The notes under the pieces were generated by a model that was not told where the DNA came from, ran no database searches, and saw only the letters and a list, made by a program, of their open reading frames with translations. This document shows, piece by piece, positions 1-64,000 of a DNA stretch of 64,000 bases (position 1 is the stretch's first letter; every line of letters begins with the position of its first letter). The position numbers and the translations under genes are program-made. The stretch lies in assembly GCF_004792695.1 (NCBI RefSeq), contig NZ_SRXU01000001.1, positions 620,001 to 684,000 on the forward strand, written 5' to 3'. The stretch is from Sphingomonas naasensis. GTDB lineage: Bacteria; Pseudomonadota; Alphaproteobacteria; Sphingomonadales; Sphingomonadaceae.

Positions 1-1500
1 GTCACCGGGATCACCGACGCGCTGATGGATTCGATCCCGATGGTGGTGATCACCGGCCAGGTGCCCACCGCGCTGATCGGCACCGATGCGTTCCAGGAGG
101 CCGATACGGTCGGCATCACGCGGCACTGCACCAAGCATAATTATCTGGTGAAGGCGCCCGAGACGCTGGGAAGCATCATCCACGAGGCGTTCCACATCGC
201 CACTTCGGGTCGCCCCGGCCCGGTCGTGGTCGACATCCCCAAGGACGTCCAGGTCGCCACCGCGCGCTACGAGGCGCCGGGCCCGATCCAGCACAAGACC
301 TATCGCCCGCAGACCCAGCCCGACGCGGCGAAGATCCAGGAGTCGGTCGACATGCTCGCCGCCGCCGAGCGTCCGATCTTCTACACCGGCGGCGGGATCA
401 TCAATTCGGGTCCCGACGCGTCCGAGGCGCTGCGCGAGCTCGCCGCGCTCACCGGCGCACCGGTCACCTCGACCTTGATGGGGCTCGGCGCGCTGCCCGC
501 CTCGTCGGACCAGTGGCTGGGCATGCTCGGCATGCACGGCACCTACGAAGCCAATTGGGCGATGAACAAGGCCGATCTGATCATCGCCTTCGGCTCGCGC
601 TTCGACGATCGCGTCACCGGCCGGCTCGACGCCTTCGCGCCGAACAGCCGCAAGGTGCACATCGACATCGATCGCTCGTCGGTGAACAAGAATGTCCGCG
701 TCGACTTGCCGATCATCGCCGATGTCGGCGTGGCGCTGCGCGAGATGATCGCCTGCTGGAAGGCGCGCCAGCATCCGAAGCCCGATCTCACCGAATGGTG
801 GAACCGGATCAACGGCTGGCGCCAGACCCGCTGCCTCGATTTCGAGGAGAAGGGCGACGCGATCATGCCGCAGCGCGCGATCCGTGCGCTGTACGAGGCG
901 ACGAAGCATCGCGCCCCGATCATCACCACCGAGGTTGGCCAGCACCAGATGTGGGCCGCGCAGCATTTCGGCTTCGAAGCGCCCAACAAGTGGCTGACCA
1001 GCGGCGGCCTCGGCACGATGGGCTATGGCCTGCCCGCCGCGATCGGCGCGCAGCTCGGCAATCCGGATGCGCTGGTGATCGACATCGCCGGCGAAGCCTC
1101 GATCCAGATGAACATTCAGGAGCTGGCCACCGCCACCCAGTATCGCCTGCCGGTCAAGCTGTTCATCCTGAACAACGAATATATGGGCATGGTCCGCCAG
1201 TGGCAGGAGCTGACCTATCAGTCGCGCTACTCGGAGAGCTATTCGGACGCGCTTCCCGATTTCGTCAAGCTCGCCGAGGCCTATGGCTGGAAGGGCATTC
1301 GCATCGAGGGCCGGCAGGAGCTCGATCCCGGCATTGGCGAGATGCTCGCCTATGACGGGCCGGTGCTCGTCGATTGCCGGGTGGCCAAGCTCGCCAATTG
1401 CTTCCCGATGATCCCGTCGGGCGCCGCCCATACCGAAATGCTGCTCCAGGCCGCCGAAGTTTCCGGCGAAATGGACGACGAAGCCAAGGCACTGGTCTGA
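1..1500 (+). CDS. ilvB: Acetolactate synthase large subunit, 5'-truncated by window edge
   Basis: Catalytic subunit of acetohydroxyacid synthase, which condenses pyruvate with pyruvate or 2-oxobutyrate in valine, leucine and isoleucine synthesis using ThDP, Mg2+ and FAD. The frame is open from base 1, so roughly the first 85 residues, including the catalytic Glu region, lie outside. The central FAD region and the C-terminal ThDP region with NNEYMGMVRQWQELTY are clear. The ThDP metal-binding motif reads GEAS rather than the usual GDG or GDA (codons at 1090-1101), a conservative Asp to Glu change. ilvN follows after 4 bases, so the two subunits are co-transcribed. Identity is certain; the metal-site change is reported separately. 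Confidence 0.97.
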   Translation, partial: VTGITDALMDSIPMVVITGQVPTALIGTDAFQEADTVGITRHCTKHNYLVKAPETLGSIIHEAFHIATSGRPGPVVVDIPKDVQVATARYEAPGPIQHKTYRPQTQPDAAKIQESVDMLAAAERPIFYTGGGIINSGPDASEALRELAALTGAPVTSTLMGLGALPASSDQWLGMLGMHGTYEANWAMNKADLIIAFGSRFDDRVTGRLDAFAPNSRKVHIDIDRSSVNKNVRVDLPIIADVGVALREMIACWKARQHPKPDLTEWWNRINGWRQTRCLDFEEKGDAIMPQRAIRALYEATKHRAPIITTEVGQHQMWAAQHFGFEAPNKWLTSGGLGTMGYGLPAAIGAQLGNPDALVIDIAGEASIQMNIQELATATQYRLPVKLFILNNEYMGMVRQWQELTYQSRYSESYSDALPDFVKLAEAYGWKGIRIEGRQELDPGIGEMLAYDGPVLVDCRVAKLANCFPMIPSGAAHTEMLLQAAEVSGEMDDEAKALV

Positions 1501-1504
1501 TCCC

Positions 1505-2020
1505 ATGCACATCAAGGAAGAGCAAAAAGAGCGGCATACGCTTGCCGTGATCGTCGACAACGAGCCGGGCATCCTCGCCCGGATCGCCGGGCTGTTCACC
1601 GCGCGCGGCTACAATATCGAAAGCCTCACCGTCTCGGAGATCACCGAGGACAATCGAATTAGTCGCATCACCATCGTGACGTCGGCCTCGGCCGCGGTGA
1701 TGGAGCAGATCATCGCGCAGCTCGAGCGCCTCGTACCGGTCCACAAGGTGACCGACCTCACTGCTTTCGGCCCGCATGTCGAGCGCGAGCTCGCGCTCGT
1801 CAAGGTGGCCGGGACCGGCGACCACCGGATCGAGGCGCTCCGCCTCGCCGAGGTCTATCGCGCCCGCGTCGTCGATGCGACCACGTCGAGCTTCGTGTTC
1901 GAGGTCACCGGCGGCTCGGAAAAGATCGACAAGTTCGTCGAGCTGATGCGCGAGCTCGGCCTCGTCGAGGTCGCCCGCACCGGCGTCGTTGCAATTTCAC
2001 GGGGCAAGGAAGCCGCGTAA
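1505..2020 (+). CDS. ilvN: Acetolactate synthase small (regulatory) subunit
   Basis: A 171-residue regulatory subunit that binds valine and stimulates IlvB. An N-terminal ACT domain (about residues 14-85, starting HTLAVIVDNEPGILARIAGL) is followed by the AHAS small-subunit C-terminal domain (about 95-165), the normal length for the long ilvH/ilvN type. It begins 4 bases after the ilvB stop and lies in the same operon; ilvC follows after a 135-base gap holding a palindromic repeat. No anomaly seen. Confidence 0.97.
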   Translation: MHIKEEQKERHTLAVIVDNEPGILARIAGLFTARGYNIESLTVSEITEDNRISRITIVTSASAAVMEQIIAQLERLVPVHKVTDLTAFGPHVERELALVKVAGTGDHRIEALRLAEVYRARVVDATTSSFVFEVTGGSEKIDKFVELMRELGLVEVARTGVVAISRGKEAA

Positions 2021-2026
2021 TTTTAA

Positions 2027-3175
<1,149 letters not shown>

Positions 3176-3181
3176 GCCTCA

Positions 3182-3319
3182 AAATCCTCCCCCGGGGAAC
3201 CGGGGGAGGTGGCAGGCGCAGCCTGACGGAGGGGGCCTCTCCGCAAGCGACCCGCTCGCGGAGAGGCCCCCTCCGTCGCCTTCGGCGCCACCTCCCCCGC
3301 TGCGCGAGGGAGGATTTTT
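3182..3319. repeat. Long palindromic intergenic repeat (family B)
   Basis: About 138 bases with outer arms reading ATCCTCCC...GGGGGAGGTGG and CCACCTCCCCC...GGGAGGAT, and internal complementary ACGGAGGGGGC and GCCCCCTCCGT. Nested hairpins are obvious. Related copies lie at 19878-20006, 26368-26501 and 39065-39199. It directly follows ilvC and could act as its transcript end. Confidence 0.85.
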
Positions 3320-3336
3320 CTAGTGCGTCCCTTTCC

Positions 3337-3419
3337 GTGCTCCTGCGGAAGCAGGAGCCCAGGGCGGCATGCAAAACGCTCCGTAACTCTGGGCTCCTGC
3401 TTTCGCAGGAGCACTGGGC
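3337..3419. repeat. Paired palindromic repeat (family A variant)
   Basis: The hairpin arms GTGCTCCTGCGGAAGCAGGAG (3338-3358) and CTCCTGCTTTCGCAGGAGCAC (3394-3414) are inverted around about 35 bases, each extended by CCCAG/CTGGG. Architecture matches the family at 2029-2138 but with a different stem sequence. With the preceding repeat it fills the 303-base gap between ilvC and the next gene; I see no gene there. Confidence 0.75.
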
Positions 3420-3478
3420 TTTTTGACTTGATCTCGGCATTCCCCTTCAACGGAACCGACGACAGCAAGGGGCAATAC

Positions 3479-4081
3479 ATGACCGAAGAAACCGAAGGCC
3501 GCGCCGGCGTGACCCGCGTCGAGGCCTATTCCGACGCCGTCATTGCGATCGTCGTGACGATCATGGTGCTCGAGATGCACGCGCCCGAGGCGCCCGGCTG
3601 GGGCCATCTCCTCCATCTCTGGCCGATCTTCGTGTCCTATGCGCTCAGCTTCGCCTATGTCTCGATCTACTGGGTCAACCATCACCGGCTGTTCCACCAC
3701 GCGACCCGCGTCACCAACGGGCTGCTCTGGTCGAACATCACGCTGATCTTCACGCTCTCGCTGATCCCGTTCGGCACCGCCTATCTCGGCGAGCAGATCT
3801 TCAGCCGCGACGCGACGCTGGTGTATATGGGCATCATGCTGCTGCCGAGCTTCGCCTATATGTGGCTCCAGCGGACGATCCGGCGCACCGGCAGCCAGAC
3901 CGGGGAATCGCGCGCCTATCACCGCCTCGCGCTGCGCAAGGGCGCCGCGGCGACCGCGGTCTACGTCACCGGCATCGCGCTCAGCTTCGTGTCGCCCGCG
4001 CTCGGCCTCGCCTGCGCGGCGCTGGTCGCGATCTTCTGGTGCCTGCCGGCGAGCGCGCTCGACCACCTCTTCGAGCGCTGA
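3479..4081 (+). CDS. TMEM175-family (DUF1211) membrane protein
   Basis: A 200-residue integral membrane protein of the TMEM175 family, whose characterised members are potassium-permeable channels. The N-terminal signature TRVEAYSDAVIAIVVTIMVLEM (about residues 12-33) corresponds to the family RxxxFSD motif in the first helix, with Tyr in place of Phe. About six hydrophobic segments follow. Bacterial members have one six-helix repeat, and the length fits. ATG 3479 is preceded by AGCAAGGGG. A terminator hairpin follows immediately. Channel activity is inferred from the family only. Confidence 0.85.
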   Translation: MTEETEGRAGVTRVEAYSDAVIAIVVTIMVLEMHAPEAPGWGHLLHLWPIFVSYALSFAYVSIYWVNHHRLFHHATRVTNGLLWSNITLIFTLSLIPFGTAYLGEQIFSRDATLVYMGIMLLPSFAYMWLQRTIRRTGSQTGESRAYHRLALRKGAAATAVYVTGIALSFVSPALGLACAALVAIFWCLPASALDHLFER

Positions 4082-4090
4082 GCCAAAGAA

Positions 4091-4120
4091 AAACGGCCGG
4101 AGCTTTCGCCCCGGCCGTCC
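4091..4120. terminator. Bidirectional terminator hairpin
   Basis: The stem ACGGCCGG/CCGGCCGT (4093-4100 with 4111-4118) sits between the convergent TMEM175-like and TonB-receptor genes. An A-rich tract on one side (AAAGAAAAA) becomes a U tract for the minus-strand transcript, so it best terminates the receptor gene. Confidence 0.7.
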
Positions 4121-4138
4121 TGCTTTCCCGCCCTGGCC

Positions 4139-6871
4139 CTAGAAGCCGACGCGAACCCGTGCGCCGTAGAAGCGCGGCGTGCCCGGATAGGCGGCATAGT
4201 TGCCGGTCTGCTCGGGCACCGCGAAGCCGGTGATGTGGTAATATTGGTTGGTGGCGTTCTCGACGAAGACCTCGCCACGCCATTTGCCGTTGCTCGACTG
4301 AACGCCGAGGCTGGCGTTGACCAGCGCATAGCCCGGATTGAACAAAGTGGTGCGATCGTTCGCCGGATCGGGGTTGCTCGAGGGAATGTTGACCTCGCTG
4401 TTGTACCGCATGTCGACGTGCAGCAGGCCGTTGAGCGCGTTGGTAAGCCGCGGGGTCCAGGTGCCCGCGATCACCACGGTATGCTCGGGCTGATTGTTGA
4501 ACTGCCGGCCTTCTTGCCCCTGTAGCGGGGTGTTGAGGAAGTCGTTGCTGTCGGAATATTTGGCGCTGATGTAGCTGTAGCCGAGTTGGAAGGTCAGATC
4601 GCGCGCCGGGCGGATCGTCGATTCGATCTCGATGCCCTTGCTAATGCTCTTGGGCACATTCTGGACGACGAAATTGTTGCCCGAGAACACCAGCGACTGG
4701 AGATTGTAAAAGTTCATGTAGAACGCCGCGACGTTGAGCGTGAACTCGCGGCTCGGGCTCGCCTTGAAGCCGATCTCATAGGCATCGACCGTCTCGGCGC
4801 CGAAACGCAGATCCGATCCCTGCGCGCCGTTGCCGCCGAGCAGCACCGAATCGAAGGTCGCCTGGTCGAGATTGTAGCCGCCCGACTTGTAGCCGTGATC
4901 GAAGCTCGCATAGGCGAGCAGCCGGTTCGAGATCTTGTACGCCAGCTTGGCGGTGCCGGTGATCTCGTTGTCGGTGAAATCGTCCTGATAGTTGCCGTTG
5001 AACTCGGTGTTCACCGCCGGGTTGCAGCTGAGCAGGAACAGGTTGTTGAACAGCCCCGGGATCTGCTTGAGCACATTGGCATAGGCCACCGCCGCGGCGT
5101 TGCCCGCGCGCACCTGGTTGAAGAAGGTGCAGCTGCCCAGATTGTTGTTGATCGAGGCGGTCATGTCCTTCTTCTCGTGGTTCCAGCGCGCACCCAGCGT
5201 GACCGAGAGCTTGTCGGTGACGTTGATGATGTTGTGCGTGAACAGCGCGAAGGCATTGGTCTTGACGCGGAAATCGTCGGGGCTGTTGCCCTGGCCGGGC
5301 ACCGCGCCGGGAAGCGGGCTCGCAGCCAGCGCGGCGAGACCCGGGATCGGCGTGGACGGGAAGCCCGGGATCACGCAGAGCCCGGGCGGCGCCGTGCCCG
5401 CCTGCGCGCGGAAGCAGCCGACCAGCGGCGCGAGCTGGCCATAGACCGCGGTGAGCGCGGGCAAGCTGTTCGGAACCGCGGGATTGAGCAGCGCCGCGCC
5501 GAAGGTCGGCACCGTCGGGCCGAGCGAGCCGAAGAATTGCAGCGGCGTGCCGAAGGCCGCGCGGAGCTGGCCGGCAAACACGGTGTCGACATAGCGGTTG
5601 CCGTCATTGCCGATCTGCACGACGTCGCGCAGCTTGTTGCTCTCGTTGAGGTAGAAGCCGCCGATCAGCCAGTCGAGCTTGCCGCCGAAGCCCGAGCCCT
5701 GCAGGCGCAGCTCCTGCGTGAAATCGGTGAGCTCGTTGCGATAGCCGTCGCGATAGGCGCGATCGATTCCCGAGAAATCAATGTCCTGGTTCCGCACCAC
5801 CCGCCAGTTGCGATAGGCGGTGATCGAAGTCAGCTTGACGTCGCCGAGATCCCAGTTGAGCTCGCCCGAAAAGCCCCAGTCGCGGATGCGCTCGGCAAAG
5901 TCGCGGTTGGGGGAGATCGCCATGCGCCGCTCGAGCGGCATGTCGCTGAAGTTGAGCTGCGTGGTGCTGCCGACGGGGAAGGCACGCGTCACGCCGGGCG
6001 TGAAATATAGCCCGTCAAGGCCCTGCGCCGCCGCGATCCCCTCGATCGCGCCGGCAAGCGCGCCGCGGACCGCGGACACCGCGCCGCAGCATTGCTCGTC
6101 GGTCTGGTAATAGTCGCCGATCAGGCGGAAGGTGATGTCGCCCGTGTCGAGCAGCGCCTGGCCGCGGACGTTCCAGCGATCGATGTCGTTGATCGCGCGA
6201 TCGCTGTTGACGTCCTCGATATAGCCGTCGCGCTTGCGATAACCGGCGTCGAGGCGCAGCGCGAGCGACTTGCTCACCGGACCGGTGATCGCGCCCTTGA
6301 CGCCATAGGCGTTGTAGTTGCCGTACATCCCCTCGACATAGCCCTGCGTCTCGAACTGCGGCTGCGCGGTGAAGATGCTCAGCGCACCGGCCGAGGTGTT
6401 GCGGCCGAACAGCGTGCCCTGCGGCCCGCGCAGCACCTCGACGCGCTCGAGCTCGGGAAGCTCGGAGATGGCGACGCCGGCGCGGGCGCGGAACACGCCG
6501 TCGATGAACACGCCCACTGCGGGCTCGAAGCCGGGATTGTCGCCGCCGGTCGTGATGCCGCGCAGATAGATGGTGGTGCCCGTCGCCGAGGACTGGCCGG
6601 TCGAGCTCTGCAGCGACGGCGCGAGCTGCTCAAGGTCGCGGACATTGTCGACCGCGGCGTTCTGGAGCAGCTCGGCACCGATCGCGGTGATCGCGATCGG
6701 CACTTCCTGCACGGTCTCGTTACGCCGCGTCGCGGTCACGACGATGTCGTTGGCGCTGTCATAGTCCTGCGTCGCGCTCTCGTCGGCGGGCGCAGGCGTT
6801 TCCTGGGCGAACGCCGGCGTGGCTGCGAGCAATGCGAGCGCGGTCGCCGCGAGCAAATCGAGCTTCTTCAT
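4139..6871 (-). CDS. TonB-dependent outer-membrane receptor
   Basis: A 910-residue outer-membrane beta-barrel receptor that imports a ligand using TonB-ExbBD energy. It has a signal peptide (residues 1-22, ending AFAQ), a TonB-box-like DIVVTATRRN at about 43-52, a plug domain with the LRGPQGTLFGRNTSAGA signature, and a barrel ending in a C-terminal Phe (RVRVGF), as needed for Bam insertion. Typical sphingomonad TBDRs are 750-1000 residues. No transport or hydrolase gene is adjacent, so the substrate cannot be assigned. The cognate tonB system at 57-60 kb could serve it. Confidence 0.93.
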   Translation of the reverse strand: MKKLDLLAATALALLAATPAFAQETPAPADESATQDYDSANDIVVTATRRNETVQEVPIAITAIGAELLQNAAVDNVRDLEQLAPSLQSSTGQSSATGTTIYLRGITTGGDNPGFEPAVGVFIDGVFRARAGVAISELPELERVEVLRGPQGTLFGRNTSAGALSIFTAQPQFETQGYVEGMYGNYNAYGVKGAITGPVSKSLALRLDAGYRKRDGYIEDVNSDRAINDIDRWNVRGQALLDTGDITFRLIGDYYQTDEQCCGAVSAVRGALAGAIEGIAAAQGLDGLYFTPGVTRAFPVGSTTQLNFSDMPLERRMAISPNRDFAERIRDWGFSGELNWDLGDVKLTSITAYRNWRVVRNQDIDFSGIDRAYRDGYRNELTDFTQELRLQGSGFGGKLDWLIGGFYLNESNKLRDVVQIGNDGNRYVDTVFAGQLRAAFGTPLQFFGSLGPTVPTFGAALLNPAVPNSLPALTAVYGQLAPLVGCFRAQAGTAPPGLCVIPGFPSTPIPGLAALAASPLPGAVPGQGNSPDDFRVKTNAFALFTHNIINVTDKLSVTLGARWNHEKKDMTASINNNLGSCTFFNQVRAGNAAAVAYANVLKQIPGLFNNLFLLSCNPAVNTEFNGNYQDDFTDNEITGTAKLAYKISNRLLAYASFDHGYKSGGYNLDQATFDSVLLGGNGAQGSDLRFGAETVDAYEIGFKASPSREFTLNVAAFYMNFYNLQSLVFSGNNFVVQNVPKSISKGIEIESTIRPARDLTFQLGYSYISAKYSDSNDFLNTPLQGQEGRQFNNQPEHTVVIAGTWTPRLTNALNGLLHVDMRYNSEVNIPSSNPDPANDRTTLFNPGYALVNASLGVQSSNGKWRGEVFVENATNQYYHITGFAVPEQTGNYAAYPGTPRFYGARVRVGF

Positions 6872-7104
6872 TGCGATGGATCCCCTCTCCTGTCGCCGGC
6901 CCTGTTACCTATCCGGCATCGGCGTTGCTTTTATTACGTACGAAACTAACGCTGCATTTTTGAAGCCGTCAACGGGGATGCGGCGCGGAACTCCGCGGTT
7001 TCCGGCCGTTTTCCCGAGGGTGGTACGGATGCGCAACAGTGCCGGCGACGCAAAGCGGCGCATGCCGTAGCGTAAACATAGGCAGGTCGAGGAAGGACGG
7101 GCGA

Positions 7105-7725
7105 ATGGCAGAAATTCACGATCCGGCGGAAGATGGCGATCTGATCGCCGGCCCCGCCAAGATCGCGGTGCCCGAGGACGTCGCCGAAGCGATCCGCACG
7201 CTGATCCGCTGGTCGGGCGACGATCCCGCGCGCGAGGGGCTGATCGACACCCCGCAGCGCGTGGCGCGCGCGTGGAAGGAATATTGCCAGGGCTATGGCG
7301 AAGACCCCGCGCACCATCTCGCCCGCGTGTTCGAGGAAGTCGGCGGCTATGACGAGATCGTGCTGCTCAAGGACATCCCCTTCCAGTCGCATTGCGAGCA
7401 CCACATGGCGCCGATCATCGGCAAGGCCTCGATCGCCTATCTCCCCAAGGATCACGTCGTCGGCATCTCCAAGCTGGCGCGCGTGCTCCACGCCTTTGCC
7501 CGCCGGCTGCAGGTTCAGGAGCGCCTCACCGCCGAGGTTGCCGACTGTATCTGGAACGGCCTCAAGCCGGTCGGCGTCGCGGTGGTGATCGAGGCGAGCC
7601 ATGCCTGCATGACCGCGCGCGGCGTGCGCACGCCGGGGGTCGGCATGGTCACCAGCCGCATGATGGGGGTGTTCCGCGACGACGAGCGGAGCCGGCAGGA
7701 AGTGCTCAAGCTGATGGGCTATTGA
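7105..7725 (+). CDS. folE: GTP cyclohydrolase I
   Basis: A 206-residue enzyme that converts GTP to dihydroneopterin triphosphate, the first step of folate synthesis. The zinc ligands are visible in SHCEHHMAPI (Cys97, His99/100) and in ASHACMTARG (about Cys168), together with the GVRTPGVGMVTS segment. ATG 7105 is preceded by GAGGAAGGA. An SDR of pteridine-reductase type and folB follow, forming a pterin cluster. Confidence 0.97.
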   Translation: MAEIHDPAEDGDLIAGPAKIAVPEDVAEAIRTLIRWSGDDPAREGLIDTPQRVARAWKEYCQGYGEDPAHHLARVFEEVGGYDEIVLLKDIPFQSHCEHHMAPIIGKASIAYLPKDHVVGISKLARVLHAFARRLQVQERLTAEVADCIWNGLKPVGVAVVIEASHACMTARGVRTPGVGMVTSRMMGVFRDDERSRQEVLKLMGY

Positions 7726-7777
7726 GGATGCAGGTGCGTCCTCGTTCCTCCCCCCTCCTCCCGCGGGGGAGGATCCG

Positions 7778-8542
7778 GTGAGAATCCTCGTCACCGGCGG
7801 GGCGAAGCGAATCGGTGCGGGGATCGCGCGCCGGCTGGCGCTGCGCGGCCATGCCGTCGCGATCCACCACCATCACGCGCCCGACGACGCCGAGGCGCTG
7901 CGCGACGCGATCGCCGCGGCGGGCGGCACCGCCTGCATCGTCTCGGGCGAGCTCGCCGAGGCCGAAACCGCCCCCGCCCTGATCCACGCCGCGCGCGAAG
8001 GGCTCGGCGGCGCGATCGACGGCCTCGTCAACAACGCCTCGATATTCGCGTGGGACGCGCTGCCGCTCGCCGATTTCGCGCTGCTCGATCGCCATATGCG
8101 CGTCAATTGCGGTGCCCCCGTCGCGCTCGCCTCGGCCCTCGCCGCGCAGGACGATCTCGATGCCGGGGCGGTGGTCAATCTGCTCGATCAGAAGATCGCC
8201 AATCTCAACCCCGATTTCCTCACCTACACGCTGAGCAAGGCCGCGCTCGCCGCCGCGACCGAATTGCTCGCCCGCGCACTCGCGCCAAGGGTACGCGTCA
8301 ATGCGGTCTCCCCTGGCCTGACCTTGCCGAGCCTCGACCAGACCATGGAGGAATTCGCCGAACATTCGCGCGCGAACCTGCTCCAGCAGCCGGTCGCGCT
8401 CGACGACATCGCCGCGACGGTGGAGCATCTGCTCACCGCGCGCAGCATCACCGGGCAGAATGTCTTCGTCGATTGCGGCCAGCGCTTCCTGCCGCGCGAC
8501 GGCGACGTGATGTTCGAAGGACGCGAACGCCCGCATGGCTGA
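7778..8542 (+). CDS. SDR oxidoreductase, pteridine reductase / FolM-like
   Basis: A 254-residue short-chain dehydrogenase with the nucleotide motif TGGAKRIG (residues 6-13), where RIG replaces GIG as in pteridine reductases and FolM. The usual catalytic Ser is absent; LLDQK places Asp137 thirteen residues before Tyr150 (YTLSK, Lys154), the spacing of the Asp-Tyr-Lys triad of PTR1. It lies between folE and folB and overlaps folB by 8 bases. I infer NADPH-dependent reduction of dihydropterin, dihydromonapterin or dihydrofolate. The start is GTG with GGGGGAGGA upstream. Confidence 0.82.
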   Translation: MRILVTGGAKRIGAGIARRLALRGHAVAIHHHHAPDDAEALRDAIAAAGGTACIVSGELAEAETAPALIHAAREGLGGAIDGLVNNASIFAWDALPLADFALLDRHMRVNCGAPVALASALAAQDDLDAGAVVNLLDQKIANLNPDFLTYTLSKAALAAATELLARALAPRVRVNAVSPGLTLPSLDQTMEEFAEHSRANLLQQPVALDDIAATVEHLLTARSITGQNVFVDCGQRFLPRDGDVMFEGRERPHG

Positions 8543-8888
8543 GTACACGATCCTGCTCGAGGGGCTCGAACTGCGCATCGGCCTCGGCGTCCACCCGCAC
8601 GAGCGCGCCGCGCCGCAGCGGGTCATGCTCGATGTCGCGATGACCTGCGCCTATGCCGATGCGCCCGACGACCGGATCGACGCGGTGGTCGACTATGATT
8701 TCCTCCGCGAGCGGATCCACGCGCTCGCCGCGGCGCGCCATATCGAGCTGCAGGAGACGCTGTGCGACGCAGTCGCGGCGCTCGCGCTCGCCGACCCCCG
8801 CGTGGTCCGCGTGCGGGTCCGCTCGATGAAGCTCGACATCTACCCCGACGCGCGCATCGGTTGTGAGATCGTCCGCGAGCGCCGATGA
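8535..8888 (+). CDS. folB: Dihydroneopterin aldolase
   Basis: A 117-residue FolB that cleaves dihydroneopterin to hydroxymethyldihydropterin and glycolaldehyde. Family features are the N-terminal LEGLELRIGLGVHPHE (catalytic Glu), DYDFLRERI around the substrate-binding Tyr, and MKLDIYPDA carrying the conserved Lys. It overlaps the upstream SDR by 8 bases, indicating translational coupling. A second, divergent FolB-domain gene lies at 60847-61218. Confidence 0.93.
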   Translation: MAEYTILLEGLELRIGLGVHPHERAAPQRVMLDVAMTCAYADAPDDRIDAVVDYDFLRERIHALAAARHIELQETLCDAVAALALADPRVVRVRVRSMKLDIYPDARIGCEIVRERR

Positions 8889-8913
8889 CGGGAAGCAGCA
8901 AAGGGAGGAAGTG

Positions 8914-10041
8914 ATGGCCGATCGGTTCACCGGGCTCGAACTGCGCTCGACGGTGTCGAGCGATGCGCGGCTGACGTTGACCCTCGCGCCGGTGACGCTC
9001 GATCCGCCCGGCCCCGACGAGGTGATCGTCCGCGTCGAGGCGACGCCGATCAATCCTTCCGATCTCGGCTTGCTGCTCGGCCCTGCCGACGTGTCGACGC
9101 TCGCGGCCAGCGGGAGCGCCGACAGCCCCGGCCTCACCGCGGCGATCCCCCCGGCACGGCTCGGGGCGATGAAGGCGCGGCTCGATCAACCGATGCCGGT
9201 CGGCAACGAAGGCGCCGGTACGGTGGTCGCGGCGGGCGCTAATGTCGCGGGGCTGCTCGGCAAGAAGGTGGGGATGATCGGCGGCGCGATGTACGCCGAG
9301 TATCGCAAGATCGCCGCGCGCGACTGCATCCCGCTCCCCGAGGGCGCCAGCGCCGCCGACGGCGCCTCGATGTTCGTCAATCCGCTAACCGCGCTGGCGA
9401 TGGTCGAGACGCTCAGGATGGAAGGCCACAAGGCGCTGGTCCATACCGCCGCCGCGTCGAACCTCGGCCAGATGCTCAACCGCATCTGCATCGCCGACGG
9501 CGTCCCGCTGGTGAACGTGGTGCGCAACGAGGCTCAGGCCGCGATCCTCCGCGAGATCGGCGCCAAACACATCGTCGACAGCAGCGCCGCCGATTTCCGC
9601 GAGAAGCTCACCGACGCGATCGCCGAGACCGGCGCCACCCTCGCCTTCGACGCGATCGGCGGCGGCAGGCTGGTGAACAGCATCCTCCACGCGATGGAAG
9701 CCGCGGCCAATCGCAGCGCGACCGAATATAGCCGCTACGGCTCGTCGACCTTCAAGCAGGTCTATATCTATGGCGCGCTCGATCTCGGCCCGACCGAGCT
9801 CGATCGCGGCTATGGCTTCGCCTGGGGGGTCAGCGGCTTCTTGCTCACGCCCTTCCTGATGAAGCTCGGCATGGAGGGCGTGCTGCGGCTGCGCGCCCGC
9901 GTCGCCGCCGAATTGAAGACGACCTTCGCCAGCCACTATACCGCGACGATCTCGCTCGCCGAGGCGCTCGATCCGGTGATCGCCGCCGCCTATGCGAAAA
10001 AGGCGACCGGCGAGAAATATCTGATCGACCCCAGCCGCTAA
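8914..10041 (+). CDS. Zinc-binding-dehydrogenase-superfamily (MDR) oxidoreductase
   Basis: A 375-residue MDR protein with an N-terminal GroES-like domain (VRVEATPINPSDLGLL at about 40-55) and a C-terminal Rossmann fold, where VHTAAASNLGQMLNRI is the nucleotide-binding segment. The zinc-ligand Cys pattern of alcohol dehydrogenases is not seen, so a quinone-oxidoreductase or enoyl-reductase-like NADPH enzyme is more likely. ATG 8914 has AAAGGGAGGAAG upstream. It follows folB closely and may be co-transcribed; the substrate is unknown. Confidence 0.8.
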   Translation: MADRFTGLELRSTVSSDARLTLTLAPVTLDPPGPDEVIVRVEATPINPSDLGLLLGPADVSTLAASGSADSPGLTAAIPPARLGAMKARLDQPMPVGNEGAGTVVAAGANVAGLLGKKVGMIGGAMYAEYRKIAARDCIPLPEGASAADGASMFVNPLTALAMVETLRMEGHKALVHTAAASNLGQMLNRICIADGVPLVNVVRNEAQAAILREIGAKHIVDSSAADFREKLTDAIAETGATLAFDAIGGGRLVNSILHAMEAAANRSATEYSRYGSSTFKQVYIYGALDLGPTELDRGYGFAWGVSGFLLTPFLMKLGMEGVLRLRARVAAELKTTFASHYTATISLAEALDPVIAAAYAKKATGEKYLIDPSR

Positions 10042-10043
10042 GG

Positions 10044-10628
10044 GTGCCGATGCTGTCGCTCTGGCTGCTGCCGCTCCTCGCCGGCGTCGCGGGGCAATCG
10101 GCCCATCCCGCGCCTTCGCCGATCGTCGGCACGTGGAAGACCGGCTGCATGCCGATCGGCAGGAACGGCAGGCACGGCTTGATCACCACGCTGACCGCAA
10201 CGCCGATGACGTTGTCAGCGGTCTCGCAGGTCTATGCCCACAGCAATTGCGACACGCCGACCATCCGCACGACCTTCCGCGCCAGGATCGCCAAAACCGG
10301 GGCGAACGGTGCCGCGATCGACCTCGATCATGTCGTCGACGCGATCGAGATGACCGTCGACGCGCCCGACGTGATCGCAGTCTACAACCAGCCCGGATCG
10401 GGGTGCGGCTTCGGCGGCGGCTGGCAGCAGGGCCAGCCGCGCGCCGTCGACGGCCGCACCTGCGCGCCCTTCCCTTTCCCCGTGCGCGGCACGCGCCTCT
10501 TCGAGCGCGTCTGGGTAGAAGGGACCACGCTGCGCCTCGGCAGCTTCCCGATCGTCTGGGCCAATACCAGCCCCGAACGACGCCCGACGAATCCCGGCGG
10601 AATGATATTCGAGCGCGTCGGAAGCTGA
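10044..10628 (+). CDS. Exported protein of unknown function
   Basis: A 194-residue protein with a hydrophobic N-terminus (LSLWLLPLLAGVAGQSAH) that looks like a signal peptide. The mature part opens with PIVGTWKTGC, reminiscent of lipocalin-like GTW motifs. Several Cys residues (CMPIG, NCDT, SGCGF, RTCAPF) could form periplasmic disulfides. Start is GTG 10044 or ATG 10050, 2-8 bases after the oxidoreductase stop. I do not recognise the family; function unknown. Confidence 0.65.
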   Translation: MPMLSLWLLPLLAGVAGQSAHPAPSPIVGTWKTGCMPIGRNGRHGLITTLTATPMTLSAVSQVYAHSNCDTPTIRTTFRARIAKTGANGAAIDLDHVVDAIEMTVDAPDVIAVYNQPGSGCGFGGGWQQGQPRAVDGRTCAPFPFPVRGTRLFERVWVEGTTLRLGSFPIVWANTSPERRPTNPGGMIFERVGS

Positions 10629-10703
10629 CTCGCTGTCATCGCCGAGTCACTGCCCCGGCGCAGTCTCGAAGGGCCGGCGGGGGCTGAGTCGAGGAGACGA
10701 GCT

Positions 10704-11090
10704 ATGACCGATACGGATATCGCGAACGACCCGGAAATCGCGACCGACGAGACCGCAAGCCTGATCGCCTCCAACAAGGTCGAGGGCACCGCAGTCTATG
10801 ACGAGGACGGCGAGAAGCTCGGCAGCATCTACAATTTCATGGTCGACAAGCTCTCGGGCCAGGTGGAGTATGCCGTGCTCCAGTTTGGCGGCGTGTTCGG
10901 GCTCGGCAGCGACTATTATCCGCTGCCTTGGGACAAGCTGACCTACGACACCGAACAGGGCGGCTATGTCGTCGATGTCGACAAGGAAACCCTCGAAGCC
11001 GCGCCGCGCTACTCTGCCGAGGAACCGCCCGCTTATGACCAGGCCTATGGCGAGCGCGTCTATGGCTATTACGGCCTGAGCTATCCGTAA
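10704..11090 (+). CDS. PRC-barrel domain protein
   Basis: A 128-residue soluble protein. A PRC-barrel domain covers about residues 22-95 (VEGTAVYDEDGEKLGSI, then LGSDYYPLPWDKLTYD). A Tyr-rich tail follows (YGERVYGYYGLSYP). PRC-barrel proteins occur as free stress-associated proteins in alphaproteobacteria. ATG 10704 is preceded by GAGGAGACGAGCT. It stands alone with a repeat downstream. Confidence 0.85.
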   Translation: MTDTDIANDPEIATDETASLIASNKVEGTAVYDEDGEKLGSIYNFMVDKLSGQVEYAVLQFGGVFGLGSDYYPLPWDKLTYDTEQGGYVVDVDKETLEAAPRYSAEEPPAYDQAYGERVYGYYGLSYP

Positions 11091-11138
11091 GCGCGCGCGG
11101 GGCGGCGCGGACGGGGCCGCGCCGTTTCGCCTTGCTTC

Positions 11139-11247
11139 ACGCACCCCGGCGAAGGCCGGGGCCCAGTTTCGTCGACGCTGCCAAGGCGCGGTGCGTCAGA
11201 CCCACGAACCGCCTGCAACTGGGCCCCGGCCTTCGCCGGGGTGCAGC
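11139..11247. repeat. Paired palindromic intergenic repeat (family A variant)
   Basis: The arms CACCCCGGCGAAGGCCGGGG and CCCCGGCCTTCGCCGGGGTG, each extended by CCCAGTT/AACTGGG, face each other around about 50 bases. It sits between convergent genes and could end both transcripts. Confidence 0.8.
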
Positions 11248-11263
11248 ATTCCGAAGCGCCGGC

Positions 11264-11806
11264 TCAGGTCGAGCTCGCCGCACCGAGCGCCGCCAGCATC
11301 CATTCCACCCGATGCGCGACACTCGTCCTCGGCAATACCTGTACCTCATACCCCAGCGCCGGCCACGCCGCCGCCAGCCGCGCATATTCCGCCTCGGCAT
11401 CGCCCAGATCGTGCAGCCGCGCGCTGTCGCCAGTCCAGATCTCCGGCCAGGGCGGCGCCAGAAACACCCGGCGGTGATAGCGATGCGCGCGCGCCAGCGG
11501 CGCGACGACGTCCTCGCCCGTCGCATGGGCGAGCGCCACCGCCGCATCGACCACTCCGCGATCGAAGAACACCCAGCCCGGCATCGCCTCGGCGGCCGCG
11601 CGGTCTTCGATCGCCATCGCGATCGCCCGCCGCGCAAATGCCGCGAGATCGACCCAAGGCAGCGCCTCGCCGCGCTCGAGGCGCAGCTCGCCGACGATCC
11701 GCCGCCCCGGCTCGGGCACCGTAGCGAAGCCGCGCGCGGCCAGCGCGTCGATCAGCGTCGATTTGCCGCCGCCCGAACATCCCGAGACGGCGACGAACCG
11801 GTTCAC
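11264..11806 (-). CDS. P-loop NTPase (AAA_28-type ATPase/kinase-like)
   Basis: A 180-residue P-loop protein with Walker A SGCSGGGKST at residues 8-17. GWVFFDRGVVDAAVAL has a DRG Asp, as in AAA_28 proteins and nucleoside-kinase-like NTPases. It starts 7 bases downstream of leuA on the same strand, so it is probably in the leuA transcript and under its leader. The link to leucine metabolism is not obvious. The function within the family is undetermined. Confidence 0.75.
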   Translation of the reverse strand: MNRFVAVSGCSGGGKSTLIDALAARGFATVPEPGRRIVGELRLERGEALPWVDLAAFARRAIAMAIEDRAAAEAMPGWVFFDRGVVDAAVALAHATGEDVVAPLARAHRYHRRVFLAPPWPEIWTGDSARLHDLGDAEAEYARLAAAWPALGYEVQVLPRTSVAHRVEWMLAALGAASST

Positions 11807-11813
11807 CGCGCGA

Positions 11814-13472
11814 TCAGGCCCGGTTGGCCGCGCTCAGCACCGCGCGCACCGAAGCAGTCGCGATATCGGCGTCGATCCCGACCCCGAACACCGTTCGCCC
11901 GTCATCGGTGCGGCATTCGACATAGGCGGCGGCCTGCGCGTCGGCGCCGTGGCCGATCGCGTGTTCGCTATAGTCGACCACGTCGAGCCGCGGCCCGGTC
12001 GAGCTGCCGAGCGCATCGATCACGCCGGAGATCAGGCCATTGCCGCGCCCCGAGATCGACTGCTCGACGCCATCGACGGCGATGCGGCCGACGAACACGC
12101 GCTGCCCCGCGGCGCCGGTCTCCTCGTAATCGACCAGCGCGATGCGATCGCCCACGCCCGGCAGATAGACGGCCTCGAACTTCTGGCGGATGTCCGCTGC
12201 ATTGAGCTCGCGGCTGGTTTCGTCAGCCAGCGCCTGGACGTGGCGCGAGAAATCGGCCTGCATCCGCTTCGGCAGCTTGAGTCCACGATCCTGCTCGAGC
12301 ACCCAGGCGACGCCGCCCTTGCCCGATTGCGAATTGACCCGGATCACCGCCTCGTAATCGCGGCCGAGGTCCTTGGGGTCGATCGGCAGATAGGGCACGT
12401 CCCAGATCTGGTCGTTGCGCGCTTCCTGCGCCGCGAAGCCCTTTTTGATCGCGTCCTGGTGGCTGCCCGAAAAGGCCGTGAACACCAGCTCGCCGGCATA
12501 GGGATGCCGCGGGTGCACCGGCAACTGGTTGCAATACTCGACCGTCTGGATGACCTCGTCGATGTCCGAGAAATTGAGCCCCGGATCAACGCCTTGCGTG
12601 TACATGTTGAGCGCCAGCGTCACGAGATCGACATTGCCGGTGCGCTCGCCATTGCCGAACAGGCAGCCTTCGATCCGGTCCGCGCCCGCGAGCAGGCCCA
12701 GCTCCGAGGCCGCCACGCCGGTGCCGCGGTCATTGTGCGTGTGGAGACTGATCACCACCGAGTCACGATTGCGAATGTTGCGCCCGAACCATTCGATCTG
12801 ATCGGCATAGATGTTGGGCGTCGCCGCCTCGACCGTCGCCGGCAGGTTGAGGATCAGCGGCTTCTCGGGCGTCGGGCGGAGGATTTCCATCACCGCCTCG
12901 CAGACCTCGACCGAAAAATCGAGCTCCGCGGTCGAGAAGGTCTCGGGGCTGTACTCGAAATGCCATTCTGTATCGGGCTGCTTCGCCGCCTCGTCGCGCA
13001 GCACCTTTGCACCGGCGATTGCGATGCCCTTGATCTCGTCGCGGCTCATCCCGAATACGATCCGCCGCCACGCGGGCGAGACCGCGTTGTAGAGGTGGAC
13101 GATCGCCTTCTTCGCGCCCTTCAGGCTCTGGAAGCTCGTCTCGATCAGGTCCTGGCGCGACTGGGTGAGCACCTGGACGATCACATCGTCGGGGATCTTG
13201 TCCTGCCGGACCAGCCCCGAGATGAAGTCGAATTCGGTGGCGCCGGCGCTCGGGAAGCCGACCTCGATCTCCTTCACGCCCACTTTCACCAACAGGTCGA
13301 AGAAGCGCTGCTTCTTCTCGCCGTCCATCGGGTCGATCAGCGCCTGGTTGCCGTCGCGCATGTCGGTCGAGAGCCAGCGCGGCGGCCTGGTGATGGTACG
13401 ATTGGGCCATTGCCGGTCGGGGAGATCGACCTGCGGGAAGGGACGGTATTTTACGCTTGGATCGCGGAGCAT
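11814..13472 (-). CDS. leuA: 2-isopropylmalate synthase (long form)
   Basis: A 552-residue enzyme that condenses acetyl-CoA with 2-oxoisovalerate, the committed step of leucine synthesis. The catalytic TIM barrel has [11 protein letters not shown] (about 36-46) and the metal motif [13 protein letters not shown]-terminal LeuA dimer domain, the site of leucine feedback, follows. The N-terminus [18 protein letters not shown] is typical of the LeuA2 type. The ATG at 13472 has AAGAGG eight bases upstream, and that site lies at the edge of the third segment of the proposed attenuator. The P-loop NTPase gene follows it. Confidence 0.97.
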
Positions 13473-13583
13473 GGGCTTCGCCTCTTAAGGGTACGGGCGC
13501 GCGCATAGCGCGGCCTCGGGCTGGCAGGAAGGCTTGGTTTGACCCTTAGGGACGTGCGCGCGCGGCGGTTCGGCCCCTAAGGG
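13473..13583 (-). promoter_or_regulatory. Proposed leucine translational attenuator of leuA
   Basis: Read on the minus strand, three related segments occur: S1 CCCTTAGGG (13583-13575, spanning the leader-peptide stop), S2 CCCTAAGGGT (13551-13542) and S3 ACCCTTAAG (13492-13484, touching the leuA SD AAGAGG at 13486-13481). S1:S2 pair over 9 bp and S2:S3 over 7 bp (TAAGGGT/ACCCTTA), so the pairings exclude each other. A GC-rich hairpin (about 13496-13515) sits between S2 and S3. No U tract follows, favouring translational control over transcriptional. The mechanism is inferred. Confidence 0.65.
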
Positions 13584-13621
13584 CGAATAAGTCGCAGGCC
13601 AAGGCGCAGTGCGGTCGTCAC
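13577..13621 (-). CDS. leuL: Leucine leader peptide (14 residues)
   Basis: A short frame from GTG 13621 to TAG 13577 encodes MTTALRLGLRLIRP, with Leu at positions 5, 7, 9 and 11 (codons CTG, CTT, CTG, CTT). Leu is 4 of 14 residues immediately upstream of the committed leucine-pathway gene. The stop codon lies inside attenuator segment S1. AAGGAAGGG precedes the GTG, but the best promoter places the transcript start at the GTG itself, as in leaderless trpL of Sinorhizobium. The symbol is given by analogy with leuL; the sequence is not homologous to enterobacterial leuL. Confidence 0.65.
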   Translation of the reverse strand: MTTALRLGLRLIRP

Positions 13622-13627
13622 CCCTTC

Positions 13628-13656
13628 CTTATGGAAGAGGCGCGCGCTTTTGTCCA
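13628..13656 (-). promoter_or_regulatory. Candidate leuL-leuA promoter
   Basis: On the minus strand, TGGACA (13656-13651; one mismatch to TTGACA) and CATAAG (13633-13628) are separated by 17 bases. Transcription would begin near 13621, the first base of the leader-peptide GTG. Confidence 0.5.
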
Positions 13657-13677
13657 CCGTCTGGCGTGATCCGCCGG

Positions 13678-13911
13678 CTATTCGGCGGTATTGGCCGGCG
13701 CTTCGGCATCGACGGCATTCTCCGCCACCGCCGCATTTTCGTCCGCCGTCGTCTCGGCCTCGGCCTCGGGGGTCGGCGTTTCGCTGGGCTTCGGGCTGGG
13801 CGTGGCGACGATCTCGGCCATCGGCGGCGGATCGGAATAATTGGTGCCGGTGGTCCCGCCCCCGCCGCATCCGCCCAGCGCCAACAATCCTGCCACGATC
13901 ACCAACCGCAT
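13678..13911 (-). CDS. Small predicted lipoprotein
   Basis: A 77-residue protein with a short hydrophobic leader and the lipobox LGGC (Cys15), followed by Gly-rich and then Pro/Glu/Ala/Thr-rich low-complexity sequence (PSPKPSETPTPEAEAE). This resembles an extended spacer anchored in a membrane rather than an enzyme. It is upstream of the leuA leader in the same direction, but the leader has its own promoter candidate. Function unknown. Confidence 0.6.
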   Translation of the reverse strand: MRLVIVAGLLALGGCGGGGTTGTNYSDPPPMAEIVATPSPKPSETPTPEAEAETTADENAAVAENAVDAEAPANTAE

Positions 13912-13994
13912 CGCGTCCCTCCCTCCGGTCGAGGGGCTGTATCACGCCCCCGCGCCCGCTGCCATCCGCCCCAATGTGCACGCTTTCCGCCGAG

Positions 13995-14020
13995 GCGAAC
14001 CCGCAATGCGACGAAGCGTT
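13995..14020 (+). promoter_or_regulatory. Possible EcfG-type general stress promoter
   Basis: GCGAAC-N16-CGTT resembles the alphaproteobacterial EcfG consensus GGAAC-N16/17-CGTT with one mismatch in the -35. It lies about 65 bases before the DUF2945 gene and could also serve the SWIB gene. Weak on its own. Confidence 0.35.
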
Positions 14021-14084
14021 GCGGCAGCGCAACCGAACCCGGTTCCCTCGCGCTCAATCCATGTAAGCTATGGAGAGCATGACG

Positions 14085-14291
14085 ATGGCGGAGCATCTCA
14101 GGAAGGGCGATCGGGTCACCTGGAAATCGCACGGCGGCACCGCCCATGGCAAAGTGCTCTCTAGACAGACGCGCGATACCACGATCAAAGGGCATCAGGT
14201 GCGTGCATCGGAGCACGAACCACAGTACATCGTCGAGAGCGACAACGGCGGGAAGGCTTCGCACAAGCCGGCGGCGCTGACGAGGGAATAG
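14085..14291 (+). CDS. DUF2945 / HVA1 TUDOR-like domain protein
   Basis: A 68-residue protein matching the HVA1/DUF2945 family along its whole length: KGDRVTWKSHGGTAHGKV, TKIKGH-like TTIKGHQVRASEHEPQY, IVESDNGGKASHKP. I chose ATG 14085 because GGAG lies nine bases before it and family members start MAxxxxKGDxV. ATGs at 14070 and 14079 are in frame but poorly placed. The family is widespread in bacteria with no firm function. The SWIB gene follows 32 bases later. Confidence 0.85.
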   Translation: MAEHLRKGDRVTWKSHGGTAHGKVLSRQTRDTTIKGHQVRASEHEPQYIVESDNGGKASHKPAALTRE

Positions 14292-14323
14292 CCCGGAAAC
14301 GGGTGCGAACAGGAGAAGAGAGA

Positions 14324-14593
14324 ATGGCCGAGACTAAAGCAGCAGGCGGAGCACGTGGTGGCATCGCAAAGCCGGTGACGCCGTCGCCGGAGCTGGCCGC
14401 GATCGTCGGCAACGGCCCGCTGCCGCGCAGCGAGATCGTCAGCAAGCTCTGGGAGCACATCAAGAAGAACAACCTCCAGAACCCTGAAAACAAGCGGGAA
14501 ATTCTGGCGGACGACAAGCTGGAGAAGGTCTTCGGCGGCAAGAAGGCGACCATGTTCGAGATGAACAAGCACGTCTCCAAGCACGTCAAGTAA
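14324..14593 (+). CDS. SWIB/MDM2 domain protein
   Basis: An 89-residue protein with an N-terminal low-complexity stretch and a SWIB domain from about residue 25 to the end (LPRSEIVSKLWEHIKKNNLQ, ILADDKLEKVFGGKKATMFEMNKHVSKHV). SWIB domains are chromatin factors in eukaryotes. Free bacterial versions occur in Chlamydia and alphaproteobacteria and may bind DNA or topoisomerase. ATG 14324 has AGGAGAAGAG. A strong terminator follows. Confidence 0.9.
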   Translation: MAETKAAGGARGGIAKPVTPSPELAAIVGNGPLPRSEIVSKLWEHIKKNNLQNPENKREILADDKLEKVFGGKKATMFEMNKHVSKHVK

Positions 14594-14633
14594 GGCTGCC
14601 GCCGGCATCGGCCGGTGCGCTTGAACGAACCAG

Positions 14634-14665
14634 ACGGGGCGGGTCTCGAAAGAGGCCCGCCCCGT
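14634..14665. terminator. Bidirectional terminator hairpin
   Basis: A perfect 10-bp stem, ACGGGGCGGG/CCCGCCCCGT, with an inner TCTC-GAAA-GAG extension lies between the convergent SWIB gene and the exported-protein gene. Confidence 0.75.
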
Positions 14666-14676
14666 TCCGTTGCGGG

Positions 14677-15099
14677 CTAGAGCTGGTCGGCCGAGGCGCT
14701 GCCCGGACGCACCAGCACGAACAGAATCCGGCCGACATGCGCGCGGTCGTCCCCCGACTCGTCGAGCGCGAACGCAAGGCCGGAACCGCGCACCACGGTC
14801 TTCTCGCGCGCCCAATCGCCGGTCTTTTCCACAGAAATCTTCGCATCGGGCAGGCACGCCGCGATCTGCTGGGCGACCGAGCCTGCGGTGACCTCGGGCG
14901 GCAGCAGCACCCGCTTGCAATGATAGCCGCGTCCGTCGGCCGAGCAGGGATGGCGCTCGAGCAGCCGCAGTTCGAACCCCTCGGCCCGCAGGCTGGCGAA
15001 CGGGGCCTTCTCGCGCGCGGCGGCGATCAGCCGCGCGATCTGCGGGCAGAGCGGGTCGGCGGCCTGCGCGACGAGTGCGGCGGCGATCAGCAACGACAT
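14677..15099 (-). CDS. Exported protein of unknown function
   Basis: A 140-residue protein with a short signal peptide (MSLLIAAALVAQAADP). Four Cys (PLCPQ, HPCSAD, YHCKR, AACLPD) suggest disulfides in the periplasm. ATG 15099 is preceded by GGGGGAGG. It ends at the terminator at 14634-14665. I recognise no domain. Confidence 0.65.
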   Translation of the reverse strand: MSLLIAAALVAQAADPLCPQIARLIAAAREKAPFASLRAEGFELRLLERHPCSADGRGYHCKRVLLPPEVTAGSVAQQIAACLPDAKISVEKTGDWAREKTVVRGSGLAFALDESGDDRAHVGRILFVLVRPGSASADQL

Positions 15100-15170
15100 G
15101 GTGGCCTCCCCCTTTGACTGGCCACAGGCTCGCGCGGCTGGCATTGCGCGAGGCTGAACAGGAGACGAGC

Positions 15171-15350
15171 ATGTCCGAACGTTTCGAGCGCCACCGCCAG
15201 CCCTGGCGCCCCGACGAGATCCAGAAGCTGCACACGCTCGCCAAGAAGGGCATGGCCTTGAAGGCGATCGCCAAAGCGCTGACCCGCAGCGAGGAATCGG
15301 TGAAGGAGCGCGCCAAGCTCGACGGGCTGAGCATCGCCAAGCTGCACTAG
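15171..15350 (+). CDS. Small SANT/HTH-like DNA-binding protein
   Basis: A 59-residue basic protein, RxxWxPDEIQKLHTLAKKGMALKAIAKALTRSEESV, with the pattern of a SANT/Myb-like or GcrA-like helix-turn-helix: Trp, an acidic turn, then two helices ending in a recognition-helix-like SEESVKERAK. ATG 15171 is preceded by CAGGAGACGAGC. DNA binding is inferred from pattern only. Confidence 0.65.
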   Translation: MSERFERHRQPWRPDEIQKLHTLAKKGMALKAIAKALTRSEESVKERAKLDGLSIAKLH

Positions 15351-15375
15351 GATCTTGCCGACCTTGCACCCCTCT

Positions 15376-15408
15376 CGTCACGCCGGCCTTGTGCCGGGGT
15401 CCACCGTG
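15376..15408. repeat. Half copy of palindromic repeat (family C)
   Basis: CGTCACGCCGGCCTTGTGCC and the adjoining GGGGTCCACC form one hairpin arm. The same arm is present in inverted orientation at 43314-43347. Confidence 0.6.
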
Positions 15409-15472
15409 CCGCAACGGCAGGGCAAGAGCGCGCGCTTCCCGCCCGGTTTCCATGACGCATGAGGGGTCGTTC

Positions 15473-16639
15473 GTGACCAGGAACCAGTATGACGCGATCA
15501 TCCTCGGCGGCGGCGCCGCCGGCCTGATGTGCGCGGCGGTCGCCGGGCAGCGCGGCCGCCGGGTGCTGCTGCTCGATCATGCGTCCGAGGTCGGCAAGAA
15601 GATCCTCATCTCGGGCGGCGGGCGCTGCAACTTCACCAACATCCACACCGCGCCGGATCGCTACCTCTCGGCCAACCCGCATTTCGCCAAGTCCGCGCTC
15701 GGCCGCTACACCGCGCAGGATTTCCTCGCGCTGGTCGAGCGTCATCGCATCGCGTGGCACGAGAAGACGCTCGGCCAGCTCTTCTGCGACGGCTCGGCGC
15801 GCCAGATCGTGGCGATGCTGCTCGACGAATGCGCCGCCGGCCAGGTCGAGATCCGCACCGGCCGGAGCATCGGCGCGATCGATCATGCCGATGGCCGCTA
15901 CCGCGTCGACGACGGCAGCGCGCCGGCGCTGGTCATCGCCACCGGCGGCCCGTCGATCCCGAAAATGGGCGCGACCGGCTTCGCCTATGATCTCGCGCGC
16001 CGCTTCGGGCTCAAGGTGGTCGAGCCGCGCCCCGCGCTGGTCCCGCTCACCCTGCCCCCCGATCAGGCGCTGTTCCGCGAGCTTTCGGGCGTCTCGACCG
16101 ACGTGATCGCCCGCGCCGGCAAGACCGGCTTCCGCGAGGCGGCTTTGTTCACCCATCGCGGGCTCTCGGGCCCCGCGATCCTCCAGATTTCGAGCTATTG
16201 GCGCCATGGCGAGCCGATCGCGATCGACTTCCTGCCCGATCACGACGCCCACTGGCTGACTGGGGCCAAGCGCGCGCGCCCGCGCACGACGCTGCGCAAG
16301 CTGCTCGGCGAGGCCCTGCCCGATCGCCTCGCCGAGCGGCTCACCGAGCAGTTCGGCCTGCCCGGCGAGCTCGCCAACCTGCCCGATCGCAAGCTGCACG
16401 AAGCCGAGCAGCGGCTTTCCGGCTGGCCCTTCCTGCCCAACGGCACCGAAGGCTTCGCCAAGGCCGAGGTCACGATCGGCGGGATCAGCACCGCCGAGCT
16501 CTCGTCGCAGACGATGGCGGCGCGGAAAGTCCCCGGCCTCTATGCGATCGGCGAGGCGGTCGACGTCACCGGCTGGCTCGGCGGCTATAATTTCCAATGG
16601 GCGTGGGCGAGCGGCTGGGCCGCCGGGCAAATGCTCTGA
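15473..16639 (+). CDS. NAD(P)/FAD-dependent oxidoreductase, HI0933/BaiN-YhiN family
   Basis: A 388-residue flavoprotein with dinucleotide motif ILGGGAAGLMCA at about residues 8-19, the family signature GKKILISGGGRCNFTN (about 40-55), and a C-terminal FAD segment GEAVDVTGWLGGYNFQWAWASG. This is the HI0933-like family, which includes BaiN; physiological substrates are mostly unknown. GTG 15473 is chosen because GAGGGG lies six bases upstream. The alternative ATG 15452 has no SD. Confidence 0.88.
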   Translation: MTRNQYDAIILGGGAAGLMCAAVAGQRGRRVLLLDHASEVGKKILISGGGRCNFTNIHTAPDRYLSANPHFAKSALGRYTAQDFLALVERHRIAWHEKTLGQLFCDGSARQIVAMLLDECAAGQVEIRTGRSIGAIDHADGRYRVDDGSAPALVIATGGPSIPKMGATGFAYDLARRFGLKVVEPRPALVPLTLPPDQALFRELSGVSTDVIARAGKTGFREAALFTHRGLSGPAILQISSYWRHGEPIAIDFLPDHDAHWLTGAKRARPRTTLRKLLGEALPDRLAERLTEQFGLPGELANLPDRKLHEAEQRLSGWPFLPNGTEGFAKAEVTIGGISTAELSSQTMAARKVPGLYAIGEAVDVTGWLGGYNFQWAWASGWAAGQML

Positions 16640-16642
16640 GCG

Positions 16643-17044
16643 CTATTTGCCCGCGAGTCCCTGGGTTCGCTTCGCCGTCATCGCGCTGCGCAGCGCCTCG
16701 GTGCGGCTGCGCAGCATCATGAGCTCGGCGTCCGAATAGCCGTCGCGGCCATAGCGGTCGCTCGCTGCCTCGATCCGCAGCCCCTCGCGGCGCAGCGCGC
16801 GCGCCTCGCGCCGGCTGAGCTGGCCGGCGTCGCGCCCGTCGCGGATCTGGTCGCGGATGTCGCGCACCTCGCGGCCGATCGACACGCGCTGCGCGACGCG
16901 CGGATCGGCGGGCGCCTCGCGGAGAATGTCGCCGCGGATCGAAGGGCTCCCCGAGAGCCCGCGCATCGATCCGGCGATCTGCGCGGAAACGGGCGCCGCA
17001 GCGATGAGGCCGAGCCCCAGAATTCCAGCCGCGAAGATGCGCAT
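16643..17044 (-). CDS. Exported Arg-rich protein of unknown function
   Basis: A 133-residue protein with a clear signal peptide (residues 1-22, ending PVSAQ). The mature part is a charged, Arg-rich helical region (IREVRDIRDQIRDGRD-like, then SRREARALRREGLR). It resembles periplasmic coiled-coil proteins common in sphingomonads. ATG 17044 has GGGAGG upstream. No catalytic motif is seen. Confidence 0.65.
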   Translation of the reverse strand: MRIFAAGILGLGLIAAAPVSAQIAGSMRGLSGSPSIRGDILREAPADPRVAQRVSIGREVRDIRDQIRDGRDAGQLSRREARALRREGLRIEAASDRYGRDGYSDAELMMLRSRTEALRSAMTAKRTQGLAGK

Positions 17045-17100
17045 CCCAGCCTCCCTGCATTGCCCGGCGCCAATCTTTCCCCCGCGCCGTGAACCGCCGC

Positions 17101-19161
17101 TTAATGCGCGGCCTTGGCCCGCGCGCGGAAACGGTGGAGCAGCGGCTCGGTATAGCCATTGGGCTGGGCGGCGCCTTCGAAGATCAGCGCGCGCGCCGCC
17201 TGAAAGGCAAGGCTCCCCGCCTCGCGTCCCGCCATCGGCCGGTAGCGCGGATCGCCGGCGTTCTGGCCATCGACCTTCGCGGCCATCCGCCGCAGCGCCG
17301 CGTCGACATCGGCTTCGCTGGCGACGCCGTGGAGCAGCCAATTGGCGATGTGCTGCGACGAGATGCGCAGCGTCGCACGGTCCTCCATCAGCCCGACATC
17401 GTCGATATCGGGCACCTTGGAGCAGCCCACCCCCTGATCGATCCAGCGCACGACATAGCCGAGAATGCCCTGGGCATTATTGTCGAGCTCGCGCGCGACT
17501 TCCTCCGCCGACCAGTTGCGTCCCTGCGCGATCGGGATCGTCAACAGCGGCGCCAGCCCCGGCACCGGCTCCGCCGCGATCGCCCGCTGCCGCGCGAACA
17601 CGTCGGTCGCATGATAATGCAGCGCGTGCAGGGTCGCCGCGGTCGGCGACGGCACCCAGGCGGTGTTCGCGCCGGCTTGCGGATGCGCGCCCTTCTGCGC
17701 GAGCATATCGGCCATCCGATCGGGCGCGGCCCACATCCCCTTGCCGATCTGCGCCTTGCCCGAGAGCCCGCAGGCGAGCCCGATGCGGACATTGCGGTCC
17801 TCATAGGCCTTGATCCACGCGCTGCCCTTGATCTCTCCCTTGGGGAGCATCGGCCCGGCGCGCATGCTGGTATGGATCTCGTCGCCGGTGCGATCGAGGA
17901 AGCCGGTGTTGATGAAGGCGATGCGGTCCTTCACCGCATGGATGCACGCCGCGAGATTGGCCGAGGTCCGCCGCTCCTCGTCCATCACCCCCACCTTGAT
18001 CGTGTGGCGCGCGAGCCCGAGCAGATCCTCGACCGCGTCGAACAGCCGATCGGTGAAGCCGCATTCCTCGGGCCCGTGCATCTTGGGCTTGACGATGTAG
18101 ATCGATCCGGCGCGGCTGTTGCGGAAACGTCCGAGCCCGCGCAGGTCGTAGAGCGCGATCAGGCTGGTGATTATCGCGTCGAGCACCCCCTCGGGCGCCT
18201 CGCCCCCGTCGGCGAGCAGCACCGCGGGGGTGGTCATCAGATGCCCGACATTGCGGACGAACAACAGCGCCCGCCCGGGCAGGCCGTGCCGGTCGCCCGC
18301 GAGCCGCCGCGTCATCGTCCGCCCGCCCTTGTCGAACGCCTCCTCGAGATCGCCGCGCATCAGCCCGAGCCAATTGGCATAGGCGGCCACCTTGTCCGCG
18401 GCATCGACCGCGGCGATCGAATCCTCGAGATCGACGATCGTCGTCAGCGCCGCCTCGAGCAGCACGTCCGCAATCCCCGCCGGATCGTCGCGCCCGATCG
18501 GATGAGCGCGGTCGATCACCACTTCGATGTGCAGCCCGTGGTGGCGGTACAGCCACGGCGCGACCTGCTGCGCGGGATCGCGCAGCACCGGCTCGCCCGT
18601 CAGGTCCGCCCAGCGACCCGCGGCGAGCGGCACCGCCTCGTCGAGAAAGGCCCGCGCCCGCGCGATCACCTGCGCGCCGCGCCCGGAGTCATAGCCGCCC
18701 GGCTTCGCCGCGCCGGGCAGCGCATCGGTGCCGTAGAGCGCGTCGTACAGGCTCCCCCAGCGGGCATTGGCGGCGTTGAGCACGAAGCGGGCGTTGAGCG
18801 CGGGAACGACGAGCTGCGGGCCCGCCATCGTCGCGATCTCGGCGTCGACATGGGTGGTGCCGATCGTGAAGGCCGCCGGCTCGGGAACGAGATAGCCGAT
18901 CTCGCGCAGGAACGCCTCCTGCGCCGCGGGATCAGCGGCGCGCGCCGGGTTTTCGGCCGACCAGCGGTCGATCTCGGCCTGGAGGTCGTCGCGTTTGGCG
19001 AGCAGCGCACGATTCCCGGGGGCGAATCGCGCGAAGATGTCGGCGGCACCCGCCCAGAACGCCTCCGCCTCGATCGCCAGCTCGGGCAGCACCCGCGTCT
19101 CGACGAAGCGCGCGAGCACCTCGGCAACCTGCAATCCGGCGCGATCGCAATAAGCGGACAT
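17101..19161 (-). CDS. glcB: Malate synthase G
   Basis: A 686-residue monomeric enzyme that condenses glyoxylate with acetyl-CoA to malate in the glyoxylate cycle. Family segments include [30 protein letters not shown] and [17 protein letters not shown]. Length is near the family norm of about 720. I use ATG 19161 ([10 protein letters not shown]), preceded by GAGGAG. The MarR regulator gene lies 68 bases upstream on the same strand. Confidence 0.96.
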
Positions 19162-19229
19162 GAAAACTCCTCCTCGCAAAACACTCGGTGCCTGGGGAGG
19201 GCCGCGCCGGAGTATCGGCCTCGCGGCCG

Positions 19230-19685
19230 CTAATCAACCCCGCGATCGAGCGCGATCGCCGCCGCCTCGATCCGTTCGAGCATCGCGCGCAGCTGTTCGC
19301 GCTCGGCGTCCGAAAGCGTCGCGAAGATCCGCCGCTCGAATTCGAGCGCCTTGGGCGAAACCTGCTCGTACAGCGCCCAGCCCTCCGGCGAGAGCGTCAG
19401 CAGATGCGAGCGCTGATCCTCGGGATTGGCGCCGCGCTGGATCAGCCCGCGTTCGGCGAGCGCGATCGCGGCGCGGCTCACCGTCACCTTGTCCATCCGG
19501 GTGCGCCCGCACAGCGCCTGCTGGCTCATCGCCCCGCCCTCGGCGAGCACCGCGACCAGCCGCCATTCGGGGATCCGCAGCCCGAACAAGGTGCGATAGG
19601 CCGAGGCGACCGTATCCGACACGGTGTTCGAAGCGATCGAGAGCCGATAGGGCAGAAATTCGTCGAGTTTGAGCTTGTCGGGCAT
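19230..19685 (-). CDS. MarR-family transcriptional regulator
   Basis: A 151-residue winged-helix regulator. The HTH is [42 protein letters not shown] split over residues 45-85, with the wing [16 protein letters not shown]. It is immediately upstream of glcB in the same direction, so it may share its transcript or regulate it. ATG 19685 has GTGAGG close upstream; a GTG at 19694 is an alternative start. The inducer is unknown. Confidence 0.9.
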
Positions 19686-19730
19686 CGGCCTCACCGTGCT
19701 GCCAACATGTCATCCGCGCAAGTGACAACG

Positions 19731-19768
19731 TTGAACGATTGCATTTTCTGCAATGATACCGGTATCAC
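19731..19768 (+). promoter_or_regulatory. LacI-type palindrome and promoter of the downstream sRNA
   Basis: TGATACCGGTATCA (19754-19767) is a perfect 14-bp palindrome with a central CG and the TGnTAnCGnTAnCA pattern of LacI-family operators. Next to it is the inverted repeat TTGCA-TTTTC-TGCAA (19739-19753). A candidate promoter is TTGCAT (19739-19744), 18-base spacer, TATCAC (19763-19768), giving a start near 19775. The operator would overlap the -10. Confidence 0.5.
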
Positions 19769-19769
19769 T

Positions 19770-19872
19770 TCGCACTTGCAACATAACCCGCTGCGGTGCA
19801 GAAAGATCGGGCCTTTCAGGCATCCTCTCCTAAAACTTTCAAACGGCCGTCCTCCTGGGCGGCCTTTTTTTT
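19770..19872 (+). ncRNA. Candidate small RNA, possibly suhB/mmgR-like
   Basis: A plus-strand Rho-independent terminator (stem GGCCGTCC/GGGCGGCC at 19845-19864, then eight T) ends a region with no plus-strand gene. Upstream lie a possible hairpin (GAAAG/CTTTC, 19801-19817), an unpaired CATCCTCTCC and TAAAACTTTCAA. The CCTCCT stretch runs into the terminator loop. Exposed CCUCC motifs and ACUUUCAA before a GC terminator resemble the alphaproteobacterial suhB/mmgR (alpha-r8) sRNAs. Length would be about 100 nt. The family name is a guess; the terminator and lack of a gene are seen directly. Confidence 0.6.
19845..19872 (+). terminator. Rho-independent terminator of the sRNA
   Basis: An 8-bp stem with one G-U pair, a TCCT loop and eight T residues on the plus strand. 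It is the clearest intrinsic terminator in the window. Confidence 0.85.
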
Positions 19873-19877
19873 GCCCT

Positions 19878-20006
19878 CGATCCTCCCCCGCCAGGGGGAG
19901 GTGGCATGCGAAGCATGACGGAGGGGGCGGAAGCACGCTGGCTGGTGGATCGCCCACCTCCCCCTCCGCCGCCTTCGGCGACACCTCCCCCTTGCGGGGG
20001 AGGATT
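19878..20006. repeat. Long palindromic intergenic repeat (family B)
   Basis: The outer arms GATCCTCCCCC...GGGGGAGGTGG and CACCTCCCCC...GGGGGAGGAT enclose ACGGAGGGGG and CCCCCTCCG segments. With the sRNA it fills the 323-base gene-free stretch 19686-20008. Confidence 0.8.
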
Positions 20007-20008
20007 TG

Positions 20009-21418
20009 TCATTTCATCTGCCGTCTGATCGTCGCCTGCGTCGCCTTGCCATAGGGCGGCTTCATCCCCGCCAGCTTCGCCACGTCGAGCCTCGTCTGCC
20101 GGTAGATGCTGCGCGCATGGCTGAACGTCCGGAAGCCCGCCTCGCCATGATAGGCGCCCGTCCCCGAGGGGCCGATCCCGCCGAACGGCAGCTCTTCCTG
20201 GCTGACATGGAAAATCACGTCGTCGAGCGTCACCCCGCCCGAGATCGTCCGGTCGAGCACCTGTCGCCGCTCGCCGGCGTCGCTGCCGAAATAATAGAGC
20301 GCGAGCGGCCGGTCGCGGCGGTTCACTTCGGCGATCGCGTCGTCGATATGCTTGTAGCTGCGCACCGGCAGCACCGGCCCGAAAATCTCCTCCTGCATCA
20401 CCGTCATCGCGTCGGTGGCGCCGCGGATGATGTGGAGCGGCATCTTCCGGCTGTTCGAGCCGGCGAAATCCTCGCCCGCCGGATTGACCGCGATCACCTC
20501 GGCGCCCTTGGCGCGGGCGTCCTCGATCCAGCCGCTCAGCCGGGCATGGTGCCGGTCGTTGATCACCGCGGTATAGTCGGGATTGTCGAGCAGGCGCGGA
20601 TACATCGCCGCCGCCGCGCGGGTCAGCCCGTCGACCACCTCCGCCTCCTTCTCCTCGGGCACCAGCATATAGTCGGGCGCGAGGCAGATCTGTCCGGCGT
20701 TGAGCATCTTGCCCATCGCCACGCGCTCGGTCGCCTTGGCGACATCCGCCGAACGCCCCACCACCACCGGCGACTTGCCGCCGAGCTCGAGCGTCACCGG
20801 CACCAGATTGTCCGCGGCGGCATGGAGGATGTGCTTCGCGATTCCCGTGGCGCCGGTGAACAGCAGATGGTCGAAGGGCAGCTCGGCGAACGCCTTGCCG
20901 ACATCGGGCCCGCCGCTGACGAACGCCAGCTCCTCGGGCGCGAAATAGCGCGGCGCCAGCTCCTCGAACAGCGCGGCGACCGCCGGGGTGAACTCGCTGG
21001 TCTTAACCATCGCGCGATTGCCCGCGGCGAGCACGCCGGCGAGCGGGCTCATCACGAGGTTCACCGGGAAGTTCCACGGCGCGATGATCCCCACCACGCC
21101 CTTGGGCTGATATTCGATCCACGCTCGCCCGCCGAGCAGCCCCAGCGGGAACATCGTCGGCTTGCGCTCGGCCTTCGCCCAACGCCCGACATGCTTGAGC
21201 GCGTGACGGAGCGGCCCCACCGACGCTGCGATATCGGTGATCATCGATTGCTCGCGGCTACGATGCCCGAAATCCTCGCTCAGCGCGTCGCAGAAGCGCG
21301 TAGCATTGCCGGCGGTCATCGCGATCGCGCGCTTGAGCCGGTCCTTGCGGACGTCCAGCGACACCGGCAGCTCCGCCATGAACGCAGCGCGCTGGCGATC
21401 GAGCAGTTCGCGCATCAT
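20009..21418 (-). CDS. Coniferyl-type aldehyde dehydrogenase
   Basis: A 469-residue NAD(P)-dependent aldehyde dehydrogenase. Motifs: GIIAPWNFPVNLVMSPL (cofactor region, about 105-121), VTLELGGKSPVVV with the general base Glu, and NAGQICLAPDY with the nucleophile Cys. The SGGVTLDDVIFHVSQEELPFGGIGPSG segment and short C-terminus match the coniferyl aldehyde dehydrogenase (CalB-like) group. ATG 21418 overlaps the prepilin peptidase stop, and GGAG lies upstream. Substrate unproven. Confidence 0.87.
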   Translation of the reverse strand: MMRELLDRQRAAFMAELPVSLDVRKDRLKRAIAMTAGNATRFCDALSEDFGHRSREQSMITDIAASVGPLRHALKHVGRWAKAERKPTMFPLGLLGGRAWIEYQPKGVVGIIAPWNFPVNLVMSPLAGVLAAGNRAMVKTSEFTPAVAALFEELAPRYFAPEELAFVSGGPDVGKAFAELPFDHLLFTGATGIAKHILHAAADNLVPVTLELGGKSPVVVGRSADVAKATERVAMGKMLNAGQICLAPDYMLVPEEKEAEVVDGLTRAAAAMYPRLLDNPDYTAVINDRHHARLSGWIEDARAKGAEVIAVNPAGEDFAGSNSRKMPLHIIRGATDAMTVMQEEIFGPVLPVRSYKHIDDAIAEVNRRDRPLALYYFGSDAGERRQVLDRTISGGVTLDDVIFHVSQEELPFGGIGPSGTGAYHGEAGFRTFSHARSIYRQTRLDVAKLAGMKPPYGKATQATIRRQMK

Positions 21419-22227
21419 CGGGGCTCCGTTGCGAATTGAGTGATGACCACAATGTCCTCCGGCGCCGGCTGCGGCGTCAATGCCTGACCGATCCACACCG
21501 CGAAGGCCGCCGTCGCGAGCATCACGCCGAAGGGCAGCCGATCGGTCGCGGTGACCTTGCGCCCGCCCATCATGAACCCCAATACCGCCGCGATTCCGAT
21601 CAGCGCCGCCGCCAGCTGCACCAGCGGCAGCGCCTGCCAGCCGAGCCAGCAGCCGATTGCGCCGAACAGCTTGGGGTCGCCGCCGCCCAGACCCTGTCGC
21701 CCACGGATCACGCGATACCCCGCTGCGACAGCCGCCAGCGCCGCATAGCCGCCGATCCCGCCGATCAGCCGCGCCTCCATGCCGGGCGCCATCCCGAGCA
21801 GCCCGACCGCCAGCCCCGTCGCCGCCAGCGCGCCGGTGAGCGCGTTGGGCAGCCAGAAGGCGGCAAGGTCCATCGCCGCCAGCATCAGCAGCAGCCAGCC
21901 GAAGATCGCTCCTGCGACCGCCGCGAGCGTCGAGGCCGTGGCGAGCGCCGCCGCCACCCCGATCGCCAGCCCGGCAAGCTCGGTGAGCAAATGGCTCGGA
22001 GGGATCGCCGTGCCGCACCCGCGGCAGCGCCCGCGCTGGAGCACGAAACTCAATATCGGCACGAGCTCGCGCGCGCCCAGTCCCTTGCCGCAGCGGTCGC
22101 ATTGCGACCGTCCATGCAGCGCCGATCGCCCCTGCGGCCAGCGGATCGCCAGCGTCGCGATGAAGCTCCCGAAGACCAGCCCGAGCGCGCCGAGCAGCGA
22201 TGCGAGCAGCCACGGCTCAATCGTCAT
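21415..22227 (-). CDS. Prepilin peptidase, A24 family
   Basis: A 270-residue polytopic aspartic protease that cleaves and N-methylates type IV prepilins or type II pseudopilins. The N-terminal GALGLVFGSFIATLAIRWP and the zinc motif CDRCGKG...CRGCG mark the bifunctional PilD/GspO type. The catalytic Asp residues are in AAMDLAAFWLPN and LGGGDPKLFGA. No pilin genes are adjacent here. It overlaps the aldehyde dehydrogenase start by 4 bases and the upstream small membrane gene by 11. Confidence 0.92.
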   Translation of the reverse strand: MTIEPWLLASLLGALGLVFGSFIATLAIRWPQGRSALHGRSQCDRCGKGLGARELVPILSFVLQRGRCRGCGTAIPPSHLLTELAGLAIGVAAALATASTLAAVAGAIFGWLLLMLAAMDLAAFWLPNALTGALAATGLAVGLLGMAPGMEARLIGGIGGYAALAAVAAGYRVIRGRQGLGGGDPKLFGAIGCWLGWQALPLVQLAAALIGIAAVLGFMMGGRKVTATDRLPFGVMLATAAFAVWIGQALTPQPAPEDIVVITQFATEPR

Positions 22228-22477
22228 CGCGCGGCTTTCGCTTGCGGATCAGATAGCGGTACACCCCGAACACGTTGATTCCGAACAAGGCGAGGTTCTG
22301 CGTCCAGAGCGGCGCATCGTCGGAGAGCAGCGCGCCGGTGATCCAGCAGATGCTCGATGCCACGAACAGCGCGAACCCCCAGCCGGTCACGCGCCGCCCG
22401 AGATCGAGCGACACCATGAACGCCGCGACGATGCCGCTGATCGATGCGGACCATTTGAGAATGTCGACAAGCGTCAT
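22217..22477 (-). CDS. Small inner-membrane protein of unknown function
   Basis: An 86-residue protein with two to three hydrophobic segments (ISGIVAAFMVSLDLGRR, GWGFALFVASSICWITGALL, NLALFGINVFGVYRYLI) and a basic/acidic tail (RKRKPRDDD). It overlaps the prepilin peptidase gene by 11 bases, suggesting an operon, and diverges from the thiolase gene. Not recognised by name. Confidence 0.65.
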   Translation of the reverse strand: MTLVDILKWSASISGIVAAFMVSLDLGRRVTGWGFALFVASSICWITGALLSDDAPLWTQNLALFGINVFGVYRYLIRKRKPRDDD

Positions 22478-22563
22478 GCGGCACCATCCCTGAGGCAGCG
22501 CGCGGGCTTTTGCAAACCGCGCCGCGGAGCACTAGATCGCCCCCAACAATCGAGAGGAAAAAC

Positions 22564-23751
22564 ATGTCCGCCGACGCAATCGTCATTGCTTCCTATGCCC
22601 GCACGCCGATGGGCAGCTTCCAGGGCTGCCTGACCGATGCGAGCGCCACCGATCTCGGTGCCACCGCGGTCGGCGCGGCGGTCGAGCGCGCAGGCCTCAA
22701 AGGCGACGCGATCGAGCGGATCTATATGGGCTGCGTGCTTCCCGCCGGGCTCGGCCAGGCGCCCGCGCGCCAGGCCGCGCTCAAGGCCGGGCTGCCGCAC
22801 CACATCGAGGCGACGACGATCAACAAGATGTGCGGATCGGGCATGCAGGCGGCGATCATGGCCGCCGAGGCGCTCGCTTCTGGCTCGGCCGACCTCATCG
22901 TCGCCGGCGGGATGGAGAGCATGACCAACGCGCCCTATCTCTCGCTGCGCCACCGCGCCGGCGCGCGGATCGGGCACGATGTGCTCAAGGATCACATGTA
23001 TCTCGACGGGCTCGAGGATGCCTATGAGCCCGGCCGGCTGATGGGCAGCTTCGCCGAGGAGACCGCGCAGGAATATCAGTTCACCCGCGAAGCGCAGGAC
23101 GCCTTCGCCATCGCCTCGCTCGAGCGCGCGCAAAAGGCGCAGCGTTCAGGGGCGTTCGATCGCGAGATCGCCCCCGTCGAGGTCAAGGGCCGCAAGGGCA
23201 CCACTACCGTCACGTTTGACGAGCAGCCGGCAAAGGGCGATCTCTCGAAGATCCCGACGCTCAAGCCCGCTTTCTCGAAGGACGGCACGATCACCGCCGC
23301 CAATGCCTCGTCGATCTCGGACGGCGCCGCGGCCCTGGTGATGACCCGGGCGAGCGTCGCCGACCGGCTCGGGCTCACGCCGCGCGCGCGGATCGTCGCG
23401 CACGCTGCGCACGCGCATCTCCCCGCCCGCTTCACCACCGCGCCGGTGTTCGCGATGCGGAAGGCGCTCGACAAGGCCGGCTGGCAGATCGGCGATGTCG
23501 ACCTGTTCGAAGTCAACGAAGCGTTCGCCTGCGTCGCGATGATCGCGATGCACGATCTCGGCATCTCCCACGACGTGCTCAACGTCCATGGCGGCGCCTG
23601 CGCGCTCGGCCACCCGATCGGCGCCTCGGGCGCGCGCGTGCTGGCGACTCTGCTCTCGGCGCTCGAGACCCACGGCCAGAAGCGCGGCCTCGCCTCGCTC
23701 TGCATCGGCGGCGGCGAGGCGACCGCAGTGGCAGTGGAGCTGCTGGACTGA
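22564..23751 (+). CDS. Acetyl-CoA acetyltransferase (thiolase)
   Basis: A 395-residue thiolase condensing or cleaving acetyl-CoA/acetoacetyl-CoA. Motifs: NKMCGSGMQAA with the acyl-accepting Cys (about residue 88), MESMTNAPYL, VNEAFA, GGACALGHPIGASGAR with the catalytic His, and SLCIGGGEA with the second Cys. The Cys in GGACALGHP replaces a more usual Ile/Val and is not catalytic. ATG 22564 is preceded by GAGGAA. It could serve acetoacetyl-CoA/PHB or degradation pathways; no phaB is nearby. Confidence 0.93.
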   Translation: MSADAIVIASYARTPMGSFQGCLTDASATDLGATAVGAAVERAGLKGDAIERIYMGCVLPAGLGQAPARQAALKAGLPHHIEATTINKMCGSGMQAAIMAAEALASGSADLIVAGGMESMTNAPYLSLRHRAGARIGHDVLKDHMYLDGLEDAYEPGRLMGSFAEETAQEYQFTREAQDAFAIASLERAQKAQRSGAFDREIAPVEVKGRKGTTTVTFDEQPAKGDLSKIPTLKPAFSKDGTITAANASSISDGAAALVMTRASVADRLGLTPRARIVAHAAHAHLPARFTTAPVFAMRKALDKAGWQIGDVDLFEVNEAFACVAMIAMHDLGISHDVLNVHGGACALGHPIGASGARVLATLLSALETHGQKRGLASLCIGGGEATAVAVELLD

Positions 23752-23755
23752 CGCG

Positions 23756-24034
23756 ATGGTCTTCGATCTGAGAGGCGCGCTGCTCAAAAAGGCCGAGGTC
23801 GAGTCGGCGCGCCTCGACGATTTCGAATTCCGCCTGCGCGCCCGCACCTTCCGTCTGCTCGCCGAACGGCACGCGCTGGACCCCGAACCGCTTGTCGGCG
23901 AGATCGCCACCGATCCCGACGATGCGATTCTCGCGCGCCACCCCGCGCTGCACGGCGCCTATGCGGAATGCCGCGCGCTCGCCCGCCAGCTGATCGACGA
24001 ACGCGGCGACCCAACTCCGTACAAGCTCGCCTAG
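23756..24034 (+). CDS. Small soluble protein of unknown function
   Basis: A 92-residue, charged, mostly helical protein (LLKKAEVESARLDDFEFRLRARTF, AYAECRALARQLIDE), starting 4 bases after the thiolase stop and probably co-transcribed. It is unrecognised. Its TAG overlaps the stop of the opposite SH3 gene in a shared CTAG (24031-24034). Confidence 0.6.
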   Translation: MVFDLRGALLKKAEVESARLDDFEFRLRARTFRLLAERHALDPEPLVGEIATDPDDAILARHPALHGAYAECRALARQLIDERGDPTPYKLA

Positions 24035-24507
24035 TCGAAGGTCTCGCCGGGCTCGACGCCCCAGATATGCGATTGCTCGACATAGCCCGAGCGCCCGTCG
24101 ACGTCGAAGCGGCACCAATTATCGGCGCATTTGCTCAGCCGGCCGACCACGCCGGGCTCGACCCGCCAGTTGATGTGCGCGTTCGCCGCCGGCGACGCGC
24201 GCAGCTCGGTGACGGTGCCGACGACGATTCCCGTGCGCCGCTCGTCGAGGAAGTTGCGCAGCATCCAGCCCTGCGTGCCGCCCGGATCCTCAACCTTGCG
24301 CCACTCGCCATAGACGTCGAGCACCTTGAGCGGCAGATTGCGCCGCTGGTAGAGCCAGTTCGCCGGATAGTTGCGCCCCGGCCCGGTGCGCATCCGCGCC
24401 TTGTCGACGTCGATCGACACCCAATAAGGCGGCTTGCGTTGCGCGATCGCTGGCGCGGCGAGCCCGAGCGCAACGATCGCCAGCACGGCCCAGCCGCGAA
24501 GCCGCAT
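24031..24507 (-). CDS. Exported SH3-domain protein
   Basis: A 158-residue exported protein with a signal peptide (residues 1-22, ending AIAQ) and two bacterial SH3-like modules. The first (about 30-90) has KARMRTGPGRNYPANW and GEWRKVEDPGGTQGWM. The second (about 95-155) has ELRASPAANAHINWRVEPGVVG, WCRFDVDGRSGYV. Such proteins act in the periplasm, often at peptidoglycan. ATG 24507 has GGGGAA upstream. Confidence 0.85.
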   Translation of the reverse strand: MRLRGWAVLAIVALGLAAPAIAQRKPPYWVSIDVDKARMRTGPGRNYPANWLYQRRNLPLKVLDVYGEWRKVEDPGGTQGWMLRNFLDERRTGIVVGTVTELRASPAANAHINWRVEPGVVGRLSKCADNWCRFDVDGRSGYVEQSHIWGVEPGETFD

Positions 24508-24598
24508 ATGTTCCCCTATCATCGCTCAGCTTTACCGCGCGGTGCCATCACGCTTCAACCCGTTGACTGCGGCGCCCGCGCCCGCCAATCCGCTCTGA

Positions 24599-25597
24599 AT
24601 GGCACAGAGCGCGCGCCCTTCCCGCCCCCGTGTGGCCGTCACCCGGACCTTGCCCGACGCCGTCGAGGCGCGCATGGCCGAATTGTTCGACGCCGTGCTC
24701 AATCCCGACGATGCGCCGCGCGACCGCGCCGCGCTCGCCGCCGCGATGGCCGATGCCGATGTCTTCGTCCCCACCGTCACCGATCGGATCGACGCCGCGC
24801 TGATCGCCGCCGCGCCCGATCGCCTGCGGCTGATCGCCAATTACGGCGCCGGCGTCGGCCATATCGACCTCAAGGCGGCGCGCGAGCGCGGCATCGTGGT
24901 CACCAACACCCCCGGCGTGCTCACCGAGGATACCGCCGACATGGCGATGGCGCTGATCCTCGCGGTGCCGCGCCGGCTGGTCGAGGGCGACAAGCTGGTC
25001 CGCGCCGGCCAGTGGACCGGCTGGCACCCCACCGGCATGCGCGGCCACCGTATCGGCGGCAAGAAGCTCGGCATCCTCGGCATGGGCCGGATCGGCCAGG
25101 CCGTGGCGCAGCGCGCCCGCGCCTTCGGCCTCCAGATCCACTATCACAACCGCCATCGCATCCCCGACGTCGCCGAGGCGCAGCTCGGCGCGACCTTCCA
25201 TGCCGATCTCGACGCGATGCTCGAAGCGGTCGACATCCTCACCATCCATACCCCGCACACCGGCGCCACCGGCGGGCTGATCGACGCGCGCCGGCTCGAC
25301 CTGCTCGGCCCCAATGGCTGGCTGATCAACACGGCGCGCGGCGAGATCGTCGATCCCGAGGCGCTGGTCGCCGCGCTCCGGGGCAAGCGGATCGCCGGCG
25401 CCGGCCTCGACGTCTATGTCGGCGAGCCCGCGGTCGATCCGCGGCTGATGGCGTTCGACAATGTCGTGCTGCTCCCGCATCTCGGCTCGGCGACCTTCGA
25501 GGGCCGCGACGCGATGGGGCTGAGGGTGATCGCCAACATCCGCTCCTGGGTCGACGGCCATCGCCCGCCCGATCAGATCCTCGACGGCTGGCTTTGA
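24599..25597 (+). CDS. D-2-hydroxyacid dehydrogenase (glyoxylate/hydroxypyruvate reductase-like)
   Basis: A 332-residue NAD(P)-dependent enzyme. The Rossmann motif is LGILGMGRIGQAVAQRA (about 150-166). The catalytic triad is Arg in LINTARGEIVD, Glu in GLDVYVGEP and His in LLPHLGSAT. NYGAGVGHIDL and NTPGVLTEDTADMA match glyoxylate/hydroxypyruvate reductases. Its place near glcB fits glyoxylate metabolism, but that is inference. Monocistronic. Confidence 0.9.
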   Translation: MAQSARPSRPRVAVTRTLPDAVEARMAELFDAVLNPDDAPRDRAALAAAMADADVFVPTVTDRIDAALIAAAPDRLRLIANYGAGVGHIDLKAARERGIVVTNTPGVLTEDTADMAMALILAVPRRLVEGDKLVRAGQWTGWHPTGMRGHRIGGKKLGILGMGRIGQAVAQRARAFGLQIHYHNRHRIPDVAEAQLGATFHADLDAMLEAVDILTIHTPHTGATGGLIDARRLDLLGPNGWLINTARGEIVDPEALVAALRGKRIAGAGLDVYVGEPAVDPRLMAFDNVVLLPHLGSATFEGRDAMGLRVIANIRSWVDGHRPPDQILDGWL

Positions 25598-25613
25598 CGC
25601 CGCTCGGCGCGGG

Positions 25614-26309
25614 CTAGAGCCCGCCGAGCCACTCGCGGATCATCGCCTGCCCGGCGGTCACCGCGCCCGGCCCGAGCGCGCGATGCGCCGCGCGCAACGC
25701 CTCGGCCGAGGTGCCGGCCTCGGCGATGAAGGCTGGGCCGTTCTCGATCCACGCCTCGAACCGCGGATCCTCGCCCATCTCGGCATGGAATTGCAGCGCG
25801 AGCAATTCGGGGCCGCGGCGGAATGCCTGATGCGGATAGGCCGATGTCGAGGCGAGCAGCTCGACCCCGTCGGGCAAGTCGAACGTGTCGCCATGCCAAT
25901 GCAGCACCGGCACGTCGGCGACATGGCGCAGCGGCGAATCCGCGCCCGCGCGGTTGAGCGCCACCGGGGTGAAGCCCACTTCCTTCACGGGCCCCGGCCG
26001 CACCTCCGCGCCCATCGCCGCCGCGACCATCTGCGCGCCGAGGCACACCCCCAAAGTCGGCAGCCCGCGCGCGATCCGCTGGGCGAGCCGGTCGAGCTCG
26101 TGCGCGATCCATGGATGCGCGTCGCGCTCATAGACGCCCATCGGCCCGCCCATCATCAGCAGCAGATCGGGCGCATTGAAGTCGAGGCCGGAGAAGCCGG
26201 GATCGGTGACGTCGACGCGGTCGAGCACATAGCCCGCCGCCTCGATCGGTTCGCGAAACCCGGCAATGCCCTCATAGGGCGTGTGGCGGATGATCAGACC
26301 GGTCTTCAT
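25614..26309 (-). CDS. Class I glutamine amidotransferase-like protein
   Basis: A 231-residue GATase1 domain: oxyanion MMGGPMGVYE, nucleophile Cys in LGVCLGAQMVA (about 90) and LQFHAEM supplying His and Glu. Stand-alone members of this group hydrolyse glutamine or glutamyl conjugates, such as gamma-glutamyl-type hydrolases, or act as GMP-synthase-like proteins. No synthetase partner is adjacent, so the acceptor is unknown. Confidence 0.88.
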   Translation of the reverse strand: MKTGLIIRHTPYEGIAGFREPIEAAGYVLDRVDVTDPGFSGLDFNAPDLLLMMGGPMGVYERDAHPWIAHELDRLAQRIARGLPTLGVCLGAQMVAAAMGAEVRPGPVKEVGFTPVALNRAGADSPLRHVADVPVLHWHGDTFDLPDGVELLASTSAYPHQAFRRGPELLALQFHAEMGEDPRFEAWIENGPAFIAEAGTSAEALRAAHRALGPGAVTAGQAMIREWLGGL

Positions 26310-26367
26310 GCCGCCAGCCTAGCGGTCCGAACGCCGATCGAAAGACCAGGTTTTCTTGGGAGCGATC

Positions 26368-26501
26368 AAATCCTCCCTCGCGCAGCGGGGGAGGTGGCGC
26401 CGAAGGCGACGGAGGGGGCATCTCCACGAGCGACGTCCCTCGCGGAGATGCCCCCTCCACCACTTCGTGGTCCCCCTCCCCCGCTGCGCGAGGGAGGAAA
26501 A
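26368..26501. repeat. Long palindromic intergenic repeat (family B)
   Basis: The outer arms AATCCTCCCTCGCGCAGCGG and CCGCTGCGCGAGGGAGGA are near-perfect inverted copies, with internal GGGGGCATCTCC and GGAGATGCCCCC. It lies between the amidotransferase start and the 3' end of the nitronate-monooxygenase-like gene. Confidence 0.85.
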
Positions 26502-26508
26502 GGAAGGA

Positions 26509-27912
26509 TCAATCGCCGGTCAGGATCCGGTCGACGAGTTGCTTCACCGTCGGCACGAACCCGTTCGAATAGAAGGGGTCGCGCTTGAAGTTATAGGCGT
26601 TGTGCCCCGCGAACATGAGATTCTGCTCGACCGGGCCGCCATGCGCGATGTCCTGCAGCGTCTTCTGGATGCAGAAGCTGCGCGGGTCCGCCAGCCGGCC
26701 GGTCGAATTCGTCTCGGTGTCGGCCCAGGACGAGAACTGGCACTGGCTGAGGCAGCCCATGCAATCGGCCTGGTCCTTGCGGATCACGCCCTTCTCTTCC
26801 TCGGTGACGAAGACCAGCGTGTTGTCCGGGGTCTTGAGCGCCGAGGTGAAGCCTTCGCCGAACCATTGGCGCGCGCGCAGCAGGTCGTTGCGGGTCACCC
26901 AGAAATTCTTGCCCTTCACGCCCACGTCGAGCTGGAAGGTGTGATCGCCGGCATGCTCGGTCGAATAGGCGATCTGCCGGTCCGAACGCGCCTCGAGGTT
27001 GCGCAGGAACGGATTGCGCACCGCCGAGGAATAGAAACCCGTCGGCGAGAAGCGGTGGAGCAGCACGTCGCCCTCGTCGAGCGTCATCAGCCGCGCCTTC
27101 CACTCCTCGGGGATGGGGCTCTCCTGGGTGAGCAGCGGCCGGGTGCCGAACTGGAAGGCGATCTTGCCGAGCTCGGGATTGTCGATCCAGTCGCTCCAGT
27201 CGCGCAGATACCAGACGCCGCCCGCCATCACGATCGGCACGTCGTCGGAGATGCCGCCCTCGCGCATCGTCGCGCGCAGGTCGCGGACGCGCGGATAGGG
27301 GTCCTGCGGCACCAGCGGGTCCTCGGCGTTGGACAGGCCGTTGTGCCCGCCGGCGAGCCACGGATCCTCATAGACTACCGCCGCGAGCCACTCCGCCGCC
27401 TTCGAATAAGCGCGCTTCCACAGCGCGCGGAAGGCGCGGCCCGAGCTGACGATCGGCAGATAGGAGACGTTGTACGACGCCGCGATCTCGCTGAGCTTGT
27501 AGGGCATGCCCGCGCCGCAGGTGACGCCCGCCACCATGCCGCGGGTGCGCTCGAGCACGCCGTGGAGCACGCGCTGCGCGCCGCCCATTTCCCACAGCAC
27601 GTTGATGTTCACCGCGCCCTTGCCGCCGGCGATCTCGAAGGCCTTCTTCACCTGGGTGACGGCGCCCTCGATCGCATATTCGACCAGCTCTTCATGGCGT
27701 TCGCGCCGGGTCAGCGCGCGATAGATTTGCGGGATGATCTTGCCCTCGGCGTCGTAGCTGTCGGCGTTGACCGCGCTCACCGTGCCGATGCCGCCGGCCG
27801 CCGCCCAGGCGCCCGCGCTCGCATGATTGGTCGCAGCGACGCCCTTGCCACCCTCCACCAGCGGCCACACTTCGCGGCCGTTATAGTTGATGGGGGTCAA
27901 ACCCTTGAACAA
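26509..27912 (-). CDS. Nitronate monooxygenase-like flavin oxidoreductase
   Basis: A 467-residue protein of the NAD(P)H-dependent flavin oxidoreductase/nitronate monooxygenase superfamily. GVAATNHASAGAWAAAGGIGTV near the N-terminus, VTCGAGMP and VPIVMAGGVW follow the FMN TIM-barrel pattern. It is longer than the usual 320-360 residues, with a C-terminal extension bearing CMGCLSQC (384-391). I choose TTG 27912 because GGCGGAGG lies 5 bases upstream and no ATG or GTG fits. The glycosyltransferase gene is 66 bases upstream in the same direction. Substrate unknown. Confidence 0.82.
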   Translation of the reverse strand: MFKGLTPINYNGREVWPLVEGGKGVAATNHASAGAWAAAGGIGTVSAVNADSYDAEGKIIPQIYRALTRRERHEELVEYAIEGAVTQVKKAFEIAGGKGAVNINVLWEMGGAQRVLHGVLERTRGMVAGVTCGAGMPYKLSEIAASYNVSYLPIVSSGRAFRALWKRAYSKAAEWLAAVVYEDPWLAGGHNGLSNAEDPLVPQDPYPRVRDLRATMREGGISDDVPIVMAGGVWYLRDWSDWIDNPELGKIAFQFGTRPLLTQESPIPEEWKARLMTLDEGDVLLHRFSPTGFYSSAVRNPFLRNLEARSDRQIAYSTEHAGDHTFQLDVGVKGKNFWVTRNDLLRARQWFGEGFTSALKTPDNTLVFVTEEEKGVIRKDQADCMGCLSQCQFSSWADTETNSTGRLADPRSFCIQKTLQDIAHGGPVEQNLMFAGHNAYNFKRDPFYSNGFVPTVKQLVDRILTGD

Positions 27913-27978
27913 ATGTACCTCCGCCGAAATTTCGCGGCACGCTATACGCAAAACCCGCCAACAAGCGAGCCGCAATCG

Positions 27979-29112
27979 TTATTGCAGTGCGTCAGGGCGT
28001 CCCATCGCCTCGCCATAGAGCCGCGCATAGGACGCGATCATCTGCGCCTCGTCGAACAACGCACGGGCGCGCGCACGGTTCTGTTCGCCGATATGACGCA
28101 TCGAATCCGGGTGCCGCGCCAGCGTGTCGATGCGGTCGCGCAGGTCGACCTCATGGTGCCGCGGGGCGAGGAAAGGCGCGTTCTCGGGCGAGACCATCGA
28201 CGGGATGTCGCCCACCCGGGTCGAGACCACCGGCAGCCCCGCCGCCATCGCCTCGATCACCGAGATCGGCGCCTGCTCGCTCTTCGACGACAGTGCGAAG
28301 AGGTCGAACAGCCCCATATAGCGGTGCGGCTCGGGCAGGAATCCGGGCAGGATCACCTGATCCTCGATCGCCATCGCCTCGGCGGCGTCGACGATGTTCT
28401 GCCGCTCGGGCCCCTCGCCGAGGATCACCAGCTTGAAGCGCACGTTCACCCCCGCGATAGCCCGGATCAGCATCGGCAGGTCCTTGACCGGCCGCAGCCC
28501 CGCGACGCAGCCGACGAACACTTCGCCCTCGCGCTTGTTCTGGAGCTGTGGGATCAGCGTGGGATCGGGCTTCTGCGCGAACAAGGCGGTGGGCACGCCA
28601 TTGGCGATGCGGTGGACGCGCGCCGCCGGCTGGCGCCAATGCTTGATCGCGACGCGCTCGAGCACCTGGCTCGGCACCACCAGCGCGTTGGCGGCGGGAA
28701 GCGCGATCCGGCGATACATGTTGCGCACCGGATTCAACCGCTCGGCCTCGTCCTGGTTGAAGCCGTCCTCGTGATGGACGATCGGCGGCAGCCCCTTGCC
28801 GAACACCCGCGCCGCCATCACCCCGTCGATCGCGCCCCAATTATAGGTCAGCACCAGATCGAAGCGCCGCATGAACCGCGCGATCTCCTCGTAGCGCTTG
28901 ACCGAGGGCCGGCCCGAGAGCGGCGGCGGGTTCTGCGCGATCTCGTATTTGATCCCCTTGGCGATCGCGTCGCGCGCGCCGAGCTGGTCGGGCATCGCCG
29001 AGACGATCGTGTGCCGCGCCTTGTCGCCGAACGCGTTCATCAGCCGCACGGCGCGCGCTTCCTTGCCGCCATGATTGAAGGTCGAATGGAGGTGGAGGAT
29101 GTGAATGGGCAT
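27979..29112 (-). CDS. Glycosyltransferase family 4
   Basis: A 377-residue GT-B fold retaining glycosyltransferase. The N-terminal HLHSTFNHGGKEARAVRL matches the GT4 donor/acceptor glycine-rich loop. The C-terminal domain has LVILGEGPERQNI and the EX7E-type SEQAPISVIEAMAAGLPVVST. It probably acts at the cytoplasmic face in surface polysaccharide or lipid glycosylation. No polysaccharide cluster surrounds it. Confidence 0.9.
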   Translation of the reverse strand: MPIHILHLHSTFNHGGKEARAVRLMNAFGDKARHTIVSAMPDQLGARDAIAKGIKYEIAQNPPPLSGRPSVKRYEEIARFMRRFDLVLTYNWGAIDGVMAARVFGKGLPPIVHHEDGFNQDEAERLNPVRNMYRRIALPAANALVVPSQVLERVAIKHWRQPAARVHRIANGVPTALFAQKPDPTLIPQLQNKREGEVFVGCVAGLRPVKDLPMLIRAIAGVNVRFKLVILGEGPERQNIVDAAEAMAIEDQVILPGFLPEPHRYMGLFDLFALSSKSEQAPISVIEAMAAGLPVVSTRVGDIPSMVSPENAPFLAPRHHEVDLRDRIDTLARHPDSMRHIGEQNRARARALFDEAQMIASYARLYGEAMGRPDALQ

Positions 29113-29236
29113 ATCGGAGCGGGTGATTAGCGCCCGGACGCGCGTCCGTCACCTCAAACTCCCTCTTACCGGGATGCCCCGCCCGTCTCGGGCAAGCATA
29201 TCTTGCGCTGCGGCGGCGGACGCGTAGCTTCGCCCC

Positions 29237-29773
29237 ATGCACCCCCTTGTCACTTATGGCTGTTTCGGACTGGTCGGCCTGCCGGTGCTGGCGGTCTCGG
29301 GCCTCCTTCTCTCGCAGGGCGTGGTGCGCACCACCGAACCCGTATCGGCGCCCGCTTCGGCGCACGGGCTGACGCTGGATCTAAGGCACTGGACCGACCT
29401 GATCGAGAAAGTCCCTCCCGATTCATGGCTGCACGACGTGGCCTATTCGGATCGGGCGCGGATCAACGGCCGCTTCGCCGGCGGGCGCGGGACGGATGTG
29501 GCCGCTTTCGAGCTCCGCGTCCGTGCCGGCGGCACCGGCGCTGCCCCACAGATCGTCACCTGCGAGAAGAGCGCGCCCGATGCGGTCACGCCGAACGTCG
29601 ATGACGTCTGCCATTTCGTCGTCGATTTGTCGCCGCGAACGCTTCGCGACCCGATCGAGGTTTCGGTCATCGGCAAGGGGCCGGAGGCGCGGAGATCCTT
29701 CACCCACATATTCCGCTTCGAGCGACGCACCCACTACAGCCTTGCCTGGTGGGAAGCCGTGATGGGCATCTGA
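29237..29773 (+). CDS. Membrane-anchored protein of unknown function
   Basis: A 178-residue protein with an N-terminal membrane anchor (FGLVGLPVLAVSGLLLS, residues 10-26) and a periplasmic domain of beta-rich sequence with two Cys (VTCEKS, DVCHFV). No family recognised. It is convergent with the hydrolase gene and followed by 9 bases of spacing. Confidence 0.6.
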   Translation: MHPLVTYGCFGLVGLPVLAVSGLLLSQGVVRTTEPVSAPASAHGLTLDLRHWTDLIEKVPPDSWLHDVAYSDRARINGRFAGGRGTDVAAFELRVRAGGTGAAPQIVTCEKSAPDAVTPNVDDVCHFVVDLSPRTLRDPIEVSVIGKGPEARRSFTHIFRFERRTHYSLAWWEAVMGI

Positions 29774-29782
29774 GGCGCGGCG

Positions 29783-30649
29783 TCAGGCGACCTTCGCCAG
29801 CAGCCGCTCGATCGCTTCCACCACCTCGGGCTCGTCGAGCGTCGGCGCATGGCCCACGCCGGGCACCGTCACCAGTTCGGCGCCCTTTACCCGCGCGACC
29901 ATCTTGTCCGCCGTCGCGGCGCCGAGGATGTCCGAGCGCTCGCCGCGGACGATCAGCAGCGGCTTGCCCTGCATCGCGTCGATCGTCGGCCACATGTCCG
30001 GCCCCGCCTCGTTGCCCGGCACGCGGAACGGCTCGGCGATCTTCATGTCGTAATCGAGCACGATCCGCCCCGAGCTGTTCACCCGATAGAGCCGCTTGGC
30101 CATGCGCAACCAATCCTCGATCCCGTAGCCGGGATAGACATCGGCGTTGTTTTCGGCGAGCGCGCGCGCGGCGTGCATCCAGGTCGGGTGCCACACTGCC
30201 TTGCCGACATAGGAGCGGATCCGCGCCAGCCCGCCCGGATCGAGCTCGGGGCCGACATCGTTGAGCACCGCGCCGGCGATCTTCGCGCCGTCGGTCGCCG
30301 CGAGCAGCATCGTCACGATCCCGCCGAGCGACGTCCCCACCGCGACGAACCGGGTGATACCGAGGTCGGCGAGCAGCGCCTCGACGTCCTGCAAATAGGT
30401 CAAGGGCACATAGGACATCGGGTCCTTGGCATAGGCGCTTTCGCCGCGCCCGCGGAACTCGATGCAGAGCACCCGCCGCGCGCCTGCCAGCCGGCTGGCC
30501 AGCCCGTCATAGTCGCGGGCGTTGCGGGTCAGCCCGGGAAAGCAGAGCACCGGCGGCCGGTCGTCCGCCCCGGCATAGTCGCGGTAATGCAGCCTCAGGC
30601 CGTCCTTCGACCACCAAAACCCGTCGGTATAGTTGCGCCGCTCGCCCAT
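29783..30649 (-). CDS. Alpha/beta hydrolase
   Basis: A 288-residue alpha/beta-hydrolase. The oxyanion region is PPVLCFPGLTRNARDYDGL, the nucleophile elbow VGTSLGGI (Ser about 103), the acid in RGERSDIL and His in GVGHAPTL near the C-terminus. The RGRGESAY segment is typical of esterase/lactonase-like members. ATG 30649 diverges from SelO with only 18 bases between start codons. Substrate unknown. Confidence 0.88.
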   Translation of the reverse strand: MGERRNYTDGFWWSKDGLRLHYRDYAGADDRPPVLCFPGLTRNARDYDGLASRLAGARRVLCIEFRGRGESAYAKDPMSYVPLTYLQDVEALLADLGITRFVAVGTSLGGIVTMLLAATDGAKIAGAVLNDVGPELDPGGLARIRSYVGKAVWHPTWMHAARALAENNADVYPGYGIEDWLRMAKRLYRVNSSGRIVLDYDMKIAEPFRVPGNEAGPDMWPTIDAMQGKPLLIVRGERSDILGAATADKMVARVKGAELVTVPGVGHAPTLDEPEVVEAIERLLAKVA

Positions 30650-30667
30650 CGCTCCCCATATCGCCGC

Positions 30668-32020
30668 ATGGCATTCACTCCGCAACAGGCGATCCTCGAA
30701 CTCGGCGACGCCTTCTACGATCCCGTCACCGCCGCGCGCTTCCCCCGGACGATCCTGCGCTTCCGCAACGACCGTGCCGCCGCCGAGGTCGGCCTCGACG
30801 CGCTGAGCGACGCGCAGTGGATCGCGCATTTCGGGCGATTCGAGCCCCTCCCTGGCACGCTCCCGCAGCCGCTGGCGCTGCGCTATCACGGCCACCAGTT
30901 CCGCGTGTACAATCCCGATATCGGCGACGGCCGCGGCTTCCTGTTCGCCCAGATGACCGATACCGCCGGCCGGCTGATGGACCTCGGCACCAAGGGCTCG
31001 GGCCAGACGCCGTACAGCCGCTTCGGCGACGGCCGCCTCACCCTCAAGGGCGGCGTCCGCGAGATCCTCGCCACCGAGATGCTCGAGGCATTGGGCGTCG
31101 AGACCTCGCGAACCTTCTCGCTCATCGAGACCGGCGAGGAGCTCCACCGCGGCGACGAACCCTCGCCCACCCGCTCGGCGGTGCTCGTCCGGCTCAGCCA
31201 CGGCCATATCCGCATCGGCACCTTCCAGCGCCTCGCTCATGCGCAGGACACCGGGAATCTCGCCAGGCTCGCCGCCTATGTCCTGCGCCACTATTTCGGC
31301 GAAGCCGCCGGCGACGACGCGCCGCAGCGGCTGCTCGCGCATGTCGCCCGGCGCACCGCGCGCATGGCCGGCCGCATCATGGCGGCGGGCTTCGTCCATG
31401 GCGTGCTCAACAGCGACAATATCAACGTCACCGGCGAGAGCTTCGACTATGGGCCATGGCGCTTCGCCCCGGATTGGGCGCCCGGCTTCACCGCCGCCTA
31501 TTTCGACCAGTCAGGCCTCTATGCCTTCGGGCGCCAGCCCGAGGCGATCTATTGGGACGTGATGCAGCTCGCCAGCTCGCTCCGCCTGATCGCCGACGAG
31601 GAACCGCTGATCGCGGCGATGGACGTCTTCCCCGAAACCTTCCAGCGCGAGGTCGTCGAGGCGATGCTGTGGCGGCTCGGCCTCGTGCCGCGCGGCACCG
31701 GTGACGATCGCGCGCTGGTCGGCGCGATCGAGCGCGCGCTCGTCGAGACCGGCGCACCGATCGACCGGTTCTTCTTCGACGCTTTCGGCGGCGCGCTGCC
31801 CGAAAGCTATGGCGCGCCCTTTGCCGATCTCCGCGCGCAGCTCGCCCATTTCGCTCCGCGCAAGCCGCGCGACCATGTCTATTGGTCCGATCCCGCGCCC
31901 TGCTCGATGCTGATCGACGAAGTCGAATCGATCTGGGCCGCGATCGCGGCGGACGACGATTGGTCGCGCCTCGACGCCAAGGTCGCCGCGATCCGTCGCA
32001 TGGGCGAGGCGCTGGCCTGA
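30668..32020 (+). CDS. selO: Protein adenylyltransferase SelO (YdiU/UPF0061)
   Basis: A 450-residue pseudokinase-fold enzyme that transfers AMP from ATP to Ser/Thr/Tyr of target proteins. Signatures: ALRYHGHQFRVYNPDIGDGRG, DLGTKGSGQTPYSR, HGVLNSDNINVTGESFDYGPW. Length is close to bacterial YdiU (about 480), and like most bacterial forms it lacks a C-terminal Sec/Cys extension. It starts 18 bases from the divergent hydrolase with no clear SD; a leaderless start is possible (TTGCGC-N17-CCATAT ends 6 bases before the ATG). Confidence 0.93.
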   Translation: MAFTPQQAILELGDAFYDPVTAARFPRTILRFRNDRAAAEVGLDALSDAQWIAHFGRFEPLPGTLPQPLALRYHGHQFRVYNPDIGDGRGFLFAQMTDTAGRLMDLGTKGSGQTPYSRFGDGRLTLKGGVREILATEMLEALGVETSRTFSLIETGEELHRGDEPSPTRSAVLVRLSHGHIRIGTFQRLAHAQDTGNLARLAAYVLRHYFGEAAGDDAPQRLLAHVARRTARMAGRIMAAGFVHGVLNSDNINVTGESFDYGPWRFAPDWAPGFTAAYFDQSGLYAFGRQPEAIYWDVMQLASSLRLIADEEPLIAAMDVFPETFQREVVEAMLWRLGLVPRGTGDDRALVGAIERALVETGAPIDRFFFDAFGGALPESYGAPFADLRAQLAHFAPRKPRDHVYWSDPAPCSMLIDEVESIWAAIAADDDWSRLDAKVAAIRRMGEALA

Positions 32021-32028
32021 TGCCTTGG

Positions 32029-32139
32029 TCGTCGCCCCCGCGAAAGCGGGGGCCTATCTCCCGGATGTGCCACCGATACGCGGCGCGTTGGCCTGCGGCA
32101 TCTACACGAGATGGGCCCCCGCCTTCGCAGGGGTGACGA
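32029..32139. repeat. Paired palindromic intergenic repeat (family A)
   Basis: The arms CGTCGCCCCCGCGAAAGCGGG and CCCGCCTTCGCAGGGGTGACG are inverted, with CCTATCTCC/GAGATGGG extensions as in 2029-2138, around about 50 bases. Confidence 0.8.
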
Positions 32140-32218
32140 TGGCAGGGAGGGGGTTGGAACCCATCTTTGTTTCGGGCAAGAGCTAGGCAACATTCCGGGG
32201 ATACAAGCCAGAAACCAA

Positions 32219-33634
32219 ATGCCGGGAACGGAAATCATCTCCACGGAGCCGGCGACGGGTGCCGTGCTCTGGCGTCAGAAGATCGGCGACGTCGATGCGG
32301 AAGTCGCCCACGCCCGCCGCAGCTGGGCCGAATGGGCCGCGCGCCCGCTCGCCTATCGCGTCGAGGCGCTGCGCCGCTTCGCCAATGTCGTCCGCCAAAA
32401 GGCCGATGCCTTCACCGACCTGCTCGCGCGCGAGACCGGCAAGCCGCTCTGGGAGGCGCGCACCGAAGTCGAGACGGTGATCGGCAAGGTCGACATCTCG
32501 GTCACTGCCTATTCGGAGCGCACCGGCCAGCGCCGGATCGAGGCGCCGATGAACACCCGGCTCGCGCTGCGCCACAAGCCGCATGGCGTGCTCGCGGTGC
32601 TCGGCCCGTATAATTTCCCTGCGCATCTGCCCAACGGCCATATCGTCCCCGCTTTGCTCGCCGGCAACGCGGTGGTGTTCAAGCCGTCGGAGAAGACCCC
32701 GGCCTCGGGCGCCTTCCTCGTCGATTGCTTCCACCAGGCCGGCATCCCCGAAGGCTGCATCCGCCTGCTGATCGGCGGGCCCGAGCAGGGCAAGGCGCTC
32801 GCCGGCCACCCCGATATCGACGGGCTGCTGTTCACCGGCTCGGCCAACACCGGCATCGCGCTCAACCGCCAGTTCGCCACCCGGCCCGAAAAGATCCTCG
32901 CGCTCGAGATGGGCGGCAACAATCCGATCGTCGTCTGGGACACCCCCGATCTCTATTCGGCCGCGGTGCTCGTCATCCAGTCGGCTTTCACCACCGCCGG
33001 CCAGCGCTGCACCGCGGCGCGCCGGCTGATCGTCGACGAGAAATTGTTCGACCCGCTGATGGTCGAGCTCAACAAGCTGATCGGCCGGCTGATCGTCGAC
33101 GAGCCGCACGCCGACCCCGCGCCGTTCATGGGGCCGGTGATCGACAACGACGCCGCCGACATGCTCACCGAGAGCTTCCTCGCTTTGTCGACGATGGGCG
33201 GCCGCCCGCTCAAGCATATGGAGCGCCCGATCGAGAGCCGGCCGTTCCTCACGCCCGGCCTGATCGACATGACCCAGGCCAATGACAAGCCCGATGTCGA
33301 GCTGTTCGGCCCCGTCCTCCAGATCTACCGCAAGGCGACCTTCGAGGACGCGATCATCGAGGCGAACGACACGCGCTACGGCCTGTCGGCCTCGCTGGTG
33401 AGCCAGAATCCGCGGCTCTACGACCAGTTCTGGGCCAATATCCGCGCCGGCATCGTCAACTGGAACCGCCCGACCAACGGCGCCTCCTCGGCAGCGCCGT
33501 TCGGCGGCGTCGGCTGGTCGGGCAATCACCGCCCGAGCGCCTATTACGCCGCCGATTATTGCGCCTATCCGGTGGTCTCTTCGGAATCGGAACAGGCCCG
33601 CGCCGCGATCGGGCTGGGGCTGCGCGACGCCTGA
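32219..33634 (+). CDS. astD: Succinylglutamate-semialdehyde dehydrogenase
   Basis: A 471-residue ALDH of the AstD type, oxidising N-succinylglutamate semialdehyde in the arginine succinyltransferase pathway. Diagnostic segments are LGPYNFPAHLPNGHIVPALLAG, LEMGGNNPIVVWD (general base Glu), FTTAGQRCTAARRLIV (nucleophile Cys) and GASSAAPFGGVGWSGNHRPSA near the C-terminus. No astA, astB or astE is adjacent, so the rest of the pathway must be elsewhere or absent. The start has no strong SD. Its 3' end overlaps a minus-strand gene by 70 bases. Confidence 0.9.
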   Translation: MPGTEIISTEPATGAVLWRQKIGDVDAEVAHARRSWAEWAARPLAYRVEALRRFANVVRQKADAFTDLLARETGKPLWEARTEVETVIGKVDISVTAYSERTGQRRIEAPMNTRLALRHKPHGVLAVLGPYNFPAHLPNGHIVPALLAGNAVVFKPSEKTPASGAFLVDCFHQAGIPEGCIRLLIGGPEQGKALAGHPDIDGLLFTGSANTGIALNRQFATRPEKILALEMGGNNPIVVWDTPDLYSAAVLVIQSAFTTAGQRCTAARRLIVDEKLFDPLMVELNKLIGRLIVDEPHADPAPFMGPVIDNDAADMLTESFLALSTMGGRPLKHMERPIESRPFLTPGLIDMTQANDKPDVELFGPVLQIYRKATFEDAIIEANDTRYGLSASLVSQNPRLYDQFWANIRAGIVNWNRPTNGASSAAPFGGVGWSGNHRPSAYYAADYCAYPVVSSESEQARAAIGLGLRDA

Positions 33635-33828
33635 GCCGCGCGCCGCAGCCACGGCCCGGCATGGACGACGCTCATCAGCAGATACATCGCGGTCATCCCG
33701 CCAAAGGGAGACGCCGCGCCGCAGAGCATCGCCACCGAGCCGCCGCCCTGCGCGCTCAGCAGCGCCATCAGCGCGAAGCCCGGTGTGGCCGCCAGCGCCA
33801 GCCAATCGGCGGCGCGGGCGGCGTTCAC
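33565..33828 (-). CDS. Small membrane protein of the ArsR/DUF899 operon
   Basis: An 87-residue protein starting at GTG 33828, which overlaps the TGA of the DUF899 gene as GTGA, so translation is coupled. Two hydrophobic helices (WLALAATPGFALMALL; FGGMTAMYLLMSVVHAGPWL) are followed by a basic/Ser-rich tail. The tail overlaps the end of convergent astD by 70 bases, which is unusual. No name; it is the last gene of the four-gene operon. Confidence 0.65.
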   Translation of the reverse strand: MNAARAADWLALAATPGFALMALLSAQGGGSVAMLCGAASPFGGMTAMYLLMSVVHAGPWLRRAAQASRSPSPIAARACSDSEETTG

Positions 33829-34583
33829 GATGCGGTGTCGGCGTTGCGGAACGCCGCCTCGCCGGCATCCGACACTTCGACCCATTTGGGATCCGGTGCC
33901 GCCTCGGCCTCGTAATTGTCGTGCCAGTTCCACCATTTATAGGTCTGGGTCTGCGGATAGCCGTCAGGCGAATCCTCCCAGATTTCCTGCCGGCCGAGCG
34001 GGGTGAGATCGAGATAGCTCCACACCGTCCCCATCGCCTCGTCGCCGCGATTGTTGATGAAATAGGTGCGGTAGATCCGGTCGCCGTCGTGGATGAAGAC
34101 ATTGTGGCCGTGCCACTCGTCGACGCCGAAATCCTTGTCGAAATCGTCGGTGATCGTCACCCACGGCATGTCCCAGCCCATCCGCGCCTTCAATCGCGCG
34201 ATGTCCGGCTGCGGCGCGCGCGAGGCATAGACCAGCGTCGTGTCGCGCGCATTGAGATGCGCGAGATGGCTCACCTGATCGGCGCCGAGCGAGCAGCCGC
34301 GGCAAGCGTGGTCGGGCCAGCCGAACACACCGGGCTCGAAAAAGGCGCGATAGACGATCATCTGGCGCCGCCCGGCGAACAGGTCGAGCAGGCTGAGCCG
34401 ACCTTCCGGCCCCTCGAACCCATAATCCTTCTCCACCGCCATCCACGGCATCCGCCGGCGCTCGGCCGCCAGCGCGTCGCGCGCACGGGTCTGCGCCTTC
34501 TCCTTGACCAGCAGCGCCGTGCGCGCCCTCTCCCACTCTTCCGCTGCGACCACGGCGGGATGGTTCTTCGGCAGTTCCGACAT
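33825..34583 (-). CDS. DUF899 thioredoxin-like protein
   Basis: A 252-residue DUF899 protein, a thioredoxin-fold family. Features: LLDLFAGRRQMIVYRAFFEPG, DHACRGCSLGADQVSHLAHLNARDT carrying CRGC as the likely redox pair, and NVFIHDGDRIYRTYF. It is the third gene of an operon led by the ArsR regulator and an SRPBCC protein, a combination found repeatedly in proteobacteria. ATG 34583; the upstream SRPBCC stop is 34586. Confidence 0.88.
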   Translation of the reverse strand: MSELPKNHPAVVAAEEWERARTALLVKEKAQTRARDALAAERRRMPWMAVEKDYGFEGPEGRLSLLDLFAGRRQMIVYRAFFEPGVFGWPDHACRGCSLGADQVSHLAHLNARDTTLVYASRAPQPDIARLKARMGWDMPWVTITDDFDKDFGVDEWHGHNVFIHDGDRIYRTYFINNRGDEAMGTVWSYLDLTPLGRQEIWEDSPDGYPQTQTYKWWNWHDNYEAEAAPDPKWVEVSDAGEAAFRNADTAS

Positions 34584-34585
34584 GC

Positions 34586-35056
34586 TCACTGCTCCTCTTC
34601 GCCGGTGACCGCGCCGATCCGCGGCACGACCTTGCGCCAGCCGCCACTCATATTGGTGTAGGCGGTGTCGTTGCGCGGCAGCTCGAAGCCCGAATGGACC
34701 AGCTGGAGCCGCGTCCCGCCCTCGACGGCCTCGAGCGTGAAGGTGACGATGGTGTCGAGCAGCGAGCCATAGCCCGCATTGCCCGGATGCCCGCCCTTCC
34801 ACGAATAGGCGAAGCGCCGGTTGGGCACCGCCTCGAGCACCTCGCACTCGATCGTGCCGTCCCATTCGCCCGCCGGGCTGGTCCGGTAGGTGAAGCGGCT
34901 GCCCGGCACCGGGGCGAAGTCGCTCGGCACCATGCCGAGCCAGCGGCTCATCAACGCGCCCGTGGTCAGCGTCTTCCAGATCGTCTCGGGCGCATGCGGA
35001 AACACCTCGTCCACCGCGATCGCGCGGGCGCGGGTCTGCACTTCGGCATCGTTCAT
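34586..35056 (-). CDS. SRPBCC / AHSA1-like protein
   Basis: A 156-residue START-like (Aha1-C type) protein: VFPHAPETIWKTLTTGALMSRWLGM, then GTIECEVLEAVPNRRFAYSW, and a C-terminal helix region. These bind hydrophobic ligands and are typically encoded directly downstream of an ArsR repressor, as here. It overlaps the arsR stop by 4 bases (ATGA). Confidence 0.88.
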   Translation of the reverse strand: MNDAEVQTRARAIAVDEVFPHAPETIWKTLTTGALMSRWLGMVPSDFAPVPGSRFTYRTSPAGEWDGTIECEVLEAVPNRRFAYSWKGGHPGNAGYGSLLDTIVTFTLEAVEGGTRLQLVHSGFELPRNDTAYTNMSGGWRKVVPRIGAVTGEEEQ

Positions 35057-35382
35057 GGATCGATCTCCTTGAGAAGGCTGCGCAGGTCGGCGAAGCGATC
35101 GCGCCAGAACAGGTCGTAATGGCTCAGCCAGTCGAACAGCGGCGCGAGCCCCTCGGGCCGCGCGCGGTAGAAGACGTTGCGGCCCTGCGGCCGCTCGGCG
35201 ACCAGCCCCGCCAGCTTGAGCGATTTGAGATGCTGCGACACCGCGCCCTGCGTGACCCCGCTGACCCGGGTCAGCTCGGCGACGTTGATCTCGTCGGCGC
35301 GCGCGATGCGCTCGAACACTGCGCGCCTTGTCGGGTCAGCGAGCGCGCGCATGACGGAATCGATCGGGCTGGTCTGGATCAT
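35053..35382 (-). CDS. ArsR-family repressor
   Basis: A 109-residue winged-helix regulator: ALADPTRRAVFERIARADEINVAEL, then the recognition region SGVTQGAVSQHLKSLKLAGLVAERPQGR. No metal-binding Cys pair is present, so this is the non-metal ArsR subgroup paired with SRPBCC proteins. I choose ATG 35382 (MIQTSPIDSVMRALADPTRR). The -10 box TAATAT ends 7 bases upstream of it and covers the alternative ATG at 35391, so the transcript is predicted leaderless. Confidence 0.88.
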   Translation of the reverse strand: MIQTSPIDSVMRALADPTRRAVFERIARADEINVAELTRVSGVTQGAVSQHLKSLKLAGLVAERPQGRNVFYRARPEGLAPLFDWLSHYDLFWRDRFADLRSLLKEIDP

Positions 35383-35389
35383 GCGACTC

Positions 35390-35425
35390 ATATTAGTTTA
35401 CGCTAATGCATTAGTCAATTCTAAT
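35390..35425 (-). promoter_or_regulatory. arsR promoter with double ATTAG-N6-CTAAT operator
   Basis: Two 16-bp dyads, ATTAG-TTTACG-CTAAT (35392-35407) and ATTAG-TCAATT-CTAAT (35410-35425), are spaced 18 bases apart; between them the half sites form the perfect palindrome CTAATGCATTAG. On the minus strand TTGACT (35418-35413) and TAATAT (35395-35390) are 17 bases apart. The operator spans the whole promoter, as expected for autorepression. Confidence 0.75.
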
Positions 35426-35493
35426 GCATTTAGCTGTGCATGGCCGCGTTGCGGCGCTGGACGGGCGCCGACCCTGCCCGCTATCGGCGCTGC

Positions 35494-35694
35494 ATGCCCG
35501 TCATCGCCACCATCATGAATTCGACCACCGGCCAGCCGATCCAGAAGATGAGCTTCGGCCGCATGCCCAAGCCCTGGGCCTCGTTCACTCTCGAGACCGG
35601 CGAGCTGGTCAAGGCCGACCGCGTCGACATCGGCAAGCCCGCGCCGGGCAAGGTCGTCGTCCCCGTCTCGGTCTGGGTGACGCCGAAGGGCTAG
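35494..35694 (+). CDS. Small protein of unknown function
   Basis: A 66-residue protein, VIATIMNSTTGQPIQKMSF...PWASFTLETGEL, ending PVSVWVTPKG, with a beta-rich composition. No SD precedes ATG 35494 and an internal ATG at 35515 is possible. It could be a short single-domain beta-sheet protein. Not recognised. Confidence 0.45.
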   Translation: MPVIATIMNSTTGQPIQKMSFGRMPKPWASFTLETGELVKADRVDIGKPAPGKVVVPVSVWVTPKG

Positions 35695-35696
35695 GC

Positions 35697-35720
35697 TCTC
35701 CCCGCTTTCGCGGGGATGAC
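35697..35720. repeat. Half copy of family A palindromic repeat
   Basis: CTCCCCGCTTTCGCGGGGATGACG equals the right arm of the 2029-2138 element. The remaining bases to 35953 hold no gene I can support. Confidence 0.65.
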
Positions 35721-35953
35721 GCGCGCCGGCGAAGAATTGTAACGAAACATTGCTGGCCCGCGCCGGCCATTGAATCCGCCGGGCCCAGCCCCTAGATTCG
35801 AGACTGCGGGACCGGGCCCCTCTGGCGGCGGCTTCACCTGAAGCCCCGTGATGTCGGACCGCATCGAGCTAGCTCGGTGCAGGTTTGGTGGCTGCCCCCT
35901 CCTCCCTCACCGAAGAACCGGCTCGATCGATGTAACTGTCGATGGAGTGGCAA

Positions 35954-36169
35954 GTGAGTATCCTGATCGAGCGGCTGATCGCCGCGCACCGTCTTCTCAA
36001 CCGCGAAATCCGCCGCGAGCTCGCGCGTCGCGCCCCCGATTCCTCCCGGCTGACCCGGCTCAAGAAGGAACGGCTCGCGATCAAGGACCGGCTCTTCCGC
36101 CACTTCCCCGATGCGGCCGAGATGCGCCGCATCGCGCGCGGCGCGATCGCGCGCGCGCGTCACGCCTAA
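35954..36169 (+). CDS. DUF465 (YdcH-like) protein
   Basis: A 71-residue helical protein: AHRLLNREIRRELARR, then RLTRLKKERLAIKDRLFRHF, the HxxLxxEI...LKKxxLxxKD pattern of DUF465/YdcH. GTG 35954 has GGAG six bases upstream; ATG 35942 would add four residues. The stop is followed at once by the SD (AAGGAG) of the Bax-inhibitor gene, so the two are probably co-transcribed. Confidence 0.75.
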   Translation: MSILIERLIAAHRLLNREIRRELARRAPDSSRLTRLKKERLAIKDRLFRHFPDAAEMRRIARGAIARARHA

Positions 36170-36182
36170 GGAGACCACGCAC

Positions 36183-36896
36183 GTGGACAATCTTTCCGCC
36201 TTCAACCGCGGCGCCGCCAGTGCCGCGCAGGTCCGCTACGATGAGGGCCTGCGCCGGCACATGCTCGGCATCTATCGCAACATGGGCATCGGCCTCGCCA
36301 TCACCGGGCTGGTCGCTTTGCTCGTCGCCAGCTCGCCGCCGCTGGTCGCGCTGATCTTCGGCACGCCGCTGAAGTGGGTCGCGATGCTCGCGCCGCTGGC
36401 GTTCGTCTTCTTCTTCACCTTCCGCATCGACCGGATGACCACCGCCGGCGCGCGCACCGCCTTCTTCGCCTTTGCCGGCGTGATGGGCGTGTCGATGGCG
36501 AGCATCTTCCTCGTCTTCACCGGCCAGAGCATCGCGATGGCCTTCTTCACCGCCGCGGCGATGTTCGCCGGCCTCAGCCTGTGGGGCTACACCACGAAGC
36601 GCGATCTCACCGGCATGGGGACCTTCCTCGTCATCGGGCTGGTCGCGGTGATCGGCGCGAGCCTCGTCAATCTGTTCCTCGGCTCGAGCCTGCTCCAGAT
36701 GGCGCTCTCGGTCGTCGGCGTCGTGGTGTTCGCGGGCCTCACCGCGTGGGACACGCAGCGCCTGAAGAGCGAATATGTCGTCTATGGCAACAGCCAGGCG
36801 GCCGAGAAGCTCGCGGTGATGGGCGCGCTGTCGCTCTATCTCAACCTGATCAACATGTTCCAGCTGCTGCTGGGGCTGATGGGCGAGCGGGAGTAA
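36183..36896 (+). CDS. Bax inhibitor-1/YccA-family membrane protein
   Basis: A 237-residue protein with seven hydrophobic segments. The family pattern is visible in LRRHMLGIYRNMGIGLAITGLVALL at the first helix and the Asp-containing TAWDTQRLKSEY before the last helices. Homologues act as pH-sensitive calcium leak channels (YetJ) or protease modulators (YccA). GTG 36183 is preceded by AAGGAGACC. The zinc-finger gene follows after 4 bases. Confidence 0.92.
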   Translation: MDNLSAFNRGAASAAQVRYDEGLRRHMLGIYRNMGIGLAITGLVALLVASSPPLVALIFGTPLKWVAMLAPLAFVFFFTFRIDRMTTAGARTAFFAFAGVMGVSMASIFLVFTGQSIAMAFFTAAAMFAGLSLWGYTTKRDLTGMGTFLVIGLVAVIGASLVNLFLGSSLLQMALSVVGVVVFAGLTAWDTQRLKSEYVVYGNSQAAEKLAVMGALSLYLNLINMFQLLLGLMGERE

Positions 36897-36900
36897 CCGC

Positions 36901-37212
36901 GTGACCGGCACCTTCACCTGCCCCGTCGACGGCACCAAATTGGTGCCGATGGAGCGCTCGGGCATCGAGATCGATCATTGCCCGAGCTGCCGCGGCGTCT
37001 GGCTCGATCGCGGCGAGCTCGACAAGATCATCGAGCGCAACGGCGCCGTGGCGGCGCCGTTGCCGCCCCAGCCGCAACCGGCGGCGCAGCCCGCGCCCTG
37101 GCCCGATCAGCGGCCGCGCTACGATGATCGCCACCAGCAGCATGGCGGCCATCACGGCCAGCACTACGGCCACAAGCGCCGCAAGTCGTTCCTCGAGGAA
37201 CTGTTCGACTAG
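36901..37212 (+). CDS. TFIIB-type zinc-ribbon protein
   Basis: A 103-residue protein. The zf-TFIIB module (residues 6-45) has CPVDGTKL and CPSCRGVWLDRGELDKI. A Pro/Gln/His-rich linker follows (HQQHGGHHGQHYGHKRR) and an acidic end, FLEELFD. GTG start, 4 bases after the Bax-inhibitor stop. The His-rich stretch may also bind metal. Function unproven. Confidence 0.85.
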   Translation: MTGTFTCPVDGTKLVPMERSGIEIDHCPSCRGVWLDRGELDKIIERNGAVAAPLPPQPQPAAQPAPWPDQRPRYDDRHQQHGGHHGQHYGHKRRKSFLEELFD

Positions 37213-37242
37213 TCCCCCAATCCCCGAACAGTTTCCGAACCT

Positions 37243-37278
37243 GCCCGTCGCCGATCGCTCGGCGGCGGGCCTTTCTTT
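37243..37278 (+). terminator. Rho-independent terminator
   Basis: The stem GCCCGTCGCCGA/TCGGCGGCGGGC is followed by CTTTCTTT. It ends the DUF465/Bax-inhibitor/zinc-ribbon operon before the convergent gene at 37286. Confidence 0.7.
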
Positions 37279-37285
37279 GCCGCCG

Positions 37286-37567
37286 TCAGAGCCCGACGCC
37301 GCGGCACAATTCGTAGAGCCGCTGCACCTTCGGGTGGTTCGCGCCGAACTTCGCGCGGAACTGCGCCTTGGAGGCGCATGCGGATATCTGCGCCGGGGTC
37401 GGCCGGCGCTGCGCCTGGCGCGCGCGACTGTTCCGGAGCAGCGCGCGCGTCGTCGAATCCTGCAGGACGACGCGGCCATGATCCTCGACCTGGGTGGTCG
37501 GGAGGTCTTGGCCATATCCCGGCGCGGCGATCGCCAGCAGCGCGATGGCGCATGACATGGTCCGCAT
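37286..37567 (-). CDS. Exported protein of unknown function
   Basis: A 93-residue protein with a signal peptide (MRTMSCAIALLAIAAPGYGQ, residues 1-20). The mature part is basic and has two Cys (SACASK, YELCRG) that may form a disulfide. ATG 37567 has AGGAGG seven bases upstream. No known domain. Confidence 0.6.
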   Translation of the reverse strand: MRTMSCAIALLAIAAPGYGQDLPTTQVEDHGRVVLQDSTTRALLRNSRARQAQRRPTPAQISACASKAQFRAKFGANHPKVQRLYELCRGVGL

Positions 37568-37719
37568 GATCTGCCTCCTGTGGTGGCGCCATGGATAGGT
37601 CACGTCGGCCGCCCCGGTCCACGGCCCGGCCCCCCATCCGTCGCGTATCGCGCAGCGCCGGGCTTTTCTTTGCGCGCTGCCTCCCGCTATCGTCGCGGCT
37701 GAAGCGAGGGAGGGAAATC

Positions 37720-39063
37720 ATGGTCACACGCAGGTCGCTCATCGGCGGCTCGGCCGCACTGGCGGCGACATTGACCTTGCCGCTTTCCGCCCGCGCCGCG
37801 CCCGGCTTGGTCCGGCGCGAGGGCACGCGGCTGATGCTCGGCGGCCGGCCCTATCGCTTCGCCGGCGCCAATCTCTGGTACGCCGCATGGCTCGGCGCCG
37901 ACGCGCCTTATGGCGATCGCGCCCGCCTGCGCCGCGAGCTCGATACGCTGGCGGCCACCGGCGTCACCAATCTCCGCATCGCCGCTTCGGCCGAGGAGTC
38001 GCCGCTCAAGAATGCGGTCAAGCCGGCCTTTCACGGCGCCGATCCGGGCTCGGCCGATCCGGCGTTGCTCGGCGGGCTCGATTTCGCCCTCGCCGAGATG
38101 GCCAGGCGCGGGATGAAGGCGGTGCTGTACCTGACCAATTTCTGGGAATGGTCGGGCGGGATGATGACCTATCTCTATTACGTCACCGGCAAGTACATGG
38201 ACGTCAACGACCCCGCGCATCCCTGGCCGGCCTTCCCCAACGCCACTGCGCAATTCTACGCCAACCCCAGGGCCGTCGCGTGCAACCATGATTGGGTGCG
38301 CGCGATCGTCGGGCGCACCAATGCGATCACCGGCACCGCCTATCGCGACGATCCGACGATCATGGCGTGGCAGCTCGCCAACGAGCCGCGTCCCGGCGGC
38401 GATCGCGCCACCGCGACCCCGCTGCTTCCGGCCTATTATGCCTGGCTCCGCGACAGCGCGAAGCTGATCAAGTCGCTGGACGGCAACCATCTCGTCTCGA
38501 CCGGCAGCGAGGGCCTCAAGGGCAGCGTCGAGAGCGCCGAAATCTATCGCACCGCGCACAGCGTGCCCGAGATCGACTATCTCACCGCGCATATCTGGCC
38601 GCTCAACTGGAACTGGGTCGACGCGGGGGACATCGCCGGCAGCCACGCCGCCGCGACCGCCAAGGTCGCCGAATATCTCGATCAGCATCAGGCGCTCGCC
38701 CGCCAGATCGGCAAGCCGCTGGTGATCGAGGAATTCGGCTATCCGCGCGACGGCGGCGGCTACGACCGGGAGGCAAGCACCCACTTCAAGGACCTGTATT
38801 ACCGGCAGATCTACGACGCCGTCCTGACCAGCGCCCGCACCGGCGGCCCGATCGTCGGATCGAACTTCTGGGCGTGGAACGGCGAAGGCCGCGCCGCGCA
38901 TGGCGACCATCGCTTCCGCTCCGGCGACACGGCGTGGCTCGGCGATCCCCCGCACGAGCCGCAAGGCTGGTACGGCGTGTTCGACACCGACGCGACCACG
39001 CGGGCGGTGATCGCGGCGCACGCGAAGGCGCTGGCGAGTGTGGGGGAAGCAACAGCGGCATAA
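37720..39063 (+). CDS. GH5 endo-beta-mannanase-like glycoside hydrolase, Tat-exported
   Basis: A 447-residue glycosidase. The N-terminus TRRSLIGGSAALAATLTL is a twin-arginine signal, so it is exported folded. The barrel has MAWQLANEPRPGG with the acid/base Glu222 and LVIEEFGYPR with the nucleophile Glu338, both as in clan GH-A family 5, and the WQLANEPR wording is close to mannanases (GH5_7). ATG 37720 is preceded by GAGGGAGGG. It stands alone, with no transporter or TBDR next to it. The mannan substrate is an inference. Confidence 0.87.
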   Translation: MVTRRSLIGGSAALAATLTLPLSARAAPGLVRREGTRLMLGGRPYRFAGANLWYAAWLGADAPYGDRARLRRELDTLAATGVTNLRIAASAEESPLKNAVKPAFHGADPGSADPALLGGLDFALAEMARRGMKAVLYLTNFWEWSGGMMTYLYYVTGKYMDVNDPAHPWPAFPNATAQFYANPRAVACNHDWVRAIVGRTNAITGTAYRDDPTIMAWQLANEPRPGGDRATATPLLPAYYAWLRDSAKLIKSLDGNHLVSTGSEGLKGSVESAEIYRTAHSVPEIDYLTAHIWPLNWNWVDAGDIAGSHAAATAKVAEYLDQHQALARQIGKPLVIEEFGYPRDGGGYDREASTHFKDLYYRQIYDAVLTSARTGGPIVGSNFWAWNGEGRAAHGDHRFRSGDTAWLGDPPHEPQGWYGVFDTDATTRAVIAAHAKALASVGEATAA

Positions 39064-39064
39064 A

Positions 39065-39199
39065 GATCCTCCCCGGCACGGGGAGGGGGACCGCGCCACG
39101 CAGTGGCGTGGTGGAGGGGGATCGCCGCGAAGGATTCGCCATGAGGAGAGCCCCCTCCACCAGCCTGCGGCTGGTCCCCCTCCCCGTGCCGGGGAGGAA
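39065..39199. repeat. Long palindromic intergenic repeat (family B)
   Basis: The outer arms GATCCTCCCCGGCACGGGGAG and CTCCCCGTGCCGGGGAGGA are perfect inverted copies over 18 bases; internal GGTGGAGGGGG and CCCCCTCCACC pair as well. It separates the mannanase gene from the sulfur operon. Confidence 0.85.
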
Positions 39200-39280
39200 C
39201 GCACGCCTAATAGCTCCCCTACTCGCCCCCCAAACCATCCTCCGTTGCCCCAATCCCGGCCAAAGCCCATCTCCCGCCGC

Positions 39281-40066
39281 ATGGCATCTCTGCTCGACCC
39301 TTCCGCGCGTGGCCGCGTGATTCTCGTCGGTGCCGGCCCCGGCGATCCGGGCCTGCTCACCGTGCGCGCCGTCGAGGCGCTGCGCGAAGCCGACGTCCTC
39401 GTCCATGACGGCCTCGTCGATCCGCGCGTGCTCGATCTCGCCCCGCAGGCGCACCGCATCTCGGTCGCCAAGCGCCGCGCGCGCCATACGCTGCCGCAGG
39501 ACGCGATCAACGCGCTCATCGTCGCGCATGTGAAGACCGGCGCGATCGTCGTCCGCCTCAAGGGCGGCGATCCCTTCATCTTCGGCCGCGGCGGCGAGGA
39601 AGTCGAAGCCGTGCGCGCCGCCGGCCTGCCGGTCGAGGTGGTCCCCGGCGTCTCCGCCGCGCTCGGCGCCGCCGCCGAGGCGATGCTGCCGCTCACCCAT
39701 CGCGACTGGTCGAGCGCGGTCAGCTTCGTCGCCGGCCAGTGCAAGGGCCTGTCCGACCAGAATTGGTCGGGCCTCGCCGGCAAGGGCCGCACCCTCGTCA
39801 TCTATATGGGCGTCGCCAATTGCCCGGCGATCGCCGACAAGCTGATGGCCGATGGCGTCGCCCCCGACATGCCCGTCGCGGTACTCGAGCGCGCCACGCT
39901 TGCCGACCATCGCGCGATCCGCACCCTGCTCGCCGATCTCGGCGACATGGTCGAGCGCGAGGACATCAAGAGCCCCGCGATCATCGTCGTCGGCGAGGTG
40001 GTCCGCCTGTCCGACGCCGAGGACAAGCTCGCCGCCTGGGCCAAAGCAGCGGAGTCGCTCGCATGA
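39281..40066 (+). CDS. cobA: Uroporphyrinogen-III C-methyltransferase
   Basis: A 261-residue SUMT, methylating uroporphyrinogen III at C2 and C7 to precorrin-2 for siroheme, the cofactor of the sulfite reductase encoded two genes later. Motifs: VGAGPGDPGLLTVRA (about 15-29), RLKGGDPFIFGRGGEE and VPGVSAALGA. It has no fused CysG dehydrogenase/ferrochelatase domain. The stop overlaps the next gene as ATGA. Promoter is probably within 39200-39280. Confidence 0.93.
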   Translation: MASLLDPSARGRVILVGAGPGDPGLLTVRAVEALREADVLVHDGLVDPRVLDLAPQAHRISVAKRRARHTLPQDAINALIVAHVKTGAIVVRLKGGDPFIFGRGGEEVEAVRAAGLPVEVVPGVSAALGAAAEAMLPLTHRDWSSAVSFVAGQCKGLSDQNWSGLAGKGRTLVIYMGVANCPAIADKLMADGVAPDMPVAVLERATLADHRAIRTLLADLGDMVEREDIKSPAIIVVGEVVRLSDAEDKLAAWAKAAESLA

Positions 40067-40359
40067 AGATCCTGACCGGCAACGATCTGCGCACCGGCGC
40101 GGTGATCTGGTGGACCGGCGAGGGCTGGTCGCTCCATGTCGAGGACGCCACCGATGTCGGCGACCGCGGCGAGGCGATCCTCACCGAGGAGACCGGCGCG
40201 CGCCGCGTCAATGGCGGCGTGGTGATCGACGGCTCGATGACCCCCGAGGGTCCCCGCCCCGCGCACATCAAGGACCGCATCCGCGCGCTCGGCCCCACCG
40301 TGCGCCCCGATCTCACGCTCAAACCCGCCGATCCCAATGCCGGCAGCTGGGTGATCTGA
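40063..40359 (+). CDS. DUF2849 protein of the sulfite-reductase operon
   Basis: A 98-residue protein beginning ILTGNDLRTGAVIWWTGEGWS, matching DUF2849, a family found almost only upstream of alphaproteobacterial sulfite reductase genes. It overlaps cobA by 4 bases and ends 1 base before cysI. It likely aids assembly or activity of the reductase; this is inference from context. Confidence 0.88.
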   Translation: MKILTGNDLRTGAVIWWTGEGWSLHVEDATDVGDRGEAILTEETGARRVNGGVVIDGSMTPEGPRPAHIKDRIRALGPTVRPDLTLKPADPNAGSWVI

Positions 40360-40360
40360 C

Positions 40361-41995
40361 ATGTACCGCTACGACCAATATGACCAGGCCATCGTCGACG
40401 CCCGCGTCGAGGAGTTCCGCGAGCAGACCGCGCGCCGCATCGCCGGGGCGATGAACGACGACCAGTTCAAGCCGCTGCGGCTCAAGAACGGGCTCTATCT
40501 CCAGCTCCACGCCTATATGCTGCGCGTCGCCATCCCCTATGGCACGCTCGACGGCCGCCAGATGCGCAAGCTCGCCGACATCGCGCGCAGGTACGACCGC
40601 GGCTACGGCCATTTCACCACCCGCCAGAACCTCCAGTACAACTGGATCAAGCTGGAAGAGGCGCCCGACATCCTCGCCGAGCTCGCCACGGTCGAGATGC
40701 ACGCGATCCAGACCTCGGGCGAGAGCATCCGCAATCTCTCGGCCGATCAATATGCCGGCGCCGCCGCCGACGAGATCTGCGATCCGCGCCCCTGGGCCGA
40801 ATTGCTCCGTCAGGCGACGACCTTCCATCCCGAGTTCAGCTATCTGCCGCGCAAGTTCAAGATCGCGGTGATCGCCGCGCAGGAGGATCGCGCCGCGCTG
40901 CGCTGGCACGATTTCGCGCTGCGCATCGTCAAGAACGATGTCGGCGAGCAGGGCTTCGAAGTCTATGCCGGCGGCGGCATGGGCCGCACCCCGATCATCG
41001 CCTATCAGATCCGCGAATTCCTGCCCTTCGCGCAGATCTTCTCCTATCTCCAGGCGGTGCTGCGCGTGTGGAACACCCATGCGCGGCGCGACAACATCCA
41101 CAAGCAGCGGATGAAGATCCTCGTCCACGAGCTCGGCGAGGAGGAATTCCGCCGCCAGGTCGAGGAAGGGTTCCAGCACTTCCTCACGCTCCAGACCGAT
41201 TTCCCGCAAGCCGAGTATGACCGCATCGCGGCCTATTTCGCCCCGCCGCCGTTCGAGACCGGCCCGAGCGCGGAGATCGATCGCAGCGATCCCGAGTTCG
41301 CGCTCTGGGTCGATCGCCAGACCGTCGCGCACAAGGCGCCGGGCTATGCGATCGTCAACATCAGCCTCAAGCCGATCACCGGCATCCCCGGCGACATCTC
41401 GGCCGAGCAGATGGACATCGTCGCCGATCTCGCCGAGCGCTACAGCTTCGACGAGATCCGCGCCACGCACGCGCAGAACCTCGTGCTGCCGCATGTCCGC
41501 AAGGCCGATCTCCACGCCTTGTGGCAGGTGCTCGACGCGGCCGGCCTCGCCAGCGTCAATCTCGATCTGGTGACCGACATCATCGCCTGCCCGGGGCTCG
41601 ATTATTGCAGCCTCGCCAATGCCCGCTCGATCCCGCTCGCGCAGAAGATCGCGGCGCGCTTCGCCGATATGGATCGCCAGCTCGAGCTGGGCGAGCTCAA
41701 GATCAAGATCAGCGGCTGCATCAATGCCTGCGGCCACCACCATGCCGGGCATATCGGCATCCTCGGCGTCGACCGTAAGGGGACGGAGAATTACCAGCTC
41801 CTCCTCGGCGGCTCGGGTGCGGAGGATACCTCGCAGGCCAAGATCACCGGCCCCGGCTTCGACGAGGACGGCGTGGTCGACGCGCTCGAAAAGGCCACCA
41901 ATGTCTACTTACGCGAACGCCAGCCCGGCGAGCGCTTCCTCGACACCTATCGCCGGGTCGGCATGGATCCGTTCAAGGAGGCGATCTATGGATAA
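40361..41995 (+). CDS. cysI: Siroheme nitrite/sulfite reductase
   Basis: A 544-residue hemoprotein that reduces sulfite to sulfide by six electrons. The siroheme-4Fe4S ligands are in ACPGLDYCSL (Cys410, Cys416) and ISGCINACGHH (Cys453, Cys457). Two ferredoxin-like half domains are present. No CysJ flavoprotein is encoded here, so ferredoxin is the probable donor. It sits between DUF2849 and DUF934 genes, and overlaps the latter by 8 bases. Nitrite reduction is possible, but cysH next door points to sulfite. Confidence 0.93.
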   Translation: MYRYDQYDQAIVDARVEEFREQTARRIAGAMNDDQFKPLRLKNGLYLQLHAYMLRVAIPYGTLDGRQMRKLADIARRYDRGYGHFTTRQNLQYNWIKLEEAPDILAELATVEMHAIQTSGESIRNLSADQYAGAAADEICDPRPWAELLRQATTFHPEFSYLPRKFKIAVIAAQEDRAALRWHDFALRIVKNDVGEQGFEVYAGGGMGRTPIIAYQIREFLPFAQIFSYLQAVLRVWNTHARRDNIHKQRMKILVHELGEEEFRRQVEEGFQHFLTLQTDFPQAEYDRIAAYFAPPPFETGPSAEIDRSDPEFALWVDRQTVAHKAPGYAIVNISLKPITGIPGDISAEQMDIVADLAERYSFDEIRATHAQNLVLPHVRKADLHALWQVLDAAGLASVNLDLVTDIIACPGLDYCSLANARSIPLAQKIAARFADMDRQLELGELKIKISGCINACGHHHAGHIGILGVDRKGTENYQLLLGGSGAEDTSQAKITGPGFDEDGVVDALEKATNVYLRERQPGERFLDTYRRVGMDPFKEAIYG

Positions 41996-42413
41996 TCTCC
42001 TGCGCTTCCGCGACGACGAGGCGCATGACGAGCCCGCGGTCTCGATCGACGCGTTCCTCGGCCAGTCCAACGCCACTTCGGTGCGCATCGAGGCCGGCGA
42101 GGACGCGCGTCAGCTGATCCCCTTTCTCGATCGCCTCGCGCTGGTGGAGATCGACTTCCCGCGCTTCCGCGACGGCCGCGGCTACAGCTCGGCGCGCATC
42201 CTGCGCGAGGCCGGCTACAAGGGCGAGATCCGCGCCTCGGGCGACGTCCTCGTCGACCAGATGCTGTTCATGCGTCGCTGCGGGTTCGACAGCTTCGCGC
42301 CCGCCGCGCCGATCGACGAGGCGGCGCTCGAAGCCGCGCTCGCTCGCTTCGACTATGTCTATCAAAACGCCGCCGACGACGCGGTCCCCGTCTGGAAACT
42401 CCGCCATGGCTGA
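41988..42413 (+). CDS. DUF934 protein
   Basis: A 141-residue DUF934 protein (LVEIDFPRFRDGRGYSSARILR, then VLVDQMLFMRRCGFDSFAP), a family linked to the sulfite reductase operons of alpha- and betaproteobacteria. It overlaps both cysI and cysH by 8 bases, so all are translationally coupled. Its biochemical role is unknown. Confidence 0.9.
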   Translation: MDNLLRFRDDEAHDEPAVSIDAFLGQSNATSVRIEAGEDARQLIPFLDRLALVEIDFPRFRDGRGYSSARILREAGYKGEIRASGDVLVDQMLFMRRCGFDSFAPAAPIDEAALEAALARFDYVYQNAADDAVPVWKLRHG

Positions 42414-43185
42414 AGCCGCGGCCCGCAAGGTCGACCGGCTGGATCTCGCCCCGCGCTTCACGCAGCAGGACGCGATCCGGCTCAACAATCTGTTCCGCGG
42501 CACCTCGACCGAGGAGATGCTGCGCACCGTCCTCGGCGAGCACATGGTCGGCGAGGTCGCGGTGGTCTCGTCGTTCGGCGCCGAGTCCGCGGCGCTGCTC
42601 CATCTCGTCGCCTCGGTCGATCCGTCGGTGCCGGTGCTGTTCCTCGATACCGGCAAGCATTTCCCCGAGACGCTTGCCTATCGCGACACGCTGGTCGCGC
42701 GGCTCGGCCTCACCGACTTCCGCAACCTCCGGCCCGATGCCGATGTCCTCGCCGCGCGCGACGCGAGCGAGCTGCGCTGGTCCTATGATCCCGATGGCTG
42801 CTGCGACATCCGCAAGGTGGCGCCGCTCGCCAGGGGGCTCGAAGGATTCGATGCGAGCATCACCGGCCGCAAGGCGTTCCAGGCGAAGACCCGCAACGCG
42901 CTGCCGCGCTTCGAGATCGACACCGCCGATGCGCAGGGCCGGCTCAAGGTCAATCCGCTGGCCGACTGGACCCGCGCCGATCTCGACGCCTATTTCGCGC
43001 GGCACGATCTGCCGATGCATCCGCTGGTCGCGCAGGGCTATCCCTCGATCGGCTGCGCGCCGTGCACCAGCATGGTCAAGCCCGGCGAGGATCCCCGCGC
43101 CGGCCGCTGGCGCGGCTGGGACAAGACCGAATGCGGCATCCACACCCCGATCGCCGACGGCGACCCCAACCAGCCGAGCTTCTAG
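42406..43185 (+). CDS. cysH: Adenylyl-sulfate (APS) reductase, 4Fe-4S type
   Basis: A 259-residue CysH-family thiol-dependent sulfonucleotide reductase forming sulfite. Cys132-Cys133 (DGCCDIRK) and Cys217/Cys220 (GCAPCTSM) give the CC-X~80-CxxC motif that binds a 4Fe-4S cluster and marks APS rather than PAPS specificity. The catalytic Cys243 is in ECGIH. VSSFGAESAALLH is the nucleotide PP-loop. It is the last gene of the cobA-cysH operon. Confidence 0.93.
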   Translation: MAEAAARKVDRLDLAPRFTQQDAIRLNNLFRGTSTEEMLRTVLGEHMVGEVAVVSSFGAESAALLHLVASVDPSVPVLFLDTGKHFPETLAYRDTLVARLGLTDFRNLRPDADVLAARDASELRWSYDPDGCCDIRKVAPLARGLEGFDASITGRKAFQAKTRNALPRFEIDTADAQGRLKVNPLADWTRADLDAYFARHDLPMHPLVAQGYPSIGCAPCTSMVKPGEDPRAGRWRGWDKTECGIHTPIADGDPNQPSF

Positions 43186-43210
43186 GCGCGCAGCTCGGGC
43201 CCATTACTGC

Positions 43211-43347
43211 CGTCATCCCGGCCGAAGTGCCGGGATCCACGCCGCAACGAACGAGAAGCTCGAGGTGCTCGCGGTTCGGTTACCGCGGGCCCGTATGCTC
43301 TTCCTCAGTTCGCATGGTGGACCCCGGCACAAGGCCGGGGTGACGGA
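43211..43347. repeat. Paired palindromic intergenic repeat (family C)
   Basis: CGTCATCCCGGCCGAAGTGC and its continuation form one hairpin; ACCCCGGCACAAGGCCGGGG with TGACGG forms the other, in inverted orientation. It lies between cysH and the convergent DUF1521 gene, with no coding in 43186-43419. Confidence 0.65.
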
Positions 43348-43419
43348 CAGGATGTTGCCGGGGCCACCCTGCGGTGACCCCGGCTGCCCTCTCCTGCTGA
43401 CGAACCGATCCTATCCCGA

Positions 43420-44277
43420 TCAGAAATCGAACACCCGCGGTAACCACTGCCCGCGTCCGCTCTCGCTGCTCCGCGCCTCGGTCCCGAGCCCGCCGAACAG
43501 CATCGCGCCACCGAGGAACGCGCCGAGCAGGAAGCTGAGCCCCGCCAGCGTCCGCCCCTCTTCGGACCCGGGTCCGAAAATCTGCCCCGGCCTGGTCAAA
43601 TTGAGGTCCGCCTGCGTCGCGAGGTCGCCGGTATAGGCCGAGCGCCAGCCCGCGCCGCTGGCATTCTCGTGGAGCACGAAGCCATCGTCATTGGCGCTGT
43701 CGAGCGCGCGGCCGTTATTGCCCATCGTCACTTCGAGATCGCCGAGCGTCTGCTGGCTCAGCCCGGTGACCTCGATCGCCTGATTGCCCTTGGTGATCGC
43801 CACCGAGCTGGCGAAATAGACGTTGGGATTGCCCTGGCCCTGCTCGGTGTTGATCGTGATCTTGGTGCCGTTGTCGAGCGTGAAGGTCGTCGTGCCCCAG
43901 AAGTCATAGGCGTGCTGGCCATTCACATCGACATGCGGATCGCCCCAGATCCGCGTGGTCTCGCCGGTCTTGGCGTTGGTGATCGTCATCTCGCTGTTGT
44001 GCTCGTTGAGATTCAGGCTGTAGCCGTCGCCGAGATCGATCGCGGCCTTGCCCTCGCCGCCGGTCTTGACCGTCCAGCTCGCCCGCGTCTCGCCGCCGCA
44101 GCGCGCATCGACGTTCCAGCCCTTGGGGAAGCAGCTCGACGCGAACGGCCCCGCGCCGAGCGGGTTGAGGAACTTGCCCGCGATCCCCGCCGCGAGCACG
44201 AAATTGGCCGATGCCGAGCCGGCGAGCAGCCCCTGCAGCGCGCCCGAGAATGCAGTGTTCGCTCCGATCGTCGTCAT
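43420..44277 (-). CDS. DUF1521 (metal-ion-inducible autocleavage) domain protein
   Basis: A 285-residue protein. Residues about 45-185 carry the DUF1521/MIIA-like domain: GYSLNLNEHNSEMTITNAKT, the site IWGDPHVDVNGQ with GDPH at 112-115, and FTLDNGTKITINTEQ. In Bradyrhizobium NopE1 and Vibrio VIC_001052 this domain cleaves itself between Asp and Pro when Ca2+ binds. The N-terminus is hydrophobic and Ala/Gly-rich but has no basic signal-peptide start. A hydrophobic segment follows at about 245-265. No type III secretion genes are seen. Autocleavage here is inferred. Confidence 0.78.
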   Translation of the reverse strand: MTTIGANTAFSGALQGLLAGSASANFVLAAGIAGKFLNPLGAGPFASSCFPKGWNVDARCGGETRASWTVKTGGEGKAAIDLGDGYSLNLNEHNSEMTITNAKTGETTRIWGDPHVDVNGQHAYDFWGTTTFTLDNGTKITINTEQGQGNPNVYFASSVAITKGNQAIEVTGLSQQTLGDLEVTMGNNGRALDSANDDGFVLHENASGAGWRSAYTGDLATQADLNLTRPGQIFGPGSEEGRTLAGLSFLLGAFLGGAMLFGGLGTEARSSESGRGQWLPRVFDF

Positions 44278-44576
44278 TGCGTGTCCCCTGTCTGGTGAAC
44301 CGGGGTGGATGTTACGCCGGCGACGAACGGCGCGCGCTCCGCATTCCGACTAGAGCCGCTAGTCGCTTCGATTAGCCGCTCACGAGCCTCATCCCGTCGC
44401 GCAGCTGCGCGGCTGCAAACCCCGGCCAGCCGTTTCCAGCCTCGGGGGCCAAACGGCGCAAGCATCGGAGCAAGTGTTGGTCGATACGCGAATGCGCGCG
44501 GCCAGTATTCAATCGAACAATCTCGCTATTGCGACATCGGCGCGCTAACCTGTCGGCAAAAGCGGGGCCTTGCTCG
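44278..44576. other. Gene-free intergenic stretch
   Basis: About 300 bases between the divergent DUF1521 gene and the next exported-protein gene. It should hold both promoters, but I see no convincing -35/-10 pair, repeat or RNA structure. Confidence 0.5.
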
Positions 44577-45185
44577 ATGCGCGTTACATTTCTCGTTGGT
44601 GCGATGGTGCTCGCATCCCTCGCAGGGGATGCCGGTGCCCAGGACGCGGTGCCTGTGGCGGGCTGCGAAATGCATGTCTGGCCGACGGACGTCATCAAGA
44701 ACGACGTATCGATGGTCCTTTTTGGCGGCGACGAGCTGGAGAAGAAGAAGCTCAAGCGAGGTGACTCCACGGTCACCCAAACGCTGCTCACGCCTGAACT
44801 GCAGCTTCAGGCGCTCAGGGAAAGCAGCATTGGCGAGCGCCTCAACATTGCGGCGGACCGCTTCATCCTCGAACCGGATCCGCAGACGCAACGCGCATTC
44901 ACGAAGTCTCCGGTCACCGCGGGTGAAGGCTGCCGCTACGGGTTCACCTTCCAGATGATCCAGTTCGAGAATTCGACACTCTACGGCAAGGAGCTGACGC
45001 TGTTCTACAACATCACCGATCGCACGCGGGGCGCGAAGCCCAGGAACATGCATTGGTACAACAGCGAGAAGATCAAGGCGTTCGATCCGCAAGCCGATGA
45101 CGAAGCGGCCTCCGCCGTGCTGAAGGACGGACTGCGCCGCGTGATCGACGATGTCGTTCGGAAGAAATTGCCCAGCGCGCGCTGA
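44577..45185 (+). CDS. Exported protein of unknown function
   Basis: A 202-residue exported protein with a signal peptide (residues 1-22, ending AGAQ). The mature part has GCEMHVWPTDVIKNDVSMVLFGG, EGCRYGFTFQMIQFENSTLYG and a charged C-terminus. Two Cys may bond. Base composition is slightly less GC-rich than its neighbours. Family not recognised. Confidence 0.65.
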   Translation: MRVTFLVGAMVLASLAGDAGAQDAVPVAGCEMHVWPTDVIKNDVSMVLFGGDELEKKKLKRGDSTVTQTLLTPELQLQALRESSIGERLNIAADRFILEPDPQTQRAFTKSPVTAGEGCRYGFTFQMIQFENSTLYGKELTLFYNITDRTRGAKPRNMHWYNSEKIKAFDPQADDEAASAVLKDGLRRVIDDVVRKKLPSAR

Positions 45186-45194
45186 GCTGGACGC

Positions 45195-46484
45195 TCAACT
45201 CGCCCAGGCGGCGATGTCGTCTTCCTGCGCCACCATCGCCAGCCCGTGCGCGATCGAGGTGAGCTCGTCGCCCGCGCCGATCCGCTCGTTCCCGAAGCGC
45301 CGCTCGAAGATCGCGCGCACCGCGGGGATCAGCGACGATCCGCCGGTCAGGAACACCCGGTCGATCGCGTCCTCGCCCGTGCCGGCCGCCGCGAGCGCCT
45401 GATCCACCGTCGCCTCGATCCGCGCGAGATCGGGCGCGATCCACGCCTCGAACTGCTCGCGCCGCACTTCGGTGGCGATCTTCACTCCGCCGCCCTCGAA
45501 GCGGAACTCGGCCTGCGCGACGCCCGACAGCGCGCGCTTGAGCTTGCCCACTGCGTCGTACAGCCGATAGCCGAGCTCGTTCTCGATGATCGCGATCATC
45601 CGACCGATCGCCGCGGGATCCTCCGCCGCGCGTTCGAGCTTGTGGAGCGCTTCGAGCGTCCGCCGGTTGCGCATCAGCGCGAGCCGCGACCAGTCGCCGA
45701 AATCGCTGAAATAGCCGCCAGGGATCTCGAGCAGCTTGTCGAACGAGCGATACTGGCCGCCCTTGCCGAGCAGCGGCAGCACCAGCTGGTCGATGATCCG
45801 ATAGTCGAAGCGGTCACCGGCGATGCCGATGCCGGCATGGCCGAGCGCGGTGCAGCGCCGCGCCGCGCCCGGCGCATCGACCCGCACCACCGAAAAGTCG
45901 CTGGTGCCGCCGCCGAAATCGGCGACGAGCAAGGTCGCCGGTTCGCTCAGCCGCCGCGCATAGCTGAACGCCGCGCCGATCGGCTCGTAGACATAATGGA
46001 TCTCGGCGCCGAACCCGGCGAACATCGCGTCATAGCGTTCGCGCGCCAGCGCGGGATCGGGTCGCGTCCCGGCATATTCGATCGGCCGTCCCACCACGAT
46101 CCGGCCGGGCCGCGCGTCGAGGCTGCCGCCGGCATGCTCGACCAGCTTGCGCAGAAAGGTCTTGCCCAGCTCGTCGAACTTTAGCCTTTTGTCGAACACC
46201 GAGGCGTGCTCGAACGCCGGGCTCGCCGCGACCGACTTGAACGACTGGAGGAAGCGGCTCCCCTCCGGATATTCGAGATATTCGGCGATCGCCCAAGGCC
46301 CCGCCTCGACCTGCACCCCGCCATCCTCCCAGAAGCACAGCGCCGAGCGGAATACCGGGCTCACCGCCTCGGGCCCCGCGAACGCGACCATCTCCGGCGC
46401 GGCACCGCCGCTGGCCAGCGCGACCACGCTGTTGGTGGTGCCGAAGTCGAGCCCGAGGGCAGTGGCGGTCACGGAAGCATCCAA
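45195..46484 (-). CDS. Hsp70-family ATPase, YegD-like
   Basis: A 429-residue protein containing only the actin-like ATPase fold: phosphate-1 LGLDFGTTNSVVAL, phosphate-2 VADFGGGTSDFSVV, and adenosine motif FLTGGSSLIP. The substrate-binding domain of DnaK is missing, as in E. coli YegD. An XRE-type regulator gene lies 39 bases upstream in the same direction. Client and function are unknown. Confidence 0.88.
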   Translation of the reverse strand: MDASVTATALGLDFGTTNSVVALASGGAAPEMVAFAGPEAVSPVFRSALCFWEDGGVQVEAGPWAIAEYLEYPEGSRFLQSFKSVAASPAFEHASVFDKRLKFDELGKTFLRKLVEHAGGSLDARPGRIVVGRPIEYAGTRPDPALARERYDAMFAGFGAEIHYVYEPIGAAFSYARRLSEPATLLVADFGGGTSDFSVVRVDAPGAARRCTALGHAGIGIAGDRFDYRIIDQLVLPLLGKGGQYRSFDKLLEIPGGYFSDFGDWSRLALMRNRRTLEALHKLERAAEDPAAIGRMIAIIENELGYRLYDAVGKLKRALSGVAQAEFRFEGGGVKIATEVRREQFEAWIAPDLARIEATVDQALAAAGTGEDAIDRVFLTGGSSLIPAVRAIFERRFGNERIGAGDELTSIAHGLAMVAQEDDIAAWAS

Positions 46485-46523
46485 TCGCGGCGAAGGAACG
46501 GAGCGCGCCTATGGCCGGAGACG

Positions 46524-47345
46524 CTATGGGCTTGCAAGCCGCCGGCACACTTCTGCGGTGTGCTGATCGGCGGGAAAAGCGCAGTCGATCCGCAACTCGT
46601 CGAGCGTGACGTCCAGCGGCGTGGCGAAGGTGGTGATCGTCTCGAAGAAGCGCAGCGGCCCCGTGGGGCTGCGGAAGACGAGGCCGAGCACCGGATCCTC
46701 CCGGCCGGATACCGCGCGGAAGCGCCATTCGGGCGGGACGCCCGGATAGCCGAGCAGCTCGTCGAGCAGCGCACGCCCGCGCGCGTCGCCCGGATTGGCC
46801 GCCAGCTCGGCCTGCAGCCGGCGCAGGAGCCCCGCCGCGACGTCCTGCCAATTGTCGATCACCGCGCGGAAATCGTCGGGATCGAAAATCTGACGCAGCA
46901 GATTGCCGTGCCGGCTCTCGCGCCCCTGCATCACCAGCCGGTTGACGCGCGTCGCCGCGTCATTGGCCATCAGCACGTCGAAATGCCGGTTGAGCACGAA
47001 TGCCGGATAGGGCTCCTGATGGCGCAGGATCAGGTCCACCGCCCCCCGCATCTGCTCGAGCGCCGGGCTCGCAAGGTCGGTCTCGGCATATTGCGGCGAA
47101 TAGCCGGCGGCGAGCAGCAGCGCGTTGCGCTCGCGCAGCGCCAGCGCCAGCGCGTCCGCCACCCGGCCCGCCGCCTCGCGCGAAAGCCGCGCCTTGCCCA
47201 GCTCGACAAAGCCGAGGTGCCGCGCCGACAGCCCGCACTCGAGGGCAAGTTCGAGCTGGCTCATCCGCCGCGCGCCGCGCCATTCGCGCAGCAGCATCCC
47301 GATCGGCGGATAGCTTCTGGTCGAAGAAATCGTCGCGCCCGTCAT
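46524..47345 (-). CDS. XRE-family regulator with MmyB-like ligand domain
   Basis: A 273-residue regulator. The HTH_31/XRE domain (about 12-75) has LREWRGARRMSQLELALECGLSARHLGFVELGKARLS. The C-terminal MmyB-like PAS-type domain (about 95-270) has YPAFVLNRHFDVLMANDAA. Such regulators bind fatty acids or related ligands. ATG 47345 has GGGGGAG close upstream; GTG 47384 is an alternative start. It precedes the Hsp70-like gene and may control it. Confidence 0.88.
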   Translation of the reverse strand: MTGATISSTRSYPPIGMLLREWRGARRMSQLELALECGLSARHLGFVELGKARLSREAAGRVADALALALRERNALLLAAGYSPQYAETDLASPALEQMRGAVDLILRHQEPYPAFVLNRHFDVLMANDAATRVNRLVMQGRESRHGNLLRQIFDPDDFRAVIDNWQDVAAGLLRRLQAELAANPGDARGRALLDELLGYPGVPPEWRFRAVSGREDPVLGLVFRSPTGPLRFFETITTFATPLDVTLDELRIDCAFPADQHTAEVCRRLASP

Positions 47346-47474
47346 CAGCTCCCCCACCGAAATCGCGGCACCTTCGCGCGTCACCGGGGTGAGGACAACG
47401 ACCTTCGAGGTAGTTGAGCCGCGCGCGTGCCGATGCCACCCGGCTGGCTACCCACCCAGGATGGAGGATCCCGC

Positions 47475-48020
47475 ATGCGAAGCTCAGCCTGTCTCGCCCT
47501 GTCCGCCGCGCTGCTGCTCGCAGCACCGCTGTCCGCACAGGAGAAGGCCGCGGTCGCCCCCGACCGGGAGCATCGGCTGCTCGCCGCGCTCGCGGGAAAA
47601 TGGGCCGTGAAACAATCCTTCTGGCTCGCACCGGGCAAGCCGCCGAGGCGCGATGAGGGCACCGCCGAGCTGGCGATGGTGCTCAACGGCCGGCATCTGC
47701 GCCAGAACCTGCACATCGCCGACGGGACCGATTTCGAGGGGCTGAGCTATCTCGGCTACGACAGTGCCGCGCAGCGTTTCTTCAGCACGTGGATGGACGT
47801 CAACTTTCCCGGCCTCGTCATTGCCTGGGGCGGCCTCGACGACGCGGCGAAGACGATCACGCTGCGTGGCGCCATCGCCGCCGCGCAAGGGCAGGATCCG
47901 GTTCCGGTCAGGGAAGTGCTCACGCTCACCGACGCGGAGCATTTCCGCTACGAGTTCTACGAGACGCGCGGCGGCGCCGAGACGCTCGCCGTCAGGCTCG
48001 ACTATACGCGGCGGCGCTGA
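47475..48020 (+). CDS. Exported DUF1579-like protein
   Basis: A 181-residue protein with a signal peptide (residues 1-21, ending PLSAQ). The mature domain begins HRLLAALAGKWAVKQSFW, followed by AMVLNGRHLRQNL and FEGLSYLGYDSAAQRFFSTWMD, the pattern of DUF1579 lipocalin-like proteins. ATG 47475 is preceded by GGAGGA. Ligand unknown. Confidence 0.75.
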   Translation: MRSSACLALSAALLLAAPLSAQEKAAVAPDREHRLLAALAGKWAVKQSFWLAPGKPPRRDEGTAELAMVLNGRHLRQNLHIADGTDFEGLSYLGYDSAAQRFFSTWMDVNFPGLVIAWGGLDDAAKTITLRGAIAAAQGQDPVPVREVLTLTDAEHFRYEFYETRGGAETLAVRLDYTRRR

Positions 48021-48047
48021 CTGCCTTCCACGCTACCGACTCCCGCC

Positions 48048-49547
48048 TCAATAATCCTCGTGCGCGAGGTCGCTGAACTTGGTGAATTGCCGGTCGAAGC
48101 GCATGTGCACCGAACCCGTCGCGCCATGGCGCTGCTTGGCGATGATCACCGTCGCCTTGCCCGAAACCTCGAGCTGCTTGGCCTGCCAATTCTCATAGGC
48201 GATCCGTTCCTCGGGCGTCTCGGTGCCGTCGGGCGTCTTGGTCGGCGCCTTGAAGTCGTGATAATATTCGTCGCGATAGACGAACAGCACGATGTCGGCG
48301 TCCTGCTCGATCGATCCCGATTCGCGAAGGTCGGAGAGCTGCGGCCTTTTGTCCTCGCGGCTCTCGACGCCGCGGCTCAGCTGCGACAGCGCGAGCACCG
48401 GCAAATTGAGCTCCTTGGCCAGCGTCTTCAATCCGCGGCTGATCTCCGAGATTTCCTGCACGCGCCCGTCGCCCGATGCCTTGGCGCTGCCGCTCAGCAG
48501 CTGGAGATAGTCGACCACGACCATCCCGATCTTGTGCTGGCGCTTCATCCGTCGCGCGCGCGTGCGCAGCGCGGCGATGGTCAGGCCCGGCGTGTCGTCG
48601 ATATAGAGTGGCAGCCGCTCGAGATCGCCCGCCGCGCGCGCGAATTTCTGGAACTCGCTATGGCTGATCTGCCCGGTGCGCAATTTCTCCGAGACCACTT
48701 CCGCCTGCTCGGACAGGATACGCATCGCCAGCTGGTCGGCCGACATTTCGAGGCTGAAGAACGCCACCGGCGCGCCGATCGACTTCTCCTCGGGAATCCC
48801 CGCCTCGAGATCGTCGGCCCAGCGCTTGGCGGCGTTGAACGCGATGTTGGTGGCGAGCGAGGTCTTGCCCATGCCCGGGCGGCCGGCGAGGATCAGCAGG
48901 TCCGACCGGTTGAACCCGCCGGTCGACGCATTGAGATCGGTCAGCCCGGTGGTGATCCCCGAGATGCCGCCGCCCGAGTTCATCGCCTTCTCGGCCTGGC
49001 GCACCGCCAGCGTCGCGGCGCGGGTGAATGATTTGAGCCCCGCGTCCGATTCGCCCTTCTCGGCGACTTCGTAGAGCTTCATCTCGGCCTGCTCGATCTG
49101 CTTGGCCGGATTGATGTCCTCGCTGGTGTCGAGCGCGCCTTCGACAAGGTCGCGGCCGACGCTGACCAGCGCGCGGAGCATCGCGAGGTCGTAGATCTGG
49201 TCGGCGAACGAGCGCGCGCCGATCAGGCTCGCCGGGTTGCCGGTCAGCTGCGCCAGATAGGCCGGGCCGCCCAGCTCCTTCATCGCCGGATCGGCGGCGA
49301 ACAGCGGGCGCAGCGTCACCGGCGTGGCGAGCCGGTTGTCGCCGACCATCGCCGAGATCGCGTCATAGATCCGCCCGTGCAGCGGCTCGAAGAAATGCTC
49401 GGGGCGCAGCTTCTGGAGAACGTCCTCGGCGACGCGGTTGTCGATCATCATCGCGCCGAGCAGCGCCGCCTCGGCCTCGACATTGGCGGGCAGGCTGAGG
49501 CCGCCTTCGGGGACATCGGGTGCGGGAAAGGGAATCGGTTGTGCCAT
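48048..49547 (-). CDS. dnaB: Replicative DNA helicase
   Basis: A 499-residue hexameric helicase that unwinds the replication fork. The N-terminal domain (about 15-115, NVEAEAALLGAMMIDNRVAEDVL) is followed by a RecA-like motor: Walker A LAGRPGMGKTSLATNIAF, Walker B VVVDYLQLLSG, then LSQLSRGVESREDKRPQLSDLRESG. No intein is present and length is normal. Confidence 0.98.
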   Translation of the reverse strand: MAQPIPFPAPDVPEGGLSLPANVEAEAALLGAMMIDNRVAEDVLQKLRPEHFFEPLHGRIYDAISAMVGDNRLATPVTLRPLFAADPAMKELGGPAYLAQLTGNPASLIGARSFADQIYDLAMLRALVSVGRDLVEGALDTSEDINPAKQIEQAEMKLYEVAEKGESDAGLKSFTRAATLAVRQAEKAMNSGGGISGITTGLTDLNASTGGFNRSDLLILAGRPGMGKTSLATNIAFNAAKRWADDLEAGIPEEKSIGAPVAFFSLEMSADQLAMRILSEQAEVVSEKLRTGQISHSEFQKFARAAGDLERLPLYIDDTPGLTIAALRTRARRMKRQHKIGMVVVDYLQLLSGSAKASGDGRVQEISEISRGLKTLAKELNLPVLALSQLSRGVESREDKRPQLSDLRESGSIEQDADIVLFVYRDEYYHDFKAPTKTPDGTETPEERIAYENWQAKQLEVSGKATVIIAKQRHGATGSVHMRFDRQFTKFSDLAHEDY

Positions 49548-49628
49548 CGTCCCCTAGTCGCGCACCCGGCCCCCCGCTTCAACCGTCGGCGCTTGTGAAT
49601 AACGGGTATGACCGGATAGGAGCCGTCA

Positions 49629-50111
49629 ATGGCCGATCCGCGCATCATCGACGTGACGCTCGACGAACGCACGATTTTGTGGCGCTCGGCCGATATCGAG
49701 CAAGAGCGCCGCATCGCGATCTTCGACCTGCTCGAGGAGAATCGCTTCGCCCCGCAGCGCCAGCACCCGGACGGCTATGCCGGCCCCTACCGGCTCCATC
49801 TCCGCGTCGAGGAAGGCCGGCTCGCGCTCGAGATCCACCGCGAGGACGGCGCGCCGCTCGAGACGCTCGTCCTCGGCCTCGCCCGCTTCCGCCGCCCGAT
49901 CCGCGACTATTTCGCGATCTGCGACAGCTATTACCAGGCGATCCGCAACGCCACGCCGGCGCAGATCGAGACCGTCGACATGGCCCGGCGCGGCATCCAC
50001 AACCAGTCCGCCGAGCTGCTGATGGAGCGGCTGGAGGGCAAGATCGATCTCGACTTCGACACCGCCCGCCGCCTGTTCACGCTGATCTGCGTGCTCCACA
50101 TCAAGGGATAG
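49629..50111 (+). CDS. UPF0262 family protein
   Basis: A 160-residue protein matching the alphaproteobacterial UPF0262 family throughout (RIIDVTLDERTILWRSADIEQERRIAIFDLL, FRRPIRDYFAICDSYYQAIR, IETVDMARRGIHNQ). Function is unknown. It is divergent from dnaB and precedes cdd by 4 bases, so it is probably co-transcribed with it. Confidence 0.9.
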   Translation: MADPRIIDVTLDERTILWRSADIEQERRIAIFDLLEENRFAPQRQHPDGYAGPYRLHLRVEEGRLALEIHREDGAPLETLVLGLARFRRPIRDYFAICDSYYQAIRNATPAQIETVDMARRGIHNQSAELLMERLEGKIDLDFDTARRLFTLICVLHIKG

Positions 50112-50115
50112 ACAA

Positions 50116-50547
50116 ATGACCGACCCATCCCGCGCCCTGATCGCGGCCGCGCGCGAGGCGGCGAAACACGCCTATGCGCCCTACTCCAACTTCGCGGTCG
50201 GCGCGGCGGTGCTGCTCGCCGACGGCAGCGTCGTCACCGGCGCCAATTTCGAGAATGCCAGCTACGGCCTGTCGCTCTGCGCCGAGACGGTGGCGCTGGC
50301 GACGGTCAGTGCGCAGGGCCGCTTCCGCGAGGTCGTCGCGATCGGCGTGATCGGCGGCCGCATCGGCCATGCCGACACCGCGCCGGTGAGCCCTTGCGGC
50401 CGCTGCCGCCAGATCATCAACGAAGCCGCGCAGGTCGGGGGGCGGGACTTGCCCGTCTATTGCGGCGGCGCGGCGGGCGACGAGATCGCGGAATACCGTC
50501 TGTCGGAGCTGCTACCGCACGCCTTTGGGCCGGCCGATCTTCGATGA
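50116..50547 (+). CDS. cdd: Cytidine deaminase
   Basis: A 143-residue homotetramer-type cytidine deaminase for pyrimidine salvage. The zinc site is in LCAETVAL (Cys and catalytic Glu) and SPCGRCRQI (two Cys). YAPYSNFAVGAAVL and TGANFENASYG are the substrate-binding segments. Starts 4 bases after the UPF0262 stop. A small hairpin follows. Confidence 0.95.
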   Translation: MTDPSRALIAAAREAAKHAYAPYSNFAVGAAVLLADGSVVTGANFENASYGLSLCAETVALATVSAQGRFREVVAIGVIGGRIGHADTAPVSPCGRCRQIINEAAQVGGRDLPVYCGGAAGDEIAEYRLSELLPHAFGPADLR

Positions 50548-50554
50548 GCAACCT

Positions 50555-50574
50555 TCGATCCCGGAAGGGATCGA
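50555..50574. terminator. Candidate terminator hairpin
   Basis: A perfect 8-bp stem TCGATCCC/GGGATCGA with a GGAA loop lies between convergent cdd and the VOC gene. It has no U tract, so it may be only a stabilising hairpin. Confidence 0.45.
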
Positions 50575-50588
50575 GCAGAATGGCAACG

Positions 50589-51059
50589 TCACCGCTTCTT
50601 GAGCGTGTCGTTTACTTCGATCCAATAGCCGTCGGGATCCTGAAAGAAGATCTGGCGGATGCCATCGGTGCGGAGGGTCTGGATCGCGCCGGGCGTACCT
50701 GCGACGTCGCTCCAGCCTTGGCCGCGCGCCTTGAGCTTGGCCATGACCAGGTCAAGACTTGCCACGGCGACCGCCATGTGAACGCGGCGATGTTGCGCGA
50801 CCGGTTCAGTGCGGCCGGGCTGGATGTGAAGTTCTATTCCATTGGCGAAGCGCATCCAGCGCGGCCCGCCCGCGGGGAATGGTGCAGGGATTTCGCTCAG
50901 GCCAAACAGGTCGCGATAGAACTCGATGCTCTTCTGCTGGTCCGCTACGAAAATCGCGACATGGTCGAGCCGCGCGACGGACGCAGGCGTGTCTTGCGCC
51001 CCCGCCGGCAGCGCCGGGGCAAGCAGCAGGATAGCGGGGAGCAGGGCGCGCGCGTTCAT
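50589..51059 (-). CDS. Exported VOC-superfamily protein
   Basis: A 156-residue glyoxalase/bleomycin-resistance-fold protein with, unusually, a signal peptide (residues 1-21, ending PAGAQ). The VOC core is VARLDHVAIFVADQQKSIEFYRDLFGL, then RVHMAVAV, and a C-terminal FFQDPDGYWIEVND. Metal ligand positions His (LDHV) and Glu (IEV) are present. A periplasmic lyase or binding role is possible; substrate unknown. Confidence 0.85.
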   Translation of the reverse strand: MNARALLPAILLLAPALPAGAQDTPASVARLDHVAIFVADQQKSIEFYRDLFGLSEIPAPFPAGGPRWMRFANGIELHIQPGRTEPVAQHRRVHMAVAVASLDLVMAKLKARGQGWSDVAGTPGAIQTLRTDGIRQIFFQDPDGYWIEVNDTLKKR

Positions 51060-51426
51060 CAGATTCTCCTCTCACCGAGTCTAGCATCAAAGCGCGCTCG
51101 GGAAAGCAGTACCAGGTTTTCGACGGGAAATCTGACTTGGTTCCGACCAAGCGAGAAGTCAGTGGCGGCTTTGCGCACTCGTTTCAGTCGTTCAGCGTCA
51201 CCGCAGCGGTCCCTGAAAGCACACGTACGTTCAGCGGCAGCGCGACATGCGCCTCTTGCAATGCGGGACGTCTCGAAGCGGCATGGCGCGAGTTGCGATA
51301 TATAGGCTTCACCCGCGCTCGAACATCCGGTTCGGCTCGCGATCCTCCTCCCGGCTCGCCGTTCGCGGCCGCGAGCCGGGCGGCTTTCCCCGTTGCCTGT
51401 CGCAGGCCCTCCTGTTCCCCGTCGAC
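51060..51426. other. Gene-free stretch, possibly decayed
   Basis: This 367-base gap is slightly less GC-rich than flanks. I find no supported frame, RBS or promoter. The only structure is a hairpin CCCGGCTCGC/GCGAGCCGGG (about 51352-51382) downstream of the VWA gene, without a U tract. It may be gene remnant DNA. Confidence 0.5.
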
Positions 51427-52569
51427 CTAGCGCACCGCATCCGCAGCCGCGTCGATCGTGTCGCGCGTCCGGGCCTCATCCCCCTGCAGCCGCGCCCGGT
51501 AGCGCTCCAGCCGGCCCCGCATTGCATCGTGCCGCTCCTTCAGCAGCCCCTCGGCAGTGCTGCGGAAGGGCAGCCCCTCCTTCCGCAGGACCCGGGCGGA
51601 CAGGTCGTTGCTCATCCGCAGGGTTTCGCTGCTGATCATGTTGCTGATGCAGAGCGTGGCGCTGCTGGTCGCGTTCGACGTGCGCAGGACGTTGCCCGAG
51701 ACGGCGTTGCTCTGGCGCAGGACATTGCCGGACTGGCGATTGGCTTCGCGCAGTCGCGCGAGCGTCTGGTCGTAATCGGCGCGGCTGTTGAGATTGACGA
51801 AGCTGCCGCCGCCCGCGTCGGAGACCGCCTTCAGCGCCGCCGCTTCGCCCGAGGGCAGGCTGAAGCCGATGATGTTGACGATCGCCCGGGTCGCGCCGCT
51901 GTTGATCCGCCGCGCCGCCGCCACCGGATCGCCGCCGCACGTCTCCTCGCCGTCGGAGACGACATAGATGATCTGCGCGCCTTCGGTGGCGGAGCGGGCG
52001 AGCAGCGCCTCCGCCTTGGCGAGGCCGGCGGCAAGCGGCGTCCAGCCCACCGCCCGGACCCGCGAGACCGCGGCACCGAGCTGCGCGCGATCGTTCGACA
52101 TCGGGGCCAGAACGTCGATCCCCGCGCAGGACCGCGCCTTGCCCGCCGCGCTGTTGTCGCCCTGCTGCCCGAAGACGAGCAGCGACGCTTCCACCGACGC
52201 CGGCAGCCCGTCGACGAAGCGCGTGGCGGCCTCGCGCGCCAGATCGAGCTTGGTCTGTCCGCCGATCCGCCCCGCCATCGAGCCGGAGCCGTCGATCGCA
52301 ACGACGACGCGAACCGGCGGGACGCGCGGGCCGCCCCCCTCGCCCGACCGCGCCTCGAGCGCCGGCTGGGTCAGCCCGACTTCCCTGAAGCAGACATCCG
52401 GATTTCCGGTGGCGAACCGGCCGACATAGGCGCGCGCCTGCGCGCGCTCGCCGGCGCTTGCGGTGCGCGCCGCCGCCGACGCGTCGTCCGTCGTTTCCTT
52501 TCCCGAACCGCCGCATCCGCAGACGGCGAGGGCCAGCAGGCCGGAAACGCAGCTACGGGCGAAATCCAT
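51427..52569 (-). CDS. VWA-domain protein with 11-residue tandem repeats
   Basis: A 380-residue exported protein. The hydrophobic leader ends in Cys-rich CGCGG, a likely lipoprotein or signal peptide. The von Willebrand factor A domain (about 85-265) has an intact MIDAS start DGSGSMAG and YVVSDGEETCGGD. Residues about 267-332 form six 11-residue units with the consensus xxSxxxLRxSN (for example AVSGNVLRTSN, MISSETLRMSN). A charged helical tail ends the protein. The repeats suggest a hendecad coil or surface adhesion stalk. Confidence 0.82.
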   Translation of the reverse strand: MDFARSCVSGLLALAVCGCGGSGKETTDDASAAARTASAGERAQARAYVGRFATGNPDVCFREVGLTQPALEARSGEGGGPRVPPVRVVVAIDGSGSMAGRIGGQTKLDLAREAATRFVDGLPASVEASLLVFGQQGDNSAAGKARSCAGIDVLAPMSNDRAQLGAAVSRVRAVGWTPLAAGLAKAEALLARSATEGAQIIYVVSDGEETCGGDPVAAARRINSGATRAIVNIIGFSLPSGEAAALKAVSDAGGGSFVNLNSRADYDQTLARLREANRQSGNVLRQSNAVSGNVLRTSNATSSATLCISNMISSETLRMSNDLSARVLRKEGLPFRSTAEGLLKERHDAMRGRLERYRARLQGDEARTRDTIDAAADAVR

Positions 52570-52661
52570 AGGGGGAGCCTAGCATCATGGCCGCCGAACC
52601 GCCAAGTGCCGCGGCCGGCACCACAGCTTGCGTCACAGCGGCCGCCCGATGTCGGGATCGT

Positions 52662-53480
52662 TCAGTCATCATAGTCCTTGAGCGGCGGGGTCTGCGGACG
52701 CTCCGGTCGCGGCGGCAGCGGATCGGGGCGCACCCTGCCGCCCCGCAGCTGGTCGCGCATCTCGATGGGCCGCGCCTCGAGCGGGCTGTCATGGATCCGG
52801 CGCCGCTGATCGACATATTGCTGATATTCGTTTGGTTCGTGGACGTAGAGATAGTCGGTGTAGCGCTTTTCGGCCTTGCGGATTTCGGTCCGAACCAGAT
52901 CCGCTTCCTTGTCCATATCCGCCTCGAGCACCTTTTTGTGCGGGCCATCGGGAAGCTGGTCCTTGTGCCGCAGGATCGCGTCGAGCACCTCCCGCTTTTG
53001 CCAGAGCCGGTCGGCGAGCTCCTTTTTCAGCTTCGGATCGGGCCCGTTGCCGCCCGCGTCGTTGCTTTCGTCCCTGTTCTTCGAAGCAGCGACCGGCACC
53101 GGCTTCTTCACCGGCGGTTTCTTCGCGCGTTTCGGCGGGGAAACCGGAATGACGCCGCCCCAGATGCTTCCGCCGCCAACGCTGTAGACCGCCTTCAGAT
53201 CGCCCGGCCCGCCGGAAAGCGGGGTGTCGCCATAGAGCTCGTTCATGAGCCGCATCGCCTCGGCGCTGTCGCCGGACTCGATCGCTTTCCGCAGCCGAAT
53301 CTGGTCGGGGCTGTCGCGCCGGTCGAGATTGCGCGCGGCCTCGCGCTCGCTCGCCCTTATGTCTTTCCTGCCCTGCTCGATGACCTCGTTCTGCGTGGGC
53401 GCGCGAGTCTGCGCCGCGGCCATGAGCGGCAGAAAAAGGCCGGCGGCCGCCAGAATTCCGATCCGCTTCCGCGCCGTCAT
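52662..53480 (-). CDS. Exported charged helical protein of unknown function
   Basis: A 272-residue protein with a signal peptide (residues 1-24, ending MAAAQ). It has a Pro/Lys-rich linker (PPKRAKKPPVKKPVP), a long charged helix (LWQKREVLDAILRHKDQLP, KKVLEADMDKEADLVRTEIRKAEKR) and a Pro/Arg-rich tail. ATG 53480 has GGAGAAGG upstream. The VWA gene lies downstream on the same strand, with 92 bases between. No domain recognised. Confidence 0.7.
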   Translation of the reverse strand: MTARKRIGILAAAGLFLPLMAAAQTRAPTQNEVIEQGRKDIRASEREAARNLDRRDSPDQIRLRKAIESGDSAEAMRLMNELYGDTPLSGGPGDLKAVYSVGGGSIWGGVIPVSPPKRAKKPPVKKPVPVAASKNRDESNDAGGNGPDPKLKKELADRLWQKREVLDAILRHKDQLPDGPHKKVLEADMDKEADLVRTEIRKAEKRYTDYLYVHEPNEYQQYVDQRRRIHDSPLEARPIEMRDQLRGGRVRPDPLPPRPERPQTPPLKDYDD

Positions 53481-53657
53481 GCGCCTTCTCCGAAAAATCA
53501 CCCCGCCCGTCATGGCCGTGTTCGCTACCACCCGGCGCGACACGTGCCGCCGCGCCGGCGACCAAATCGGCCATCGTTGCGATCGGTCCGGACGACGCGG
53601 CCCGGCTTGCCATTCGCGCCTCCGCCATGCTCTCCTGCCGCCAACAGAGGAGATGCC

Positions 53658-55619
53658 ATGAAGACGCCGTTGCGGAGCGCGCTCGCGCTGCCGATTTTGC
53701 TCGCCCATCCCGCCGCGGCGCAGCAGGCCGCGCCGTTGCTCCATCCGATGTTCCAGGATCATGCCGTGCTCCAGCGCGATCGGCCGATCCCGGTCTGGGG
53801 CGATGCCCCGGCGGGCGAGCGCGTCGAAGTGACGCTCGGCAGCCGCAAGCTGCTCGTCCGCGCCGACAAGGACGGCCATTGGCGCGCCGACTTGCCCGCG
53901 ATGCGCGCCGGCGGGCCGTACACGCTCGCCGTCGCCACGCGCAGCGGCGGCAGCGCCCGCGCCGAGGATATGATGATCGGCGATGTCTGGCTCTGCTCGG
54001 GCCAGTCGAACATGGAATATCCGGTCAGCGGCGTGCTCGGCGCCGCCGGCGAGATCGGCAAGGCCAAGGATCCCGAGCTGCGGCTGATGACGGTCGAGAA
54101 GAAGACCAGCCTCAACCCCGAACGCCAGTTCCCCGCCCCCGTCCGCTGGCAGCCGACCACGCCGGAGACGGTCCGCGATTTCTCCGCCGCCTGCTATTTC
54201 ATGGCGCGCGATCTGCGCGCCTCGCAAAAGGTGCCGATGGGGCTGATCGACGCGACATGGGGCGGCACCGCGATCGACGCGTGGCGCCCCGAAAGCGCGC
54301 TGGCGAAGGACCCGACCGCGCAGGCCGATCTCGCGCTCTTCCGCACCTATCGCGCCGATCCCGCCCTCGCGAGCAAGCAGTTCGGCGAGCGCTGGATGGC
54401 GTGGTACCGCGCCAGATCGGGCGACGCCGCCGGTGCCGAGCCGTGGCAGGCGACCGCGCCGGGCGACTGGGCTGCGCTGCCGTCGTTCGATCCCTGGGAG
54501 AAATGGGGCGTCGCCGCGCTCGCCCAGTATAACGGCATGCTCTGGTACCGCACCGAAGTGACGCTGACGCCCGAGCAGGCCGCGAAGGGCGGCGCGAGCC
54601 TCGCGCTCGGCCCCGCCGACGATATGGACGCGAGCTTCGTCAACGGCGTGCCGGTCGGCGTCACCTATGCCTGGGGCGTGCCGCGGCTCTATCCGCTCGC
54701 GCCGGGCACGCTCAAGCCAGGCAAGAACCTGATCGCGGTCGGCGTGCTCGACACGTGGGGCGAAGGCGGCCTGACCGGCACCCCCGAGCAGCGCGCGATC
54801 CGCTTCGCCGACGGCAGCAGCGTGCCGCTCGCCGCGCCCGCGGGCTGGCAATGGCGCCGCGCCCCCGCCGGGGTGGGCGATCCGCCGCACGCGCCGTGGG
54901 AGGCGATCGCCGGCTTCTCGGGCATCTACAATGCGATGGTCGCGCCGATCGGGCCGTACGGGCTGCGCGGCGCAGCATGGTATCAGGGCGAGGCCAATGC
55001 CGGGTCGCCCGACGGCTATGCCGAAAAGCTCGGCAGCATGATGGGCGCGTGGCGCGGCCAGTTCGGCAAGCCCGAGCTGCCGTTCCTGATCGCCCAGCTG
55101 TCGAGCTGGGGCCCGCGCGTGCCGCGGCCGGTCGAGAGCGGCTTCGCGCAGATCCGCGACGAGCAGCGCCGGGCGGTCGCCGCCGATCCGCATGCCGCGC
55201 TCGCGGTGACGATCGATCTCGGCGACGTCGTCGACATCCATCCCGCCAACAAGCTCGACGTCGGCCATCGCCTCGCCCGCGGCGCCGAGGCGCTGAGCTA
55301 TGGCGGCAAGGCATCGCCCTCGGGCCCGTGGCCGGTCGAGGCGCGCTACGAGGGCGCGGTGGTCCGCGTCCGCTTCACCGGCGCCGACCAGGGGCTGGTG
55401 ACCTACAACGCCGCCCAGCCGTTCGGCTTCGAGCTCTGCGGCCCCGCCCCCGGCAGCTGCCGCTTCGCCCCCGCGACGCTTTCGGGCAGCGACGTGATCG
55501 TCCAGGCGGGCACTGGCGCCGCCGATCGGGTGCGCTATTGCTGGGGGGATAGCCCGATCTGCAACCTCTATGACGGCACCGGCCTGCCCGCGACGCCGTT
55601 CGAGCTGCCGGTCCGCTAG
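53658..55619 (+). CDS. Sialate O-acetylesterase-like SGNH hydrolase
   Basis: A 653-residue exported esterase. Signal peptide about 1-21. The SGNH core is split: block I LCSGQSNM (Ser about 116), AWYQGEANAG, and the late DVVDIHPANK with the catalytic Asp/His. An inserted jelly-roll-like domain (about 270-395; DASFVNGVPVGVTYAWGVP) is typical of this sialate O-acetylesterase family. It removes O-acetyl groups from sugars, often in plant-polysaccharide use. ATG 53658 is preceded by AGAGGAG. Confidence 0.87.
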   Translation: MKTPLRSALALPILLAHPAAAQQAAPLLHPMFQDHAVLQRDRPIPVWGDAPAGERVEVTLGSRKLLVRADKDGHWRADLPAMRAGGPYTLAVATRSGGSARAEDMMIGDVWLCSGQSNMEYPVSGVLGAAGEIGKAKDPELRLMTVEKKTSLNPERQFPAPVRWQPTTPETVRDFSAACYFMARDLRASQKVPMGLIDATWGGTAIDAWRPESALAKDPTAQADLALFRTYRADPALASKQFGERWMAWYRARSGDAAGAEPWQATAPGDWAALPSFDPWEKWGVAALAQYNGMLWYRTEVTLTPEQAAKGGASLALGPADDMDASFVNGVPVGVTYAWGVPRLYPLAPGTLKPGKNLIAVGVLDTWGEGGLTGTPEQRAIRFADGSSVPLAAPAGWQWRRAPAGVGDPPHAPWEAIAGFSGIYNAMVAPIGPYGLRGAAWYQGEANAGSPDGYAEKLGSMMGAWRGQFGKPELPFLIAQLSSWGPRVPRPVESGFAQIRDEQRRAVAADPHAALAVTIDLGDVVDIHPANKLDVGHRLARGAEALSYGGKASPSGPWPVEARYEGAVVRVRFTGADQGLVTYNAAQPFGFELCGPAPGSCRFAPATLSGSDVIVQAGTGAADRVRYCWGDSPICNLYDGTGLPATPFELPVR

Positions 55620-55685
55620 GCGAAACCAGCCCTTGCGGAGCGCCGCACTTCCCGCGAAACCGGGCGTCGCACCGCAGGGGAATAT

Positions 55686-56240
55686 ATGAGCATTCTTTCC
55701 GATCGCTGGATTCGCGAACAGGCGCTTTCGACCGGCATGATCGAGCCGTTCGTCGAGGCGCAGCGGCGCGAGGGATGCATCAGCTACGGGCTGTCCTCCT
55801 ACGGCTATGACGCGCGCGTCGCCGACGAGTTCAAGATCTTCACCAACATCGACAGCTCGGTGGTCGATCCCAAGAATTTCGATTCGAACAGCTTCGTCGA
55901 CCGCAAGACCGATGTCTGCATCATCCCGCCCAACAGCTTCGCGCTCGCCCGCACGGTCGAATATTTCCGGATCCCGCGCGACACGCTGGTGATCTGCCTC
56001 GGCAAGTCGACCTATGCCCGCTGCGGGATCATCGTCAACGTGACGCCGCTCGAGCCCGAATGGGAAGGCCATGTCACGCTCGAATTCTCGAACACCACGC
56101 CGCTGCCGGCGAAGATCTACGCCAATGAAGGCGCCTGCCAGTTCCTGTTCCTCAAGGGCGAGCAGCCCTGCGAGACCAGCTATGCCGATCGTGCCGGCAA
56201 ATATATGGGCCAGCGCGGCGTGACGCTGCCGCGGCTCTAG
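55686..56240 (+). CDS. dcd: dCTP deaminase
   Basis: A 184-residue trimeric enzyme deaminating dCTP to dUTP for thymidylate synthesis. The family signatures [23 protein letters not shown] with the active-site Ser and Arg, [17 protein letters not shown] with the catalytic Glu, and the C-terminal [12 protein letters not shown] are present. It starts 66 bases after the esterase. A small membrane-protein gene follows after 10 bases. Confidence 0.97.
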
Positions 56241-56250
56241 GGGGCGGACG

Positions 56251-56700
56251 ATGGCGGGCAGCGACGATCTCCGCGCCGAGTATCTGCTGCTCCAGACTCT
56301 CTACGAGGATTATGACAAGCGCGCGCTGTCGCTGAAGGCGATCGCCGGGCCGCTGCTCGGCGCCGGCGTCGCCGCGGGGCTCAAGGAAGCGAGCGCGGCG
56401 ATCCTGATCGCGACGATCGCGGTGGCGCTGTCGCTATGGCTGCTCGAGGCGATCTGGAAGAGCTTCCAATATTGCCTCGTCGGCCGGATCGAACGGCTCG
56501 AGGCGTGGTTCCGCGACGAAAAGGGCGCGACCGAGATCGCGCCCTTTCAGATCTACGCCGCGTGGAGCGAGGCATGGCCCCATCGCCGGAGGGTCGGCAA
56601 TGTCGCCGGCGTCTTCGTCCAGCCCTTTGTCGCGCTGCCCTATGCCGTGCTCGTCGCCGTGGCCGGCGTCGGGCTCGTCGTCGGGCTCGTCGTCGGCTGA
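56251..56700 (+). CDS. Small membrane protein of unknown function
   Basis: A 149-residue protein with two N-terminal hydrophobic helices (AGPLLGAGVAAGLK; AAILIATIAVALSLWLLEAIW) and one to two at the C-terminus (FVALPYAVLVAVAGVGLVVGLVVG). Between them is a soluble loop with ERLEAWFRDEKGATEIAPFQIYAAW. It lies behind dcd and may be co-transcribed. No family assigned. Confidence 0.65.
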   Translation: MAGSDDLRAEYLLLQTLYEDYDKRALSLKAIAGPLLGAGVAAGLKEASAAILIATIAVALSLWLLEAIWKSFQYCLVGRIERLEAWFRDEKGATEIAPFQIYAAWSEAWPHRRRVGNVAGVFVQPFVALPYAVLVAVAGVGLVVGLVVG

Positions 56701-56712
56701 GCGCAATCGGGG

Positions 56713-57066
56713 TCAGCGCGCGCTGAACTGCACCGTGTCGAGCCGGCGCAGGCCGCGCTGGGCGATCGCGTGCGAACCCGCGGTCCGCTCGGCGCTCAGA
56801 TCCATCAGCACGTCGTCGCTGCTCAGCACCTTGGTGTAGAGGCTGCGCGCCTCGCTGGCGCGGCCGGTCTTGGCATAGACCGCGGCGAGGTTGATCAGCA
56901 GCTCGGGACGATCCGGGGTGATCCGCAGCTCGCTGAGCAGCTTCGCTTCAGCGGCGCTGTAATCGCCCTGGACGATCTGGGTGCTGGCGACGGCGCTGTC
57001 CTGCGCCTGAGCCGGAAGTGCCGCGACGAGAGGCGCGGCGGCGAGGATAACAAGAGCAAAACGCAT
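56713..57066 (-). CDS. Exported TPR protein, predicted Pho regulon
   Basis: A 117-residue exported protein with a signal peptide (residues 1-21, ending PAQAQ) and one to two tetratricopeptide-like repeats (QGDYSAAEAKLLSELRITPDRPELLINLAAVYAKTG, residues about 33-68). TPRs mediate protein interactions in the periplasm. ATG 57066 has CTGGAGGG just upstream. A four-repeat Pho box lies upstream (57095-57134), so PhoB probably induces it at phosphate limitation. Confidence 0.82.
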   Translation of the reverse strand: MRFALVILAAAPLVAALPAQAQDSAVASTQIVQGDYSAAEAKLLSELRITPDRPELLINLAAVYAKTGRASEARSLYTKVLSSDDVLMDLSAERTAGSHAIAQRGLRRLDTVQFSAR

Positions 57067-57094
57067 GGCACCCTCCAGGATTCATTGCATCACG

Positions 57095-57134
57095 GTGAAA
57101 CTTCCGTGACATCTTGATGACTCCTATGTGACAG
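57095..57134 (-). promoter_or_regulatory. Four-repeat Pho box
   Basis: On the minus strand CTGTCAC-ATAG-GAGTCAT-CAAG-ATGTCAC-GGAA-GTTTCAC gives four 7-mers every 11 bases, the architecture of PhoB boxes (CTGTCAT-N4 repeats). It ends 28 bases before the TPR-gene ATG, leaving room for a -10 (about TGCAAT, 57081-57095). Confidence 0.72.
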
Positions 57135-57178
57135 TTTTGTTGCATGTCCTCAAGTGCGTTGATTGCAAGTGCGCAAAG

Positions 57179-57208
57179 AAAAAGGCGGCCCCGAAGGACC
57201 GCCTTTCC
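57179..57208 (-). terminator. Rho-independent terminator of the tonB operon
   Basis: On the minus strand AAAGGCGGTCC/GGCCGCCTTT forms a stem followed by TTTTCTTT. It lies 35 bases after the exbD2 stop. Confidence 0.8.
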
Positions 57209-57242
57209 AGAGTTGCTGAAGGCTGCGCGTGCGCGCGGCGGA

Positions 57243-57668
57243 TCAGAAGTCGTTGCGATACTGCTCGTTGCCGACGAAGCCGAGCTTCGTGACGTTCGCG
57301 CGCTTCACGATCGCGAGCACCCGGTCGACCACGTCGTACCGCGCCTGCGGGTCGGGCTGGAAGTGCAGCTCGGGTTCCGGATCCTGCGCCAGCGACGCGT
57401 CGAGATACTGACGCAGCGTGACGTCGTCGATCTGGACGCTGTTCCAGAACACATTGCCGTTCGCGTCGATGTACAGCTTGTTCTTCTGCGGCTCTACCGG
57501 AGGCGCGGACTGATTGCTGTTCTGCGGAAGATCGACCTTCACCGCGTGCGTCTGGATCGGGATGGTGATGATGAACATGATGAGGAGCACGAGCATGACG
57601 TCGATCAACGGCGTCGTGTTCATTTCCATCATCGGTTCGCCGTCGTCGCGGCCACCGCTCATTGCCAT
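57243..57668 (-). CDS. exbD: Biopolymer transport protein ExbD (second copy)
   Basis: A 141-residue TonB-system protein with one N-terminal TM (about 20-40), NTTPLIDVMLVLLIMFIIT with the proton-carrying Asp, and a periplasmic domain. It is the last gene of tonB-exbB-exbD-exbD2. A second ExbD is common in sphingomonads and xanthomonads. Confidence 0.95.
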   Translation of the reverse strand: MAMSGGRDDGEPMMEMNTTPLIDVMLVLLIMFIITIPIQTHAVKVDLPQNSNQSAPPVEPQKNKLYIDANGNVFWNSVQIDDVTLRQYLDASLAQDPEPELHFQPDPQARYDVVDRVLAIVKRANVTKLGFVGNEQYRNDF

Positions 57669-57694
57669 TGATGTAACTCCTTAAACGGTGCGCG

Positions 57695-58174
57695 TCACAA
57701 GCGGGTGGTTGCGGCGCCCGCGGGGGGTTCCGAAATGAAGCCCACCTTCACGAACCCGGCCATCTGCATGGTGTAGATCGCACCGCCGATGCAGCGATAC
57801 GGGGTGTTCGAGTCGCCGCGAATGTGCACCTCGGGAAGCTCGAGTCCGGCGGCGTTGGGGCCACCCTGACGTTCGATTTCCTGCTTCAGCTTGGCCACGC
57901 CCTTGTCGAGCAGTTCCTGATGGCCGACCGGGGTCATGCCCCAGTAGACCTGGCACTGGCCGCCAGCGCCGGTCACCGAGAGCGCGACGTTCTCGGGCTT
58001 GGTCGTGGTCGGCTCGAACTGCACCTTGGGCAGCTCCAGCTTGATCGTCTGGATCACCACGGGGACGGCGATCAGGAAGATGATCAGAAGCACCAGCATC
58101 ACGTCCACGAGGGGCGTGGTGTTGATGTCCGACATCGGTGCTTCGTCGCCGCCGCTGCCTACGCTCATCGCCAT
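57695..58174 (-). CDS. exbD: Biopolymer transport protein ExbD (first copy)
   Basis: A 159-residue ExbD. NTTPLVDVMLVLLIIFLIA carries the TM helix and essential Asp. The periplasmic region is longer than in the second copy and contains two Cys (GGQCQVYW; PYRCIGG) that could form a disulfide, absent in the other copy. It is 26 bases upstream of the second exbD. Confidence 0.95.
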   Translation of the reverse strand: MAMSVGSGGDEAPMSDINTTPLVDVMLVLLIIFLIAVPVVIQTIKLELPKVQFEPTTTKPENVALSVTGAGGQCQVYWGMTPVGHQELLDKGVAKLKQEIERQGGPNAAGLELPEVHIRGDSNTPYRCIGGAIYTMQMAGFVKVGFISEPPAGAATTRL

Positions 58175-58261
58175 TGGGCGTTATCCTATCCTTCTATCCC
58201 GCCGCGGGTACGCCCGCGGCGAAGGGCCGCACGTCGAGACGCGCGGCCCGATGCTTTCAGC

Positions 58262-59047
58262 TTATGCGCGGGTCTGCACGCCACCGGCCTGGCCGGCGGT
58301 CGTGGTGGTGCCGGCCGGCTTGGCAGCCGCGGCGGCGACCTTCTTGGTCTCCGGGCGGACGCGGCCGTCCGAAGCCAGATAGCCGAGCACGTCGTTCGAG
58401 AACGCGTTCAGATTCTCCGCGATCGCCTTGTTGCGGCGCTGCAGGAAGTTGTACGCGAGCACGGCCGGAACCGCGACGACGAGACCGAGCGCGGTCATGA
58501 TCAGTGCTTCACCGACCGGGCCGGCGACCTTGTCGATCGAGGCCTGGCCCGCCGCACCGATCTTGATCAGCGCGCGGTAGATGCCGATGACGGTACCGAA
58601 CAGACCGATGAACGGCGCGGTCGCACCGGTGGTCGCGAGGAACGCGAGGCCGCCGGCGAGCGACGAGTTGATCGTGGCTTCCGAACGCGCGAGCGAACCG
58701 TGCAGCCAGTCATGCGCCTCGACCGGATCGGTCAGCTGCTTGTACTGCTCCTGCGCCTGGATGCCGTCGTCGACGATCTGGCGATAGGCCGAGTTCTTCT
58801 CGAGCTTCGCCGCGCCTTCGCGCAGGCTGTTCGAAGCCCAGAAGCCGGCGCGCACGCGCTTCGCCTGGTTGATGATCTTCTGCTGCTCGAACAGCTTGGT
58901 GAACAGGATGTAGAGCGAGACGAAGAGCATCAGCACGAGGATGGCGAACACCGTCTGCGAGATGAGGCCGCCTTCCTTGAGCGCCTGCTGAAGGCCGTAC
59001 GGGTTTTCGCCGTTGGGCGCCGCCGCGGCGAGAATGGTGGTGAGCAT
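58262..59047 (-). CDS. exbB: MotA/TolQ/ExbB proton channel protein
   Basis: A 261-residue ExbB with three TM helices: about 28-50 (TVFAILVLMLFVSLYILF), about 135-160 (LATTGATAPFIGLFGTVIGIYRA) and about 180-205. The GLFGTVIG motif and the pore Thr/Pro residues are typical. Pro/Ala-rich tail. It couples proton flow to TonB. Confidence 0.95.
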   Translation of the reverse strand: MLTTILAAAAPNGENPYGLQQALKEGGLISQTVFAILVLMLFVSLYILFTKLFEQQKIINQAKRVRAGFWASNSLREGAAKLEKNSAYRQIVDDGIQAQEQYKQLTDPVEAHDWLHGSLARSEATINSSLAGGLAFLATTGATAPFIGLFGTVIGIYRALIKIGAAGQASIDKVAGPVGEALIMTALGLVVAVPAVLAYNFLQRRNKAIAENLNAFSNDVLGYLASDGRVRPETKKVAAAAAKPAGTTTTAGQAGGVQTRA

Positions 59048-59108
59048 TGTCGGTTATTCCCTTACAAGAATTGCTGTGAGCTTGGCCTTTTCGGCCACCT
59101 TGATCGCG

Positions 59109-59777
59109 TTACTTTTCAATCTGCCACCGGAAGCGGAGCGACTTGCGCCCGCCCGGGATCGGATTGCCGCCCGCATCCAGCGCCGGCGAATATCGCCCGC
59201 GGCGGGTGACGAGCCGGCAAGTCGCTTCGTCGAGCACCGAAGCGCCGGACGACGACGTGACCGAGCAGTTCTCGATGCGGCCCTGCGCGTTCACGTTGAA
59301 CGTGATGCCGACGGAACCCTCCTGCTCGGCGCGGAGCGCGGCAGGCGGATAGTCGTCCTGGGTGACCCACGAAGCGGGGTTGCCCTTGGCGGCTGCGGCC
59401 TTGCTGATCGCAGGCGGCGCAGGCGGCGCGGGCGGCGCAGGCGGTGCCGGCGGCGTGATCGGCGGCGGGGGCGGGATGATCGGGGTGGTGGCGATCGGCG
59501 GCGACGGCTGCTGGACCACGACCTGAGCCGGCGGCGTCACGACCTGGGTCGGCGGCGGCGGCACGGGGCTGTCCGGCGGCGGTGGCGGCGGCGGCACCTC
59601 CTCGGGCGGGGGCGGCGGCTCTTCGACCTCGAAAGTCTTCAGCTCTTCCGCCTTCTTTTTGATATATTGGTATGCCAAGCCCGTGACGAAGGCATAACCC
59701 AAGCCAGCCACGATAATTGCGACGATTACGATCGCAACGAACCGGCTGCCACTTACATTCCGGTCAGCGTAAGCCAT
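59109..59777 (-). CDS. tonB: TonB energy-transducing protein
   Basis: A 222-residue TonB: an N-terminal TM anchor (FVAIVIVAIIVAGLGYAFVTGLAY, about 12-35), a long Pro-rich spacer (PPPPPEEVPPPPPPP, then PPAPPAPPAPPAPP) that spans the periplasm, and the C-terminal domain with NPASWVTQDDYPPAALRAEQEGSVGITFNVN. It is first in tonB-exbB-exbD-exbD2. No well-spaced SD is seen; GAGGAG lies 13 bases before the ATG. Confidence 0.96.
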   Translation of the reverse strand: MAYADRNVSGSRFVAIVIVAIIVAGLGYAFVTGLAYQYIKKKAEELKTFEVEEPPPPPEEVPPPPPPPDSPVPPPPTQVVTPPAQVVVQQPSPPIATTPIIPPPPPITPPAPPAPPAPPAPPAISKAAAAKGNPASWVTQDDYPPAALRAEQEGSVGITFNVNAQGRIENCSVTSSSGASVLDEATCRLVTRRGRYSPALDAGGNPIPGGRKSLRFRWQIEK

Positions 59778-59999
59778 TCGGCAACGTCACTCCTCTAATC
59801 CTGTGCGACCCTGAGCGCATGGATGTCTCGCGCACAAGTTCGGCCGCCCTTCGCTTGGGTGCGTCGGTGCGGCAGAGCGCGAGTCTCTATCGTGGGCACT
59901 CGGGGTACGCAAACGCTTTGTCGGACAAACCGCGCCTACCGCCGCTCCGTGACCGAATTATTTCTGTATAAGAACGACGCGATCCGGTAACGCGACAGC

Positions 60000-60833
60000 A
60001 TGATCCGCGTTCCTATGATGGCTTTTTGTTGCGCGATATCGTTAATTGCGCCTGCCCAGTCCGCCCCGCAACCCACGCAAAACCAAGCTTCTGCGCCCAC
60101 TGTATTACCCAGCTACGCCACTGTTGCAGGGTTGGTCCTTGGGGCACCCCTGATCGTCGATGCGCGCATTCGCAGCGCGGTGAGAATTAAAGGCGCCGAG
60201 GCAGCGAATGTCGCTCCGGGGCGGGGTCGATTCTACATCGAGGCCGATGTCACCGGGGTGATTCGCGGCGCCGCGGTGGCTCCGAGAATCGGGTATGTCG
60301 CCGATCTGCCGCTCACCGATCGCGGGCGCGAGCCCAAGCTCAAGAAGCAGCGCGTCCTGCTCTTTGCACGCCCGGTCGCCGGGCGCCCCGATCAGGTCCA
60401 GCTCGCCACGCTCGACGGCCAGCGCGCGTGGTCGGCAGAGCTCGATTCGCTGGTCCGCGGGATCGTCCGCGAGACGATCGCGGCGGATGCCCCGCCGGCG
60501 ATCACGGGGGTCGGCAATGCCTTTCACGTCCCCGGCTCGCTGCCCGGCGAAGGCGAGACGCAGGTGTTTCTTCAGACGAAGAACGGCGCGCCGGTGTCGC
60601 TCCAGATCCTGCGCCGCCCGGGCGAGCAGCCGCGCTGGTCTGTCTCATTGGGAGACATTGTCGACGAATCGGCGGGCCCGCCCAGGCCGAACACCCTGCT
60701 CTGGTATCGCCTCGCCTGCGGGTTGCCGCGCCAGTTGCCGGCGGAGAGCCTCGAATCGGGCGATTCGGCCAATGCCGCGGTCGCGCGCGAGGATTATGCG
60801 ATGGTGCTCGCCGCGCTCGGGCCCTGCCGCTGA
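60000..60833 (+). CDS. Exported protein of unknown function
   Basis: A 277-residue protein with an N-terminal signal peptide (AFCCAISLIAPAQSA, about 8-22). The mature part is beta-rich: GAPLIVDARIRSAVRIKG, RGRFYIEADVTGVIRG, KKQRVLLFARPVAGRPDQVQL. Divergent from tonB. A -10-like TATAAG (59967-59972) lies 27 bases upstream of the ATG. The 222-base gap also has TTTGTC-G-GACAAA (59917-59929). No domain recognised. Confidence 0.65.
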   Translation: MIRVPMMAFCCAISLIAPAQSAPQPTQNQASAPTVLPSYATVAGLVLGAPLIVDARIRSAVRIKGAEAANVAPGRGRFYIEADVTGVIRGAAVAPRIGYVADLPLTDRGREPKLKKQRVLLFARPVAGRPDQVQLATLDGQRAWSAELDSLVRGIVRETIAADAPPAITGVGNAFHVPGSLPGEGETQVFLQTKNGAPVSLQILRRPGEQPRWSVSLGDIVDESAGPPRPNTLLWYRLACGLPRQLPAESLESGDSANAAVAREDYAMVLAALGPCR

Positions 60834-60846
60834 GCGCGCCCGGCGC

Positions 60847-61218
60847 CTAGCGCCGGTGACGCACCATGGTGATGCCGATCGATTCGCCCTGCTCGGCGAT
60901 CGCCAGCTTGACGATTCGCACCTCGACGCGCTGGACGCGCTTGTCGGAGACGAACAGCGTCTCGCAGACATGCTCGGCCACGGCCTCGATCAGCGTGAAA
61001 TGCACGTCCCTGGGCAGACCGGTGGTCGCCGCGTGCTTGAGGTCGATATAGCTCTTCGAGGCGCTCAGCGGCGTATCCGGCGCGAAACGCTCGGGCATGT
61101 CGATGTCGCAGGTCACCGAGATTCGCAGCGGCTGCGGCAGATGAGTCTCTTCGGAATAGATCCCGGTCAGCACCTCGACTTCGAGGTCGTGCACCTGGAG
61201 CTGGAGCAGATCGCGCAA
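60847..61218 (-). CDS. Second FolB-domain protein
   Basis: A 123-residue dihydroneopterin aldolase/epimerase-fold protein. LLQLQVHDLEVEVLTGIYSEET has the FolB N-terminus, SYIDLKHAA the Tyr segment, and IVKLAIAEQGESIGITM keeps the conserved Lys. It diverges from folB at 8535 and is not in a pterin cluster. It could be an isoenzyme, a FolX-type epimerase or an FAD/tetrahydromethanopterin-like synthase relative. Confidence 0.82.
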   Translation of the reverse strand: MRDLLQLQVHDLEVEVLTGIYSEETHLPQPLRISVTCDIDMPERFAPDTPLSASKSYIDLKHAATTGLPRDVHFTLIEAVAEHVCETLFVSDKRVQRVEVRIVKLAIAEQGESIGITMVRHRR

Positions 61219-61363
61219 TTAACGGCCTTTCGTGGAAACCGCGCCCCCTTAGCAGAAGCCGAGGCAGGGGGAAGTGGGCCCCGTGCCCCGGTTAATCCTT
61301 GCGTCAGGGCGGATCGGCGCTAAAGCGCGCGCCCCGGCATGCTGCCGGGCATTTCGCGAGGAT

Positions 61364-61894
61364 ATGGAACAGGTGATCGCATTGGTGCCGCTGTCTGCCG
61401 TCGAACCCGAGGCCGTGGAGGCGCTGCTCGACCGCGCCTTCGGCCCGGAGCGACGCACGCGCACCGCCTATCGCGTCCGCGCCGGCACCCTGCCCGTCCC
61501 CGAGCTCAGCTTCGCCGCGGTCGACGATGCCGGCGCGCTGCTCGGCACGATCCAGTGCTGGCCGGTCGCGCTCGCCTGCGACGACGGTGCCGAGGTGCCG
61601 ATGGTGATGGTCGGCCCGGTCGCCGTCGCGCCCGAGCGCCAGCAGGGCGGCATCGGCCGCGCGCTGATGGAACGCATGCTCGAGGCGGTGCCCGATTGCG
61701 GCGCGCCGGGCTGCGATGCGCTGATGCTGATCGGCGACCCCGAATATTATGCCCGCTTCTTCGGCTTCACGCCCGAACGCACCGGGCGCTGGCGCCTTCC
61801 CGGCCCGTTCGAGCCGCGCCGGCTGCTCGCGCGCGGCGATTCGGTGCCCGATTGCGCGGGGATGCTCGGGCCGCGCGTCCGTCAGGCAGCTTGA
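61364..61894 (+). CDS. GNAT-family N-acetyltransferase
   Basis: A 176-residue GNAT. Residues about 75-115 carry the acetyl-CoA motif VMVGPVAVAPERQQGGIGRALMERML, and the C-terminal part has LIGDPEYYARFFGFTPER, the pattern of YhbS-like members. ATG 61364 is preceded by GCGAGGA. Substrate not known. Confidence 0.88.
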   Translation: MEQVIALVPLSAVEPEAVEALLDRAFGPERRTRTAYRVRAGTLPVPELSFAAVDDAGALLGTIQCWPVALACDDGAEVPMVMVGPVAVAPERQQGGIGRALMERMLEAVPDCGAPGCDALMLIGDPEYYARFFGFTPERTGRWRLPGPFEPRRLLARGDSVPDCAGMLGPRVRQAA

Positions 61895-61926
61895 GGGGGC
61901 GCGCGCGCTCGCCTAACGAGTCGGTG

Positions 61927-62493
61927 ATGCCCGCGCCGCCGCCTCCCGATCTCGCCAGCCTGTCGCTCGCCGAGATCGCGCGCCTCGCCGAGGCGAACCG
62001 GCTGCCGCCGGTCGAGAGCTGGAACCCGGCGCATTGCGGCGACAGCGAGATGCGCATCGCCCGCGACGGCACCTGGTATCATCAGGGTTCGCCGATCGGC
62101 CGCGCGGCGATGGTGCGGCTGTTCGCGACGATCCTGCGCCGCGAGCCCGACGGCGGCTTCGTCCTCGTCACTCCGGTCGAGAAGCTCGACATCGCAGTCG
62201 AGGACGCGCCCTTCGTCGCCGTCGAGATGAAGGCCGAGGGCGAAGGCGACGCGATGCGGCTCGCCTTCCGCCTCAACACCGGCGACCTCGTCACTGCCGG
62301 CCCCGATCACCCGCTACGGTTCGCGCAACGCGGCGATGGCCCGCGCCCCTATCTCCATGTCCGCGGCGGGCTCGAGGCGCTGATCGCGCGCCCGGTCTAT
62401 TACGAGCTCGCCCAGATCGCGCTCGCGAATGGCAGCGGACCGCCGGGAGTGTGGAGCAATGGCGCCTTCTTCGCGCTGGAGCCGCAGCCATGA
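61927..62493 (+). CDS. DUF1285 protein
   Basis: A 188-residue protein matching DUF1285: RIARDGTWYHQGSPIGRAAMVRLFATIL, VLVTPVEKLDIAVEDAPFVAV, NTGDLVTAGPDHPLRF. The family is common in alphaproteobacteria, upstream of the CoA-pyrophosphatase and CCA genes, as here. It overlaps the NUDIX gene by 4 bases (ATGA). Function unknown. Confidence 0.88.
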   Translation: MPAPPPPDLASLSLAEIARLAEANRLPPVESWNPAHCGDSEMRIARDGTWYHQGSPIGRAAMVRLFATILRREPDGGFVLVTPVEKLDIAVEDAPFVAVEMKAEGEGDAMRLAFRLNTGDLVTAGPDHPLRFAQRGDGPRPYLHVRGGLEALIARPVYYELAQIALANGSGPPGVWSNGAFFALEPQP

Positions 62494-63086
62494 CGCTCGC
62501 CGAACGGCTCCGCGTCGCGCTCGACGCCGCGCATGCCGACGGGCCGGTGCTGCTCGCCGGCGACCATTTCGAATTCGATCCCGCGATCGCCGGCAATCCC
62601 GCCGCGGTGCTGATCGCGGTCACCGATCGCGCCGCGCCCGGAGTCATCCTCACCCAGCGCACCGAGACGCTGCGCCGCCACCCCGGCCAGGTCGCCTTTC
62701 CCGGCGGCCGCATCGACCCTGAGGACGACGGCCCGATCGGCGCGGCGCTGCGCGAGGCCGAGGAGGAGATCGCCCTCCCCGCCTCGGCGGTCGAGGTGAT
62801 CGGCACCGCCGATCGCTACCGCACCGTCACCGGCTATGAGGTGACCCCCGTGGTCGGCGTGGTCCCGCCCGATCTCGCGCTGGTCCCCGCCGAGGCCGAG
62901 GTCGCGGCGGTGTTCGAGGTCCCGCTCGCCTTCCTGCTCGACAGCGCCAACCACGTCGAGGCGACCGCGCTCTACCAGGGCCGCGAGCGCCGCTATTACG
63001 AGATAGTGTGGGGCGAGCGCCGCATCTGGGGCGCCACCGCGGCGATGCTCGTCAATCTTTCCCGGAGACTACGTTGGACGGCCTGA
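62490..63086 (+). CDS. NUDIX CoA pyrophosphatase
   Basis: A 198-residue NUDIX hydrolase. The NUDIX box GGRIDPEDDGPIGAALREAEEEI matches Gx5Ex7REUxEE (residues about 70-92), preceded by the UPF0035 element LRRHPGQVAFPGG of CoA diphosphatases. It should split CoA to 3',5'-ADP and phosphopantetheine. ATG 62490 overlaps DUF1285; the stop overlaps the CCA-enzyme start by 13 bases. Confidence 0.92.
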   Translation: MTLAERLRVALDAAHADGPVLLAGDHFEFDPAIAGNPAAVLIAVTDRAAPGVILTQRTETLRRHPGQVAFPGGRIDPEDDGPIGAALREAEEEIALPASAVEVIGTADRYRTVTGYEVTPVVGVVPPDLALVPAEAEVAAVFEVPLAFLLDSANHVEATALYQGRERRYYEIVWGERRIWGATAAMLVNLSRRLRWTA

Positions 63087-64000
63087 TTCTACCTGATGCC
63101 CCCTTCCGCAAGCGCATCGGCCTCGCCGAGCTGTGCGAAGCGCTCGGCGTCGCGCAGGGGATGACGCGCTTTGTGGGTGGCGCGGTGCGCGACGCGCTGC
63201 TCGGCAACGAGGTCACCGAGGCCGATGTCGACATCGCCACGCGCCACGCGCCCGAGGCAGTGATGGATTTGCTGCGACAGGCCGGGATTCGCGCGGTGCC
63301 CACCGGGATCGAGCACGGCACGATCACCGCGGTGCTGGCCAGCGGGCCGATCGAGATCACCACGCTGCGCCGCGACGTCTCGACCGACGGCCGCCGCGCC
63401 ACCGTCGCCTTCACCGACGACTGGCGCGCGGACGCCGCGCGCCGCGACTTCACGATGAACGCGCTCTACGCCGATCCGCTGACCGGCGCGATCTTCGACT
63501 ATTTCGGCGGCGTCGCCGATCTCGAGGCGCGCCATGTCCGCTTCATCGGCGATCCGGTTCAGCGCATCGCCGAGGATCATCTGCGCATCCTGCGCTTCTT
63601 CCGCTTCCTCGCCCGCTTCGGCGATCGGGCCGATCCCGCCGGGCTCGATGCCTGCACCGCGCGCGCGAAGGACCTGATGGCGCTGTCGCGCGAGCGCATC
63701 CGCGACGAGCTGCTCAAGCTGCTGGTCGCGCGCGACGCGGTGCGCGTGGTCGCGCTGATGCTCGATCGCGGCATCCTGCTGCCGGTGCTGCCCGAGATCG
63801 TCGCGCCCGATCTGCTCGCGCATCTCGCCGCGCGCGAGGCCGAGGCGGGGATCGCGCCGCATCCGATTCGCCGCCTCTCGGCGCTGCTGCCGCGCGACGC
63901 CGGCCTCGCCGATCAGCTCGGCGCCCGGCTCAAGCTCTCCAATGCCGAGCGCAAGCGGCTGGTGACCGCCGCCGCGGCACCCGAGGGCGCGGCGATGCCG
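63074..64000 (+). CDS. cca: CCA tRNA nucleotidyltransferase, 3'-truncated by window edge
   Basis: The first 309 residues of an enzyme that adds or repairs the tRNA 3'-CCA. Head-domain motifs: RFVGGAVRDALLGNEVTEADVDIATRH with the catalytic Asp pair, RRATVAFTDDWRADAARRDFTMNALYAD, and GDPVQRIAEDHLRILRFFRFLARFG in the neck. The start is TTG 63074 with GGAG six bases upstream, overlapping the NUDIX gene by 13 bases. The frame remains open at 64000. Confidence 0.93.
   Translation, partial: MDGLILPDAPFRKRIGLAELCEALGVAQGMTRFVGGAVRDALLGNEVTEADVDIATRHAPEAVMDLLRQAGIRAVPTGIEHGTITAVLASGPIEITTLRRDVSTDGRRATVAFTDDWRADAARRDFTMNALYADPLTGAIFDYFGGVADLEARHVRFIGDPVQRIAEDHLRILRFFRFLARFGDRADPAGLDACTARAKDLMALSRERIRDELLKLLVARDAVRVVALMLDRGILLPVLPEIVAPDLLAHLAAREAEAGIAPHPIRRLSALLPRDAGLADQLGARLKLSNAERKRLVTAAAAPEGAAMP

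Follow-up and report, generated by a model that had tools for sequence, protein, structure and literature searches.

A candidate leucine-sensing leader ahead of leuA in Sphingomonas naasensis and its relatives

The leuA leader and its surroundings

The window, by which we mean the whole 64,000-nt stretch of Sphingomonas naasensis DNA analysed here (NZ_SRXU01000001.1), carries leuA and its leader on the minus strand. The leuA product is a yeast-type isopropylmalate synthase, matching TIGR00970 at 813 bits against a cut-off of 697. The features that matter for the argument are as follows.

11814..13472, minus strand: leuA, 2-isopropylmalate synthase of the yeast type, ATG at 13472 (TIGR00970, NF002991)
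13480..13492, minus strand: S3, ACCCTTAAGAGGC, the S3 of an earlier note extended across the Shine-Dalgarno (from comparison within the window's group)
13481..13486, minus strand: leuA Shine-Dalgarno AAGAGG (from the sequence)
13500..13512, minus strand: small GC-rich hairpin, a stem round TAT, between S2 and S3; it recurs in the window's group
13542..13553, minus strand: S2, GTCCCTAAGGGT, pairing with S1 and, within the window's group, with S3 as well (cognate and shuffle tests)
13573..13584, minus strand: S1, GCCCTTAGGGGC, spanning the final leader codons and the stop (S1:S2 cognate tests)
13577..13621, minus strand: leader open reading frame, MTTALRLGLRLIRP, predicted to be leaderless; GTG at 13621-13619, stop TAG at 13579-13577
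13588..13594, minus strand: heptamer CGACTTA (codons CGA CTT A..), rare codons, strongly conserved
13601..13606, minus strand: CGCCTT within the Leu codons, a possible weak partner of GAGGCG at 13484-13479 (a rival off arm), from the sequence
13628..13656, minus strand: predicted promoter, TGGACA 13656-13651 (-35-like), 17 nt, CATAAG 13633-13628 (-10-like), with a start expected near 13621

The earlier note on this DNA had proposed a Leu-rich leader peptide followed by three RNA segments, and the parts it described are there. The frame runs from GTG 13621 to TAG 13577 with four leucines in seven residues; they are the only leucines of the 14-residue peptide and all fall within residues 5-11. 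S1, S2 and S3 were found on the minus strand where the note placed them, its shorter S3, ACCCTTAAG, being 13492-13484. The S1:S2 pairing, given there as 9 bp, is longer than claimed, with 12 pairs of which two are G.U. S1:S2 and S2:S3 exclude each other because both use S2.

The leader is probably leaderless, judging from sequence, because a TGGAC box sits 35-40 nt before the leader start. This spacing holds in 86 of 104 unique leaders, taking the in-frame start nearest to 37 nt and allowing 28-46 nt; the remaining 18 have no such box. In the window the promoter-like box predicts a transcript start at the leader start codon, not downstream of 13577, and a strict sigma-70 scan found no promoter at the leader. 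Leaderless leaders of this kind have been described: trpL of Sinorhizobium is reported to be leaderless (PMC10117765), and leuA of Streptomyces lividans has a leaderless Leu leader, LeuL1, and no terminator (PMC8079986).

The remark that no U tract follows was also correct. A scan of 13400-13750 returned 0 terminator-like sites where shuffles averaged 0.7, and no T run follows S2. This bears on the idea that control is transcriptional, either because Rho can reach the RNA after uncoupling beyond the leader or because S1:S2 is itself a pause site or terminator. Translation attenuation can feed Rho termination (PMC12121999), and L079 and L068 each have an RLL-type leader that carries a T run and a GC-rich hairpin; in L068 it lies upstream of the leuA leader. 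Besides the missing terminator, however, this explanation would leave the complementarity to the ribosome site idle, and we think it quite improbable.

An AAA_28 P-loop NTPase (11806-11264, minus strand) begins 7 nt after leuA, and the earlier note had expected it to share the control of the leader. Conservation does not support this. No homolog was found at E 1e-3 in 80 leuA loci, the best 80 of a longer match list (76 of them with at least 800 nt beyond leuA), nor behind leuA in 3 close relatives; at a looser threshold the best match (E 0.008) was upstream of leuA in L046, and one just after leuA in L020 had E 0.15. Shared control would be peculiar to this genome, since no homolog was found behind leuA in these relatives.

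No Rfam family reaches its gathering score over the leader. The lone match at E<=10 (E 5.3) is on the opposite strand and was taken as chance. Elsewhere in the window Rfam matches terC RNA (RF03067) at 35804-35866 and the suhB/mmgR sRNA (RF00519) at 19804-19879, both on the plus strand.

Conservation of the leader

The folding energy of the window leader is ordinary (z -0.84, with 35 of 200 shuffles as good), so the case for a leader element is comparative. The earlier note had named conservation of the Leu-rich peptide upstream of sphingomonad leuA as a test, and such conservation is borne out: among the same 80 relatives, the core CGACTTA lies in an open frame within 260 nt upstream of leuA in 76, the other four being L068, L074, L078 and L079. 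As a control, only 3 of 1512 other 260-nt windows from these loci contain it. A longer core pattern, CGACTTANNCGCCCNTNGG, is present in 146 of 199 genomes of the family and in 72 of 91 genera, once per genome, the count covering the pattern anywhere in a genome; reversed, the pattern is found in 2 of 199. The window's own genome has one site of the longer pattern, and it stands before leuA.

The leader is also found beyond the family. Class-wide, 44 of 144 genomes have a yeast-type leuA above the cut-off. The core lies no more than 260 nt upstream of leuA in 31 of 47 class-wide loci and the exact core is absent in 16, a set that excludes the window's own genome and includes four loci below the cut-off and two sphingomonads. 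A covariance model, R1, was built on 15 alphaproteobacterial leaders, all from outside the window's family, and within the 64 kb it scores the window leader itself highest (13606-13520, 18.0 bits, E 0.012; the next match scores 12.4 bits). At E<0.05 R1 matches four of the 16 class-wide loci without the exact core (L085, L083, L082 and L096), and it also matches L068, which lacks the core among the first 80 loci, and the Sinorhizobium leader L132. In sphingomonads most of the peptides finish with LRL-I/T/S-RP; outside that group LRLIGGRRA or something like it is a frequent ending. Across 104 leaders the Leu fraction is 0.29 and the mean length 14.2.

Conservation of this kind could have other causes. 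The conserved block might serve mRNA stability or constitutive translation without any sensing of leucine, and the ordinary folding energy of the window leader is compatible with that. The Leu fraction of the 104 leaders and the single site in the window's genome, placed before leuA, argue against it, and we regard this as the least probable of the explanations considered here. Alternatively a factor might recognise the leader peptide or the RNA, with CGACTTA as its binding motif, in which case translation of the leader would matter little. We know of no factor that recognises a CGACTTA leader. The heptamer is conserved at the nucleotide level and its codons are rare (in four genes of the window CTT is 3 of 194 Leu codons and CGA 3 of 156 Arg codons), as a binding motif might be. 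Mutations in the leuA leader of Streptomyces coelicolor reportedly behave unlike classical attenuation (cited in PMC1262725). The heptamer nevertheless lies in frame within a Leu-rich reading frame and at a fixed distance from the promoter-like box, and we consider recognition by a factor highly improbable.

Two observations about the core stand apart. CGACTTA is strongly kept in leuA leaders across the Alphaproteobacteria, and base pairing fails to account for the heptamer in all leaders. A second core-like CGACTT occurs farther upstream of leuA in L068, L070, L085, L089, L091, L112, L114, L122 and L125, as if the leaders were in tandem; in several of these loci a GC-rich hairpin comes after the first CGACTT, in L068 together with a T run, which resembles an independent transcriptional attenuator.

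The S1:S2 helix and the partner of the leuA start

We compared the best gapless helix between a leader's own segments with helices between swapped partners, using 5000 swaps. The sphingomonad set holds 52 non-redundant leaders of 72, 7 non-sphingomonad loci having been dropped. The class-wide set holds 30 non-sphingomonad alphaproteobacterial leaders of 37, where the 7 dropped had far or other-type cores or were near-duplicates. Predicting duplexes over long segments with interior loops allowed proved too permissive (cognate -22.0 versus mixed -19.6, z -6.5, with long patchy duplexes), and gapless helices were used instead. The S1:S2 pairing claimed by the earlier note is clearly upheld: S1 against the region holding S2 gives z -10.37 in the 52 sphingomonads and z -7.72 in the 30 others, with 0 of 5000 swaps as good in both. 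The control, promoter region against leuA start, gives z -0.47 (1586/5000) and z 1.65 respectively. Of 77 minimum free energy folds of single leaders, 74 have 10 or more pairs opening in S1 and 62 have 10 or more leader:start pairs, although such folds cannot be trusted around the start. For 13 Sphingobium-type leaders RNAalifold gives only S1:S2 and a short inner stem.

The second helix is more difficult. In the window's group, A1, S3 resembles S1: its consensus is CCCTT-G-AGAGGC, complementary to the S2 consensus GYCYCTAAGGG. The closer relatives in A1 came from genus searches; its membership is 17 rows by rule in the shuffled-start test (with L069, L139 and L162) and 14 hand-listed rows in the register and accessibility tests. 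Across the 14 leaders the six S2:S3 pairs that cover the Shine-Dalgarno survive in 79 of 84 cells and slid registers reach 19-53 of 84, an advantage that is partly due to the register being taken from the consensus. The window itself has five of these six pairs and, past a one-base bulge, all five of AAGGG, with one mismatch; its nearest relative, L137, has lost two of the AAGGG pairs. Against dinucleotide-shuffled leuA starts, S2 pairs better at p<0.05 in 9 of 17 A1 leaders, 0 of 9 in subgroup A2, 0 of 10 in A3, 1 of 6 in A4 and 4 of 62 others, and for the window p is 0.010. When S1 is masked, as a ribosome at the stop would mask it, the real S2 leaves the leuA start less accessible than a shuffled one does in 13 of 14 A1 leaders (0.41 versus 0.53, Wilcoxon 0.00018, a value that overstates independence because the rows are kin). 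The window is among the 13, at 0.50 versus 0.59.

The earlier note's claim that S2:S3 covers the leuA Shine-Dalgarno is therefore supported within A1, by 79 of 84 cells and 13 of 14 leaders, and not supported beyond it. In the 52 sphingomonads S2 pairs its own leuA start no better than swapped ones (z -0.10, 2285/5000), in the 30 other alphaproteobacterial leaders z is 2.02, and outside A1 the real S2 hides the masked-S1 start better than a shuffled one in only 19 of 48 leaders. In the folding predictions, mutually exclusive helices with one over the Shine-Dalgarno are found in A1 and are weak in the window itself: with S1 masked, the mean probability that the window's leuA start pairs with S2 is only 0.19, and its predicted accessibility departs from the model (0.45 with no ribosome, 0.33 with an early stall, 0.50 with the ribosome at the stop). 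RNAalifold on A1 gives S1:S2 and the side hairpin and no S2:S3, the sole pair changed on both sides being in that hairpin, which occupies consensus columns 147-163 and has the double change in 4 of 14 sequences. In a quick tree of leuA built on 52 hand-picked rows of 111 unique ones, A1 does not form one branch and needs 3 changes: it splits into a set of 6 rows, a set of 7 rows and L153. The S2:S3 arm is therefore either ancestral to a wider set and lost in some lineages or gained repeatedly.

The most serious competing explanation is that the Leu-codon stretch pairs with the leuA ribosome-binding site, making a base stem over S1:S2 that a stalled ribosome would melt, and that the window's S2:S3 is a chance local match. 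In the 52 sphingomonads the Leu-codon stretch does prefer its own leuA start (z -4.31, 0/5000), and the 30 other leaders give a weaker signal (z -1.93, 141/5000). Outside A1 the real leader hides the start more than a shuffled one in 36 of 50 leaders, with a small mean effect (0.449 versus 0.477, p 0.0038), and inside A1 in 8 of 14 (p 0.36); both p values are optimistic because the leaders are related. RNAalifold on the 10 A3 sequences predicts a stem between leader and start in which three pairs have changes in both strands, and the mean probability that the leuA start pairs with the leader is 0.87 in L003, 0.54 in L001 and 0.53 in L020. Such a base stem would be the same as in the actinobacterial LEU element discussed below.

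Against this explanation, the window's group shows no such signal. With shuffled starts none of the 17 A1 leaders reaches p<0.05 and the mean z is -0.09; in the window the pairing comes to just six pairs (CGCCTT:GAGGCG) and is not above shuffles (p 0.357). The support is thin elsewhere too: across 104 leaders, the remaining counts at p<0.05 are 3 of 10 in A3, 0 of 9 in A2, 0 of 6 in A4 and 8 of 62 others. We consider this explanation unlikely for the window. In the sphingomonads outside A1, taken together, it seems from the sequence comparisons that the Leu-codon stretch and not S2 pairs with the leuA start. Some subgroups show neither signal, among them A2 with 0 of 9 for S2 and 0 of 9 for the Leu stretch.

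We believe leuA is probably controlled by leader-peptide attenuation acting on translation. The specific version we somewhat favour for the window is a leaderless, leucine-sensing leader that switches leuA translation through S1:S2 versus S2:S3 over the Shine-Dalgarno. A short Leu-rich frame would start at the predicted 5' end of the leuA transcript. When leucine is scarce the ribosome would stall in the Leu codons and leave S1 free, so that S1:S2 could form and the Shine-Dalgarno would stay open. When leucine is plentiful the ribosome would reach the stop inside S1, releasing S2 to form S2:S3 and close leuA. Two points speak against this off state: the ribosome would soon leave the stop codon, and S1:S2 is stronger than S2:S3.

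Leader and S1:S2 form a scaffold that is kept family-wide, and what hides the ribosome site seems to vary from group to group: S2 in the window's group, and perhaps the Leu-codon stretch in other sphingomonads pooled. Both wirings would have the same sign, with leuA on under leucine shortage. A bolder reading, which we consider somewhat less likely than not, is a whole class of leaderless leucine-sensing translational attenuators with yeast-type leuA across the Alphaproteobacteria, in which CGACUUA sets the stall and the off arm, Leu codons or S2, is interchangeable by rewiring in sphingomonads. Were this so, many environmental bacteria forming a large group would make leucine under a translation-level attenuator that has no terminator, and natural variants would exist with the off arm rewired and the sensor unchanged. 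It would also give a ready comparative system for how an RNA switch changes partners and for why the codon pair CGA-CUU is retained.

Relation to known attenuators

Classical trp, ilv and leu attenuators carry a short leader with end-product codons and use mutually exclusive helices to control transcription. The window leader shares the end-product codons and, by prediction, the exclusive helices with them, but no terminator was found. The erm and cat leaders are translational attenuators of resistance genes for which a drug is the signal. As in those leaders, a ribosome stalled on the leader would free the Shine-Dalgarno from a helix; the difference is that the signal here would be the charging of tRNA rather than a drug. 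Mycobacterial polycysteine short reading frames are likewise leaderless and use amino-acid-specific codons to control downstream translation, according to a paper citing Canestrari 2020 (PMC9031893); the amino acid differs, and the likeness is one of arrangement.

A close parallel is in the Actinobacteria. The earlier note was right that leucine attenuation of leuA is known in other phyla: the LEU element of actinobacterial leuA has a stem between Leu codons and the Shine-Dalgarno and a pseudoknot linking the leader to leuA, and Seliverstov et al. (2005, PMC1262725) proposed that a factor recognises it. Both have a Leu-codon reading frame directly before leuA. Four consecutive Leu codons are described for the Corynebacterium glutamicum leuA leader (PMC4046766), whereas the window has four in seven residues and not a continuous run. 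The stem between Leu run and Shine-Dalgarno is supported in the sphingomonads pooled (z -4.31) and gives no signal in the window's group (0 of 17), which sets S2 instead of the Leu codons against the ribosome site. We believe the window leader works like the LEU element in part, and it is a candidate member of that class only. R1 finds nothing at E<=1 in Nonomuraea L130, the only leuA leader from the Actinobacteria that was compared, which reads LLLS where some alphaproteobacterial leaders read LRLS. In the open-licence PMC texts consulted, we found no account of such a leader for leuA of Alphaproteobacteria; the work of Vitreschak (2004) on attenuators in proteobacteria may cover part of it. 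One record among the loci, L010, is titled Arthrobacter sp. TPD3018 and is probably mislabelled, since its leuA and leader are those of a sphingomonad.
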